A stretch of DNA of 64,000 nt, from assembly GCA_028015205.1 (NCBI GenBank), contig CM051516.1, positions 39,446,230 through 39,510,229 of the forward strand. Direction: 5' to 3'. A program made the position numbers and the translations under genes. Each line of letters opens with the position of its first letter. The first letter of the stretch is position 1. Shown here in pieces: positions 1 to 64,000 of this stretch. The notes beneath the pieces are model-generated. The model was not told the DNA's origin. It made no database searches and saw only the letters and a program-made list of their open reading frames with translations. This DNA comes from Mytilisepta virgata (lineage: Eukaryota > Mollusca > Bivalvia > Mytilida > Mytilidae).

Positions 1-637
1 TTGTTAGGAATACAAAATTAGACTGGACGGTACATAATTTAGATAGCAGAGTAAAAATGTGCTCTTTTTAACTGTTACTGTCATAGCTGCAGGTCGGATA
101 GTGCCTTTGGTAAGAAATTAAATTTTATTAGAGAAATTGATTAAATGTAAACCACGCTGAGTTGTTTATAATTACAAATCAAGCATTCTTTTTTTTAAAA
201 CCTGAGTAATTATGCAGTCAGTGACTGATCAAGTTTTATCTCAAACGCACGAAGAAAGAAATCTGAAAAGGAGATTAAAGAAGACGTTTAAGAGATAATT
301 AATGTTTGCTTAAATATATTCTTCAAAATAAAAGAAACGCACACCCCATTTTTCATCATTTTTATTTGAACGGGATCATTGTGTTTATAAATCTTACATG
401 TTTTTAAGGACATTATATAAGGACAAAAGAAATTCATCATGGGTTTTAAATGTAGGGTCACTAATCGTGACCAATCATTCTTTTTGACGAAATTTGTGTT
501 CGCTTGATTGTACCAAGACACACGCGTTTATCCACTTCGCACCTTTTTCGCATGAAACCCAAATCTAAAACCTTTACAATACTAGGGTTCTCAGTTTCAA
601 AATCAGTCGACACTAAACGAGCCGATTGATGTAACGT
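1..637. other. Intergenic, nothing recognised
   Basis: AT-rich sequence with short open stretches on the minus strand only. I see no domain, splice pair or repeat structure that I can name. Confidence 0.5.
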
Positions 638-1312
638 ATGAACGAAGACCAACGCAATAACGCTGTCGGTCGGTTAAAAGTGAATCCCAGACAGATGTAG
701 CCAGGATGCTGAATCTCTCGCCTTTGGGATGTGTACCGACAACAAGGTTCAACACGTGACCGCCCATGCTCAATCCGACCAAGAGTGACTACACCTGCCC
801 AGGATCGTCACATCTGGTTACGTTATTTGCGGAAACGGTTCACAACAGCAAACTGTACTGTAGCAGCAATTATAGCTAGTGTTTTGACATGCCGACACCG
901 TCAAATCGGACTTCAATGGGCTCAGTCACACAGGGTATGGCCACAGCAACGCTGGAGAACAGTTTAGTTCAGCGACATGTCCGGTTCATGTTGCAACGAG
1001 GCGATGGCAGAGCAAGGGTATACCGTCAACAAGATGAGCGCTTTGCCGATAACTGTATTCAAGACGTCGACAGAATCGGTGGTGGGAGTTTAATGATGTG
1101 GGCTGCAGTATCGCATACTGGAACGACAGCGGTGATGCACATTCAAGGAAATTTTACAGACGAGCGGTATTGTGATGAAATCCTGCGGCCAGACTTTCTA
1201 TCGTTAATGCAGCAGAATGGTGCAAGATTTCAACATGACAATGCCCGACCCCACACTAAAAGAATAAAAACCATATTCCCCATGGGAAACAACGTTGCGA
1301 TGCTTCCTTGGC
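638..1312 (+). pseudogene. Tc1/mariner-type transposase relic
   Basis: A decayed transposase of the Tc1/mariner superfamily, the DDE enzymes that cut and paste DNA at TA sites. It starts near 638 with MNEDQRNNAVGRL, a typical N-terminal helix-turn-helix start. It continues through an AQDRHIWLRYLRKR-like segment and then GGGSLMMWAAVS (about 1080-1115), the conserved stretch before the second catalytic Asp. It ends with FQHDNARPHTKR (about 1229-1262), which contains the second Asp of the triad, and NNVAMLPWP (about 1290-1315). The reading frame is broken by in-frame stops (TAG about 964-966) and at least two frame changes, so no active protein can be made. The region of the third acidic residue is missing after 1312. 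No terminal inverted repeats were identified nearby, so this is a truncated fossil. Confidence 0.85.
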
Positions 1313-2626
1313 CGTTCATTGGTATCCTTGAAATTTGTTTGTTTCTATATCTCCTTCAAATTTGACTATGCGTTTCTTCTTCTTTTTTAAGAGTTTATAT
1401 TTTAGGCAATGACAATTACAAAACCTTTCTATTATTTCTATTGTTTAAGTTTCACATTAGCAAGTTCCGTTCGTCCAAATTATTATCTTAATGAATAAGC
1501 AGCTGTCCTGAAGAGGTCAAATTCCTAGAGTATATTCGTGTATCAACATTTTAAGGACTGGCATAAAATTGACGCATAACATACTGTAGATATTTGAATT
1601 TTTGTTTTTAAAGAAAGAGGTATGTCTCTTTCCTATATTTCTGATTTTGAGAAATTTTAAATTTTAAATAATAATAAATAAAATGAAAAAAAAGAAAAAA
1701 ATATAGATATATGATCATGTATATTCTTAATATTTTGAGATGGTTGTGTAGAACCAATCTTGTAATGATACTTCGTTTTAATATTTGATACAGAAAGATT
1801 ACTCTAGGTATATTTTCTTTAAAACATTTTACAGTCCTAATTTTAAGGATAATCTACCACCGAAACATGTACTTCTGCTCAATACTTAGATTTATACTTA
1901 TAAATAGGGCTGTTGAAATCTAGAATTAAGACAAACGTGATGATTTAAACTTTCCAATTGTGAACTTTCCCTTTCTTAATAGTAATATACGATACCAACG
2001 TATCCAGCTAATGGCTTTTACATTTCAGAGTTGATTCAGCATGTGGTTTATTACGTTGACTCCGGGTTGTTTTTTTTTTTCATTAGTTGTCCTGTCTTCT
2101 TTTTTATTCGGTTTTGTTTTCTATATTTGTTTTTAATTCTTTTACATGTAGCTGCATCATTGTAGTATTTGTTTTTTATGTAAGTATTTTCAAGAATTCG
2201 CTTCGTGTTTTGATGTTAGTATTTTGGACTTTTTCTAATGTTTTATCGCTTCAGTTTTCTTTTGTCGATATTTGCTAATATTTGTTATTCCTTATTTATA
2301 TCTCATATAAAATACTAAATGTGTTCACACAACAGCTACAGATGATGAGCAATTGTTTAACTAATGGATTAACACCCAACTTCGCGAAGTCGATGAAGTG
2401 ATGATTTCTGGCACGATAGGCCACTTGAGGTTTTGCTGCAAATTTGTCATTTTTGATTAAATCGATTGAAAAGCTTGTATAGCGCAATATTGTGTAAACT
2501 TGTCAGAACCACCAGATTATATCACATTTATGTATTTTATGATCGTTTGTGTCTGCTGGGTTTAAACATCAAATTCTGCAGATATATTATGATCGATTTT
2601 AACTTCAATCTTTTTTATGTCTTCAG
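1313..2626. other. Upstream region of the Popeye gene, no gene seen
   Basis: AT-rich non-coding sequence between the transposase relic and the first Popeye exon. A pyrimidine-rich stretch followed by AG at 2625-2626 could be a 3' splice site, so the first coding exon may begin at 2627 and an untranslated exon may lie upstream. I found no convincing promoter motif. Confidence 0.4.
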
Positions 2627-2680
2627 ATCCAAGCAAATCAAACTAATGATGTAGAGAACAAGGAGCTGGTAAGAATTGCT

Positions 2681-3330
2681 ATGGCATACAATTTTACCAA
2701 TGCTGACAATGTCACCGAGAATTATTACCTGGAGGACTTTACGATCACTTCAACCAACGTCAGCAGACATGTGCAAACTTGGAATTCCACACCCATTCAA
2801 CTGGAGAGCTATAAAAGTAATAACACCTTGTACAACTGTTCCAATAATTGTACATCAGAAACCAATATGGGAAAGGAAATGAAACCATTTACCTGTAGTG
2901 ATTGGCAGGAAGCTCAACATGCATTATTTCAGTTAGCAAATCTTTGTCTTATTATTTCATTCCTAACGCCTAGTAGTTTTAAACATCATGCCTTCTTCTT
3001 GCGACTTATTATCAGTTTTGGATTTTTGTTTTTCGGACTCTGGGCGGGAATTTTTGTTTGTATGCCAGATGTTCTAATTTGGAACGTTGGATTTTTTATA
3101 GTAAATTTTACTCACCTGACATATTTAGGATATAAAATGTGTCCAACACGACTAGGCCATTTTACAGAAGACTTGTATGAAAAACTATTTAAACCTTTAA
3201 ACGTAGATAGGAAACGATTTAAAACATTTACACAGCTAGGAGATACATATTTGTTAACCAAAGGAACTAATTATGCAACGGAAGGAAGAACAAAGTGCGG
3301 AAATAAACTTTCTATTCTGTTAAAAGGCAG
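2681..3330 (+). CDS. POPDC: Popeye exon 1: glycosylated N-terminus, three membrane helices
   Basis: Encodes residues 1-217 (the last codon is split). It covers the sequon-rich ectodomain, the WQEAQHALFQLANLCL segment, all three membrane helices and the start of the Popeye domain (NKLSILLKG). The donor is AG|GTAAGT at 3331. Reading through the donor meets a stop at once (3332-3334), so splicing is required. Confidence 0.95.
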
Positions 3331-6300
3331 GTAAGTTCTTTTTCATTCTTAAAATTTACATCGAATCTTCTTTATCGTGAAATCTATTTGTCTTATTTAT
3401 AAGCATTGGCTACTAACTTGCTGTTCATGTTATTCTCCAGTTTGCATTTTGTTTTAGCTTTTTATCACTATAAATACAGTATTTTTTTAAACGTTTAGAA
3501 TTTATTAGAAAAATCAAATACTAAATGACACATTTCCAAAAAATATCATACATAATGCAAAAAAGGTACTTCTAGGTGTCTGTGTCGCCTGTAGTTTAGA
3601 AGAAACTAGATACTATGGTGTCATATCTTGAAATTTTTGTTTTATGCCCATAGTGATAACTGACGAAAATTTGGGTACGTATAAAGTGAGACACGGAATC
3701 GAAACGAAACAAAACGAAATATAACGAAACGAAACGAAACGAAATAATACATTAACCCAGATAATTCTTGAAAAGAGAATCGTTTGGCCACAGGCAATTG
3801 TTTCTGTTAGAAAAAACATTTCCTTAATGGTATTTTTTAACAGAACATATGTGCCTGTGCGTTTGGCGTGGTTTTGATCGTCTAAATGGCAATTTTGGCG
3901 ATGCTCTTGAAAATAGTCATTGTTTAAACTGAATATTTAAGATGAAAGGAAATACCAGTATGTTCTCTTAATGATCGCTTTGTTTTTGATTCAAGGCATA
4001 TTTCCCGATTTTTTAACTTGAATTTTGCAACTACAAACTATATTTTTTACATGTAAACTCCCAGTGTTTTATCTCTTCAATTAGACAATTCATATTGCGT
4101 ATTGGCTTGGAGTTTTTAAATGTTCCGGCCACGGTTGTAACATTCAAAGACATTAGCGATAATAATCGATATGTGTTGCGTTCTATTAAAAATCGCTAAA
4201 ATATGGATGCTTTTTGTTCGAAAATAAAGTTATTGTTTAAAGACTGCATACTTAATTTAGTACTCAATGGGAGCGGACAGTACCTGTATCGTACAGTAAA
4301 GCTTTGATGTTTAAAAAATCCTTCTTAATTGAATTTAAATATTTTAAAGACATTGGACCCCATTCTAAAGACCCTGTACACTATTCTAAAGATACCGTGA
4401 AAAAAAATGTGAAATAGGTCCAAAATTCAACATTGCTTAAAGTAAGTTCTATAGTATATAATATTTCGAAGGTAACCGAACAATATACATGTTAAATTTA
4501 ATTATTTTACAGACTGTGCATCTCCCCATGCAGGAAATTAGGCGCAAAAGGGTAAATAAGGTCTTTTATAAATCCACATTGACTCATTGACTTTTTGACA
4601 GACATTGAACAAAATCTGCTGCGCTGTAATGCAGCATTACATGCAGCTGAACCTTTTGATCAGACTATAAAAGACCCCTTTTCGTTATATTTCGTTTCCT
4701 TTCGTTATTTTTCGTTTATTCATTTTTCATTTCGTTTCGTTTCGCTATATTTCGTTTCGTTTCGTTATATTTTGTTTCGTTTGATTCCGTTTCTCACTTT
4801 ATAAGTACCCGATAATTTTGCCCTTTAATTTTATATATAATCAATTCTGATGGTGTAATCAGAACAAATTCTCAGAGAGTACCATTTAAAGATCAGTTTG
4901 GACGTCAATCAGCTGGGTATTGGAATTGATCCCAAAAGAAGAAAAAATATTTGCAAAATTTGATTGAAATAGACCAAGTAATCGAAGTGTTTATGAGTCA
5001 CCGTTTAATAACCTTCTAAGTATGGCCTTCATCGTCCGATTTATTCATCTTTGGCAATTGTCGCATGACTTTTTGACGTACCCACCTTAACGTATGATCG
5101 GTTGTTTACCTACAAGAAACGCATGAGAATACGAAATAATTTTAAAGTCCGAGGATGCTTAACTAAACCAATAATACACCTCTGTACCTGTTTATCGACG
5201 ATGTAGTTTAAATTGTAATTTGTTCTCGTCCCTGCTTTACTCAAATTTTTAATTTACAATTTAAATACTTGTAATTTTTTTTCTGTGATATTGATGACAG
5301 GCTGTATGCTTAATTCAGAAAAAAAGCCTTGTCTTTTCATTTTCATGTTATGGATTTTCACTGTAATTACTGCCGTATTTTTGCCGATATTGAAAACAAC
5401 GCGATGCAAAATTACCCTTTTAGAAATGCTTCAAAAAAGAACACACATTTAAAAAAAAAGTTTACCTGCCACAATAAACGACGAGTTATGGGACCTAACT
5501 ATGACCGATATAGAAGCAATATTCTAAGATGTAATAGAAAAACGAACTAAATTATAATTTCGCAACAGCATATCCTTTTTGCTGCATGGCGACGTTACCA
5601 GAAAAAGCAAATAGATAAAACTGTATCGCACGTATGGATACCGTCTGGCTGCATTTGAATGTCTTATGCATTTTACTGTTAAACCTTAATGGAATGGATT
5701 ATGCTGTGAGTATTGTAATGAGTTTTGGGAAATTAAATTGCTCTGTTACATAAATACAGACTGATAAATTGGATATTTTTTATTGCAACGTTCAACATAC
5801 AGACAGCAAATTACAATAAAACAATAAATAGTTGGTAGTAAACAATAGTTATTGAAAAAAAACGAAAGTTTTAAGGGCAGCTTCTTCGACTCTGTCTACT
5901 AATGTAGAGAAACTTATTTCTGTTTTCAATGCATATTCTTATTTAATTTACATATCAATATCTTAAACTAAAATTATTAAACAAGATACAATTCGAGCTT
6001 TAATGGTACAAAAATTATATTAATGACTATCCTGAACCTAATTGGATCGTAACATTTCCATATGACAAAAAAGACGCAATTTTATTTTCCGAATTTTCAT
6101 TTTTTTTCAGACATGTCTCATTTTAAAACTTGTATGTTTTGTAAGAATCTCTTTTAGGGAAGAATATTTCGCAGTCAAACCTTACATAACTTGTACATTT
6201 TTGTTACTGGAGAATAATAAATATGTTTCACAAACTGATACAACTTGCGAAATTTTGTATAAAAATTCAAAATACTTTGTAATGGAATATTGTAATTCGA

Positions 6301-9300
6301 GGGAAGCATTGGTAAGGGATTGCAAAACATAGTTTATATATTACAATGTGCGACCCATGCTAGTTTTTGTTACAATGTTGATAACAAATTCAAACGTCCT
6401 AGCTTTTGATAAATGAAGACTCACCTCAAGATCATTTCCTTGTAATTGCTACAGACAGAACTGTTTGCATTACTGATAAATGGTTCTTCCTCTTAATTAC
6501 CTCGGGCCTTTATACTAGCTTCTCAGAAACACTGACGAAAAAATTCCTTTCGCAATCCTTGTCAATTAAGAGTCGAACACACCCCGGCACAGGTAAGATT
6601 CGAACTCACAACCACAGTGTTGACATGCTAGTGATCATTAGTAGTGATGACGAACTACCTAGACCACTCAGCCACAGAGGCCCCCTCTCACAAATGAGTT
6701 AAGATGTATTCTGTTATATGTTGCGTCTTACTTTCATTGAGACTTCGAGTGTTACCCACATTAATGTGACGTGTGTCATTAAAAGAGCATGAAATCCTTA
6801 ACTTTCCTGTATACTTGATGTCACTTATGGGAGTCCACGTTTCTTATTCTAAATAAGTCGTTGTCTTCTTTTAAGTTTCTTTAGTTTGCTTGTTTGTACT
6901 TTTGGGGTATATATTTGTAGTATTTGTTTGGTGTGATACTATTCCCTGGAAGTTACTTTATCTTTGAACTTTGGTCCACTGACTTATAGCTTTGGTGTGC
7001 TGAAATTCCTATTATTGGAGGACTTCAGTGGGGGTTTCTGCTGTTTGGTTGTAAGAGATGTTTAACTTTGTCTACTGACTTATAGCGTTGGTGTGCTGAT
7101 ATTCCTTTTACTGAAGGACTTCAGTGGGGATTTCTGCTGTTTGGTTGTGACAGATGTTTAACTTTGTCTACTGACTTATAGCTTTGGTGTACTGATATTC
7201 CTTTTACTGAATGACTTCAGTGGGGGTTTCTGCTGTTTGGTTGTGAGAGATGTTTAACTTTGTCTACTGACTTATAGCTTTGGTGTGCTGATATTCCTTT
7301 TACTGAAGGACTTCAGTGGGGATTTCTGCTGTTTGGTTGTGACAGATGTTTAACTTTGTCTACTGACTTATAGCTTTGGTGTACTGATATTCCTTTTACT
7401 GAATGACTTCAGTGGAGGTTTCTGCTGTTTGGTTGTGAGAGATATTTAACTTTTTCTACTGACTTATCGCTTTGGTGTGCTGATATTCCTTTTACTGAAG
7501 GACTTCAGTGGGGATTTCTGCTGTTTGGTTGTGACAGATGTTTAACTTTGTCTACTGACTTATAGCTTTGGTGTACTGATATTCCTTTTACTGAATGACT
7601 TCAGTGGGGGTTTCTGCTGTTTGGTTGTGAGAGATGTTTAACTTTGTCTACTGACTTATAGCTTTGGTGTGCTGATATTCCTTTTACTGAAGGACTTCAG
7701 TGGGGATTTCTGCTGTTTGGTTGTGACAGATGTTTAACTTTGTCTACTGACTTATAGCTTTGGTGTACTGATATTCCTTTTACTGAATGACTTCAGTGGA
7801 GGTTTCTGCTGTTTGGTTGTGAGAGATATTTAACTTTTTCTACTGACTTATCGCTTTGGTGTGCTGATATTCCTTTTACTGAATGACTTCAGTGGGGGTT
7901 TCTGCTGTTTGGTTGTGAGAGATGTTTAACTTTGTCTACTAACTTATAGCTTTGGTGTGCTGATATTTCTATTACTGAAGGACTTTAGTGAGGGTTTCTG
8001 CTGTTTGGTTGTGACAGATGTTTAACTTTGTCTACTAACTTATAGCTTTGGTGTGCTGATATTTCTATTACTGAAGGACTTTAGTTAGTGAGGGTTTCTG
8101 CTGTTTGGTTGTGAGAGATGTTTAACTTTGTCTACTAACTTATAGCTTTGGTGTGCTGATATTTCTATTACTGAAGGACTTTAGTGAGGGTTTCTGCTGT
8201 TTGGTTGTGACAGATGTTTTATTTTGTCTACTGACTTATCACTTTGGTCTGCTGATATTCCTATTACTGAATGACTTCAGCGGGGTTTCTACAGTTTGGT
8301 TGTGACAGATGTTTATAACTTTGTCTACTGACTTACAGCTTTTGTCTGCTGATATTCGTATTACAGAAGGGCTTCACTGGGGGTTTCTGCTGTTTGGTTG
8401 TGACAGATGTTTAACTTTGTCTACTGACTTACTTTGGTCTGCTGTTATTCGTATTACTGGAGGACCTCAGTGTGGGTTTTCTGCTGTTTAATTGTGACAG
8501 TTGTTTAACTTTGTCTACTGACTTATCGCTTTGGTGTGCTGATATTCCTTTTACTGAATGACTTCAGTGGGGGTTTCTGCTGTTTGGTTGTGACAGATTT
8601 TTAACTTTGTATACTGGCGTATAGCTTTGGTGTGCTGATATTCCTATTTTCTTCAAAGCTAAAAAGTTACTACACAAAGTAAATTCTTTCATTCCAGGTT
8701 TAATAAAACGTATCACAAAATAACGAAATAAATTTGATGCACTGAGGCCATTTCGTTGACTGACAACTCAACAGTGCTCGAGATCAAAATATTGGAAAAC
8801 CAGTTAAAGATATAATGATGAATTAATAAGCACAACCATCAAAAATCAAAACAAACAAGTATCCAAACTCAGCTAAGGGTTACCTCTGCCTTAGAAATTT
8901 CTGGTAGTTTATGTCAAATTTGGAACGGAAAATTTAAAGGCATTTGTGTAATGAATCATGCCATGACAAAATTTCTTACGCCTTTTCCTGACTTGCTTCC
9001 TCAGGGCGATAAATAAATATTCAAAACAAAGCAAATATTATTAAAAGCTATAAGTGATCTAAAACGTATATATAGACAGCCATTTAAGAGAGAGATACTT
9101 CTTAATAATATTGAATGTGACTATTTGGCTAGACTAATTACATACCTAGTGTCATATGAGACTTTCATTGCAAAGTCTGGCTAGTTTTGTGTCGTTTCAC
9201 CTCTCTGTTTTTAAAAGTACCTTGTCCCTAGTTGATTTATATCGTGCAAATGTGATGGATTATTTGGCTTTAAATGTGATGATTGCATAATATATGGTAA

Positions 9301-12300
9301 TAATGGTTTACACTTTGGTTGTGCCATTATTGCAGAGGAATTTAACTTCTTTAAACTTATTACTGATGAAATCTCTAAGGTCTAATATCAGAATTATAAA
9401 GACAATTTACAGGACAAAGGAATGACCTAGATTATAGTTGACTTTTGCTATTTATTCAAAATTTGCGAAAATATGATTTTTTAGTTATCAGTATTAAATA
9501 TACATGTACATGTTATCCTAGCAAGTCATTACTATAAGATATCAGGATTTTATAGAAAGGGGGTGGGGGTAAATGAGATTCCAAAGTATTTAATTAATGT
9601 AGTGTAAATTGTTCAACATGGTACTCCAAGGGGTACAATAATGAAACGCTCTTGGCTACATTTACCTGGACTGATGTTGAAATTGGGTATGTTTATTTTA
9701 TTCCTATTAATATTATTGCTTAGACGACACTAAAATAATTCATCCTCATTTAGATCCTGGATCGTAGAATTATCTTTTGACGTATTCTGAGGTGCATATG
9801 AGCAGGATTGAGATTAATTTGTATCTTTGGTTGCACGGAAACTATATCCTTAGAACTGAAAACTTTAAAAACAAAAACAATAAAAAAACAATAAAAAACA
9901 AAGATGCAAACATACAAACAAAACAAAAAGAAAATTTAATATTGAAAAGCGAATCGTCTCCGTTATCTCTATCTTATTTTATTTTTTTTTTTTTTTTTAG
10001 ATTTGAAAATACTTCACTGTACTTTCGGTTTTTTTCGTTTGGATTTCCAAATTTGTGGAAATGAGCAATACATCAAAATTGAGTTTATAGAACTTGTTTT
10101 TATTTTTTACGCTACAGTCTTCAGAAATAAAACAGTTTTTCTAATTCTATGAGCATTTATACATCTCTTCACCCGTTTGATAAATTATAATATCACCACA
10201 CGTTGGTTAAATGTTCGTGAAATTTCCCGCAAAAGAAACATTCGGAAAATCTCTCAGAGTTTTACATTGTCATTACAGAAAAATATTCTAAAACTCTTGA
10301 CGGTTAATTATGAAATGTATCCACGCAAATTTAATTATCTCGAGTTGATAAATTTCATAATCAACTGGTCATCGTTGTAGAATCTATATATATGTGGCAA
10401 TTCTAGAATATTATATCAATTTATCTATAGATTACTTTTTTTTTATCATGTTTAGTTCGATGATAATAACACTGCATCAGACGTAATGTCTTCTATCAAA
10501 TGTACCTAAACATATCAGGCCATATAATACTTTTATCATTTATTCTAAAAATAGTAGACATCAATTCATTAACCTACAATTTACGGCCATTATTGATCAC
10601 AAATATCTTTGGTGCAGAAAAAACATTGTGCCATATTTTACAAAACCAAATTGAAGACAGGTCTACTTCCGTCTTTTCCCTATCCGTCTGTAAATACGTT
10701 ATTTTTTCCACTGTACCTGAATCGATTAGATATGTTTTTGGTATATGGTTATATGATAATAGTAGGCCTGAAATTTGCATCTAGTTCGATATTGCAATCC
10801 TTGAACAAAGTATTCTGTTTGACTCCAGGATATATTCAATTTTGCATTTTTAAAACATATAAAAGAGGATTACTGCTGTCACAAAAGCCTCTTAACCAGG
10901 GTTTTATCAGGGATAAGTTGATGTCATCACTGGGAAATTTTACGGTCGTCATCACGAATTGATTGACCATTACAGTGTTCCAATTTCTAAGATGATGTTG
11001 GACCTGTTCCCACCGATTTGTGACTTCCCCCGGATTCGACTATGTTGAACTTCACGACGGGTGCCGTATACGGAGCAGGAACTGTTTACCCTTCCGGAGC
11101 ACCTGGGTTCACTCCTGGTTTTTATAAGAGTTCGTGTTGTTCATTATTTTTCAGTTTTCTGTGTTTATTTGTTGTGCTTGTTGATGTTCATTTGTTTTTC
11201 CGGGTTTGTCTGTCCAATGGATTACGTTTTTTTTAGCTATATTTGTCCTTTTTATCAAACCCTTTTCACAAAATATTGGATTCTGCTATTTTTCAAATTC
11301 ATTCTTTGACCTGCAGAAGAAATCATATAGTTACAATCATATACCGCTGAAATGGGAAGTAATGCAGGTAATATTATATGTTTACGTTTTGTTCTAGGTC
11401 GATTTTACACCCTTTACAGTTCGTCTGAAGAGAATGGTTTAATTTTTGGAAATTTATTTACCTTCAAAGCACATTATAAGGAAATCTGTATTCTTGATTG
11501 TTTTTTATTAAATTATTGTCAAAGAACCAGTATCCTATCCAAATGGTTTATCTTTAAGGCATACCCATACCAATCAACGCCACTCAATCGATAGGTACTT
11601 TTTATATTTACGTTTTGTTCTAGGTCGATTGTTGCAGTGTTCTTTTTACACCCTTTACAGTTCGTCTGAAGGAAATGGTTTAATTTTTGGAAATTTATTC
11701 ACCTTCATAGAACGTTATAAGCCAATCTTCATTCTGGACTGTTCTTTCATTATTAATGGCAAAGAACCAGTATCCTACCCAAATGTTTTCTCTTTAAGGC
11801 ATACCCATACCAATCACCGTCACTCAATCGACAAACCCTCAGACAAAAATTGTATATGTTTCACAATTATGAACCTAATATTCAGAAAAAAAGACAACGT
11901 GGATATCAAATTTGCCGATACTACATGGTTTTTATATTTCATTTCAGACTGAAAGTGATGTATCAAAATATGTTTCTGCATTCTATAGAAGTTAATCAGT
12001 TTATAGATTCGCCTGAGTACGATATGTTTGGTAACTGTGATTCTGAGGAAACTTACCAGGTTTGTCCATTCACTTTCAGTGTTCATAGTTAAATATCAAA
12101 GTGCAATGAGTTGTAATGAATTAACAAACATATGGTAATCAACTTGTTTTAAATGTATAATTTATGTTATCAAGCTGCCAAGGGCTTGCTAGCACGATTT
12201 TAGAAGACGAGAGTACTTTTAGCACTTAAGTGTAATAAGATTAAAATCTGCCACATATAATTTGTTTGGACTTGTGTGAATGGAAAATAAACAGAGATTC

Positions 12301-14127
12301 GATTAGTTTTAACGATTTTTAGGAGACAAAAGGGGGTGGTAAACATTTTCAACTGTTTACTGCTTATCATTATTAACCGAAATTCTAAATTTTCAGTACA
12401 AATGAAATTATAAGTGTGATGTTCGTTGAGTATATATTCAGCTTGTTTAGTATTGCATATATCCTCATTATTCTCTTCTCTACTTTTGTGTTATGATCTC
12501 AATCGACGCATCAGAAATACTAAAAATTTGGTAGAATTTTAGCAGATCATGTTTAGAATTGCATATAATTCACTTCAGTATCTGCTTTTTGACACTTGGA
12601 ATTTGTATTGTAGGTCTCAATCGAGGCATCAGAAGATAGTTTTCTATTAACATGGTCTGTGATTTCGTTGAAGACATACCTTGATACTGATCCATTTATG
12701 TCAACAATATTTCAAAATCTCACTGGGAAGGATATAAGCAATAAACTATACCAAATTCAGGAACTGTTGCTTAGTAACCCAGATTATATGCAAGGTCTGT
12801 CCAGTAGGCAATCATCAATGGTTAATCTACGAAGTGCACTTGCTAAACAAAATTCATCGGCGACATTATACAAACTTAATTGCTTTGGGGTTGATATAAA
12901 AGGTAAATAAAGGAAACTTACCAATATGTAGGACGGTAACACCGGAAATGTGAAATTTAGACACAATATGTTGGAGAGGTCTTCCTAAAACATTCTTATG
13001 ATAAAAGTTTTGATGCAAAAGACTTGCATATTTCGTCGATTTAAGACCCTCAGTTGTGCTAAATGCCAAAATCTTGAAAACTAATAAAAAAAACCAAATA
13101 TGTCAAGCCAAAACGTTATTAGCTTATCCGATTTTCAAGGGCATGCGTGAGTTACCCTGACTTTCGACAAAGAGGATTAATGCTGTCACAAAAGCTTCTT
13201 AACCAGGGTTTTATCAAGGATAAGTTGATGTTATCACTTACGAACTTTTACGGTTGTCATCACGAATTGATTGACCATTACAGTATTCCAATATCTAAGA
13301 TGATGTTGGACCTGTTCCCACTGTCGTAACATTTCATGTGCCTCCACCGATTCGTGACTTCCACCGGATTGACTTTGTTGAACTTCACGACGGGTGCCGT
13401 ATACGGAGCAGGAACTGTTTACCCTTCCGGAGCACCTGAGTTCACTCCTGGTTTTTATAGGAGTTCGTGTTGTTCATTGTTTTTTAGTTTTCTGTGTTTA
13501 TTTGTTGTGCTTGTGGTTGTTCATTTGTCTTCCGGGTTTGTCTGGCCAATGGATTACGTTTTTTATTGCTCCTTAGGTATATTTGTCCTTTTTAGGATAG
13601 GGCTAAGCTGGTTGGAGATACTACTTAGTAATGGGAATTTTTACATTTGGAAAATTAAAATTAGTACATTTGTCATAGATTTTGATTTTGATTTACCACT
13701 GTAATCTACGCACAAGTCTCCAGGTATAAAGACGAAATGGCAGTATAAACATTAATTTCCATTTCAAGGCTTGAATCTATATAATGTAGGTATTTTAAAA
13801 TAGTATATCATCGATGAAAACTGAAATGAAATTAAGGTGAAAAACATGGTTTATTTTCACAGCGAAATGAGAAAGTTAGTAATAAAAAAAGTCTAAAACA
13901 CTTAAAAAATCTTGCGTTGTCAGTGCTTATCATTTTGACTGCCAATGAAATTGTATAATTTTCGGGTGGAAAATGCAAGTGAAATACCTAGTTTGAACCT
14001 ACTGGTGGCTCAGATTCTGTAACCAAATCGTATCTATTATGTTTCAGGTCGTAGCGGTTACAACCATTCCAGTATAGAAGAAAAGCTGACACATTATCCT
14101 GTGGAGACTTTTGAAAGCCAAGTATAA
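2681..14127 (+). CDS. POPDC: Popeye domain-containing membrane protein (four coding exons)
   Basis: A cAMP-binding membrane protein of the Popeye family, known in vertebrates from heart and skeletal muscle plasma membranes. The spliced CDS is 2681-3330, 11948-12059, 12614-12902 and 14048-14127, giving 376 residues. All junctions are GT/AG and the phases agree (2, 0, 1). Residues 1-70 form an extracellular tail with seven N-X-S/T sequons. Three hydrophobic segments follow (about 82-97, 103-125, 130-150), containing the family stretch LWAGIFVCMPDVLIWN. The cytoplasmic Popeye domain then begins. Its two signature cAMP-site motifs are present as FIDSPEY (235-241) and TYQVSI (252-257), each spelled slightly differently from the usual FxDSPEW/F and FQVT. 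GKDISNKLY is also typical. A polyadenylation signal AATAAA lies at 14209-14214. The ATG at 2681 is the first in frame. Family membership is secure; which paralogue it is cannot be told. Confidence 0.95.
3661..4822. mobile_element. 1.16-kb inverted-repeat element with CGAAA-rich ends
   Basis: The left end reads GGGTAC, TATAAAGTGAGA, CGGAATC and then a run of (A)AACG units. The reverse complement of the right end reads the same with a few changes. The inverted ends span about 90-130 bp (about 3661-3745 and 4680-4822). No coding capacity was seen inside, so this looks like a non-autonomous DNA element. It lies in Popeye intron 1. I could not define a target duplication. Confidence 0.7.
4823..6540. 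other. Popeye intron 1, no feature recognised
   Basis: AT-rich intron sequence with short open stretches only and no repeat structure that I can name. Confidence 0.45.
6548..6685 (-). mobile_element. SINE fragment with tRNA-like head
   Basis: The minus strand carries the same head as the two fuller SINE copies at 39930-40198 and 60586-60849: GGGGCCTCTGTGGC, an A-box-like segment, and a B-box-like GAGTTCGAATC. The 3' part is missing beyond the CAAGGATTGC stretch. It is an older, truncated copy in Popeye intron 1. Confidence 0.8.
6960..8650. repeat. 96-bp satellite array, about 17 units
   Basis: Tandem units of 96 bp. Each contains CTTCAGTGGGGGTTTCTGCT, then TTGTGAGAGATGTTTAACTT, then TGACTTATAGCTTTGGTGTG. 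Anchors at 7035, 7131 and 7227 show the exact spacing. Two unit types alternate (GACAGATG with GGGGATTT, and GAGAGATG with GGGGGTTT). A variant carrying AGTGGAGG and GAGATATT recurs exactly 384 bp apart (7411 and 7795), a four-unit higher-order period. Units near the 3' end are more diverged. In-frame stops make a coding role unlikely. Confidence 0.95.
8651..10135. other. Popeye intron 1, no feature recognised
   Basis: AT-rich sequence with a poly-T run near 9976-9998 and nothing else that I can support. Confidence 0.4.
10140..10400 (+). repeat. Dispersed repeat, copy 1 (pairs with 24535-24855)
   Basis: Shares long blocks with 24535-24855 in the same orientation: GCATTTATACATCT, CCCGTTTGATAAATT, CACACGTTGGTT, AAACTCTTGACG and GAGTTGATAAATTTCATAAT. 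It is non-coding. Both ends carry GTTGATAAATT-like or GTTTGATAAATT-like words, so a small DNA element is possible. Confidence 0.75.
10855..11280 (+). mobile_element. Penelope-like retroelement 3' end, copy A1
   Basis: Encodes the end of a reverse transcriptase ORF with frameshifts (GLLLSQKPLNQGFI, a segment matching FYGRHHELIDHY in sister copies, then TGAVYGAGTVYPSGAP) and a short 3' tail. It is closely related to copies at 13147-13620 and, inverted, at 26785-27165. Only the 3' few hundred bases remain, consistent with 5' truncation during target-primed insertion. Assignment to Penelope-like elements is my inference from the reverse transcriptase in the longer relatives. Confidence 0.75.
11370..11840. 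repeat. Direct tandem duplication of about 235 bp
   Basis: Two similar copies, about 11370-11595 and 11605-11840, share TTACGTTTTGTTCTAGGTCG, CACCCTTTACAGTTCGTCTG, GGTTTAATTTTTGGAAATTT, AAAGAACCAGTATCCTA and GGCATACCCATACCAATCA. They lie just upstream of Popeye exon 2. Both are open in one plus frame, but I recognise no domain. Confidence 0.85.
11948..12059 (+). CDS. POPDC: Popeye exon 2: FIDSPEY motif
   Basis: A 112-bp exon after the acceptor TTTCAG at 11942-11947. The first base completes the Arg codon left open by exon 1. It encodes LKVMYQNMFLH, then QFIDSPEYDMFG with the phosphate-binding signature, and ends EETYQ before GTTTGT at 12060. The join to exon 3 restores the second signature across the junction. 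Confidence 0.93.
12445..12640 (+). repeat. Partial duplication of the exon 3 acceptor region
   Basis: TCTCAATCGACGCATCAGAA at 12497 nearly repeats the first bases of Popeye exon 3 (TCTCAATCGAGGCATCAGAA at 12615). Upstream words GTTTAGTATTGCATAT and GTTTAGAATTGCATAT are also paired, at a similar distance (106-118 bp). The upstream copy has TGA where the real acceptor has TAG, so it is not a usable 3' splice site. Confidence 0.7.
12614..12902 (+). CDS. POPDC: Popeye exon 3: end of cAMP-binding domain
   Basis: Begins after TTGTAG with VSIEASEDSFLLTW, which aligns with the Popeye stretch that follows FQVT. It continues through YLDTDPFMSTIF and GKDISNKLYQIQ, both typical of the family. It ends in phase 1 at AAAG|GTAAAT (12903). 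Confidence 0.93.
13147..13620 (+). mobile_element. Penelope-like retroelement 3' end, copy A2
   Basis: Same family as copy A1 and about as long. It carries RGLMLSQKLLNQGFI, ISKMMLDLFPLS, a C-terminal stretch with GAVYGAGTVYPSGAP, and a hydrophobic translated tail. It lies in the last Popeye intron (12903-14047) in the sense direction. The frame is broken near 13250 and 13328. Confidence 0.8.
14048..14127 (+). CDS. POPDC: Popeye exon 4: C-terminal tail and stop
   Basis: An acceptor TTTCAG at 14042-14047 in the matching phase leads into GRSGYNHSSIEEKL and ends VETFESQV with TAA at 14125-14127. The tail is not conserved enough to recognise by itself. Phase agreement and the AATAAA 82 bp past the stop support it. 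Confidence 0.75.
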
Positions 14128-14208
14128 TAGTATTTGCATAACAAAAAATTAAATTCTATTATGAAAATCCTACCAAAGAGAATCCGCTAAACATTATGCT
14201 TTTTTAAT

Positions 14209-14214
14209 AATAAA
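14209..14214 (+). terminator. POPDC: Polyadenylation signal of the Popeye gene
   Basis: Canonical AATAAA 82 bp after the stop codon. Confidence 0.5.
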
Positions 14215-15755
14215 AAACCTACTGAGATGCAGAATATTAATATTCTTATTTTTATTAGCTATTCTCTACACAGCGGGAATACGAGTAGAAATGCACACGA
14301 ATTGAAATATCTCTATCAGCTGGAAAAAAAGAAACATACACGAATTGAAATATCCCAATGTTTCGATCAAACAAATAAAAAAATATTGAGAGGTGAGACA
14401 ACAAAATTGAAAATCTGAAGAATGAAATAAGTAACTAAAATGACCTCATCATTGTGCCAGTTATATTGAAATAAAACCATAAATTACCCAAAAGAAGTCA
14501 TTATATCGGGGGCTTTTTCTGTAAATTGGACATCAATTTGTTCATTTCAAAACTAAATTGCATTTTTACTGTCAGTCCAAACTTCAAAATGATGTATTTT
14601 TAATTTGCTACAATTTGCAAGTAAATTACAACGTAACCGGATTTCATTTCCTATTCTGTTTCGGCTTCGTTAGAAGTTTGGAATAAACTAAATCTAATTT
14701 TAAAAAAAATTTAGTCATTGTCGTTAATTTTCTAAGTTTCAAAGTAGTTTTACATTCGTTACCAAGATTAATGCGTGCTATTTTATTGGTTTAATATAAA
14801 GGAGTGGATTTTAATTGTGGATTTCTATATCTTTTTCTTTACCTTTATATATGAACAAATTATTTACATTTTCCCTCTAGATTAGTAGTTTAAGAGGGGA
14901 AAGAAAAGAAATTAACCAAGTTAACTGATTTCATTTTTCGCTATTAGATGATTTATTATCTCTTGGTAATCCTAACGATGTTTTACATACTCCAGCAAAC
15001 AAATATGATCATAAAACATTGTAAACTTATAATTGTGAGCTTCTTCTTTCTCAGTGGTAAAAAAACAATGTCTCTAGCCTACGGTATCTATATTTACCTA
15101 ACGCCACATCACACTTTAGCAGATTTATATATATGATTTTACTGTTAATAAACGGAGAATATGCAGAAGGCTGCAAGATACACTTTTCATATTCACGGGA
15201 AACAACTGAATATACACGTAATAACTCCTAGCTGTTATGCACAACAAAAATATAATTCAAAATGGGTTTGTTTGTAGAGATCAAAATTTGCTTTATGCAA
15301 TCGTCTGTACGAATAAAGTTTCATAACAAAAGATGGAACTCAAAGGGAAGTGTCATAATCAAAGTCCAAAAACTGGCAAATTCGGGACAGCCAAACACCC
15401 ACAACAACTGGAAGCAACAGTCATACTCATGACTTGGTACATGCATTTTCAAATGAAAAGGGTGGGCTAATTCAGGTTTTAAGGCATGCCAAACCTCCAA
15501 CATGTCCCACATATATGACAGTTGCTATAATTCTGGGCTATGTATGGAAGGAGTAGCTGTTAAAACAACTAGCTCATAAGTCACATCAGTAAACAGAGGT
15601 CAACATATCTCAAGGAATTTCATCACGACTATCCTTTATAAATTTTGAATTAGGAACTGAATATTTTTCTATCAAGTGTTAATATCTGACAAAGATTTTT
15701 TAGGGGAACAAAGAAGGCATAATTTTTCATAGCCTTATCATTCTACTACTTAGAC
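14215..15755. other. Intergenic, no gene recognised
   Basis: Region after the Popeye polyadenylation signal. Short open stretches without splice or domain support. Confidence 0.4.
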
Positions 15756-15759
15756 GCTG

Positions 15760-16995
15760 ACCGCAGATTTGGAACTCCGAGTAGTCGCCAAAAAGCTCTA
15801 GCATAGCGAATTAATTGAGAGATATAGACTCCATATGTTGGGGTGGCAGGTATATTACTAATGAGATGTGGAAAATTCATAATTTCAAAATTAAAATCAT
15901 TATGGTGCTTAGTCGACCACTGATGTCATATTCGAGATTAAGGTCTATGAAATAGGAGGAGGAAGATGTCACGGTCGTATTCTGTATTTCAAGTTCTAAA
16001 GGATATATTAATGGAATCCATTTTACAAAGTCAGGATTGTTTATGGAAAGAACGACATCAATACATCTTTAGGTTACACTAAAGGACGCTGCTTCTTTCA
16101 TTTTCTTTTCCTTTCCTTCACTAAATGTCAACGGAACTCCGTCTCGTATGAGTATAAAAACAAGTGAGCTAGAAGTGGGGCACAATTAGTTTCCATCGGT
16201 ATGCCGACCGACTGTTGAAATATCTTTCCTCCGAACTTTACAAATATGTTGTCAATGAGGAATCCAAGCATACTGATGACCTGTTCCTCGGTGAAGAACA
16301 ACGTGTTTTTCCTTTTAGGTATACGATTTGTAAAATATGTTGAAGTATATACCAGAACAATGTATTTGTAGCCTAGACTAGAATTTAAAGTTTCTTTAAC
16401 TATTTCTTTTGTCCGGTATTTTAATTGCACATGTGGAATAGTAGTATAAAGTGTCGAAAAATCATGTCCTAATAGAATTAATTTTAGAGAGTGACTTACA
16501 TTGTAAGTTTTCTAAAAGTTCTGTGGAGTTTTTTTAATCCACATGTGATTGATGTTGCTATGAAAGTAAACAGCGTCAAAGTACTACTGCTGTCTTTCTT
16601 TGACATCTGATACCATCTTTATAAGCCACAAAGACAGTTCCGTCTTGGAACGTGATGCTAAACCGGCTATAAACCTGTCTTTATATGGATTTTTGTGAAG
16701 TTTAGGTATCCAATACAAATTTGGTAAGTCCTCTGACTGTTGATCTATACAAAGTTCGTAGTTTTTAGGAAGGACTTATGGTTGGCCAGGATTTCGTCGA
16801 ATTCCAAAGTAGTGTTTTTATATGTGGTATTACTACAGAGGTCCTGACAATACCTAATTCATTGAGGAGACATTAACACAGTTTTACAATTTTTTTATTC
16901 GACGTAGTACTAAGGATGTTATAGATCTCCCCCACTCCGACAAGGTATCAAGTTTTCCATCTGCCCTCTGTTCACGTTTGACCCATCCTCTGGCA
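15760..16995 (-). pseudogene. Penelope-like reverse transcriptase relic, family B
   Basis: On the minus strand, 16995 to 15760 can be read piecewise as one reverse transcriptase. In order it shows a segment with LEFDEILANHKSFLK, a WIPKLHKNPYKDRFIAGL-like block (partly broken), NINHMWIKKTPQNF, LIDNIFVKFGGKIFQQSVGI, PMETNCAPLLAHLFLYSYE (fingers and palm) and finally SNIPATPTYGVYISQLIRYA. Several stops and frameshifts separate these blocks and the YxDD palm motif was not found intact. It is inactive and 5' incomplete. Confidence 0.85.
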
Positions 16996-17024
16996 TAGTT
17001 TCCAAGAGTTAACACCTTTTCATT

Positions 17025-17265
17025 TATGTTATGCACTTGATCAAGGCCATATTGGTCGAAACTTTGGGCAAATTGTTACCTTTTACTTTGGTTGTTGTTT
17101 TTTTTTATTATTTTGTATTTTGTTTTGTTCGACTTATGCATTTTGTACATTTAAATCGTTTTATGTTCCTTTTGACAGCTCACCATTTCCATATATTTTC
17201 CTCGGATTCTATTGTCGTTTGAGCTGTTTCGCAACATACTTACTTTTTTGTTTCTATTTTTGACT
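17025..17265 (+). repeat. Dispersed repeat, copy 1 (pairs with 51890-52175)
   Basis: Shares GATCAAGGCCATATTGGTCG, TTTTGTTCGACTT, CGTTTTATG and CTTTTGACAGCTCACCATTT with the minus strand of 51890-52175, and both continue to GAGCTGTTTCGCAACATACT-like words. It is probably the 3' end of a retroelement. It begins 30 bp from the Penelope-like relic on the opposite strand. Confidence 0.75.
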
Positions 17266-17269
17266 TATG

Positions 17270-19690
17270 GGATTCCTTTCTCGTTACCTGGTCAAATTGG
17301 TTTCCATGTCAATTTGGTTTTCATGTCTCATACCAATAAGTTATAAGCTTTATATTTGACTACAGTTAGGACCGAGCATATTGCCTATTAAATCCTATCC
17401 TCTAACATTATACAATATCGAGCAATAAAGAAAGAATTTTAGGCGTTAAATTGTCAGATTTCAGATATTTCTCACACGAAGTCTTTAAAATCTCCTTTGT
17501 ATACAGTAATCTTTTCAATATGATATGAAACTATTATTTCATGATTGAGTATTCTTATCAGTATTGAAAAGGAATTCGATTCTAGTGGAAATATTGACCT
17601 CTATTAACATTTGTCTGCTTATATGTCTATGTGATAATGGTCTATGCATACTTCTGATAATAAAGGTTATGAATGATGTGTAGCTTAACATTTATAGCAA
17701 AGGAGGAAATATAAAACAAAACTATATCCTAAACCTAATAATGCACAAAATATTTCCATGCACACTTTATTCACGCAAAACAAGAAATACTAAAATATGT
17801 ATGCTGCAAAACAACTGTGGAAAAAAGGATGTTGACTCGTATGGGTGTCGAAGAGTCAGCATTGGTCAAAACGTTGTCTCATATTAAATTTTAACTTTTT
17901 TCTCTCTCGTTTTTGTTTCATTAGTTTTGTTCGGCTTTCTCTTTTAAATTTTTAGTCATTCTTTGCCTTTTTAACGGCTTACCAAATTATCAAACAAGAA
18001 ATAATTTGTTTCTTTGACGACGTTGTTTCTTTCTTTTTCTTCTTCCTATAGTGGTCTTCAGTTCCGAAATTGGTAGTCCTTTTAAGGACCTTAACAGCTC
18101 AACTGTCAGTACTTTGATAATGGCGTAAAGTGTATCCTTAAAATTTTACTATTGTTGTTTATAAAATTCACTCTTTTTTGAAAACTTAGAACGATCTTCT
18201 TCATGCATATCTATGTCCTTTCATTTTATCTTGTACGTGTATCTATTCTACAATATGTTGGAGTCCTTTTGGAGATAATCAGCAGGATTACACTTCGGGA
18301 GATGGCTGACAAGGACCTAGAATGTTGCCTAATCTTATCTAGAAACGTATTTATAAAATCATTGTTTAAAAACACAATAACACTATTAGTCAGTCAAAAC
18401 CGCTTTTGAATTAAAATTATGCTGTCTGAATTCCTCTTTTTATATCTCTTTTAGACAATTGATTTTTCGTGTTTCATTCTGAAGGCTAATTAGTCTCACA
18501 ACAAGATTTAATTAAACATTTCAACCAAAACTTTATCCAATAAAACATTGTTCATACAGGCAGTCATTATTTAATCGACAATTAAATTGTTAGGATAACT
18601 GGTTTCATTCCAGAATCTTATTCTTTTTCGCTTTTGCAACATTCATACGAGCTTTTCTGTAATCACAACACGTATATGTGCCATTACTGTCTAATGCCTT
18701 TAACAAGAAACCAATTTTATAATAATTACTAGCAATCAAAGCTTGCAAATAAACATATAATCTGGGGCTCACATTGTCCAATACTTTATTCTTTTCATGA
18801 ATGTACTATAACATGATTAAAGACTTCAGTTCGTTTTGCCTGACTTTGACATATCAGTTTAATATGCTACTGACAGGAAGATTACAAAATTGTCGTTGTC
18901 ATAAATCATAATTTCAGAAATATTCATAAAATCATGAGTTGTTTGCAGTAAGAGAAAACTGATGGATCTACTAACAATTGACTATCCACAGACATAATTC
19001 TTCCAAAATGACAAAAAATAAAACAGAAAACAAAACATCTTCATTTCAGACCACTAAAAACTTCAAAATAAACTTAAACAACTCCTTCTTTCATAAAGAT
19101 AATCATTTACTATCACAAGGGTAAAGAAAACGTGTTCTATGATATAATAGAGAGCAAAAAAACGGGTAATTTGAAAAGATCGTTTGATTTCATTGTTCAC
19201 AATAACTTTTGGCATGATTTCCGGCTTACCAAGGTTTTGGCGAAGGTTAATACAGAACTCCGCATTGTACGCAAGGAATTTGTTACTGGAATTTATTTTT
19301 ACTAGCACAAAGGCGATACCACGGCTGCTAGAATGTAAGTTCTGAGGGTATCATTCCCTCGACAATGTATGTTCAACTTTCAGTTCACAAATTTTGAACT
19401 TCTTTTCAACTAGATGGGTTCAACTCCCTTGGGCAAAGTTGATGTTACATGGATTTTGACTATTCTGTTTAAAAAACATGATTGGTTTTATTGCTCACGG
19501 TGTTTTGGTTGGTTTTTCTATTATTTGTTTTTAATGAGAAACATCAATCAGTTATCTCCCTTAACAAAGTTACCACGGGGAGATAATAAAATAGCTTCCC
19601 TTAAGTCCCGAGGACTAAAGGGAGACAATTTCAGTCATCTCCTTTTTTGGTATTTGGTTAATGGACAAAACTGAGAAAAGTCGGTAAATT
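17270..19690. other. Intergenic, no gene recognised
   Basis: AT-rich sequence. Open stretches at about 18203-18409 (plus) and 19063-19308 (minus) show no domain I recognise. Confidence 0.4.
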
Positions 19691-19694
19691 AGAA

Positions 19695-20070
19695 ATCCAA
19701 AGGAGAGGAAAAAGTCATGAGAATGGAACATAGCACACAAATGCCATAAGAATAATTATATTACCAGAAGAATAAAACAAAACATATAATAAACTCAACA
19801 GAAATTTAAAAAAAAAAGACAGCGAAAACTAAACTAAATCACTAGCAAGGTTAATTCCCACTAGAAACTGGGACTGACATCGGGTGCTTCGGAGGGGTAA
19901 GCATGTCCTGCTCCGTTAACGACACCCGTTACATTTCTAAGAGTAAAATCCAGTAGCGTGTCATATCCCACCTTAAAAAGTTTATGTGAAAAAATTCTTG
20001 CTCTGCATATCTTGCGCCTAAAAAAAATATTTATTACTACTACTGACTTTGAAGGTGGACTCCATTTCCC
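19695..20070 (-). mobile_element. 3' end of an unidentified retroelement
   Basis: The minus strand reads VTGVVNGAGHAYPSEAP and then a stop, followed by an A/T-rich tail. The peptide resembles the C-terminal GAVYGAGTVYPSGAP stretch of the Penelope-like copies, so this may be a third related subfamily truncated to its 3' end. Confidence 0.5.
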
Positions 20071-20074
20071 CAAT

Positions 20075-21290
20075 GGTATCATCAGCTATGAATCTAGAAT
20101 TTGAATACTAGAAGATGGTAACCGATTTTATCCACAAGCATGAAATTGTACTTTTAAATCTTCTGTTATAAAATTGTTAAATTTTGTGCAAACTAAGGAG
20201 TACGTCCCTCGTGCAAAAGTCTGATCTGAGATGGTTTTAGTATTAATTGGGACCAGGGTGCCTCAGAGTGCACTCAAATATATAAAACTTGGAAATATTA
20301 CCAACGATGTTTTTCGAATCTCAAATATTTACAGTCCGAAAAAATAATTAATAAAAAAAAATACTTGACGGTGTACGTTTCATTTCTTTAGTCTTTTGAA
20401 TTAGTACACCCGAAAATTATTTTCATAAACCTGAAACTTTCTTTTTTAACCACCACTTCTTGATAATCAGGAGATATTACTTAAACTGTTACTTGTTTGA
20501 AGAGAAAAATGGTTATAGAAAAGAAGCATATAAAATTTTCTTGCTGAAAAATAATTGCATTTGTCTTAAAACACAATGATAAGTGACGAGTCTGAAGACG
20601 ACCGTCTGACGTCCCACGGCCCTAACCATTTCAAACCTTTAATCGTATTTCTTATATAAAATGATGCTTCAGTTGTCGAGTTGTTTTCAATACTAATAAG
20701 CATCCGTCTATCAAGTTTGGAACCGACCTAATGAGAAAAATTATATTAAGCTCCCATCTTAATTGCATAATAAGGAATGAAAATTTTCCTGCCGATGATC
20801 GATGGTCCCCCTTGTATTCTCGCTTATTACAACAATAAAAAATGTCACTTAAAAGCCAGTTGGGCTGTAGATGGCCTAACCCCCTATAAGCAAACCACAA
20901 AATGTGTATTAGTAGTGAGATTGATTGGTGCACGATTAAATCAGTGTATATTTCTTAGCAAATAAAAAAAAACACTTATTTAGCTTATCGTTTGCGCAGA
21001 AAATGTTTGAAGTTCTTCAGTACAACTTTTAATGCAGATGAAATTGATCCATAACATATATTAAATCAGAAAATTTGATGAAAACATTATCCGTTATTAG
21101 TATTCGTCTGACAATTTGTCTGGTGTTAATGTGGCAAAAACAAACATACTGTTTATAAATATGTACTTTTGTAGATTTACTGATTCCTAAATTGAGTCGA
21201 TAGACTGATACATATGTCAAATTTAATTTGTCTGTGCCATTCTATAACGTAACAGGCGGAATAGCGGTTAATATACTTAAGAGAGTTACC
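20075..21290. other. Intergenic, no gene recognised
   Basis: Nothing I can support beyond short open stretches around 20652-20965 on both strands. Confidence 0.4.
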
Positions 21291-21299
21291 CATGTAACC

Positions 21300-22990
21300 C
21301 ATACGAGAAAAACAAATAAACAGTAATTCTGTTTGAAAGTCAATGCTCGATCTTCAGCGGTGAACCTTACACCGATCTCTTTAAGTGGAACTACTTGGAA
21401 TTGACCGATAACCATTACATCTGATACAATCTGAATACACAATTCATCGGAAAACAATGACAAACCAATGACAAACCAAGCATTTAATACCACAAATTGA
21501 TAGACCCTGAAGTACATTATGGAAATATTGGCAAGTTGTTTCTCAAAAAATGGCCATTCTAAGATTGACAAAAATATTGCTAGTTCACTTGGCAACCCTA
21601 CCTGTAAAGTTACTACACTTTCAAAGGAAGAAATAACCGACAATCATAGATAGGTCTTATTGTCATTTGGTATTTCCATCAAAGATAATGATTGTGATCT
21701 TCCTACCTTGTACTGAATACCCAAGTTACATATGTGTCCATACAAACAACGCTTTATAGCTGGATCTGCCAAGTGTTCCATCAAACCATTGTCTCAACTT
21801 CTAACTTCTATGTTAACAGCTGTCAAAAGGGGCCTCCAAAGTTATTGTGAGACAAGCTATTCAAGAAGTGGTATCAATCAAATGTGGATATTAAAGAACT
21901 CCAAAGACGTAAAGGATATTTTACAATCTCGGTCCATTTCAGTCTGTAACAGCATAAAAACATTTGATTTCTCTACCCTTTATACCACCATTCCTCATTC
22001 ACAACTGAAGGAGAAGTTGAAAGGTCTAATACATCGATGCTTTCAAAATAAAAATGGCAACAACAGTACACATACCTTGTCATTTGTAGAGATAAATCAT
22101 ACTTTGTTAAAAACCACACTAAATCTGACAAAAACTATACAGAGGACGAAATTGTCCTGATGAATGAATTTTTGATCGACAACATATTTGTTCAATTTGA
22201 TGGACGTGTTTTCTAACAGACAATTGGCATTCTTATGGATACTAATTGTGCGCCACTACTGACCTTTACTCATATGAGGCAGACTTCCTGGACGGACTTC
22301 TTAAGGAAAAACAGAAGAAGTTAGCCCGTACCTTTAATTTCAGCTTCCGCTACATAGATGATGTTTTATCACTCAACAATTCACGTTTTGGGATTTCTTA
22401 CATCTCATCTATCCCAATGAGCTCGAAATTAAGGATACGCAGACACTGCCAAGTCTGCATCTTATCTTGGCCTTCACCTCGAAATTGACACCAGAGAAAG
22501 GTTTAATGCAAACCTTTACGACAAACGGGATGACTTTGACTTTCCAATCGTCAACTTCCCATTTTTGAGCGGCAATATTCCAGATGCACCGGCGTATGGA
22601 GTATATATTTCACAACTCATACGTTATTCCAGAGCTTGTGACATATACATTGACTTCCTGGACAGAGCCCGACTCCTGACAGAAAAGTTGCTCAGACAGG
22701 GGTACGTTGCTCCTAAGCTGAAGTCATCCTTATTAAAGTTTTATGGGCGTCATCATGACTTGGTTGACAGGTATGAAAAAACCGTTTCCTAAAAGAAAAT
22801 GGACCTGTTCCATTGATATTATCCCTTCCTCATACCGGATTTGACATGGACAGCATGGAGGGTGTCCTGCAGGAAGCAGAGACTGCTTACTCTTCCGGAG
22901 CACCTGAGTCTACCCCCGGTTTTTTGGTGGGGTCCATGTTGTTCATATGTTTTTAGTTTTTAATTGTAGTGCATGTCTTGTTTAGGTCTT
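21300..22990 (+). pseudogene. Penelope-like reverse transcriptase relic, longest copy
   Basis: The most complete reverse transcriptase in the window. In order it shows LPTLYWI-like sequence just before 21732, YKQRFIAGSAKCSIKPLSQL (about 21744-21803), SGINQMWILKNS, then IKTFDFSTLYTTIPH (palm motif A with its catalytic Asp, about 21955-22000). After that come FLIDNIFVQFDG and a TNCAPLL block (about 22240), and RYIDDVLSLNNS (about 22350-22390) with the two catalytic Asp of motif C. It ends APAYGVYISQLIRYSRACDI and FYGRHHDLVDRYEK. At least three frame changes break the ORF (near 22155, 22250 and 22440). The 3' tail (about 22800-22990) has the CTTCCGGAGCACCTGAG word of the other copies. Placement in Penelope-like elements is inferred; the reverse transcriptase call is secure. 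Confidence 0.85.
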
Positions 22991-22994
22991 GGGT

Positions 22995-23780
22995 TACACT
23001 CCACTAATTATCTTAGTTTCAGAGAAATGCACCACCAGAATTTTATTAATTATTAGAGTTGGTAAAGTTTGACTACATGATAGATAAATAATAAATGTCT
23101 TAACCTCAAAATTGTAATATTGACTGAAAGAGGATAGATTTTAGTTTAAAAAAATACGAAAACATTAACTGATTTTGCTTCTGACAAGTAACGGGAGGTG
23201 ATAAACTGGGACTTGTGAATTGACATGTGGTGTGTAATTGACATTGACAGTGATAATCGGCACCTGCACTGGTAAGTTAAATTGCGAAAAAAAGAGCCGG
23301 AAAGGTAAACCTTTTTTTTCCCACATATGTAATGGAATTTTATGCAGAATCTGAAAAATTAAGTCTCAATTGGATTGAAACGCTGCATCAGACCTCAATT
23401 TTTTGCCAAAGTGGAGTGAAATTTAACATTTTAAAAGCTTTTTTATGAAAATTTTTGAAATGTTGCTATGCCAACTAGGTTTCCATGGATATTTTTTATT
23501 TATTTTATCATGATTGAAACAATGCTAACATAATGGCCTTTCAGAATATATATATGTATATGGGTATTATTTACTCTGAAGATGGCACAAGACCATGATA
23601 TTTGTTAGCTCACTTCACATAGAAAATGGTACGATTAATTTGTGGAGTGCAACCTTGTCTTCGTTGTTCTCCGGAGTTTGTCAGTTGTTACGATTTTTCT
23701 CTCCTTCGAATATCCCTTTGGTATTTCTTGACTTTACATATATGAAATAAGCCCTGCGGTCCTTCAAAACTATAATTTAC
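22995..23780. other. Intergenic, no gene recognised
   Basis: AT-rich sequence with no supported feature. Confidence 0.4.
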
Positions 23781-23782
23781 AG

Positions 23783-23864
23783 GAAACGAGAAAGAGAGAC
23801 TATCAATCATTCCATGGCTGATATAGCTAAAAGTTGGAATGCTGAAGGTTGTCGACTACCTCAG
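23783..23864 (+). CDS. Possible orphan exon, unknown gene
   Basis: An AG at 23781-23782 after a pyrimidine/A-rich tract precedes an open frame reading KRERETINHSMADIAKSWN and then AEGCRLPQ up to CAG|GT at 23865. It ends in phase 0, and the candidate exon at 25422-25514 starts in phase 0. The donor GTTGTT is weak. With its partner it faintly recalls helices of a nuclear-receptor ligand-binding domain, but no DNA-binding-domain exon was seen, so I do not name it. Confidence 0.25.
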
Positions 23865-24534
23865 GTTGTTATGTTATGCTGTGGCTACTTTCTTTCTTTC
23901 TACTTTAATTTTCTGTCTAAAAACTGATGAATGCTTTTTTAAAGAAAGAACGAATGTATTAATGGTCTCTGTGGAACACAATACACAAAGCCTACATCTA
24001 ATTTCTATGTATCCTGAGCAATACAAATTTTGCGATAAAGTTTCCAGTTTTAAAAAATGGAATTTAATTTTCCCTCTTAGAAGCGAGATATCAGTCCTAG
24101 ATATCATTATTTATACATTTAAATACATAAACCTACGTGAGAGAAAATATCTAACTATCAACAATTAATACTTCTTCAACAGAATTATTACTTTTATAAA
24201 TATTTAATTTATTTATGGATTGTTAATTTGTAGATTTACCCGTAGTAAAAAAATGTACCGTTTTATTTGTAATAATTGAACCTCTGTCATTAAATGTTTT
24301 ACCCTAGAACAAATTAGTAATAAGAAATGTAATATGTGTTGTGATATTAACACTACGTAGTCTAATTTGGATTTCTATTGAAAGTATTGGAATGACAGAC
24401 GTTCGCAATAAATGTTTGAGAGGTTTAAAAACACATCCAATACTTTATTTAAAGAGGGATACACACTTAGCCAAAATAACTATTGATTCCAGTGGCGCTC
24501 TAAAATCAGTTACAGAGAATATATTTATATTTCT

Positions 24535-24855
24535 CTAATTCTGTGCGCATTTATACATCTACCCGTTTGATAAATTCTGAAAATTTCACACGTTGGTTAT
24601 AAATGCTCGTGAAATTTCTCGCCAAAAAAAAACATTCGGAAGACTTTTCGGAGTTTTATTAGAGAAAAAGATTATAAAACTCTTGACGCGTTAAATATGA
24701 AATTTATCCACTCTCGATAATTAAATTTCATTTTTTAAACTGCTCAGACAAGCCTCGCAGTTTAATAATGAAAATTTAATTACATGTATATCGAGTTGAT
24801 AAATTTCATAATCGCTTGGTCATCGTTGAAGAATCTATATTTATGTCATGCATAT
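24535..24855 (+). repeat. Dispersed repeat, copy 2, with hairpin insertion
   Basis: Second copy of the repeat at 10140-10400. Around 24717-24783 it contains an extra inverted repeat (AATTAAATTTCATTTTTTAA and its near-complement, flanking CTGCTCAGACAAGCCTCGCAG) that the first copy lacks. This small foldback looks nested in the older repeat. Confidence 0.75.
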
Positions 24856-24874
24856 TAAACAATTAGATGGTTTA

Positions 24875-25079
24875 CACAACCTGCATACAGTTCTGCAAAC
24901 CGCGGATAAATCTGGTTCCGCGGTAAGAAATATCCATTTTATCCATTAAAAACTGATGTGAAACAAGCGGATACATATTGGATCCGTGGATTTCATATCA
25001 TGTTCTAATGGTAAACATGGATATTTGTTACCGCCGAACCCGATTTATCCGCGGTTTGCAGAACTGTATGCAGGTTGTG
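24875..25079. mobile_element. 205-bp palindromic MITE
   Basis: Starts CACAACCTGCATACAGTTCT and ends with its reverse complement. The outer ~60 bp of the arms differ at only a few positions (for example AAATCTGGTTC against AAATCGGGTTC). Weaker pairing continues to the centre, so the whole element is an imperfect palindrome. There is no coding capacity. A TA lies on each side (about 24873 and 25083), compatible with a Tc1/mariner-type MITE, but the exact ends are uncertain. Confidence 0.85.
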
Positions 25080-25421
25080 GGTATAGTTGGCATGGTCCAA
25101 ACTTTTGGAAACAGAACTTGCATTTGTTCACCAACATCCAATGCGTTCGTGTTGATGTCATACTAGTATTTTAAACAACCTATTACAAAGTCTTGGTCCA
25201 GAAATAGGCATTGTACACAAGAAATTATATATCTGGGTTTATTTTCTTCAAAACCACTTTGTTTTGCAAATCTTTCAGTTAAACCAACTTTGGAAAATCA
25301 GAAATAGCAAAGAAAAGCAAATTTTCATTTATTTTTATATTTATTAAGTAAATTGTATTCCGTGTGATTCCAATCCGATATCACTGTACTATTTGTATAG
25401 ATTATTTTTTTTCTATTTCAG

Positions 25422-25514
25422 GAAAAATTACTTCGATCGAAACTCATTAACAGCACAGCAAGATTTAAATTGCTAAAAAATAGCTGGTATGAAATCGCAT
25501 TAACTTCTTTATTC
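25422..25514 (+). CDS. Possible orphan exon, unknown gene
   Basis: A strong acceptor (T-rich tract, TTTCAG at 25416-25421) and a donor GTAAGT at 25515 bracket 93 bp that are open in phase 0-0. They read EKLLRSKLINSTARF and then KLLKNSWYEIALTSLF. The FKLLKNSWYEIAL segment resembles the LLxxxWxEI helix-5 pattern of nuclear receptors, but the spacing to the upstream candidate exon is longer than usual. It may be a real exon of a gene whose other exons I could not find. Confidence 0.3.
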
Positions 25515-25519
25515 GTAAG

Positions 25520-26780
25520 TTAATGTCAAACATTTCACCTTTTTCGCCCTAAAACTATTTTGAAATCTGACATTGTATTATTAATTTCGATTTTGGTTTT
25601 ACCTGTATCGCACTGTTGGAGTAATATATTTTAAACAAATGAAATTGTATTCAGTATTGCCATTTGTTTGTCTATTGTGTATTGTTTTTTTCCCCATGTA
25701 TCTTTAGAACCTTTCGTGATTTATTAAAAGGGGTGGTCTGTTTAGTTTGATATGCTTTGTTTAGAACACGGCAAAATAGTGCCGAAGCGATAACACCACA
25801 GTGGGTTATATAAAATGAAGCATCAAGTCCAGAGAGTTGTCAGTTCCAGGAAAGCGTGCAATCCACCTAAAAATATCTAGTCACATTTGTGAGATAGAAG
25901 CTTCGTATCTTACAACCAATTCGTGATAACGACCGTAAACCTTTTTCATTTTTTCCGATGTTTTTAATACCATTAATTTCTGTAACCTTTTAGTTTAACT
26001 GTTTTATTTTGCCATCCTAGTTGTTGCACCTAGGCATCTATAATTCACGTTCCTGTTACAAAATATGCGTTATGATTAAGATGCCTACTCTATTTTTCGT
26101 CACCTTGGATGACCCTTGGACCGTGTTTGGTAGTTACTATGCTGCTATGAATAAATATACAACCGGACTTAGAGTTCATGTTCAAAACTGTTTTTTTTTT
26201 ACTACCAATCAATGACCTACAATAAATCGGCATTAATGTATGTCATATCCTTCTTTGAATACATTTCATTCTTAACATTTGAAAGAGTTTCCGCAGATTG
26301 GTAACAAAATCAGGATATTGCTTCTTATAGCGCGTAAATAAGGGACTGTATTATTGGAACAAGTAACGTCATCTTTTTCTTCAAAATATAAATCAGTGAT
26401 AAGCGGACATCAATAGACTAATCCTGTACAATGATTTACGTCAATCTGACTGGAGTACTGACTTGTCTTAATTCTTTACTTGTTTGGTTTATAAAATGTA
26501 ATTCCGCATTCTTTTGTTGTTTTCTGTTAGAGTCAATTGGCTTATATCGACACAAGACTTTTCCATTAGGGATGGGAAATGGTAAAAAAAAATGCATCTA
26601 ATAACTACCCAATTAATTATTCACTTAGAACATGTTTTAATGCGGAACACAGAAAAGGTCATCTATATTACCGTCTTATGAAAATTTAATGGACAGATAA
26701 ACGTTTTCAAAATTGAAATGAATTTTATATGAATATTATACCTTTTCTTTTGCATGATTTGATTCTGGAAAAAGAGGACA
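25520..26780. other. Intergenic, no gene recognised
   Basis: AT-rich sequence with no supported feature. Confidence 0.4.
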
Positions 26781-26784
26781 AATA

Positions 26785-27165
26785 TACCTAGGGAGCAAAT
26801 AAAAAAAACGTAATCAATTGGACAGACAAACCCTGGAAGACAAATGAACAACCACAAGCACAACAAATAAACACTGAAAACTAAGAAACAATTAACAACA
26901 CGAACTCCTATAAAAACCAGGAGTAAACCCAGGTGCTCCGGAAGGGTAAGCAGTTCCTGTTCCGTATACCACACCCGTCGTGAAGTTGATCAAAGTCAAT
27001 CCGGTGGAAGTCACAAATCGGCGGAGGCACATGAAATGTTGCGACAGTGGGAACAGGTCCAACATCATCTTAGATATTGGAACACTGTAACGGTCAATCA
27101 ATTCGTGATGACGATGGTAAAATTTCCTAACTGATGACATCAACTTATCCAGCTTATCTTAGAAA
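26785..27165 (-). mobile_element. Penelope-like retroelement 3' end, copy A3
   Basis: Minus-strand copy of the A family. It reads KFYHRHHELIDRYSVPISKM, LDLFPLSQHFMCLRRFVTS, then TGVVYGTGTAYPSGAPG, and the same hydrophobic tail. It is 5' truncated near 27165. Its frame is open from 27143 through the C-terminal stretch, so it may be younger than A1 and A2. Confidence 0.8.
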
Positions 27166-27169
27166 ATGG

Positions 27170-27855
27170 TAAATATCTTGTTAAATATAGGTTGAAGCCA
27201 ACAAAATTAAAATACAATGTACGTCAAATTAAAACGTTACGCGAGACAACAAAAATATTGGTTATAAGAACTGTGAACGATAAGACAACCTTACATGTTA
27301 TAATGTAAATTTCAGAATGTTTTATGTCAGAATCAGAGCGGTTCTTCACGAGGTAACTTTTTTCTCTTTCATCTATACTGGAACAAAAAATTATAGCCTG
27401 TTTTAACCGTTTTCTCGGAAGAAAATGATGATAACGTATGATAACGCTGGATCTCATACAATAATAGTAACAGGGAAGACCTACTGCCTTCAAAGCTCAG
27501 CTGTGATAAAAGGTGTTTCACGTTAAGTCGTTGGTTAAAAGTCATTGAATGGAACAATATTAAGTCTGATCCAGATAGGTAGAAACACTTTCTTACAACT
27601 ATACGGGTGACGTATAAAATACCTAAGAATTTTTTTTTTTGGTTAATCCAATGAATGTACACTCTAAGGGGCAATTTAACAATATGACAAAAACATGGAA
27701 TGAAGTTACTTTGATTAAAAGTAAAAATAAACAGGTACATGCAACACCACATAATTTTTTCTAACTTATATGATCAACCCAATCATTAATCTAATGAACA
27801 GTTATTGTCTTATTATTTCATGATTTTATAGTTTGTTTTATTATGTTATGAATGA
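27170..27855. other. Intergenic, no gene recognised
   Basis: Two overlapping open stretches on the minus strand (27224-27752) without recognisable domains. Confidence 0.4.
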
Positions 27856-27859
27856 TTGT

Positions 27860-27925
27860 ATTGTGATTAATCTGCCCATCAATGGGCACCTTGATTGGCC
27901 AATAAAGTTATCTGTATCTGTATCA
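27860..27925 (+). mobile_element. LINE 3' tail
   Basis: CCCATCAATGGGCACC, then CCAATAAAGTTATCTGTATC with repeated TCTGTA units. This is the kind of 3' end seen on non-LTR retrotransposons that end in a short simple repeat. No reverse transcriptase is left upstream. Confidence 0.5.
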
Positions 27926-28439
27926 TTCGTACAACATGATTCGTGGCATATCATTATCATGAAGAACCAAAGCCAACAGTTTAAAATATCTTGTAGATAG
28001 AAATTATTAACTTTTGATGAAACCAGGTACTAATTTTAGTTATCATATAAAAAAAGGTAAACAAAATGAAGGCTGTTAGTATGAATTTATCATCATTTTC
28101 TAAAGTTAAACATTCTAGAAATAGATTCAGACAAGTCCAAAATAAAGTCTAAATTGGAATTTTCTAGTACCACTAATGGCATTGGTTAATTAAATACAGC
28201 TAAATGTGCTCAGAATTAATCTAATTATATAGGATAATATTCACAGGCAATTTTTTCTTAGAAAATTTCTATTTAACCTAATCAAATTAATGTTTGTTTA
28301 CATAATAAGTGCTATATTGAAGCTATTTATATTTATATCATCTATATTTGGAGGTATGTCTTACCAACTATAAATATATGTTGTTAGTACGACAGTACTT
28401 ATAGGAAGGGTTAATAATGCAAATAATACATTAGATTTG

Positions 28440-28552
28440 AAAATGTAAGAACAAAAGAAAATTTCTACGCGTGCCTTCTGATTTGTTTTTTTGTTTTTTG
28501 TTTTTTGTTTTTTGTTTTTTTGTTTTTTTGTTTTTTTTTTGATACCATAAAT
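28440..28552. repeat. GT(6-8) simple repeat
   Basis: Run of G followed by six to nine T, repeated (about 28484-28540), leading directly into the 42-bp minisatellite. Confidence 0.8.
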
Positions 28553-30215
28553 AGTCCCGAGTTTCCTCTGACGTCAAACGACCGTCACAGAATTCATAAC
28601 AAATTTCCTCTGACGTCAAACACAGCCTCCATAGAATTCATACCAAATTTCCTCGGACTTAAAACGGCCTTCATAGAATTCATACCAAATTTCTTCTGAC
28701 GTCAATCGACCTTCACAGAATTCATAACAAATTTCATCTGACGTCAAATACGACCTTTATGGAATTCATACCGATTTTCTTCTGACGTCAAACGCGACCT
28801 CCATAGAATTCATACCAAATTTTCTCGGACTTAAAACGGCCTTCATAGAATTCATATCAAATTTCCTCTGACGTCAATCGACCTTCAAAAAATTCATAAC
28901 AAATTTCCTCTGATGTCAAATACGACCTTTATTGAATTCATACCGAATTTTTTCTAACGTCAAATGCGACCTCCATAGAATTCGTACCAAATTTTCTCGG
29001 ACTAAAAACGGCCTTCATAGAATTCATATCGAATTTCCTCTGACGTCAAACACGACCTCGATAAAATCCTTACCGAATTTCCTCTGACGTCAAACGCGAC
29101 CTCCATAAAATTCATACCAAATTTCCTCGGACTTTAAACGGCCTTCATAGAATTCATACTGAATTTCCTCTGACGTCAAACTCGACCTCCATAGAATCAA
29201 TATCGAATTTCCCCTAACTTTAAACAGCCTTCATGGAATTCATACCGAATTTCCTCTGACTTTAAACCGCCTTCATAGAATTTATACCTAATTTTCTCTG
29301 ACGTCAAACGACCTTCATAGAATGCATATCGAATTTCCTCTGACTTTAAACCGCCTTCATAGAATTAATACCCATATCCTCTGACGTCAAACAACCTATA
29401 TAGAAGTCATACAAAATTTCCTCTGACGTCAAACGACCTTCATAGAATCCATACCGAATTTCCTCTGACTTTAAACCGCCTTCATAGAATTAATACCGAC
29501 TTTCCTCTAACGTCAAACGACCTTCATATAATCCATACCAAATTTCTTCTAACGTTAAACGGCCTTCATTGAATTCATACCAAATTTCATCTGACGTCAA
29601 AACGGCCTTCATTGAAATCATATCGAATTTCCTCTGAAATGAAACGTCCTACATAGAATTTATCCTGGATTTTCTCTGACTTCAAACGGCCTTCATAGAA
29701 TTCATACGTACTTTCCTCTGACGTCAAACGACCTTCATAGAATTCATACCGAATTTCCTCTGACTTTAAACCGCCTTCATAGAATTAATACCGACTTTCC
29801 TCTAACGTCAAACGACCTTCATATAATCCATACCAAATTTCTTCTAACGTTAAACGGCCTTCATTGAATTCATACCAAATTTCATCTGACGTCAAAACGG
29901 CCTTCATTGAAATCATATCGAATTTCCTCTGAAATGAAACGTCCTACATAGAATTTATCCTGGATTTTCTCTGACTTCAAACGGCCTTCATAGAATTCAT
30001 ACGTACTTTCCTCTGACGTCAAACGAACTTCATGGAATTCATACCAATTTTCTTCTGACGTCAAACGGCCTTCGTAGAATTCATACTCACTTTTCACCTA
30101 CGTCAAACAGCCTTCATAGAATTTATACCAAGTGTTCACTGACGTCAAACAACCTTCATAGAATTCATACCGAATTTTCTCTGATGTCAACAGCCTTCAT
30201 AGAATTAATTGTGGC
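28553..30215. repeat. 42-bp minisatellite, about 39 degenerate units
   Basis: Units read approximately CCTCTGACGTCAAACGACCT then TCATAGAATTCATACCGAATTT. Most are 42 bp, some 40-45. EcoRI-type GAATTC and TGACGTCA words recur in nearly every unit. On the minus strand the unit is 14 codons reading about IRYEFYEGRLTSEE, open for up to five units (29882-30097), but length variants break the frame elsewhere. A block of seven units is itself duplicated with a 295-bp offset (29466 and 29761). Confidence 0.95.
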
Positions 30216-30219
30216 CGTG

Positions 30220-33200
30220 GTAATGTTCTCTGACGTCTCCGCAGGGCCCTATTCAATTATAAAAAAGGCCGTTTGATATTTGAGGGATTTGGAATTATGC
30301 ACCACAAATAAACATTTTATAGAATGTACTAGTTTTACAACCAAAATAGTGTATGTTTATCCACTGATCAATGGTTAAGGAGTATATATTTGGTATTATA
30401 ACCTGTGGTAGCCCTGTCCCAAACGGGACCCCGTTTTCTGTTTTAGACTCTTGTCAACATCATTTTATATTTTTATTGTATGGTTTCTTTTCAGTTTAGT
30501 GCTCGTTATGTAGTGCTTGTTGAAACCACAAGACAATCCAAAGATGTAATCAATTTTCTTCCATTTTCATTCATATCCAATATTATCTCAAACCACATCT
30601 CCTACGTTTTTCATATTATATCATACAATTTAGGTCGATAAAAAAATGTGTTCGTGTGTAAATTTTGATTCTTATTCCTCTATTATTTCAAAGTAGAGAA
30701 GAAGATTTAACCCCACCACTGATTAGTGTGTGTGTACCAAGTCAGACTGTCCTGGCTCTCTCTTGTGTGATTGTGCTTGTGTTCTTTCATGCTATTTTTT
30801 GTACGGTATTCTAACTATTGGGTGTCGTTGATTGATTTGCATGTCATTGTTGACCTTTTTTGTTATCCATTTTATTGTTTATTTGAAGATTTATCGTGTA
30901 GAATTAAAATGACTGAAATTAACCAAGAATTTTTGGCAACGAAGCTTTTAAGAAATTTAATTGTTTTTCGGTTTTAGTAGTTTAGCAATAACATTACACT
31001 TCCATCAAATATTGTATAAAGATAAATGTGATCAATATGCTGCGTAAAATCTTTCGTCAAGATTTCAATATTTTTCTTTATACCTAGTACATGTAATATA
31101 ACCTATATTTGAATATAAATACCGTAAAATGGTCCTTGTCATCTGGTAATGGCATGTTCATTTAATTATGCTATGATATTTCAACGGAAGAAGAATATTA
31201 ATCTTTAAAACTGCTATTTATTTTCTGCATGGATAGGAATTTTAATAGAGTAATTATGATAGATGTTTACATGTAATTGCTCATAATAAATACGCACTGC
31301 GGATAAAAGCTAACAGACCTTTCTTACTGCATATAATGAGGTCGTTCTGTGATGTCGTTAATTTTTCATAATATTTTTGACACATAAAAATTTTCAGTAA
31401 AAATGTCAATGTATTATTTCCTACAGAAACATTTTCTAAAAGCTATAATTGAATATTTATGGTACAATTTCATTCTGGTGTATTACTGGTCGCAAATTGG
31501 GTCCCATTGTCAATTCTCTGTAGATGTTTATAATGTTCCTTATATTAAAGTAAAACTGAAACTCTATATGAAGGCCTATCAGGTTTTTGATATATATTAG
31601 AGTTTCATACGTGAAACCGTGAAAATAGGTTGAATTTTAAGTATTTTTAACGTTTCATGTTCATACCAATTTTTAAAAATAATCAAATACCGTTTCAAAT
31701 TTACATTCTAATGGCTTTATAAAACAATCCAATTAAAAAGATATTTTTATGGGTCCTGTTAATCTTGATCTATAACTGAAAATTCTAAAAATAATTTTAC
31801 TAAATTATTTTTGAAAACTGAAAATGAGTTCAGTCCTCGCAAATCACAAACATCAACGGCTATAGTTATTCTGTGTTTCAATGAATAATTAGATACGCAA
31901 GTATTTTTTTTCCAGTGCTTCACAACTCTTGGTTTAATAACTCGCTATTTAAGGTAGATATGTCAACCGAATTATTCCTACCACTATGCCGGCTAAAAAG
32001 GTTCAACAACATGGCAGCATCCATGCGAAATCGCATTCAGCCATTGCTTTCAACGTGATTACGTGAATATAGATTACCTTGAACAAAATAAGTTAAGATA
32101 TGGATTTACCTCAACTTTTTAACATTCAGTGTCATGAAATTAAAAATAAATACGAAAGAATCCACCTGGAATCAAATTTGACAAGAAAAGTCTTTGTTTA
32201 ATGGGGCAGCCTTACTGTGCTACATACTAAGGCTAGACAAAGTTTTGTTCGCCAGAAACGGAAACGGAAGTAAGGGAAATAATTTGCAACAAATTATAAT
32301 TTTAGAGTCAGAATCGTGATACCAGAAATGCGTTTCTTGAAAGGACTGTTGCTGTGCTCGCATCATTGGCCACGCCAACAGCATACTACTGCTTATTTTG
32401 AATTTGATGTTGTTATTAACCAGGGAAACAAAAATAGCATCTATCTGTCTCCCAGAGAGCATGCGGGGGTCTAGATACTTTGCTTGCTAAAATATACTTA
32501 CAAAGTACTACTATTTATGCGGGAGGTCTAGATACCTTTTTGGTCTCGTTTGCTTGCTAAAATTTACTTAAAAAATACTACTATATAATTCCATGTAATA
32601 TTCAGTCTTTTGTTTTACTATATCAATGTATCTAAGGTTAAATGCGTTTTTTGATTTTAGACTTTCTGAAAACTATATAAGTTTTTCTGTTAAAATGTGT
32701 AACTGTATATTTGATATTAGTGATTCATCGAAGAATAACATACACGTTGATCTGTTTTCATTCAGTAAAATTCGGCCACATGCAGATAACAACAAAAAAA
32801 ATTTTTCTGGGTCTCGTAAGATTTGTAAGTACAATGTAATTGTTGTGACTTTTCTCATGGTGACGTAACCTTTATATTGTATTATAATGAATATGTTTCC
32901 GCCAAATAGAACAATATATTTAAAATCTGCAAATGCTAACGCATGTTGAAATACGTACTGAGTGATTTTTAAACGTACTCCTCGTGACTCGTCTAAATCC
33001 TGACGGCTTTGAGAAATCAAATTTCTAATTGTTTAAACGTGAAATCGATGTCCATTTTAACAAGAATAACTCAGATTTAATTTTTCTTGTGTATGGTTAC
33101 AAAACCGTTTCCTTCCTCTTAATGATAAGATAACACGGTAAATTATTACAAACTGATAACTCATCCATTACGTAATACTAAAAAAACATGAAAGAATAAA

Positions 33201-33705
33201 TCTCAGGACAAGGGCATGTAAAATAAATTCCTAGGTTCACATCCAAACTTTTATAAAAATTGAGGTAATTGGGGGGCAGACTTTTTTTATATTTTAGTTT
33301 TTACTTTGTTGGATTTGTATTCTAAAGTGAAAATTATTTTTTTGTCTATTACACAACAAATCTTCGAAATAATACAACGTGTTACTTTCTTGTTGACAAA
33401 ACCTATGAACATCAAAGCCCCTTATTCGTTTTAGTTATTCTGTCTAATATAGGATAGATAACTTATCCAAAAATGTTTACTTGGAGAAAAGCAGAATGTA
33501 AATTATGCACATTCCTTACAGTCAACGATATTTTTAATGAAAATTTCGGTTTCATTGTATAGGTATAAAACAACCTATTTTAATCCCTCGGACAGTTTCA
33601 TTGCGGATCGTATAGTGGCATTTTAGCCTATGCTCTTTTTTTCGGGATGAATATTTTTGTCTTGGGTAACAACAACCTTTGCATGTTCCACAAGCAGTCT
33701 TTTTA
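30220..33705. other. Intergenic, one short dispersed repeat only
   Basis: AT-rich sequence with no gene recognised. A ~95-bp dispersed repeat lies at 32260-32360. Confidence 0.4.
32260..32360 (-). repeat. Short dispersed repeat, copy 1
   Basis: The minus strand matches 41588-41690 and 54200-54295: GCCCTTT or TCCTTTC, TTTCTGGTATCACGATTCTG, TAATTTG and TTATTTCCCTT. Non-coding. Confidence 0.75.
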
Positions 33706-33709
33706 AGTG

Positions 33710-33715
33710 TAATTG
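33710..33715. repeat. 6-bp target site duplication, left
   Basis: TAATTG directly outside the left terminus TATGGAAAGCCAC; an identical copy lies outside the right terminus (37977-37982). Confidence 0.8.
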
Positions 33716-33748
33716 TATGGAAAGCCACAACTGCCTTATGTTGTATTC

Positions 33749-34460
33749 GATCTTTATATTCGGTGCTTTTTTTAATATATTCGGTCCATACATCATTGTG
33801 TGTGGTGCTTATGCCACTGTGTGTGGTGCTTTTACCATTATGTGTGGTCATTTGAACATTATATTCGGTACTAATTGCATTATATTCGGTGCAAACTTCA
33901 TTGTATGTGGTGCTTAAACCATTATATGTGGTAGTAAATGCATTATATGTGGTAGTAAAGGCATTCTTTGTGGTAGTAAAGGCATTCTTTGTGGTAGTTA
34001 AAGCATTATATTCGGTACTTTTTAAATCATATCCGGTGCTTATTTCATTATATTCGGTACATTGATCATTGTATTCAGTGCTTGCATCATAGTGTGTGGT
34101 GCTTTTACCATTATGTATGGTCAGTTTAACATTATATTCGGTACTGATTGCATTATATTCGGTACTGATTGCATTATATTCGGTACGAACTTCATTATAT
34201 GTGGTACTTAAAACATTATATGTGGTAGTTAATGCATTATATGTGGTAGTTAAAACATTATATTCGGTACTTGTTTCATTATATTCAGTACATTAATCAT
34301 TCCATTCAATGCTTATGACATTATACTCAGTAGATAAATCGTTATATTCAGTGCATACATCATTGTGTGGAGTGCATTCTTTTTCCATTGTTATATGCAG
34401 TCACAAAATCATTATATGCGGTAGATAAATCATTATATTCGGTGCATTCTTCATTATACG
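33749..34460. repeat. 21-bp tandem repeats, left arm
   Basis: About 33 units such as CATTATATTCGGTACTGATTG with a period of exactly 21. Two sub-motifs alternate in blocks: TATATTCGGTAC and TATATGTGGTA. The array lies between the terminus and the SAM exon, where subterminal transposase-binding sites or promoter elements would be expected. The length divisible by three leaves several frames open as seven-residue repeats; I regard this as incidental. Confidence 0.95.
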
Positions 34461-34576
34461 ATTTTTCGATGATGATGATACTTGACGGAAAAAGCCGGAA
34501 AAACTTCGGCAATTTTACGAATGTTAACGAGAACGGATAAAATTCATAGACATATATTTTGTATACACCGAAGAAA

Positions 34577-34780
34577 ATGGAAGCTGTGTTGCAGGAGTGC
34601 AATTTACAACATTTATATACCAATTTTGAAAGGGAAAAGATAACGCCAGACATAATATGTAAATTAGGAAAAGATGACATGGTAGCATTAGGCGTCCTGA
34701 ATCCAGCTGACATGATGCGTCTCCGAACCAGCTGCATTAGCTTTGGTTCACAGAAACCGAGCAAAGTGGCACAGCCACAG
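34577..34780 (+). CDS. SAM-domain first exon, left arm of foldback element
   Basis: ATG at 34577 in good context (AAGAAAATGG) opens 68 codons ending in a donor ACAG|GTATAT at 34781, phase 0. The protein reads MEAVLQECNLQHLYTNFERE, then ITPDIICKLGKDDMVALGVL and NPADMMRLRTSC. This fits a sterile alpha motif (SAM): a first helix, an I.pd...L...DM..LGV core and a closing helix. SAM domains mediate protein-protein or RNA contacts. In invertebrate and fish genomes I recall SAM-like N-termini on integrase-type DDE transposon proteins, which fits a first exon separated from its catalytic exons. No downstream coding exon remains in the element. Confidence 0.8.
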
Positions 34781-35311
34781 GTATATGAATTAATGTTTTA
34801 ACAAATGACCATATTATATACTTAATTTCGAGGTAATTTTCAACATGTTCACACAAAAATACCCTTTCTTTCCCCCCCAAAAAATAACAGAGACATATAA
34901 TACAAGGGATTGGCAACTTCTTAAGAGTCCTGTTAAAAGTTCAAAATATCATCCAGCCACACATTTACTGGTTCGATTTTATTTCAATTATATTTCTGCA
35001 TACAGTAAAACAAGTTTTATATTGATAACTTTTGTCATATTTTAATTCGAAAATGAAAAATATAAACACTAAAATAACAATATTAATGCAGCTTGAATTT
35101 GTATTGTTACCTTTTTGAACTTCTTTTTTAATCATTTACATGAAACAGCACACCCACCTGGCAGTTTTTTAAAAGAACTGTTGAACCGATGCAAATGAAA
35201 AAAACATGAAAAATGATGCATGATTTTTATGAATTCATAGGGGGTTGAATGAAATGATTGTTTCGTACATTATCGGTATAGGATGTGCATCTTTGAAAAT
35301 CATAATTTATT

Positions 35312-36380
35312 GTAAGATGTAAGATGAGTATTACAATTCAGATTTTGCTAAAAAACAGTTTTGTCAGAGAAGAAATTACAATTTTCAAAGTTGCACTTTT
35401 TATACCGATAATGTTAGAGTAATGTAAGGACAAATATTGGAATTATACGAGTAAATATTATAAAAATCTGGCTTTTTATGACCTGAAAAGTGCATGACAT
35501 ATATGTAAGGTGAGTAAAATAATTAAGTTTTCATTCAAAGAAGTTTCCTCAAAGGAGGAATTTCAATTTCAAAGATGCACTTCAAATACCGATAATGTAT
35601 GAAATTAACTATTAGAGTAATGTAAGGATTACATAGCGTCATAGGCCACTATTATAAAAATGTAGCTTTTTATGATCTGAAAAGTACATGAAATATGTGT
35701 ATTAAGTAAAACAATTAAGATTTTGTTCAAAGAAGTTCCCTCAGAGGAGAAATTTCAATTTTCAAAGTTGCACTTTTCTATATCGATAATGTATAAATAG
35801 AGATTATATACATAGTGTGATGGTAAAACTTCTTGTATCAGGTCGAGTCGGTTGAATGAGCTGTATCACTACGAGTCGCACAGTCATGCAAACGACGAGA
35901 CCTGATGCAAAAATTGTTCCATCACATCTTTGTGTATGTGATCAGTTTATCTATAACATTTAACAAAATAAAAAAACAATTTAAAATTATGTAACGTTAC
36001 AAATGTTTTAAAAAAGGGAACTATTTGAGTGAGTGATGTCGTCTTGTTTTGGTTTACAAGTAATGTAAGGACAAAATTGAAATTACATGTATATTGACAA
36101 CTTTCATAAAAATTTGGCTTTTTTTAAACTCAAAAGTACATGAAATATGTAAGGTGAGTAAAACAATTGAGATTTTGCTCAAAGAAGTTCCCTCAGAGGT
36201 GAAATTCCAATTTTCAAAGTTACACTTCCTAGTATAAAATCAAATATTAGAGTAATGTAACTTGTAAGGACAAAATTGAAATTATATGGACAACTTTCAT
36301 AAAATTTTGGGTTTTTATGATCTGAAAAGTACATGAAATATGTAAAGTGAGTAAAACAATTGAGATTTTCTTCTGCTGTG
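35312..36380. repeat. Loop of the foldback: about five ~200-bp repeats
   Basis: Repeated modules contain AGTAATGTAAGGACAAA, ATAAAAATTTGGCTTTTTAT, AAAAGTACATGAAATATGTA, GTGAGTAAAACAATTGAGAT, AAAGAAGTTCCCTCAGAGGA and TTTCAAAGTTGCACTT. They occur around 35330, 35510, 35700, 36130 and 36290, all in one orientation. Part of the module also closes the inner end of the right arm. Confidence 0.85.
35808..35945. repeat. Imperfect hairpin at the centre of the loop
   Basis: GTGATGGTAAAACTTCTTGT, then ATCAGGTCGAG, is matched in inverse by CGAGACCTGATGCAAAAATT, then GTTCCATCACAT. The stem is about 35 bp with mismatches. Its centre lies within about 30 bp of the symmetry centre of the whole element (35846). 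Confidence 0.75.
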
Positions 36381-36911
36381 AATAAATTATGATTTTCAAA
36401 GATGCACATCCTATACCGATAATGTACGAAACAATCATTTCATTCAACCCCCTATGAATTCATAAAAATCATGCATCATTTTTCATGTTTTTTTCATTTG
36501 CATCGGTTCAACAGTTCTTTTAAAAAACTGCCAGGTGGGTGTGCTGTTTCATGTAAATGATTAAAAAAGAAGTTCAAAAAGGTAACAATACAAATTCAAG
36601 CTGCATTAATATTGTTATTTTAGTGTTTATATTTTTGATTTTCGAATTAAAATATGACAAAAGTTATCAATATAAAACTTGTTTTACTGTATGCAGAAAT
36701 ATAATTGAAATAAAATCGAACCAGTAAATGTGTGGCTGGATGATATTTTGAACTTTTAACAGGACTCTTAAGAAGTTGCCAATCCCTTGTATTATATGTC
36801 TCTGTTATTTTTTGGGGGGAAAAGAAAGGGTATTTTTGTGTGAACATGTTGAAAATTACCTCGAAATTAAGTATATAATATGGTCATTTGTTAAAACATT
36901 AATTCATATAC

Positions 36912-37115
36912 CTGTGGCTGTGCCACTTTGCTCGGTTTCTGTGAACCAAAGCTAATGCAGCTGGTTCGGAGACGCATCATGTCAGCTGGATTCAGGACGC
37001 CTAATGCTACCATGTCATCTTTTCCTAATTTACATATTATGTCTGGCGTTATCTTTTCCCTTTCAAAATTGGTATATAAATGTTGTAAATTGCACTCCTG
37101 CAACACAGCTTCCAT
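36912..37115 (-). CDS. SAM-domain first exon, right arm of foldback element
   Basis: Mirror copy of the exon at 34577-34780, encoding the same 68 residues and ending in the same donor. It faces inward, so transcripts from the two arms would converge on the loop and be complementary through their shared arm sequence. Confidence 0.8.
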
Positions 37116-37231
37116 TTTCTTCGGTGTATACAAAATATATGTCTATGAATTTTATCCGTTCTCGTTAACATTCGTAAAATTGCCGAAGTTTTTCCGGCTT
37201 TTTCCGTCAAGTATCATCATCATCGAAAAAT

Positions 37232-37943
37232 CGTATAATGAAGAATGCACCGAATATAATGATTTATCTACCGCATATAATGATTTTGTGACTGCATATA
37301 ACAATGGAAAAAGAATGCACTCCACACAATGATGTATGCACTGAATATAACGATTTATCTACTGAGTATAATGTCATAAGCATTGAATGGAATGATTAAT
37401 GTACTGAATATAATGAAACAAGTACCGAATATAATGTTTTAACTACCACATATAATGCATTAACTACCACATATAATGTTTTAAGTACCACATATAATGA
37501 AGTTCGTACCGAATATAATGCAATCAGTACCGAATATAATGCAATCAGTACCGAATATAATGTTAAACTGACCATACATAATGGTAAAAGCACCACACAC
37601 TATGATGCAAGCACTGAATACAATGATCAATGTACCGAATATAATGAAATAAGCACCGGATATGATTTAAAAAGTACCGAATATAATGCTTTAACTACCA
37701 CAAAGAATGCCTTTACTACCACAAAGAATGCCTTTACTACCACATATAATGCATTTACTACCACATATAATGGTTTAAGCACCACATACAATGAAGTTTG
37801 CACCGAATATAATGCAATTAGTACCGAATATAATGTTCAAATGACCACACATAATGGTAAAAGCACCACACACAGTGGCATAAGCACCACACACAATGAT
37901 GTATGGACCGAATATATTAAAAAAAGCACCGAATATAAAGATC
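37232..37943. repeat. 21-bp tandem repeats, right arm
   Basis: Inverted copy of the left-arm array. On the plus strand the units read like AGTACCGAATATAATGCAATC. Confidence 0.95.
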
Positions 37944-37976
37944 GAATACAACATAAGGCAGTTGTGGCTTTCCATA

Positions 37977-37982
37977 TAATTG
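37977..37982. repeat. 6-bp target site duplication, right
   Basis: TAATTG directly outside the right terminus, identical to 33710-33715. Confidence 0.8.
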
Positions 37983-38152
37983 TGTTGTTTTGAGTTGTGC
38001 TGTTTAATTCGATTTGATTTTTGAAATCTGTTTCAAGAATAGACTCAGAAAAGGAAGGCCATTGATATTCCTGTTTCCTTTTTAGTTTATATCATACTTT
38101 GATATGCAGTTTCACATAAGGAATCCACACATTCTAATTAATAAAACTCTAT

Positions 38153-38158
38153 TTTATT
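38153..38158 (-). terminator. Polyadenylation signal of the galactosyltransferase gene
   Basis: AATAAA on the minus strand 109 bp past the stop at 38267. It supports the small last exon. Confidence 0.55.
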
Positions 38159-38266
38159 AAGGCACAAAATAGAACACATAGTATATTAATATATATTACA
38201 TATAAAATGATCCCATCACATTTGGAATGTCTGTCTGTATCACAATTAGTTCTGTATCTTCTCAGC

Positions 38267-38299
38267 TTACGTAGTTACATCATATCTTATTCCTCTACC
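38267..38299 (-). CDS. Galactosyltransferase exon 7: last ten codons
   Basis: A TTTCAG acceptor in phase 0 leads into [10 protein letters not shown] and TAA. It is short and unconserved, but supported by phase and by the nearby AATAAA. The alternative is read-through of exon 6 to a stop about 12-16 codons later. Confidence 0.65.
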   Translation of the reverse strand, partial: GRGIRYDVTT

Positions 38300-41200
38300 C
38301 TGAAATAACATAACGTTATATAAAGATTCATATTTTCTCTTGAAAACTGTGGACATGTATGCTCTTAAAATGAAATTTACCTGAGCATGTCTAAGAGGAA
38401 AATGAACACAATTTGATATTGATGGCCGGAAGTTAAGTTTAATACATCGTCGGAAACCCACGGCCGGTCGCGCTTACGCTTTGCTACACTTACTGGTGAA
38501 AGCCCGACCGGCCGTGGGTTTACGACGATGAGTTTATTATTGTTGTTATTGTTATTATTTATTTATTTATTTATTTGTATTGTTGATCTTTCCTTTTGCG
38601 TTCAAGTTATCTTCATTGTTTATTACTTGCACAGTAAGTTACATTTATAAATAGTTTACTCACCGAAGCAATAGCTGTTTGGTTGACAGTAACTTGTATA
38701 TATGTAAACAGGTTACGGTAATCTAATGCCAGTCTTTTGTAATCGAGAGTATTTATACCATCCCTGTGGAATGTCACCTTTCCAGACTTCAGTATATCAA
38801 ATCTACAAATGATAGGACGTATATTATATGTCTAAATTATTATTAGACGTTTCTCTATAGAATATTAAGTTTATCTGAGAGCCTTGGTGACTTCTTTTGA
38901 TACAAACAATGCCGATACAATTAGATGCTTGTCTGCTCGGCTGCTGCTCACCAAATGATGAAGCCGGTTAACATTTATAATACCATCTTCAATTTAAAAG
39001 ATGTCTAACAGATATACACATGATTGTCTTGCATTTCGTACACGTGTCAATCAGTTTATATATTTATCAACTGAATTCTTGTTTTAGATATATATAAACT
39101 ACGCTCCAGACATTTTCTGATAAAATATATTTCTAAAAGGGGAACATAACACTTTACACGACGCAGAATCTTCCTAGACATGTTATGTAAGGGTTAAAAA
39201 AAATAAATCCAGCTCTTATTTTTTTAATTGAATTTCCCAGCCATCTCCAAATGTTAAATAAAAACACTTACATAATAGTAGTATACAGTAACTGATGTAA
39301 TAAAAATATCTTTGGTTCAAAAACTCACTAAAACCTCTTACCTTGCTAAATTCTCCTCCTGTTTGACATGTGGTAACATTTTATAACGGGCAATGTCTTC
39401 CGGGTATCTTTCTATGGTCTGATTGGTGGCATTGATTCTGGAAATAAATAGACTGTATGTCATCATGTTCTAACCTTTTCTACATAATAAGAATTTATTT
39501 CATAACTATGTACGGCTATACGCTCTATTTCCATGCTTGCTGAAGGTCTCAACTCAACACTACGAATAAAAAGGTTTGGTTTTGTAATTGTATAATTATC
39601 AGCTAATTTCTTTATGCAGAATTGGTAGAACCAACTTAACTGGTCGGGTGTTTAATAGGATACTCCAGTGAAGAGTAAATGTGTATGCATATGATCTGAT
39701 TACGGATCATTTCTACCGTCCTTGTGGAACATCAATTTTGTCCCCTGTTGAAGAACCCAGTAAGATCGAGCAGTCTCTTTATCAACTTTAGGAATGTTTT
39801 TTTTCTAAATGACTGGCTGTCGTTGAAATTTTAAAGGAGTACTATTGTGGGTCATTTGGTTGTAATGAATGTTAACAGACCGAAAGCCACACCACAGATA
39901 TGAACCTTGTGTATATTTGGAATGTTTTTGTTTGTTTGTTTGTTTAGTGGGGGTTTTACGCCGTTTTCAGCACATTTGGCTATTTCGCGGCGGTCAGTTT
40001 TTATTGGTGGAGGAAGCCGGAGTACCCGGGGAGAACCACCGACCTTCGGTAGGAAAATTGGCAATCCTTGTCAATTAAGATCGGAGTCGAACACACCCCG
40101 CCACAGGTGAGATTCGAACTCACAACCTCAGCGTTGACAGGCTAGTGATCATTTGTAGTCGTGACGAACTACCTAGACCACTCGGCCACCGAGGCCCCTG
40201 GAATGTTTTTAGACAGACCTATATATCACCCTTAGGATATTTGGTAATACTTTAGCTCGTTGTAAAATGTGTTCAAAATATCCTCCACCAGACCTGATGC
40301 ATAAAACTTTGCCAACATTTAGACTGCATTTTTAAATTATAGTTTGTGCGTAGATGAAGTTGATATCTATTCGGTGAATATGGGCGCCCTAATCTTTATG
40401 TACATATATTTCAAACTATCAATACCTGTTAAACATGTCATCGTCCTCTCCTCCCCAACCGAAATATCTGTTAGAGTAACCATTTACTGTATAAAATTGT
40501 TCCTTCGTCATGGCTGCCACACCACCAAAAATCTTTACGTATGGAAGTCTGAATGAAAATTTAGGGTTTATGTTTTATGTTTAAACTGACAACAAACATT
40601 TCATATATACTAGTTTGAAATTTTAACTAGCGGATCAAGTGGGCCAGAATCACTAACCCAGATAATGAAGCACATAACATATTGTTTGTACATCATATAT
40701 AGCGAACAGAACGATATGATAAATTATTTTTATAAAGGACCTTCCATACACAATTTCTAGAGAAAAAAGATATTACTGGCCTTGTAGTTTCATTCGACTC
40801 AGGATGATGAAACTGATTTCCCGTGGGATTCAATGCAAACCTATGTGCCCTGTGCATCAATGTATACCGACCGATCAACAAGAAATGGGGAATCTTTGTA
40901 GAGGGTCTCCACATCGTTATTCCTATAAGGTTTGAAAAGATTAGGAATTGAAATTTTAGACGAGAAGAAATTAGAAATTTTTAAGAATATTTAAAAGCTC
41001 ATCAATGTTTCCTTTGCAGATGTATAGTAGACCAGAAACAAACTTTCATTTGAAAATGTCTCAATAGTGTTTTATCTAATCCACCTACTTATATTTCATA
41101 CGATCCACAGCAACAGACATGTGTCTAGGATGGTCTGGACAGCTATACATGTTATAGTCGTTCTCAGGTAACAAGTCCACATCATGGAATATAAAACACT

Positions 41201-44200
41201 GATAATCGTATATTTTCAAGGATTCTAAGGCTCCTACATTCAGTAGTAGAGCTCTGTTAAACTGTACAGACGGATCCTGTAATAGAGTTACTGGTTAGAA
41301 ATCACAAGCATCAAGGTATTTAAGACCCCGACATTTAGGGTCAGAACTCAGTTTAAATATACAGATGGGTCGTGTAAGGGTTGTCAGTATTCTAATACCC
41401 TTCAATTTAGGAGCAGGTATACAGCCCTGTCTTGAAGTCAATTTGTTAGCTATTTATCAATGGATTCTAAATCCCTTACATTAAGGCATATTCTGCTAAG
41501 ATGAGTTCATGTGCCAGTTTAAACCTGGTGGCGCTAAAAAATGTCCAAACCAATCCAATGCAGTAAAATTTATATATACCATAATATGCTGTATGCGAGC
41601 ACAACAATAGCCCTTTCCAGAAACTCATTTCTGGTATCAGGATTCTGATTCTAAAATTATAATTTGAAGCAAGTTATTTCCCTTAGTTTCGTTTCGTTTG
41701 AACGAAACCTTTTCTAGCTTTAGTATGTAGCACAATATGGCTGCCTGCATTAAACAAAGACTTTTCAAAATGACCCAGATGTAGAAAATGCACATGCTCC
41801 TATAGAGCTCGCTGCGCTCGCTATAATTGATTTTCATTAATTTAAAGTTAAAATATTTTTCTTATTTCCCATAACTGATTTTCTCAATCTTTAAGTTACA
41901 AGGTATGTTAAATTTATTAAATCAATATGACCTGGACAATATGCGAAAAGGCCGATAACCGTGAATGAATCGGCCACTCCATTACATTCAACATATTCAA
42001 TGGAACCTTTGAAGCTCTGCCGATTAATTATCACAGATTATATTTGTATATCTTTGTACAATTGTTCGACATTTGAGATGTCGATCATAAATCAGGATAC
42101 CCCAAGTCCCGGGCTTAAAATGTTCAGCTGACTCCTGTAAAAGGAATATCTGTGGTTGAAAATTTCGCGCATTTCATTACGGCTTGGTCAGTTGTCACCA
42201 TAACATTCAGGAATAGCTCTGCCAGATGTTGTAACGGAATCGTCACTGGGATTCAGATACTCGTATAGGAGAGGCTTACCTGATTATGCATTTTGTGTTT
42301 TTCACCGATCTTTTTTTTTTTTTTTTTTTTGGGGGGGGGGTCTACTTTGCTATAGTTTCAAAGTGTCCTAAAGATGTATTAACGTCATTGAAAGATATCT
42401 TTTAATTTCAAAATTATTTATAAGAGTCTTGAATATTAAGACTGGATCATATTATGTCATGGATCAATTTTTTTATATCCACCTATTCCTTATCTTTCCA
42501 AGAAAATTTCTTGTCGATATTCTGCAATAATTTCAATATTATTGGCCATGAGCCCTGGTGAAAAGACAGTTATTGTTAAAACATACAGGGAATGTTTATA
42601 ATTTAGATGTTTTCTATAATTAAAAATAAACAAACAAATTTTCCAGATTATCCACCGTCTGAATTTAACCAAATTTTTAATCCAGCAACTGAATTTTGAC
42701 AACAGTTTGGGTACTTTATAAAGCAGTCATTAGAACTGCCAAAATGGGGTCAATATCAATGTTCTACTATATATTTTTTTTAATGATCCATATACTTTGT
42801 AATACTTCTGTCAATATATGTACTTTTTATTTTTGTTTAATGTGTTTGACACATATGGTTGTTACATAACATGCATAATATGCTAATAAATTTATTATGA
42901 CTATTTATAAATCCTGTTAGTAAAATCATATCAATTATATAGACTTACCAAATCAATTACGTAAATGCCATAGTCTAACTGTTGTCTCTGTAAAATTGGA
43001 TGAAGGTTATTTAGAAGTATTTTCAGGTAAACATCACGGTCTCTAAAGGGTACTACAATAGCAACACGATGTCGTGATGTACAATTTTTTGGTTTAAAAC
43101 GTCCACCTGGTTTTATATCTGGGAATTTGGATTCTAACTCTGACCAAGTTAGGACTTCTGTATCAGGCTTTGTTTCGCCCCCTGAAAAATAAAAGAAATA
43201 CATCTAGATATGAAGTAGGCTAAAACGTGTCGAATTATAGTAACTTATAATATTAGTTTCATACATGTATCGAAACGTAAGCAAGTGAGCCGGTGAAGAA
43301 ATGCTTCGATCGTTAACCAGTTAGTAAAAAATCACTTTGAGCTCAATATCATTAAAAGCGGTAAAGCTGGACTAACGACTTAAATGAATGAATAGGGTGG
43401 CGTTCACCCCCAAAAAAGAAATTAAAAAATTCTGTCACTAAAATAATTTTTTTTGAATCGTTGATAAATAAAAATGACGAAGATATGGCATGGGGTAATG
43501 TCGATGCGACAAAAACCCTGAATTACTATGAAGCACTGAATAACAGGGACTTCAACTAAAACAAAAGGAATACTTTTTACATTTATTTGATACATATCAA
43601 ACTGGGCGACTGCAATACCACCAACTCGGGGTACAGCAAATATCACAGCTACAAATACGTTTGACATAAGTGTAAGCTCTTCCAATCAAGAACCGGAGAA
43701 AGTTGAACCGTTGATATCTGTAAAAAGAGGATACGGGTTAAGAGGCAATTAGATCACGCCCTATGTACGTCTGGTTTAACTAAAAATTGTGTCTGTAATA
43801 CACGGATGCCCCGCCTAAAATTTAGGTGATCATGCAAGAATGCTCAGTACTATCCAAGGCACATTCACTGATGAAGTTTCATTGATACACTATGCTTAGT
43901 TCTAAAGAAATAAACCTAAACGCAAAACTTAACCACAGTCGCTAAAGCATAAAATGTAGGTCATAATGACCCAGTTATTGTATGACTGCTCATTACTACC
44001 CAAGGTACATCTACTGATGAAGTTTCATTGATACACTATGCTTAGTTCCAAAGAAATGAACCTAAACGCAAAACTTACCCACAGTCGCTCAAGCATAAAA
44101 TGTAGGTCATAATGACCCAATTATTCTATGACTGCTCATTACTATATACACAAGGTACATCCACTGATGAAGTTTCATCGATACACTATGCTTAGTTCCA

Positions 44201-44674
44201 AAGAAATGAACCTAAACGCAAAACTTAACCACATATTTTGGACGTGCGGAGGGACGGACAAGGGTAACTCTATATGCCCCATCAACATTCATAAGTGGGG
44301 CATAATAAGATCATTTTTGAATGCATGCACTCATGCATGGAGAATTTGATTTTTCTAGAAGTATATAAATACTATCACGTACGTAGATCAGGTGGTATTG
44401 ATGGACACAATGGAAGTTTTGGTTCTTCTGTTCGCTTCAAAAATCTGTTCCAAATAAATACATGAAAGAATGTTGATCCATTTTTATTGTCATTAGGACA
44501 GGTGTCAGTTCCACAACCAGTATGTCCGTACAAAGTCAGTAGTAAAAACTGTACAAATAAACATATAAATCCTACAATAGGTATACAACGTATTCTACAT
44601 AACTCTCTGGCTATTCTCATCAGACAAAAGCCATATTGGTGTGGTATTGTGGAGTCATGTGGAAGATTGGTCAT
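38267..44674 (-). CDS. Beta-1,4-galactosyltransferase family enzyme (seven exons), possible GalNAc-transferase
   Basis: A Golgi type II glycosyltransferase (GT7 family) that adds Gal or GalNAc in beta-1,4 linkage to GlcNAc on glycoproteins and glycolipids. Exons on the minus strand: 44674-44383, 43181-42949, 41276-41089, 40548-40426, 39437-39342, 38802-38664 and 38299-38267. They give 367 residues with consistent phases (1, 0, 2, 2, 2, 0). A short cytosolic N-terminus precedes a membrane anchor (about 31-49) and a stem. [32 protein letters not shown] and [13 protein letters not shown] are all family hallmarks. The metal-binding DVD is at 207-209 and WGGEDDD at 269-275. The residue equivalent to Tyr289 of bovine beta4GalT1 is Ile244 (PYVKIFGG). 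In insect relatives Ile there goes with GalNAc transfer, so the donor may be UDP-GalNAc. The ATG at 44674 is the first in frame before the anchor; the frame is open further upstream. Confidence 0.93.
38445..38530. repeat. GC-rich hairpin, 26-bp stem
   Basis: CATCGTCGGAAACCCACGGC then CGGTCG at 38445-38470 pairs with 38505-38530 with one mismatch. The loop is 34 bases. It lies in the last galactosyltransferase intron, about 145 bases upstream of the exon 7 acceptor, in otherwise AT-rich DNA. Confidence 0.9.
38664..38802 (-). CDS. Galactosyltransferase exon 6
   Basis: Residues 311-357. [20 protein letters not shown] then [20 protein letters not shown] matches the RFDxL..(x)..DGLNSLxY...YTxIxVD end of the catalytic domain. 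The donor is GTGAGT. Confidence 0.92.
39342..39437 (-). CDS. Galactosyltransferase exon 5
   Basis: Residues 279-310, reading [20 protein letters not shown] and then [11 protein letters not shown]. It aligns with the RY...IARYKM(I)xHxRxxxNExN segment of invertebrate relatives. Confidence 0.92.
39918..40210 (-). mobile_element. Full SINE with 12-bp target duplication
   Basis: The SINE body is 39930-40198 on the minus strand. The head GGGCCTCGGTGGCCGAGTGG has an A-box, then GAGTTCGAATC as B-box. The middle domain has GATTGCCAATTTTCCTACCG, CGGGTACTCCGGCTTCCTCC and CCAATAAAAA. The tail is an (AAAC)n simple repeat. The head resembles a long-arm (Ser/Leu-type) tRNA. The insertion is flanked by TGGAATGTTTTT at 39918-39929 and 40199-40210. 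It lies in the galactosyltransferase intron between exons 4 and 5. The conserved middle domain may be the one shared by bivalve MetaSINE-type families; I could not check. Confidence 0.92.
40426..40548 (-). CDS. Galactosyltransferase exon 4: donor pocket and WGGEDDD
   Basis: Residues 238-278. [18 protein letters not shown] carries Ile244 at the donor-selecting position. [14 protein letters not shown] has Phe where vertebrate enzymes usually have Trp (YWGWGGED). Confidence 0.95.
41089..41276 (-). CDS. Galactosyltransferase exon 3: DVD metal site
   Basis: Residues 176-237. It contains [40 protein letters not shown] and the PRHMSVAVD stretch. It holds the conserved Cys pair and the Mn-binding DVD. 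Confidence 0.95.
41588..41690 (+). repeat. Short dispersed repeat, copy 2
   Basis: Matches 32260-32360 (inverted) and 54200-54295. It starts ATGCGAGCACAACAATAGCC and ends TTATTTCCCTTAG. It lies in a galactosyltransferase intron. Confidence 0.75.
42311..42340. repeat. T20-G10 homopolymer junction
   Basis: Twenty T followed directly by ten G in a galactosyltransferase intron. The length may be affected by sequencing error. Confidence 0.8.
42949..43181 (-). CDS. Galactosyltransferase exon 2: start of catalytic domain
   Basis: Residues 98-175. [20 protein letters not shown], then [20 protein letters not shown] and [13 protein letters not shown], is the nucleotide-sugar-binding start of the fold. 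The donor is GTAAGT, phase 0. Confidence 0.95.
43850..44250. repeat. About 2.7 tandem copies of a 146-150 bp unit
   Basis: ACTGATGAAGTTTCATTGAT, TACACTATGCTTAGTTC, AAACCTAAACGCAAAACTTA or AACCTAAACGC, and ATAAAATGTAGGTCATAATG recur at 43867, 44013 and 44163. The array lies in galactosyltransferase intron 1. Confidence 0.9.
44383..44674 (-). CDS. Galactosyltransferase exon 1: membrane anchor and stem
   Basis: Residues 1-97. It contains [20 protein letters not shown] (anchor) and ends with [12 protein letters not shown], the first conserved Cys block. The donor is C|GTACGT, phase 1. Confidence 0.9.
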
Positions 44675-45091
44675 GGCTGTCTTATAATATGGTGGCCCAT
44701 GGCTGCTCACAAATTTACATCGGACTGTAACTTAGTCACTGCAAAATATAAGGATATATTTTTGTTTCATTTAGTAGGATCTAGTTCTGGTTAATATAGA
44801 TACCTACCTTTAATGGCTTTATTTTTTGTTTTGTTATATTGAGCATATTATATTTTAATCCCTTAAAGATATGTTTGTATCATAAAACTATAAGATCAAA
44901 AATTTTATTTCTCTTTAAAACGGTACTTTGATGATAAGAACACTGTGCCACTAAAATATTGAGTTGGGTTTATAAAGTCGTATTGTTTTTAAGTGTTCAT
45001 ATTAGCAATTACTAGATTGCTTATTTTTGGCAATTTTTGTATTTTTGACTTTAACATTTGGAGAATAGTTCGTGTCATAGGTGCAGGTCCC

Positions 45092-45196
45092 ATGGAATTC
45101 GAATTAATGGTGATTTTCCCATATGTTGTTATATTGTCAATATTTGTCACATACATGTATCATGTGTATAGACGTCCACTTGTTCAAGGAAGATAA
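45092..45196 (+). CDS. Possible 34-residue single-pass membrane micropeptide
   Basis: ATG at 45092 in favourable context (GTCCCATGG) opens 34 codons: MEFELMVIFPYVVILSIFVT and then YMYHVYRRPLVQGR. There is one hydrophobic span and a basic tail. It starts about 420 bp upstream of the galactosyltransferase ATG on the opposite strand, so a divergent promoter is conceivable. I recognise no family, and a chance ORF is quite possible. Confidence 0.25.
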   Translation: MEFELMVIFPYVVILSIFVTYMYHVYRRPLVQGR

Positions 45197-45199
45197 CCT

Positions 45200-46735
45200 A
45201 TTTCTCCCGGACTTTTTCAAATTAAAAATTCCATAACAAATCTGTAAATTTTGGCCTTTCGCACCAGTGTTTACCAATATGAAATTGCTGTGTCGTGTTT
45301 CCGGTGAATACGTATATACACGTATTATGATTCATCATCTATACTAATTATATCCTTCGAACATGATAATTTAAAATTTTAAAGGAGTCAGCCCGATAGG
45401 ATTATATCCTATTTATACCATCATACTCGGTAACGTGCAAATGATAGCATTCAATTATTTAGGGGGGGGGGGGGGTCTTTCAGCATTTACACCTGATGCA
45501 ATGATAAGTGTGATAAAAGAAGGATGTCTGGTTACGTTTAATGGCATCATGGTATAAATGAATATTTTACTTTCAGATACAAAAACGATGATATCATGGT
45601 TAACAAATGTAAAAATTCCCCCTTACCGTATTTTGGATTAATAACACTTTGACTACAGGTAAACACCAAAGAAAAATCTTCAGATGTAAAACATATTGTA
45701 ACAGTGCACATTAATATGTCAAATGATGTGCAAAAAATTACCTTTGTTTTGTATTCACACTAGAGTGTGTAATGATATGTGATCATAAATATTTGGCTCC
45801 AGGGTTTCGCCTTAAAAACCCTGACATAAAACTAAATTGTAATCAGTGAAATATTTCATATCAGAAGATAAAATATTATAGAAGTAAATAACCTTTCAAC
45901 ACAAACTGGACAAACAATGACTATGAAATGTAACTTTACAAGGGTTCTATACCACTGAACTTTGTAATAACAAAATTCTTACCTCGTTGGTTTGGTGTAC
46001 ACATTTGTTGATAAAATGGCCGCACTTTTGGCTGCTGATGAGATATCATGTTACACACACATTTCTTTTCAGATAAGTATGTAACCTCCCGTAGAGATCA
46101 TTACTTCCGTTAGTATATCAATTAAATAATTGGCCAATTACAACACATCTCTTGTCATGAATGTATTCATTTTTTACAGCTTTTCTAATCGTCATGATAA
46201 TTTTTCCCTTTGACCTTGTCTTCATGCAATAACATATATTTGGGATTAAAAAATATTTTTTATTAGCTAAAATACAAATTAGGATATTCTTCTTTTTATT
46301 GATCAAAAGATTGGTCCGTTGTTTTAGAAGGGGTTTCTATAGAATTCATATGATTGATGTGGATGACAATTTTCAGATTTACCTTCAAAATAAATATACA
46401 GATTACGTGACTCTGTTAATTTTAAGAGAAAAAAAAATTGTGCCGCTTCATTTTGCAAAAATGCTGGAAATTCGCCCCAAAGTCTTCGTTTTTCAAGAAA
46501 TTAAAACTAAAAAGTGTGTTCGCCCGCTCCTAAAATTGTGTACAAAACAGGATTTTCCCCCTTTTTTTTTGCAATATTTTAGTTAAAAAATTGTCCCGAA
46601 AGTAAATTTGATCTTCGCCTGAAAAAACCAGTCCTCAAGAGAAAAAAAATTAAAATTAAAATTGCTAGCACATATTTTTGCCGTAAAAATATCCAAAGAA
46701 CTAAAAATCAATTTGGTGTGGCCTAAATTTGTTAA
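45200..46735. other. Intergenic, no gene recognised
   Basis: AT-rich sequence with a G14 run at 45462-45475. An open stretch at 46299-46586 has no recognisable domain. Confidence 0.4.
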
Positions 46736-46739
46736 ATTA

Positions 46740-46990
46740 TAGTGCCGGGGACAGTATTGAAAGGCGAGATATTCTTATATCAAATGCATATATTTTTAAT
46801 GATTATATGTAATGTATATATTTAGATAGTCCACATAATGTGGATCTTTGTAGAAATTGTTTCAATTGTAAGATTAATTTATGTTGTTTATTTCATTATT
46901 TTGTTTTAATCGAGGGCCTCGAGTAAGATTAGCTTCTTAATTCTAACTGTCACGGTTACCCACTTCAGATAAAGACATTACTTACTTACT
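46740..46990 (+). mobile_element. LINE-like 3' tail ending in ACTT repeats
   Basis: ATTTTGTTTTAATCGAGGGC, CTCGAGTAAGATTAGCTTCT, GTCACGGTTACCCACTTCAG and then ATAAAGACATTACTTACTTACTTACC. The signal-plus-short-repeat ending is typical of non-LTR retrotransposon 3' ends. No reverse transcriptase was found upstream. Confidence 0.55.
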
Positions 46991-46994
46991 TACC

Positions 46995-49880
46995 TTTTCA
47001 CAAATCTGCATATTTATTATGCATGAAGTTTTTACTTTGTGTAGATTTAGAAGATTGAACCATCATTTACCAATGGAAAATATTTCGAGAAAAGCAAGGG
47101 TTTCTAATTAATACCAAAATGGGAATCATTGGGAGGAATTTTATGACCTGTTCAAAGGCAACATTTTTAAAGATGAACATCAACAATTTTTTAAAGTGGA
47201 ATACACAAAACACCAAATTGTCTAACATTCTCCTAGCTTATGATTTTTTTTTTTTTTTTTTTTTTTTGGTAAACGTATGTAAGATTTTTAGTCAGAACAA
47301 TTGACAAAAAGTTTGCTATACTCAAGGTTATTGATTGTTAGGCTGTTTTATTCCTTACTTTCGTACTCAATACATTGGATAATATAACTGAATATATATA
47401 TATGCAATTGTTGTATTTATATATAAATACAAATGTATATTAATTATGGTTTGTGAGAATAAAGATATATATATATATACTTATATTTTGGAGGTGACAA
47501 AGATATGGTCGTAAACTCCAGTAAGGCGGAGAAGGCAACATTCGATAAAAGTACTAGGCATGCACGGAAGCCGAGTGTGATATGTGGATATATCAACCAA
47601 ATATAAAAATAAAACATGAATTCATAGGAAAAGGGGTTTGGAAATTTGCAAGAAAAACAGGAACATTCCACGATTGTATCCAATTTGGCTCTAATTTAAT
47701 ACTGAACACGTTCGACATCAGCTTTTAAGAATGAATGAAATTATATCATATATATTTTGATAAGTTAAGTATAAGGGGAGTTCTGGAGTTATAATTTAAG
47801 GTAAATAGTTTGGTTTCCTAACTGAATGTATAATGATTCACAGATTTATTGTGATATACTGTGCTTGTATAATACGATCTACTTTCTAAAGGTCGGATGT
47901 TGTTACGGATTTGTTTTGTTATATAACAGTGTTTGTAAGCTACCCACCCAGAATGTTTCAGTCAAATATTCTGTAAACGTCTGCTTCGTTCCGTTAAATG
48001 GGTTTTCGAAGAAAAAAAAGTAAAACTATTTCTTTAAATTTGACAGTTATGCAGAAAACACGTCCAAAGAATGATATATAAGCTAGCATCGTTTGGAAAT
48101 TGCAAGAACATAACATGATCTACATGTAACTACATGGAGGAGAAAAATTTCTCCAAATATTTCCACCTGGTGAACTCCATAGCGTCATGATTTAAAAAAA
48201 AAAGATGCAAGAGAAATGACAAAACACAGGATAGAACTGAAAACTAAAGTCGTCAATTAATTTAATATTTCAATAATTATTTTATATATATACGTAGTCT
48301 GATATTCCTCTGACTCAAAACGACCCAGTTGAGCGCATTTGCCAAACTAATAATAAAATGTAAGCATATGGAGCCAGTATCCATGAAGCAAATCCCACAG
48401 GACTGAACTGGCACAGAAAATGATTGGTTATATCTTGGGGTCGTCTTTTGGCCTTCAACAAGGAGCAAAAGTTCAATTTCAAGACAAGCCTCAGGAACAC
48501 TTGCGTCAAAAATTCACCTTAAGTAACCAAAAATCACAAATTAACACAGTTTTCCACACAATAAACCTATAACAGCTAGTAGTCAAGTGACAGTCACTGA
48601 CAATGGAGGGTCTTAGCTTGTGACGGGCACATATAAAACCTGGTGGGGTTATACCAAATCCTGCATGGGTTAGTGTCTAAACAAAAGTATAGACAAACAA
48701 CAGCCGATATTTATTAAAAGGCCGTTTATGGTCAGAGAAATCTCGGTTAATATAAATATTGCTATTTACATGTAATATAGTTTTAAATATTTAAAAAAAA
48801 ATGATTATTCTGTACATTAATTAGTGTTCATTATAACAAGCAGAACATAGCTCATAACACAAATATTCACAAATCGTCTAATGACTGTTTCTTTTTACTT
48901 CACTCCCTGAAAATAGAAGAAAGGTTAAAAAACATAAGTTACTATATATAAATATAAATTAAGAAATGAGCTTTCAAGCTGACAGAGTTCATATGCTGCA
49001 AACTCAGAAGACAACCGAAGACATTGTTGTTTAGAAAATATTAGGATTTAAGAGGTAAACGATATCGGGTACAAACTTTTCCATTTTGTATTGGTATATT
49101 GTATTGACAAATTTATTCTAAATGCTTATCGTATGACAAACCAATAAAAAAATTAAATCGTTACTGAGACAACTACTTAAATGACTGAAAGGTTATTCAT
49201 AAAGTACAACAATGTACAATGGTGCCAAACCTATACATTCCGTACATGATGGAAGGCGTGGGTTGAATACTTATCGTATTTCCCCATGCCTATATCGATC
49301 TGCTGAGGCCTTCACAATTTCCCGTATTTCGGCACTGTGACGTTGTAAAGAGTTGACCCGACCCTAATATGAGCTGACCCGAATATATCAGCGACGTCAT
49401 AATGTTTGACCCAACGTTGACCTGAATATATCAGGAAAACATCGGTGGCCATTGAAAAGTAAGAAATTCCATTAAGTTTGCTAGTTAACAATACGATAAA
49501 TTTAACATCAAGTTTTCTTCGAACAAATATTGTAAAATATAAGTCGCTCGACAAAAAAGCAATGTGTCACGCGGCTGATATTTTACGATATACGTTTGCA
49601 GAAAACCTGATAATATGTACATATATTTAACACCGCCACATCATTCTATATGTACCCCTTCCACACCAAAATAACCAAGCGTTCAGTGAGAGATCAGGGT
49701 TTAAACTAATTATCCAAACAGAAGGGTAACTGGGTCAATATTATTCCAAATATTTTACATTTTAATTTTTTATATTTATGTTAGCTTCTAAAATTAACAT
49801 ACGAAAAGTGAAAATGATTAATTGCAATTTGTTACTGTAAATTTAGAATCAAGTGTCCTTTTTCCGCTGCATTTTTAGGC
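46995..49880. other. Intergenic, simple repeats only
   Basis: Contains a poly-T run (about 47246-47267), an (AT)n stretch near 47395-47480 and short minus-strand open stretches (47444-47683, 48277-48509, 49312-49554) with no domain I recognise. Confidence 0.4.
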
Positions 49881-49884
49881 TGAT

Positions 49885-49890
49885 TTTATT
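49885..49890 (-). terminator. Polyadenylation signal of the cysteine-rich peptide gene
   Basis: AATAAA on the minus strand 54 bp past the stop at 49944. Confidence 0.55.
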
Positions 49891-49943
49891 TTTTGCTTGC
49901 CCCTCCGCTCCCATTTGTTATTAATTACTTTCTTACCAGTATG

Positions 49944-50242
49944 TTAGTGCTCTTGGCTGTGACTAGTATGTACGTGATGACATTTTGTTCCACAACAAGA
50001 ATATACACATTGGGCCGTTTCTCCGTGGTGTTGACATTCCATGTCGGTACGACAGTGAAGATGAAATGAGCATCTGCAGCTTCTACCAAATAAATCGTCA
50101 GCCCATCGCTTAGTAATGCGAGATCTTTTTAGCAACGACATAACATGTGAAGGTCTTTTACGGCCATGGGAGTTTGACAAATCTGTAAGGATAAAACGTC
50201 CATTTATTAAAACTGAGCTATTATATCCATCTTTTTTCATTC
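49944..50242 (-). CDS. Cysteine-rich peptide exon 2: linker and eight-Cys module
   Basis: Acceptor TTCACAG before 50242. It encodes the variable linker and the module SCRCSFHLHCRTDMECQHHG followed by the SCCGTKC end, then a His-rich tail and TAA. Confidence 0.75.
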
Positions 50243-50373
50243 CTGTGAATTTTATTTTAATAAAATTTCACTTCAAAATTTAAATATTATCAAACACTTT
50301 GGAACGCATTATTATACGTACCAATATTAAGGATTATGAAAAATAAAACCAAAATCAACCAAACTTTGGACAT
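49944..50373 (-). CDS. Secreted cysteine-rich peptide precursor (two exons)
   Basis: Exon 1 50373-50322 encodes a signal peptide (MSKVWLILVLFFIILNI) and ends in phase 1 at G|GTACGT. Exon 2 50242-49944 continues in the same phase, giving 116 residues. After the signal peptide come a linker with dibasic sites (GRKR at 44-47, KR at 56-57, KR at 62-63) and a compact C-terminal module with eight Cys: C-x-C-x5-C-x5-C-x8-C-x3-CC-x3-C (73-105). The tail is His-rich. A second acceptor CTTACAG in the same phase would start exon 2 at 50182 and remove 20 residues. I do not recognise the cysteine pattern as a named family. A processed peptide released after KR63 (starting WADDLFGR) is plausible but is inference. 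AATAAA follows at 49885-49890. Confidence 0.75.
50322..50373 (-). CDS. Cysteine-rich peptide exon 1: signal peptide
   Basis: Seventeen codons plus one base. Lys-3 is followed by a strongly hydrophobic core. The ATG context is AACCATGT. It is in phase with both candidate acceptors of exon 2. Confidence 0.75.
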
Positions 50374-50384
50374 GGTTACTCTAT

Positions 50385-50970
50385 TCAATACTTTGTATTA
50401 TTTTGTCTTGTGATACTCAAGATTTCTACTTAAGTAACGTAAAAATTCTAGATAAGAAAGTTATCGTCATTAATGTTGTCATTTTCATCACACGATAAAC
50501 GTGTAAATCTGGGGCTAGTATTGGGGTAAAATAACTGGACTATGATATCACCGACAAAACAAATGAAACTTGGTCACTAAGTTATGTCATAACGACACCG
50601 TTTGTGAGAAGAGTCTAGTTGACTATGATGTCACCGATAAAACAACGAAAGAAACTTGGACATTCATATTTTGCTATGCCATATTGACTCTGTTTGCAAG
50701 CAGAGTCTCGATAAACGGCGGTGTTATTCCGTCGCATTGGGACGAAAAAATCTTCAAAGAAGGAGTGACATCTTTACCATGTTAAAGACTCCTATGTAAA
50801 TATCGAAAATTTACATCTACATCTACCTGCAAATAGTGACCACCTTCAACTAATTGAATATTATGTCACAGAAGGAGCATATACTTACAGCAATACATAG
50901 ATAAAACAAATTTAATAAAATTTAAAAAAAAAAGCATAAAACTTTTTTTTAACTGAGAATGTATGACTTA
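50385..50970. other. Intergenic, no gene recognised
   Basis: Contains a short imperfect direct repeat of TGACTATGATGTCACCGA-like words (near 50540 and 50620), otherwise nothing supported. Confidence 0.4.
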
Positions 50971-50974
50971 ATAT

Positions 50975-51255
50975 TGATATTTGGATATGGCTGCTTTGAG
51001 AGCGCTTACTGATGTTTCTATTAATGGAGTTATTAGGTGCATATAGCTTGTTCCAGTCGGTAATAGTTCTGGTAAAAAATGATTCTTTCTATATTGTGTC
51101 TTGCATGAGGGGATACAGGTGTTTGAGTATGTGGTATGTCTATTTTGTGGGAGAAGTATATTAATCTTTGGAATTGCAACTTTGCATGGAGTATACTTAA
51201 TGCCGTTCTCGCACCATAAAGCGGAGAGGGATTTAAATCAGTTGCTATGACCTGC
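50975..51255 (-). pseudogene. LINE reverse transcriptase C-terminus relic
   Basis: The minus strand reads FFTRTITDWNKLYAPNNSIN and then RNISKRSQSSHIQIS. The FFxRTIxDWNxL pattern is the usual C-terminal end of Jockey/CR1-like non-LTR reverse transcriptases. Upstream on the same strand, words such as CIPSCKTQYRKN belong with it, but the frame is broken. It is 5' truncated. Confidence 0.75.
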
Positions 51256-51259
51256 TTTC

Positions 51260-51885
51260 CAATCCACTATTATCATATATTATTAACTTTAAACTAAGTT
51301 CAGCTATATATGTATATATTATATATATAATATTGGCGCTGCATTTGTAAACAATATTGTTTGAAAGAGGTTCTCAAATAAACTCTATTTATGAACTGAC
51401 ACAAAATCGGTTATAGGACATTTTGAAATATTTTTGACCGTCCAAAAATCTATTCTGAAATATTTTACGTCATCACGGCAATAATTCTAGAATTTTAAGA
51501 GCCTCTTGTATTTTTTTACCTAAACAATCGATGTTATATTTGTATGAATGTCTGAAAATGATGGGACCAATTATCAAGTTATGTTTCAGTGGGTTCTGAA
51601 ATGGGAGGTTCGTAAATATTTTAGGACGCATAATAAAATTAATACTTTTGACACTTACGAATCTATTCTTTATATATATATATCTCACATGAAACCGCAT
51701 TTGAAATTTAAATTTAAAATCAAATGTTCAAAGTACTCAATTTTCGCAAGCAAAGTAATGAAAAAGATCATTAACTTAACAAAAATATTTTTTAACACGT
51801 TAACCTGTCAATTAATTTCAATTAGAAAATTACTATAATGTTGTTCTACATGTAATCTGTTTATACAGGTCTCCCATCCTGTTCT
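51260..51885. other. Intergenic, no gene recognised
   Basis: AT-rich, with (TA)n near 51305-51335. An open stretch at 51548-51838 has no domain. Confidence 0.4.
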
Positions 51886-51889
51886 TATA

Positions 51890-52175
51890 AATGTTTATTT
51901 ACCATTTTGTGAATTAGAAATTTCACAATGATGTTAAAAATACATTTATTTACAAAATGGGAATATATATAACATAAAAAATTAAGTATGTTGCGAAACA
52001 GCCCATGCGACAATAGATAACAAGAAAAAAAATGGAAATGGAAATGGTGAGCTGTCAAAAGGGGCATAAAACGACTAAAATGTATGAAGTACACAAGTCG
52101 AACAAAACCAAATATAAAACTAAAAAGTTAAAAATACCCACCGTTTCGACCAATATGCTCTTGATCCCGAGCATG
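51890..52175 (-). repeat. Dispersed repeat, copy 2 (pairs with 17025-17265)
   Basis: On the minus strand: GATCAAGAGCATATTGGTCG, TTTTGTTCGACTTGTG, CGTTTTATGCCCCTTTTGAC, AGCTCACCATTTCC and GGGCTGTTTCGCAACATACT. This is the same order of words as the copy at 17 kb. Confidence 0.75.
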
Positions 52176-52206
52176 TAAAAAAATAAAAATAAACAAGAAT
52201 TACTAT

Positions 52207-52247
52207 CTGGGACTGTTATACTAACTATGTTAGTATAATAGTCCCAG
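52207..52247. repeat. Short hairpin, 19-bp stem
   Basis: CTGGGACTGTTATACTAAC, three bases, then GTTAGTATAATAGTCCCAG. One mismatch. Confidence 0.85.
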
Positions 52248-52428
52248 TTACTTTTGACAGATAAAATATCATAAAAATAAATACCAGTCATATATTTCAA
52301 CAATCTATACACCGTATAATTTCCTCAAATAGAATATTTTTATTTTAACAGTTTACAATATTACTGATCAAGGGGAGATAGCCCCGTACATTTTTTACCT
52401 GTGATTTACCTGCAGTTCCTGTTTCAAA

Positions 52429-52492
52429 ATGGACGACAAATTATTTGTTTACATTTTATATTTACTACTAATTGTTATTACAATTTCTAATG
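52429..52492 (+). CDS. CUB-Ly6 exon 1: signal peptide
   Basis: MDDKLFVYILYLLLIVITIS then N and a split Gly/Ala codon. Clear hydrophobic core. Donor G|GTAAGT. Confidence 0.8.
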
Positions 52493-55400
52493 GTAAGTCG
52501 ATTATATTCAGTTAAAAGTAAACAGAAACAAAAATATTTCAAACAATAAATTGAAATTACAGGGGACATGGGAAGTTTCAAAAAGCAGTAACCCCCCGGG
52601 AGTAAACCGGTAAATACCTCCATATGTAATATTCATGATATGATATATATGATTTTTATGACATTTAACCATCAAAATATTTTATTGTGCAGTCAGGTGC
52701 ACTTTCTATCAGAAATACAATGAAAACACACACAAATTTAAATTAACAGGGAAACTTTGTTAAAAAATAAAGATTCGAATTTTAAAATTGTGGTCACAAG
52801 GGATATATATGGATAAATAACTAAAAGTTACAACTCCAATTTATGTACTCTGAGAGTGGTTTTTATGTCTTTGTTGCAAGATATATACAATAATATTTGA
52901 TACTTTAAGTCGAAATTATTAATATGTAAGTGTTTCCAGAACTGAACAGCCAAATAAATAAATCTACCGTAATTTGATTTACTATCAATAATAGGATTTC
53001 TGCATAATTTAATTCTTTGACAGATATGGTTGTATGTTCTGTCCAAAATTAATCCCAGTAAGATGTTTGAAATTTAAAAAAAAAGCATGGTTTAGTCTAC
53101 ATTATTGTATAATGGGACATGTCATAAATGTGCATATTATTTATTAAAATACCCTAGGTAGTGTCATATAGGGTTAGGATTCATGATATAGAGAACAGGT
53201 AAATTGTAGCAATAGGAAGAAGGAGTCTGAATACCTATGTCGCAGCATTTAAAAATGTTGTAGAAACTGTCCCATTATAATAGAAGTAAAAACGGTGGCT
53301 TGAAAATATGATTTTACCGCATGTAGACCCTCAATGCCAATATTTTACCACTCGCAATTAATTGTGGCAAAAATTTGCTCTAAAAGACCTACCCATGATA
53401 AAATTGAGAAGTTTTGAGGCCACCAGGAATTATTTCTCAAATTAAATGCATGCAGGCATCTCTTTATTTTTATGGCAAATATCTAAATTGAATTTTTTTT
53501 TATGATATGTGTACTTACTTAAGCTCAGAGTCTAATAAATAGCTGAATTTAGTATTATTATTAAATCCCCACAACAAAATTTGCTGTACTTATTGTTTTT
53601 GCTCTGTTTCTTTTCCTTTCTTCTGAGTCATGAACTTGTCCAAAGTGTATTTCAAAAACCGGTTCAAGCAAACTTAATGAAACTTGGTACAAAAATATGT
53701 GGCCATGCTTTGTTGTGCATAAAGGTGTCTGAATTTTCAAAAATGGCTGCAGTTTGGGGACTTTTGTGTTGGCATCCCAACACAGTATTACTTGTTATTC
53801 TGTTTTGTTTAAGAAAAGAGTTGTTTATTTTTATTATTTTGTTTAAGAAAAGAGTTGTTTATTTTTATTATTTTGTTCCAGCTGAGATAGTTGTCCAGTC
53901 TACAGACTATTGTTCACCATGCAGTAATGAGTACTGTCGTAACACACCATATTACAAAACTAAGTATAATTTTGCATCAGAGGACTATGACACTGTACAG
54001 TCACATTCTGGGAACATGTACTATAGAGATGGTGAAAACTGTATTGTCTACATCAAAGCAAAGAAAAATTACCAAATAGAGGTTTTGTTGACAAGTTTAG
54101 ATGTTGATTCTAACGCAGTATTTGGTAATGATGGATATCCGACAAAATGCTATGATTATCTTAGACTTTTCAATGGTAAGTATAAGCGTGTGATTTTCAT
54201 CTCTATAGCCCTTTTCAGAAAGTCATTTCCGGAATCACGATTCTGACTCTTAAATGATAATTTGAAACAAGTTATTTCCCTTGCTAGGATGTAGTACTGG
54301 TTCGCTGTAATGAAGAGTAAAGAATTAACTGTTAATATAACTTGTTAATTTGCACGTAATGTTTGGTTTATATAAATTTGGTAACGGCTTACGATCTTTT
54401 TGTTTCCAACATGTGTAATCAAACTCGATTGTAAAGCTGGAAATCTTTGTATATCAAAGTAATAAATAATTTTTGTTTACTTCCTACCGGTAGCTATGCA
54501 CTGCAGCAAACCAGTAATATGTCCCAGCAAGGGAGATAACTTGCCTCAAATTATAATTTTTAGCATCATGTATGTTGTACTATACATCAATTAGTCTAAT
54601 TGTTCCTTATTCATGATTCTTTTGTATATTTTTATTTTTGGTAGGAGTTGTCTCCCATATGATCTGGTATATATCGATTATGTGTCAATGAAATAGAATT
54701 AAAAAGAGTGTTATTTTTTTAAAAGCTTTAAATGTTGAGCAGAAAAAGCAAATTGTATTGAATATCTGCTAAATGGGAGGTAACTCTTACTCAAGTAGCC
54801 ACTTGAAACAGAAAATAGGAGTTGGTAACCAGTTGTATTTGAATGTTATAGGGCCAAGAGTAGACAATGCCAGAATGTTACCAGGGGTACCAGCCTCAGG
54901 TATCTGTGGACGTATCTACCAAGATGGAGATTTGGCAAAATTGAGGTCATTTAGAACAACACAGAATGAACTGACGGTACAGTTCGTGACAGATAACAGG
55001 AGAGACAATAAAGGTGGATTCGTACTGAAAATAACACAAATTTATTATTCCAATCCTAATAATCTGTATCCTGATGGAGTTAACCCTGGAGGTAAGTAAT
55101 ATGGTTTAAATGTTTTCTTTCAAAGCAGACACATGTTGTATATCCATATTGTTTTATTTGTTCATAGCTACAAGATGCCCCTACCATGTTTTCTTGTTCA
55201 GTTGTACTGAAATATATTTCTGAAGAAAATGATTTTTAAACAAATATATTGGTCAATATAACAGCATTAACTAAACTCCATCCGAATAAAATATATAACT
55301 CCACTTCAGTGGTTCATTGACAATTACTGGTCCGAGACTACAATTAATTCATAGTGCATTTTTATATTAAAATAAATTAGATTAAAAAAATACTCGCTCA

Positions 55401-58394
55401 AATTTGAAAATCTTTCTCATGTGCACATAAGTATACTTACTTTCTGTCATAATAAGTCTCTACTAAAGAAATAATGTTCTTTCTGGTTTACAAATGTACT
55501 TCTGTGACATATCATTTTTTAAATATCTCAGTCAAATGAAATTAAAACAACAGTAATTATATAATTAAAAAATATATTATTTGAAAACTGGTCAGTTTTA
55601 GGTGAGAATGGAATTTTAGGACAAAAAGGGTAAGACTCCTTAAGTACGAGATATTACAAGTATGCTGGATTAAGACTTTGGAATAAAAAGAAAATATAAG
55701 GCTTTTTAGGATGTAAATTATGACAATGGTTTTAAAGTGATTTCTAAAGATCTGACAATAATTATATAACATGATATATATGGCATGCACATATTTTGAC
55801 AAAATTACAAGAAAAGAACAATTTGATTGTTGTTCTTCATCTTACACTCTTGCTTTTTTCCTAACATGTGCACTGATTAGATATATGTATCTAAATCTAC
55901 TTGTAGGATGGAATGATGGAACCTTTAATGAATTCCAGAATAAATGGGATGAACAAGATGTGATCCCAGGAGGCATTATCCCTGGGGGTGGGAATGAGTA
56001 TGACCAGGAGACAGGAGGGGTATCATGTTATATTTGCGATAGCTGTAACAAGGAACCATTTGATCCTGATGTGTATGGTGTCGGTACTAAGAGTGGTTGT
56101 TACATGTGTGTTAAAGCTTGGGATGATGGTAGGTTTCATAAATATAATATTTTGGAGTCAAAAAGTTCACCAACAGATGTGAATTGGAAAAAATATGTGA
56201 ACAATTAAAATGTTATGAAAGTAAGGCCATCTAAATGTAAATATCTGGTTCTCAGACACCCCCGCCCCATTTAAAAAGTTGCCAACAGAACAAGTTTATA
56301 GAAATTTAATTTTAAATTGGGGCCAAAAGTTTTTCAAGGATCTGCCGACACAGACTCAATTTTCAAGTGTTGTGTGACATTGATCAAGTCGAAACGAAAA
56401 TAAATAAATAGCTGACATATGATTATGGCAGCTTGTTTGACTTGAATATTAGCTCCATGAACGATACTGCCTTTTTAGTCTACAATTTCCATGGAACAGC
56501 TCTGCAGAGGAGTGTTTGCAGGAGGAATGGAGGAAATTTGAGGCATTGAAAGCAGATAACACATTTGTGTAATTAAAACGCCATAGAAGTGAAAAGATTC
56601 AAACTAGATTTGTATGTCGCCAAAATAAACACCTAAACTGAAAATCCCTTGCCTCTTTTGACAGGAAAATAGACTAAAAAAATTAATTCCCTACCTATCT
56701 TTCCATTTTATCTGCATCACCAACCGTGAAAGCAAATCTAGTAGCCTCTTGACTCCATCTGTGTGTCCATCTGTCATGCTTAGGGCTACATACTTTCTGT
56801 AATCTGTAACTCGGACTGTATTGAACCAATATTTTTAAAACTCTAGTGTTTATATACATATTGAAGCGTGCTTCTCCTATTTTGGACAAATTTGACAAAT
56901 TTTTACTATGAATTCTTGCATGTTGAACTTAGCCATATTTCAGCAATACATGCTATGAACAGTGCATACATTGTGTAATCTGCAACTCCGACTGTATTGA
57001 ACCAATATTTTTCAAACTTTGCATCGTGTTTATATACATATTGAAGATGTGTACCTCCTATTTGGGGGCAAATTGGACAAATTTATATTATGAATTTTTG
57101 CATGTTGAACTTAGCCATTTTTCAGCAATATATGCTATGAACGGTGTATACTTTGTGTAATCTGTATCTCCGACTGTATTGAACCAATATTTTTCAAACT
57201 TTGCATCGTGTTTATATACATATTGAAGATGTGTACCTCCTATTTGTGGGCAGATTGGACAAATTTATGAATTTTTGCATGTTGAACTTAGCCATTTTTC
57301 AGCAATATATGCTATGAACGGTGTATACTTTGTGTAATCTGCATCTCCGACTGTATTGAACCAATAATTTTCAAACTTTGCATAGTGTTTATATACATAT
57401 TGAAGATGTGCACCTCCTATTTGGGGCAAATTGGACAAATTTTTACTATGAATTTTTGTATGTTGAACTTAATAGCCATTTTTCAGCAAAATATGATGTG
57501 AACGGTACATGCGTTGTGTATTTTTAACTATGTTGCCTACACCTAAGAAGATGTGTTGCCTGCAACAAAAAATGATGCTGAACATTATTAAAGATGGGTA
57601 GGTCAATTTTTGTTCCTGTCTGAGTATTTGATGTACAATGCCCTGACAAACATATGACGGTGACACAGTTCCAGACATGTAATCAATCTTGTTGTAAATT
57701 GTCTGAGAACCTTTGGTGGCCTAAAACTTAAAATGTTATGAAAGTAAGGCCATCTAATCTGAAATGATGGAAAATATCAGGGATAATGAGCCTGAAAGTG
57801 ATTCATTTTGTAATTGTTCACAATTGAAATATTTCAGCTTAAAACAATAGAAAATCTGACCATTTTTTACAGAATTTGAAATTTTATGCATTATCTTTTC
57901 TTCCTTATGGTTTTGGACTTAAATACTCAATTTCTACTATACAGTAATAACTTTCTTTTCAGCTTTTGAAACAGCAACAAGGAAATGCTACACACAGTCA
58001 GATTATCTAGTCATACTAGAAAGCTTTAGTGCAGGTAAGAATATCACATGTATAATTCAGGGGAGATAATGAGTGCAAGACAGAAATTGTTTCAACATTT
58101 ATGATGATAGTAAAGGATGTGAAATTTTTGAATTTTTATTTACTAGACAAATATAAAGAATTCAAATAGTTGCTTATTGTTATCATTTTTAAAAGTTTTT
58201 TATGCCATATAACATTTTGTTTTACAGATCGTTACCTTGGATGTAAGAAATTCGTCAATAGTTACCAAAGGACACTGAATTATTGCTTCTGTAATACAGA
58301 CAAATGTAACCATGGAAACAATTTATTTTATAATCCTGTTATGGTTATGTTTTCATTATTTTTGTCATTATATAAACTTATGTTAAGATTGTGA
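52429..58394 (+). CDS. Predicted GPI-anchored CUB + Ly6/uPAR domain protein (six exons)
   Basis: Exons 52429-52492, 53882-54175, 54852-55091, 55907-56128, 57963-58034 and 58228-58394 give 352 residues. All five introns are phase 1 with GT/AG ends. Residues 1-21 are a signal peptide. A CUB domain follows (about 30-190), with MYYRDGENCIVYI, CYDYLRLFNG, SGICGR, LTVQFVTDN and GGFVLKI in the usual order. CUB domains are extracellular binding modules. A Gly/Pro-rich spacer (IPGGIIPGGG) leads to a ten-Cys Ly6/uPAR domain (about 238-325) from SCYICDSC to the closing CFCNTDKCN. The last ~20 residues are hydrophobic without a cytosolic tail, as for GPI attachment. Polyadenylation signal at 58647-58652. 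I know no named gene with exactly this layout. The exon 3 start rests on phase and domain fit, as several AGs lie nearby. Confidence 0.88.
53882..54175 (+). CDS. CUB-Ly6 exon 2: first half of CUB domain
   Basis: TTCCAG acceptor, then EIVVQSTDYCSPCSNEYC and on through DTVQSHSGNMYYRDGENC to CYDYLRLFN. Donor G|GTAAGT. The intron just before it contains a 36-bp tandem duplication (AGAAAAGAGTTGTTTATTTT, about 53812-53875) that keeps the frame open upstream but is not part of the protein. Confidence 0.9.
54200..54295 (+). repeat. Short dispersed repeat, copy 3
   Basis: ATAGCCCTTTTCAGAAAGTC, ATCACGATTCTGACTCTTAA, TTATTTCCCTT. Same family as 32260-32360 and 41588-41690. It lies in CUB-Ly6 intron 2. 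Confidence 0.75.
54852..55091 (+). CDS. CUB-Ly6 exon 3: second half of CUB domain
   Basis: Acceptor GTTATAG, then PRVDNARMLPGVPASGICGR, with FRTTQNELTVQFVTD and KGGFVLKITQIYY completing the CUB fold. Donor G|GTAAGT. Confidence 0.85.
55907..56128 (+). CDS. CUB-Ly6 exon 4: spacer and start of Ly6 domain
   Basis: Encodes VIPGGIIPGGGNEYDQETGG as a flexible spacer, then VSCYICDSCNKEPFDPDVYG and SGCYMCVKAWDD. Donor G|GTAGGT. Confidence 0.9.
56205..57757. mobile_element. Insertion with short inverted ends between 30-bp direct repeats
   Basis: TTAAAATGTTATGAAAGTAA then GGCCATCTAA occurs at 56205-56234 and, identical over 30 bp, at 57728-57757. Just inside, GGTTCTCAGACA (56247-56258) and its exact complement TGTCTGAGAACC (57700-57711) face each other. 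The interior carries the ~180-bp tandem repeats. It lies in CUB-Ly6 intron 4. Whether the 30-bp repeats are target duplications or a recombination footprint is unclear. Confidence 0.65.
56690..57680 (-). repeat. ~177-182 bp tandem repeats, about 4.5 units (family R, copy 1)
   Basis: Units contain TGAACTTAGCCATTTTTCAG, GCTATGAACGGTGTATACTT, CGACTGTATTGAACCAATAT and TTTATATACATATTGAAGAT. Anchors at 56812, 56989, 57171 and 57348. The flanks (GGGTAGGTCAATTT, TGCCCTGACAAACATA) reappear inverted at 62605-63175. Confidence 0.9.
57963..58034 (+). CDS. CUB-Ly6 exon 5: middle of Ly6 domain
   Basis: A 72-bp exon: FETATRKCYTQSDYLVILES then FSA. TTTTCAG acceptor, donor G|GTAAGA, phase 1 on both sides. 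Confidence 0.88.
58228..58394 (+). CDS. CUB-Ly6 exon 6: Ly6 end and GPI signal
   Basis: RYLGCKKFVNSYQRTLNYC, then FCNTDKCNHGNN, the diagnostic end of a Ly6/uPAR fold. A hydrophobic C-terminus (PVMVMFSLFLSLYKLMLRL) and TGA follow. Confidence 0.92.
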
Positions 58395-58646
58395 CAACAA
58401 AATTTTTAAATTTCTATCAAATAGCAATATGTGTATATACTGCAACTCAAAATATGCACAAATATGTGTAACTGTTTGAATGTTGTAAGCCAGTAGCTAT
58501 ATTTCAAAGAATAATATAAATTTTACAATTTTTGGTTAAAGGCTGTCAATAGATTGTGGCTTAACTTCACTTACTGAATATTTGCCCTGACATGAAATAA
58601 GGATGACACTAACATATATAATAATGGCCTCTAGATATAAAGAACA

Positions 58647-58652
58647 AATAAA
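58647..58652 (+). terminator. Polyadenylation signal of the CUB-Ly6 gene
   Basis: AATAAA 253 bp after the stop. Confidence 0.45.
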
Positions 58653-58654
58653 TT

Positions 58655-60570
58655 CAGTATTTTGTAATAATTTGTGAATTAATATTTCATTACACTAAAA
58701 TGACCACAAAGTATTGTTCTTATAATTGAATATAGACTCGGGGTGGTAATACCTAATACTCTGGGTGCAAGAATTTTCAGTATATGGTATAAGTGCAGGT
58801 CACACATTTTATTCCAAACTGTTTTTAAGTCGTAGCTGTGGTGACCTATTGATATAACTTTCATTACAGATCTTACCACAATTCTTCTGTATCATTTGAT
58901 ATTTTTCATCAATATCATGGTGTTAACTAATATAAATAAGGCTTAAAGTTCACCTGTTTCAAAAAGTCTTAATATTAATATGACTACATGTAATATGACA
59001 AACGTAGTAAAATAGTTGGAAGGTTTTATAATATAATGTGCACTTAGAAATTGAAAAAAATCAAAATAAATAATTGTGTTACTTCAGCAGTTTTATTTAC
59101 TCAAACCATATAATTTTATTTTCAATATAAAAACTGCTGTGAAAAGTTTTGTTGTACTAAATACAAATTTTTGGCTAACCAGCCTAATTTCCTTGAGCAC
59201 CAAGAAGAAAAGATGTTTACAGTGAAGTCATTAATGAGATTTTCACCTACATATTGATATATTAACATTTTTTGTTTAGTGCTTGTGATCAAGGCTGGCT
59301 AGCTGAAAGATTTATTCTTTTTCTTTTTTATTGTTTGTATTATTTTATAGGTTATCTGTTTTATTATAAAGAAAAAAGTGCCATCTGTACATAGATTTGT
59401 GAATCAAACATTGTAAATAGTGTATACTGTAAATGTACATTCATATGTGTATTTATCACATTTTACTTATTATTATAATATAATATTATCATCCCTTTTT
59501 TCTCCATCAAATTCACTTCATTAATTTACTCCCCGTAAAATTGTGTTAGATGTTTGTAAATATTATTAATAGATATTTGTAAATTTAACTAACAATAAAT
59601 TAGTTTTTAAGCATATACATATATATGTAAAACATAGAAATTATATGAGGGTTTGAAATTTATCATTTATTGACAATTCAGGCAATTTTTTTCAGTTTTA
59701 GAGACATATCATTGTAATATAAATTATATAATCAGTACATTCCAGAAATACTTACACATGGCACAAAATTGTCTTTGGTATAGATATTACTGTGCAAAGT
59801 TTTTTCACTCTTAGAGAAATATCATTGTAATATAAATCATATAATCAGTACATTCCTTTCTGCAATATTGTCTGTTTCATATAGTTATTGTATGTTATAA
59901 AACCATTTGATAAAAATATATCCAGGTACAGTTAAAATTTACAGGTAGTTCTAGAAATGTGAAATTCCTGGGAAGTAGAGTAATATAAATACCTGTGGTT
60001 TTAGACTACATATGGATTTCTAAACTTTTCAATGAATAATGTGTCAAGAGAGATTTTTATTACATAATACAGTTAACTACAGACTCACAACAAAAATATT
60101 CCATCAAATTGAATGTGAAAGGGCATAGGACTTTTGCGAAAACTAATTCCCTACTAGTGGATATTTGAATTGTCTCCCATATGCATGAGTTATCTTTTCT
60201 GACAGATGGTGTCTTGTATTTAACATAAAGGGCAAAAGAAAATTTAATTTTTTATGAAATGTTGAATTCTAGAGTAAAAAATGTGGGAAAATATATCCAA
60301 GAACATATCATTAATGTGTGTGAAGGATATTGTTATAAAGGACAAATATTTTGCAGAAATGCAACAGTTAGTTCATTGATATGGAAGACACCTTCTCCAA
60401 GAGCAAATAACTCCGTAAATGGGAGACAACTTAAGGTATCAAAAATGGGGAATAGGTCATTTCTGCAGATTGTTTTTACCCCCTTTTTCCAAAAATTAAT
60501 TAAATGTAATTACAGGTATGATAGGTAAAATACAGGTAAGACAAACATGACTTTGCATGTACAAACTGAT
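58655..60570. other. Intergenic, small repeats only
   Basis: A ~45-bp word (ATATCATTGTAATATAAATT then ATATAATCAGTACATTCC) is duplicated at 59706 and 59818. No gene recognised; an open stretch at 60259-60528 has no domain. Confidence 0.45.
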
Positions 60571-60571
60571 C

Positions 60572-60863
60572 ACATATCATATACAGGGGCCTCGGTGGCA
60601 GAGTGGTCTAGGTAGTTCGTCATGACTACTAATGATCACTAGCCTGTCAACGCTGAGGTTGTGAGTTCGAATCTCACCTGTGGCGGGGTGTGTTCGACTA
60701 CGATCTTAATTGACAAGGATTGCCAATTTTCCTACCGAAGGTCGGTGGTTCTCTCCGGGTACTCCGGCTTCCTCCACCAATAAAAAACTGGCCGCCGTGA
60801 AATAGCCAAATGTGCTGAAAACGGCGTAAAACCCCAACTAAACAAACAAACATATCATATACA
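60572..60863 (+). mobile_element. Full SINE with 14-bp target duplication
   Basis: Body 60586-60849, plus strand, same family as 39930-40198: head GGGGCCTCGGTGGCAGAGTG, B-box GAGTTCGAATC, middle GATTGCCAATTTTCCTACCG and an AAAC tail. Flanked by ACATATCATATACA at 60572-60585 and 60850-60863, identical over 14 bp, which marks target-primed insertion. Confidence 0.94.
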
Positions 60864-61555
60864 TACAAAGATATGTAGAGCAAGGGGCAACAGATTGCCG
60901 AACATGATTAACCAAAGAGGTACTTTTTTCAGAAATGGGACAATTAATGAATTAAATTTTTTAGGAAAGGGATGCACTAATGAAGTGAACAATGGAATAT
61001 GGAAAGAACATTACGGCATTCATATCTTTATTAAAATCATTCATATTAATAACATAATTGTGTAGGACTTAAAAGTGCTCATTTCATGTATTATTAATGA
61101 CTAATGTTAATTTTGTATATTTTTTAATTACAATGTGACATTTACACATTCCAGTATTTTGATAGTTAGACATCATCTTTTAAATACTTTGTATTTCATA
61201 ATTGTGCTATATTTTTGAAATGTTTAATTCATGTGTTTTAATTGTAAATAATTGTAATTAATTTTATACAGAAGTTTTTAAATTATTCACATGTACAGTG
61301 AACATATTTTTATCAAAAGATTCCTTGCTGACACTTTTATTTTTTGCAGAGACAAGGGACACATTAAGGATTTATTGATAATTAAAAATTGAAAAATATA
61401 TTCTTTGGAGTTTATCTCTACATTAAAACATTAGCATAGAATTCACTTTCATTTTAGTAATTTCTGTTTTGTTTTACGGACTATCTTCTGTTTTGAAGAA
61501 ATTCATATACAATGTATTGTGTAATAAAACGGTTGTAGTCTTCATATTATAGTGT
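60864..61555. other. Intergenic, no feature recognised
   Basis: AT-rich sequence. Confidence 0.4.
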
Positions 61556-61558
61556 TTT

Positions 61559-61708
61559 TTGGGTATTTTCATATAAAGCCTGTATTATGTCCAAGTCAGT
61601 CGTATTAACGAGGTAAACTGTATAGGCCCGAGGCAATGCTGATCGCCTATACACCTGATCAAGGCCCAATACAACTGTGCGAGGACGGGCTTTATATAAA
61701 AATACCCA
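61559..61708. mobile_element. 150-bp MITE-like inverted-repeat element
   Basis: TGGGTATTTTCATATAAAGC then CTGT at the left is matched at the right by ACGGGCTTTATATAAAAATA then CCCA, about 24 bp with two mismatches. The interior is GC-richer (GGCCCGAGGCAATGCTGATC), non-coding. Confidence 0.75.
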
Positions 61709-61852
61709 TTTTATGACACCTTTATTAACTAATGACTTAAAATTACAGTACTTTTATTAACCAATGACTTAAAATACATTATGAATTGTCTATTTAATAC
61801 AATCCCATGTGTCTGAAACGGGACAATAATAATGGTTTTGTTCAGAAAAACC

Positions 61853-61918
61853 GAACTGGTCATTAATACAGGTCTAATACAGAAAATCCTGTATTAGACC
61901 TGTATTAATGACCAGTTC
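61853..61918. repeat. Perfect palindrome, 30-bp arms, 6-bp loop
   Basis: GAACTGGTCATTAATACAGG then TCTAATACAG (61853-61882), loop AAAATC, then the exact reverse complement (61889-61918). Pairing continues imperfectly a few bases further. Confidence 0.95.
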
Positions 61919-61929
61919 TGGTTTTCTAT

Positions 61930-62600
61930 TAACTGGACAGTTTTTACTGTATTTCAACACATTAGTTAATAAAGATCAATATGGCTGTCATCATATATTA
62001 ATAAGTACATGTATGACTTTTTTGTATATGAGATAGTTTGGAAGGCTTAGACCATATTAGGAAAATATGATAAAATTATTTTAATTTTTTGTTAATATTA
62101 CTTTTAATATGATGTTTCTTAAATATAAAATAAAAAAAATTTCTTTGATTAGTTTCATTTCTTACATTAAAAATTTTTTGTATTGTCATCTCTTGGCAGC
62201 TAATGTTCTTTGTCGTCATAAACTTGCCTTTCAAAATTTTCTGCTCTAACATACTCAGCCAGATGATCTAACTTGATATGAATGATCTGTCAAATGGTTT
62301 CTGATAATTTCTTATATCATCCCAGTCAGACAACTACCAATAACATGGGAGGCTGTAGCCAATAATTGTGTCTCATTGGTCAAACATTATCAGAAAAGAA
62401 ATTACTGCAAAAATATCCACCCTCGTCCCAAAGTTGAATTTTATTGATGGCGATTTGAATTTTCTATAAAAGTTTTGTGTTAGTGCATGGTTTTAAATAT
62501 AGTCAGTTCCACTGATGAAGGTAACACATTTTCGTAGTCAAATACTTCAGGAGTGAGTAACCAAATTTTGTCAAAAGTGTGGATAATAACAAAACTGATT
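61930..62600. other. Intergenic, no feature recognised
   Basis: AT-rich sequence. Confidence 0.4.
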
Positions 62601-62604
62601 ACAT

Positions 62605-63175
62605 GTCTTGACCTGCGTCACCGTCCTATGTTTGTCAGGGCATATTGTACATCAAATACACAGAAAGGAAAACAAATTGACCTACCCATCATTAATAATG
62701 TTCAGCATCATCTATAGTTGTAGGCAACATAAAGTATGGACCGTTTCACGTCATATTTTGCTGAAATATGGCTAAGTTCAACATGCAAAAGTTCATAATA
62801 AAATTTGTCAAATTTGCCCCAAATAGCAGGTGCAAATCTAAAATATGTATATAAACACTATCCAAAGTTCGAAAAATATTGGTTCAATACAGTCTGAAAC
62901 AAAGTATGTACCGTTTATAGCATGTATTGCTGAAAATGGCTAAGTTCAGTATGCAAAATTTCATAGTAAAAATTTGTCAAATTGTCCAAAATAGGAGGTG
63001 CACATCTTCTGTATATAAACACTATGCAGAGTTTGAAAAATATTGGTTCAATACAGTCCGAGTTACAGATTCCACAAAGGATGTACCCTTAAGCGTGACC
63101 AATAGACAGGCGGATGGAGGGAGTTGAGCAGCTACTAGACCTGCTTTCACCATTGGTGACGCAGGTAAAAAGCGT
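62605..63175 (+). repeat. Family R, copy 2 (about two internal units)
   Basis: Opposite orientation to the copy at 56690-57680. Shared words in the same order: CATGTCTTGACCTGCGTCAC, TTTGTCAGGGCAT, GACCTACCCATC, GTAGGCAACAT. Two ~180-bp units with TGGCTAAGTTCA and TATTGGTTCAATACAGTC follow, then the flank with GCTTTCACC and GTGACGC. It has fewer internal units than copy 1. Confidence 0.85.
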
Positions 63176-63179
63176 ACCC

Positions 63180-64000
63180 ACTATACAACCAGCCTTTTAT
63201 GGTAATTGTAACTTGTGAAATCTCATAGACCGATGTGACAAAATGAACTAGAATTTAGTATATGGTTTGAACACGAGTCTCTGTGAACTAAAGTAGTAAA
63301 CTTTCAGCAAGCCGAGTGAACTTAAAGTTCAACACAAAAATGGTTTTATATCATCAAAGAAAGACTGGAATAAAATGCTTTTTCTGCATTTTCTGGAAAA
63401 TTTAAGACAAGTGGTACCCATAACTTAAACGAGTTTTGAAATGAATGCTGTAAAAATGTTTTGTTCTTAATAAAGTGGCCTAACCATTTTAAATATGTAT
63501 CCAGGAGAAATGTCCAGACTTTAAACCACTTAACGGTAATCTATACCACATTATGTATATGCCTTTCCCTACAAGAATGCAAAATTTTTAGTGGCTATGT
63601 AATGCATGAAATTATTATTCTTTTGCCAATCTGCATTAAATTATTTAGAATCATTTTGTGCTCAGTTTTAAGTGTGGGTTATAGTTCACGAAGCCCTTAG
63701 ATTTTTTGTTGAATTATTAGAAAATATTAAAATGACTCATTTACGTATATCATTATCTTTCAGTTTCTTGTCACCTTATACTGTATGGACTAAAGACATA
63801 AGTATCATCTGTTCTTGCTAGTGTTGGTTTTTGATTTTAGTTTGTGAATGGAGTTTGGTGTAGTATGTATAATATGAATAACTGGGTGAAGTTCGGTAAT
63901 GGTGACTTTTGGATGATTGTTGCCATAGTTATATCCCAGAGTTTATAATTAATTTATGCTAAATGTTTGGTTTTCAGGTAAATTTTGTAAATGAAATATC
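63180..64000. other. Intergenic, no feature recognised
   Basis: AT-rich sequence up to the window edge. An open stretch at 63461-63700 has no domain. Confidence 0.4.

Follow-up and report, generated by a model that had tools for sequence, protein, structure and literature searches.

IS3EU transposons have 6-bp target duplications and TA..TA ends, with TAYGG..CCRTA termini in the rust-fungus families (PMC12730594, PMC10045372), and Styx of Zymoseptoria (IS3EU/GingerRoot) is described with extra coding sequences beside its transposase (PMC10853768). Most foldback elements have been placed in the Mutator superfamily, Galileo in P, and their origin has often been argued from relics without autonomous parents having been found, as for Tetris (PMC4079207, PMC4168063). 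Gap repair is described for P-type elements (PMC4168063). Mu killer of maize is an inverted duplication of part of a transposase gene, in which the terminal region of the parent transposon is present twice (PMC3440606).

The window analysed here, a 64,000-nucleotide stretch of the bivalve Mytilisepta virgata, contains a foldback element with the following features.

33710–33715, no strand: left target-site duplication TAATTG, flanking a TAYGG..CCRTA pair whose terminal bases match at 20 of 20 positions and whose 6-bp duplication is perfect, unlike that of any other pair listed
33716–35311, + strand: left arm, 1,596 bp, with the terminus TATGGAAAGCCACAACTGCC.., the 21-bp array, the SAM exon and the start of intron 1
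33754–34458, + strand: subterminal array of 21-bp units, left arm
34577–34780, + strand: transposase exon 1 (SAM-like domain, 68 codons), left arm, with splice donor CAG/GTATAT at 34781
35312–36380, − strand: 1,069-bp spacer (loop) built from degenerate ∼190-bp intron repeats, which extend into the right arm
35806–36060, no strand: insert of ∼258 bp between intron repeat copies, containing an imperfect palindrome (100 of 135 bases)
36381–37976, − strand: right arm of 1,596 bp, mirroring the left arm; this side is collinear with the parent
36912–37115, − strand: transposase exon 1 (SAM-like), right arm, reading inward, mirror of 34577–34780
37234–37938, − strand: subterminal array of 21-bp units, right arm
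37977–37982, no strand: right target-site duplication TAATTG

Direct alignment of 33716–35311 with the reverse complement of 36381–37976 contains no indels and exactly two mismatches, C/T at 34872 in a T/C homopolymer run and G/C at 35055. The arms, the TATGG..CCATA ends and the TAATTG duplication are thus precisely those of the original prediction. The match ends immediately at the inner arm edge (extension 0). Near-identical arms account for 2 × 1,596 of the 4,261 bp, the 21-bp array provides tandem repeats over ∼705 bp per arm, and a complete transposase gene is absent, the SAM frame being the only one of four scanned arm ORFs to give a plausible domain. All three properties are those of a foldback transposon. 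A T is shared after both TAATTG copies, and a 7-bp duplication is therefore formally possible for this element; the flanks of the other foldbacks were compared over 6 bp. A 22-base terminal pattern allowing up to three mismatches is found twice in the window, against a mean of 0.00 in 100 shuffles.

In the host genome (1.03 Gb) the terminus has 168 sites, compared with 0 for a reversed control pattern, and together with the shuffles this excludes a chance origin of the termini. The search for further copies that had been proposed from the sequence yielded 81 exact copies of the 25-bp terminus. Paired by spacing, these form 35 short elements (2.7–4.3 kb) and three giants of 31,035, 37,437 and 39,632 bp, with five termini left unpaired; the window element and all 81 exact termini fit TAYGG..CCRTA. 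Twenty of the 35 short elements were read, comprising the window element, 18 further clean foldbacks and the rearranged copy L049. Leaving L049 aside, identical 6-bp strings flank 19 of 22 elements (the window element, 16 of the 18 other foldbacks and two of the three giants, TATAAC at C7:12146689-12177723 and TTTCTG at the C21 giant). In the remaining cases the flanks differ by one base (L037 and the C6 giant) or are shifted by one (L046). The window structure recurs at six other sequenced loci with different duplications, which bears out the earlier claim that the foldback moved as a unit. A missed adapter or a chimeric read could in principle have created a false palindrome, and such errors are known to yield long perfect inverted repeats. 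Here, however, 1,069 bp of non-palindromic spacer lie between the arms, the arm ends coincide exactly with the target duplication and the same element recurs elsewhere between other flanks and other duplications, such that the probability of an assembly or library artefact is negligible.

Read from the 5′ end, the giants contain the terminus, the 21-bp array, SAM, HTH and DD34E integrase-type exons and then at least 25 kb of other DNA; their far-end terminal repeat was read over ∼130–250 bp. In the parent L047 the DDE ORF matches rva_4 with an E-value of 7.5e-75 and contains a D-56-D-34-E core with splice sites at the exon edges, while the HTH ORF matches HTH_23 at 2.4e-4, which is under the curated cut-off. 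Copies of the L047 transposase exons occur elsewhere in the genome at 99, 99 and 97% protein identity; in the set L031–L050 the HTH and DDE exons had no match other than L047 itself. A single oyster protein aligns with the SAM, HTH and DDE exons in that order, with identities of 47, 52 and 55%.

The assignment of the first exon as SAM-like rests mainly on its sequence identity to the N-termini of oyster (47%) and Solemya (36%) transposases. All Pfam SAM matches fall below the curated cut-off (for SAM_1, E = 0.001 and 19.8 bits against a cut-off of 23). A model folded without an alignment has a mean pLDDT of 47.8; a Foldseek search with this low-confidence model gave 78 matches, of which the 50 that were listed all contain SAM and none reaches E ≤ 0.001. 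A sequence search of solved structures retrieved tankyrase SAM domains, with a best E-value of 0.019. Of five relatives that were fetched, the closest (P0001, a mussel isoform with 65% identity over the core) has by eye no N-terminal SAM stretch, and P0064 has, also by eye, at most a SAM remnant there. Searches for proteins resembling the SAM exon alone, searches of plasmids and phages, and searches for the terminus and the array in viral contigs returned no match.

The original prediction missed that the element is not free-standing but a derivative of a giant transposon that is present in the same genome, and that each arm contains transposase exon 1. Both arms of the foldbacks carry the terminus, the array and the SAM first exon, and the spacer continues intron 1. 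All 19 foldbacks match the C7 parent from the terminus inward. In 12 of them, with depths below 2,030, the match extends over the whole depth at 99.2–99.8% identity; in the seven of the window type it extends to depth 2,519 at 96.7–98.4%, and in the window element identity drops beyond depth ∼2,390, inside the intron repeats. Within the spacer, 35587–36380 continues parent intron 1 with three mismatches, and the innermost ∼275 bp (35312–35586) are another copy of the intron repeat, different from that in the one parent read there (inward over the 5′-terminal ∼3.5 kb, the C6 giant was read over ∼50 bp only and C5 was left out of the comparison). This inner stretch probably derives from a parent that has an additional repeat unit, as the transposase core of C5 and C6 lies ∼180 bp further in than that of C7. 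The ∼258-bp insert is also present in L047 and is hence older than the foldback.

Nine structures are found among the 19 foldbacks. The seven cleanly readable junctions have overlaps of 0, 1, 2, 2, 2, 4 and 6 bp, and the L031 type contains two jumps. Judged from these sequences, the short overlaps and the variety of structures are consistent with interrupted gap repair and template switching. For the shorter types we also considered that mirror duplication produced the longest foldback (1596/2665) and no other, the rest being centre deletions of it in which the palindrome tip was trimmed, a proposal that agrees with our preferred one for the window element itself and to which we give somewhat less than an even chance. 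None of the other structures has the window-type junction, all have a shorter arm and a shallower loop, and the 1110/2017 and L031 types each occur at three loci, so these derivatives are mobile. L049, itself rearranged, does not conform: its 1,019-bp arm is joined to parent sequence at depth 2,877–2,449 (98.8% parent identity), deeper than the window type reaches. For the remaining short types a deletion bridging the centre and a fresh snapback give an identical picture.

Substitution divergence between arms averages 0.00062 between elements (648 pairs) and 0.00041 within elements (18 pairs), with one aberrant L046 arm dropped; divergence to the parent is 0.00031. Arms of different elements are thus nearly as alike as arms of the same element, for which a recent burst suffices. 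Of the two causes first put forward for the arm identity, recent origin is therefore enough, and gene conversion between the arms is not needed; parent identity shows no sharp loss at the arm edge and falls only at the depth given above. The more far-reaching alternative would place the element in an old foldback family of independent descent, comparable to Drosophila FB or Tetris, with arms kept identical by such conversion. The two differences in 1,596 positions of the window element would agree with it, as would the 12 of 18 arm pairs free of substitutions over the first ∼960 bp and a base common to both arms of L044 that is otherwise seen only in the aberrant L046 arm. Yet outside that aberrant arm nearly all variants occur in one arm only (two sites excepted), and conversion would have spread or erased them. 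As parents with the same ends coexist as well, we consider an old, conversion-maintained family very unlikely.

The 21-bp unit, read on the − strand, consists of a 13-bp core ACC[GA][AC]A[TC]A[TC]AATG and eight variable bases and has no coding signal. One frame is open over 192 codons; its nonsynonymous/synonymous ratio between units is 0.93 (1.0–1.26 in the other five frames) and codon positions vary about equally. The array is therefore better interpreted as a putative protein-binding array than as coding sequence.

With high confidence we propose, from the anatomy, the target duplications, the coexisting parents and the nine structures observed, that the element is a non-autonomous foldback derivative of a giant (31–40 kb) cut-and-paste transposon with IS3EU-type ends. 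The parent comprises a TATGG terminus, the subterminal 21-bp array and a three-exon transposase gene (SAM, HTH and DD34E integrase-type core), and the foldback corresponds to its first ∼2.4–2.7 kb with the outer 1,596 bp mirrored opposite, making both ends 5′ ends. The repair route, the binding of transposase to the 21-bp units and mobilization in trans are the parts that we infer. After excision, gap repair may have proceeded inward from one end until a template switch at a random junction (overlap 0–6 bp) sent the copying back outward along that end. Since the daughters would keep two complete transposase-binding ends, the parent transposase could move them in trans, and they now outnumber their parents. 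Snapback or doubled Ds and P-element internal-deletion derivatives are defective daughters that arise through interrupted gap repair and template switching and are moved in trans. The present element differs in being the mirror image of one end, rather than an internal deletion with two different ends.

The ends and duplication fit published IS3EU transposons; the DD34E integrase-type core of the parent may also belong to the IS3EU/GingerRoot lineage. The resemblance covers the 6-bp duplications, TA..TA ends, TAYGG..CCRTA termini, an integrase-like DDD/E transposase and extra coding sequences. Differences are the three-exon SAM-HTH-DDE transposase, the length of 31–40 kb, the long subterminal arrays, a HECT domain in one giant copy and the swarm of foldback derivatives; our literature search found no foldback of IS3EU type. 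The target duplication of classical FB and Galileo elements is 7–9 bp. The 6-bp duplications and the integrase-type core of the parent set the present family apart from those Mutator or P elements. With Drosophila FB, Galileo and Tetris it shares long inverted arms, non-autonomous copies and a variable middle, and with Tetris internal tandem repeats (PMC4079207, PMC4168063); it differs from them in its integrase-type ends and enzyme, in the presence of parents and in the transposase exon in both arms. Here parent type and daughters occur side by side at > 99% identity, and there are nine daughter structures as well as junctions that can be read, which makes a template-switching origin directly testable. 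The finding also records, for an animal, a giant transposon whose ends are of the IS3EU type.

From their sequence, the arms are a plausible source of double-stranded RNA. Because promoter-side sequence and transposase exon 1 are mirrored in most copies, read-through from either side would give a hairpin of up to 1.6 kb. It is conceivable, although we think it improbable, that the foldbacks correspond to a Mu killer that is mobile and spreads by itself: small RNAs derived from the hairpin would silence the giant parent, and transposase assembly could be poisoned by a peptide of the SAM exon only, made from either arm. In that case the parent would be held in check by the daughters it mobilizes. 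Mu killer is one locus for which silencing has been demonstrated, whereas here there are many mobile copies. The family offers a natural test of whether mirrored transposase-exon copies restrain their own parent.

The C5 giant has TGTGG at one of its termini. The C5 copy has one mismatch in its 5′ terminus, and close to its far side there are three + termini and one short element.

Alignment of 33716–35311 with the reverse complement of 36381–37976 gave no indels and two mismatches, as the original prediction had it, and TAATTG is indeed present on both the left and the right of the foldback. The identity of the arms breaks off abruptly at their inner edge. The parts of the element are the following.

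33716–35311: left arm, 1,596 bp (arm-to-arm alignment)
36381–37976: right arm, 1,596 bp (arm-to-arm alignment)
35312–36380: spacer of degenerate ∼190 bp repeats

The mismatch at 34872 lies within a T/C homopolymer run. At 35055 the left arm has the base typical of the family: across the 20 genomic places that were read (L031–L050), its 25-base context is present 25 times and that of the right arm does not occur. From the tip inwards, each arm consists of the terminus TATGGAAAGCC.., an array of 21 bp units (∼705 bp) and a SAM-like open frame that runs inwards and stops at a splice donor. The units combine a conserved 13 bp core with eight variable bases, and no coding signal was found in them. 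As 21 bp corresponds to two turns of the helix, the cores should all lie on one helix face, which is what putative protein-binding sites would show. The ∼190 bp repeats continue from the spacer into the right arm and reverse orientation at the left arm; together with the layout of the parent, this suggests that the left arm is a mirrored copy of an original right side.

In the 1.03 Gb host genome, the 25 bp terminus with at most two mismatches is found at 168 sites (reversed control, 0), 81 of them exact. The census lists 100 of the 168 places, exact matches first. Pairing the 81 exact termini by adjacency yields 35 elements of 2.69–4.27 kb and three giants of 31,035, 37,437 and 39,632 bp, leaving five termini unpaired. 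A search with the outermost 885 bp of the arm gave at least 41 genome matches (40 of 153 candidates scored), from which 26 places were chosen: 12 inverted pairs apart from the window, plus 14 places at which one arm was among the matches listed. The 20 that were read comprise 18 foldbacks with two clean ends, one giant end (L047) and one rearranged locus (L049). Our foldback set is the window element plus these 18; the remainder of the 35 short elements is recognized from terminus spacing alone.

At L047 one arm is followed by intron 1 with ∼190 bp repeats as in the window, an HTH exon (HTH_23, E = 2.4e-4, which falls short of the curated cut-off) and then a DDE exon (rva_4, PF24764, E = 7.5e-75). 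The exon boundaries of the transposase gene (slashes) are CAG/GTATAT, TTGTAG/AAT, AAG/GTTTGT and ATTACAG/GT, and its core is D-56-D-34-E, with the triad chosen by eye. Further copies on C5, C6 and C21 are 99, 99 and 97% identical in protein. In the parts read, beginning ∼3.5 kb in from the terminus, C5 and C6 are collinear with C7 at ≥99%, C6 to ∼12.5 kb and C5 to ∼11.3 kb, interrupted by a ∼187 bp gap in C6 and small indels; C21 matches C7 at 99.1% over 3.7 kb around the transposase core. TATAAC flanks the C7 giant (12146689–12177723) left and right. At the far end of this giant the terminus comes first and then, by eye, an extra T and an arm-type 21 bp array (∼250 bp read); the corresponding end of C6 departs from it at one of 246 bases. 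The C7 giant also contains a possible cargo gene, running opposite to the transposase.

L051:195–563 (G000:C7:12163994–12164362), + strand: HECT ubiquitin-ligase domain (PF00632, E = 2.9e-8)

The C21 giant (G000:C21:1610797–1650428; target duplication TTTCTG) is the largest at 39.6 kb. In it, 13.5 kb rather than ∼5 kb separate the left terminus from the transposase core, which places ∼8 kb of something in between.

The 19 foldbacks fall into nine structures, written as X/D, with X standing for the extent of the mirrored arm and D for how deep the original side starts.

1596/2665: window and six other loci
1110/2017: three loci
961 with a second jump to 1578 (L031 type): three loci
1120/2029, 1081/1944, 1227/1792, 1277/1747, 1098/1704 and ∼831/2006: one locus each

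Identical structures occur at loci with different duplications, and the foldbacks are therefore themselves mobile, which bears out the earlier view that the element moved as a unit. In all 19, the original side corresponds to the C7 parent, beginning at the terminus; in the window element the match holds at >99% to a depth of ∼2,390, beyond which the element carries a different intron-repeat copy. Overlaps at the seven cleanly readable junctions, a set that does not include L046 or the L031 type, are 0, 4, 2, 2, 6, 2 and 1 bp. The foldbacks are most simply explained by interrupted gap repair: a strand being copied from one end would switch template and then copy back outward along that same end. 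A serious rival is that the shorter types are centre deletions of one first foldback; at L049 an arm joins parent sequence from beyond the depth of the window type, which favours at least one additional origin. L049 (G000:C5:7329994–7339900) is a rearranged cluster of three termini with one arm joined directly to a terminus; it resembles the outcome of several aborted repairs, or of insertion into a sister copy.

Divergence was measured as substitutions in the outermost ∼960 bp of the arms, with one L046 arm dropped. The mean is 0.00041 for arms of one element (18 pairs, 12 of which show no substitution), 0.00062 for arms of different elements (648 pairs) and 0.00031 for arms against the C7 parent (37 pairs). 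At a neutral rate of ∼2e-9 per site and year, this corresponds to an age of the order of 100,000 years. An exact 19-base motif search found 38 SAM-frame copies in L031–L050: 26 identical to that of the window, six changed but open through the exon and six disrupted. At so young an age, the intactness of the frame is uninformative on selection.

Both flanks were compared for 22 elements (19 foldbacks and three giants). Identical 6 bp strings, varying in sequence among elements, flank 19; there is a single-base difference at L037 and at the C6 giant, and a one-base shift at L046. IS3EU transposons are described with usual 6 bp duplications and TA..TA ends (PMC10045372) and, in rust fungi, TAYGG..CCRTA termini (PMC12730594). 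In its ends and duplication, the window element resembles them in all three respects.

The DDE exon has 1,469 relatives at E ≤ 0.001 (2,057 candidates), those named among the 120 matches listed coming from mussels, oysters, other molluscs and corals. The closest of these named relatives suggest a bivalve host; the POPDC exon in the window, from a gene that marks animals, shows the host to be an animal. The window SAM exon aligns with the N-terminus of an oyster protein at 47% identity (E = 1e-21 for this one comparison); the parent HTH exon and core align further along that protein at 52 and 55%. Identity to a Solemya N-terminus is 36%. A coral relative has a similar make-up by eye. Among the relatives inspected, the closest mussel isoform lacks the SAM stretch and a second mussel protein retains a remnant at most. 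Pfam SAM was found in two of seven relatives scanned, both below the cut-off.

With both ends complete and the enzyme absent, the window foldback is supported as a passenger. A bolder reading, by analogy with the hairpin and small-RNA action against the parent proposed for Mu killer of maize (PMC3440606), is that many copies of a mirrored first exon and upstream region might give rise to a hairpin transcript and to small RNAs directed at the parent. Within the papers searched, foldback, inverted repeat and IS3EU occur together in one, an oyster satellite survey, which has 'foldback' once, in a reference, and labels two satellites DNA/IS3EU. A bivalve transposon survey mentions neither IS3EU nor foldback in its main text, and for giant bivalve transposons and the Pfam name nothing relevant was among the matches listed.

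Termini with two mismatches pair at C3:29268194–29272513 (4.3 kb), C3:12734284–12737083 (2.8 kb) and C1:22430612–22431110 (0.5 kb) and represent sister subfamilies, some of which may also be foldbacks or MITE-sized. A tandem of terminal pieces, made up of three + termini at G000:C5:34280044, 34280998 and 34281952 with a spacing of exactly 954 bp, lies at the far side of the C5 giant. In the window, an imperfect inverted repeat (32205–32363/41593–41745, 81–88%, ∼9.3 kb apart), perhaps of another repeat family, encloses the foldback, and a G+C-rich, MITE-like hairpin seen by eye (GGAAACCCACGGCCGGTCGCG.. / ..CGACCGGCCGTGGGTTTACG; 38446–38531) lies 0.5 kb from it. Other window features are as follows.

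40099–40195, − strand: tRNA-like match (31.4 bits), possibly a SINE head
6967–8645: long tandem array, 96 bp units
28562–30206: long tandem array, 42 bp units
56789–57520: long tandem array, 182 bp units
2681–3331: POPDC-domain exon of a host gene (E = 8.8e-30)
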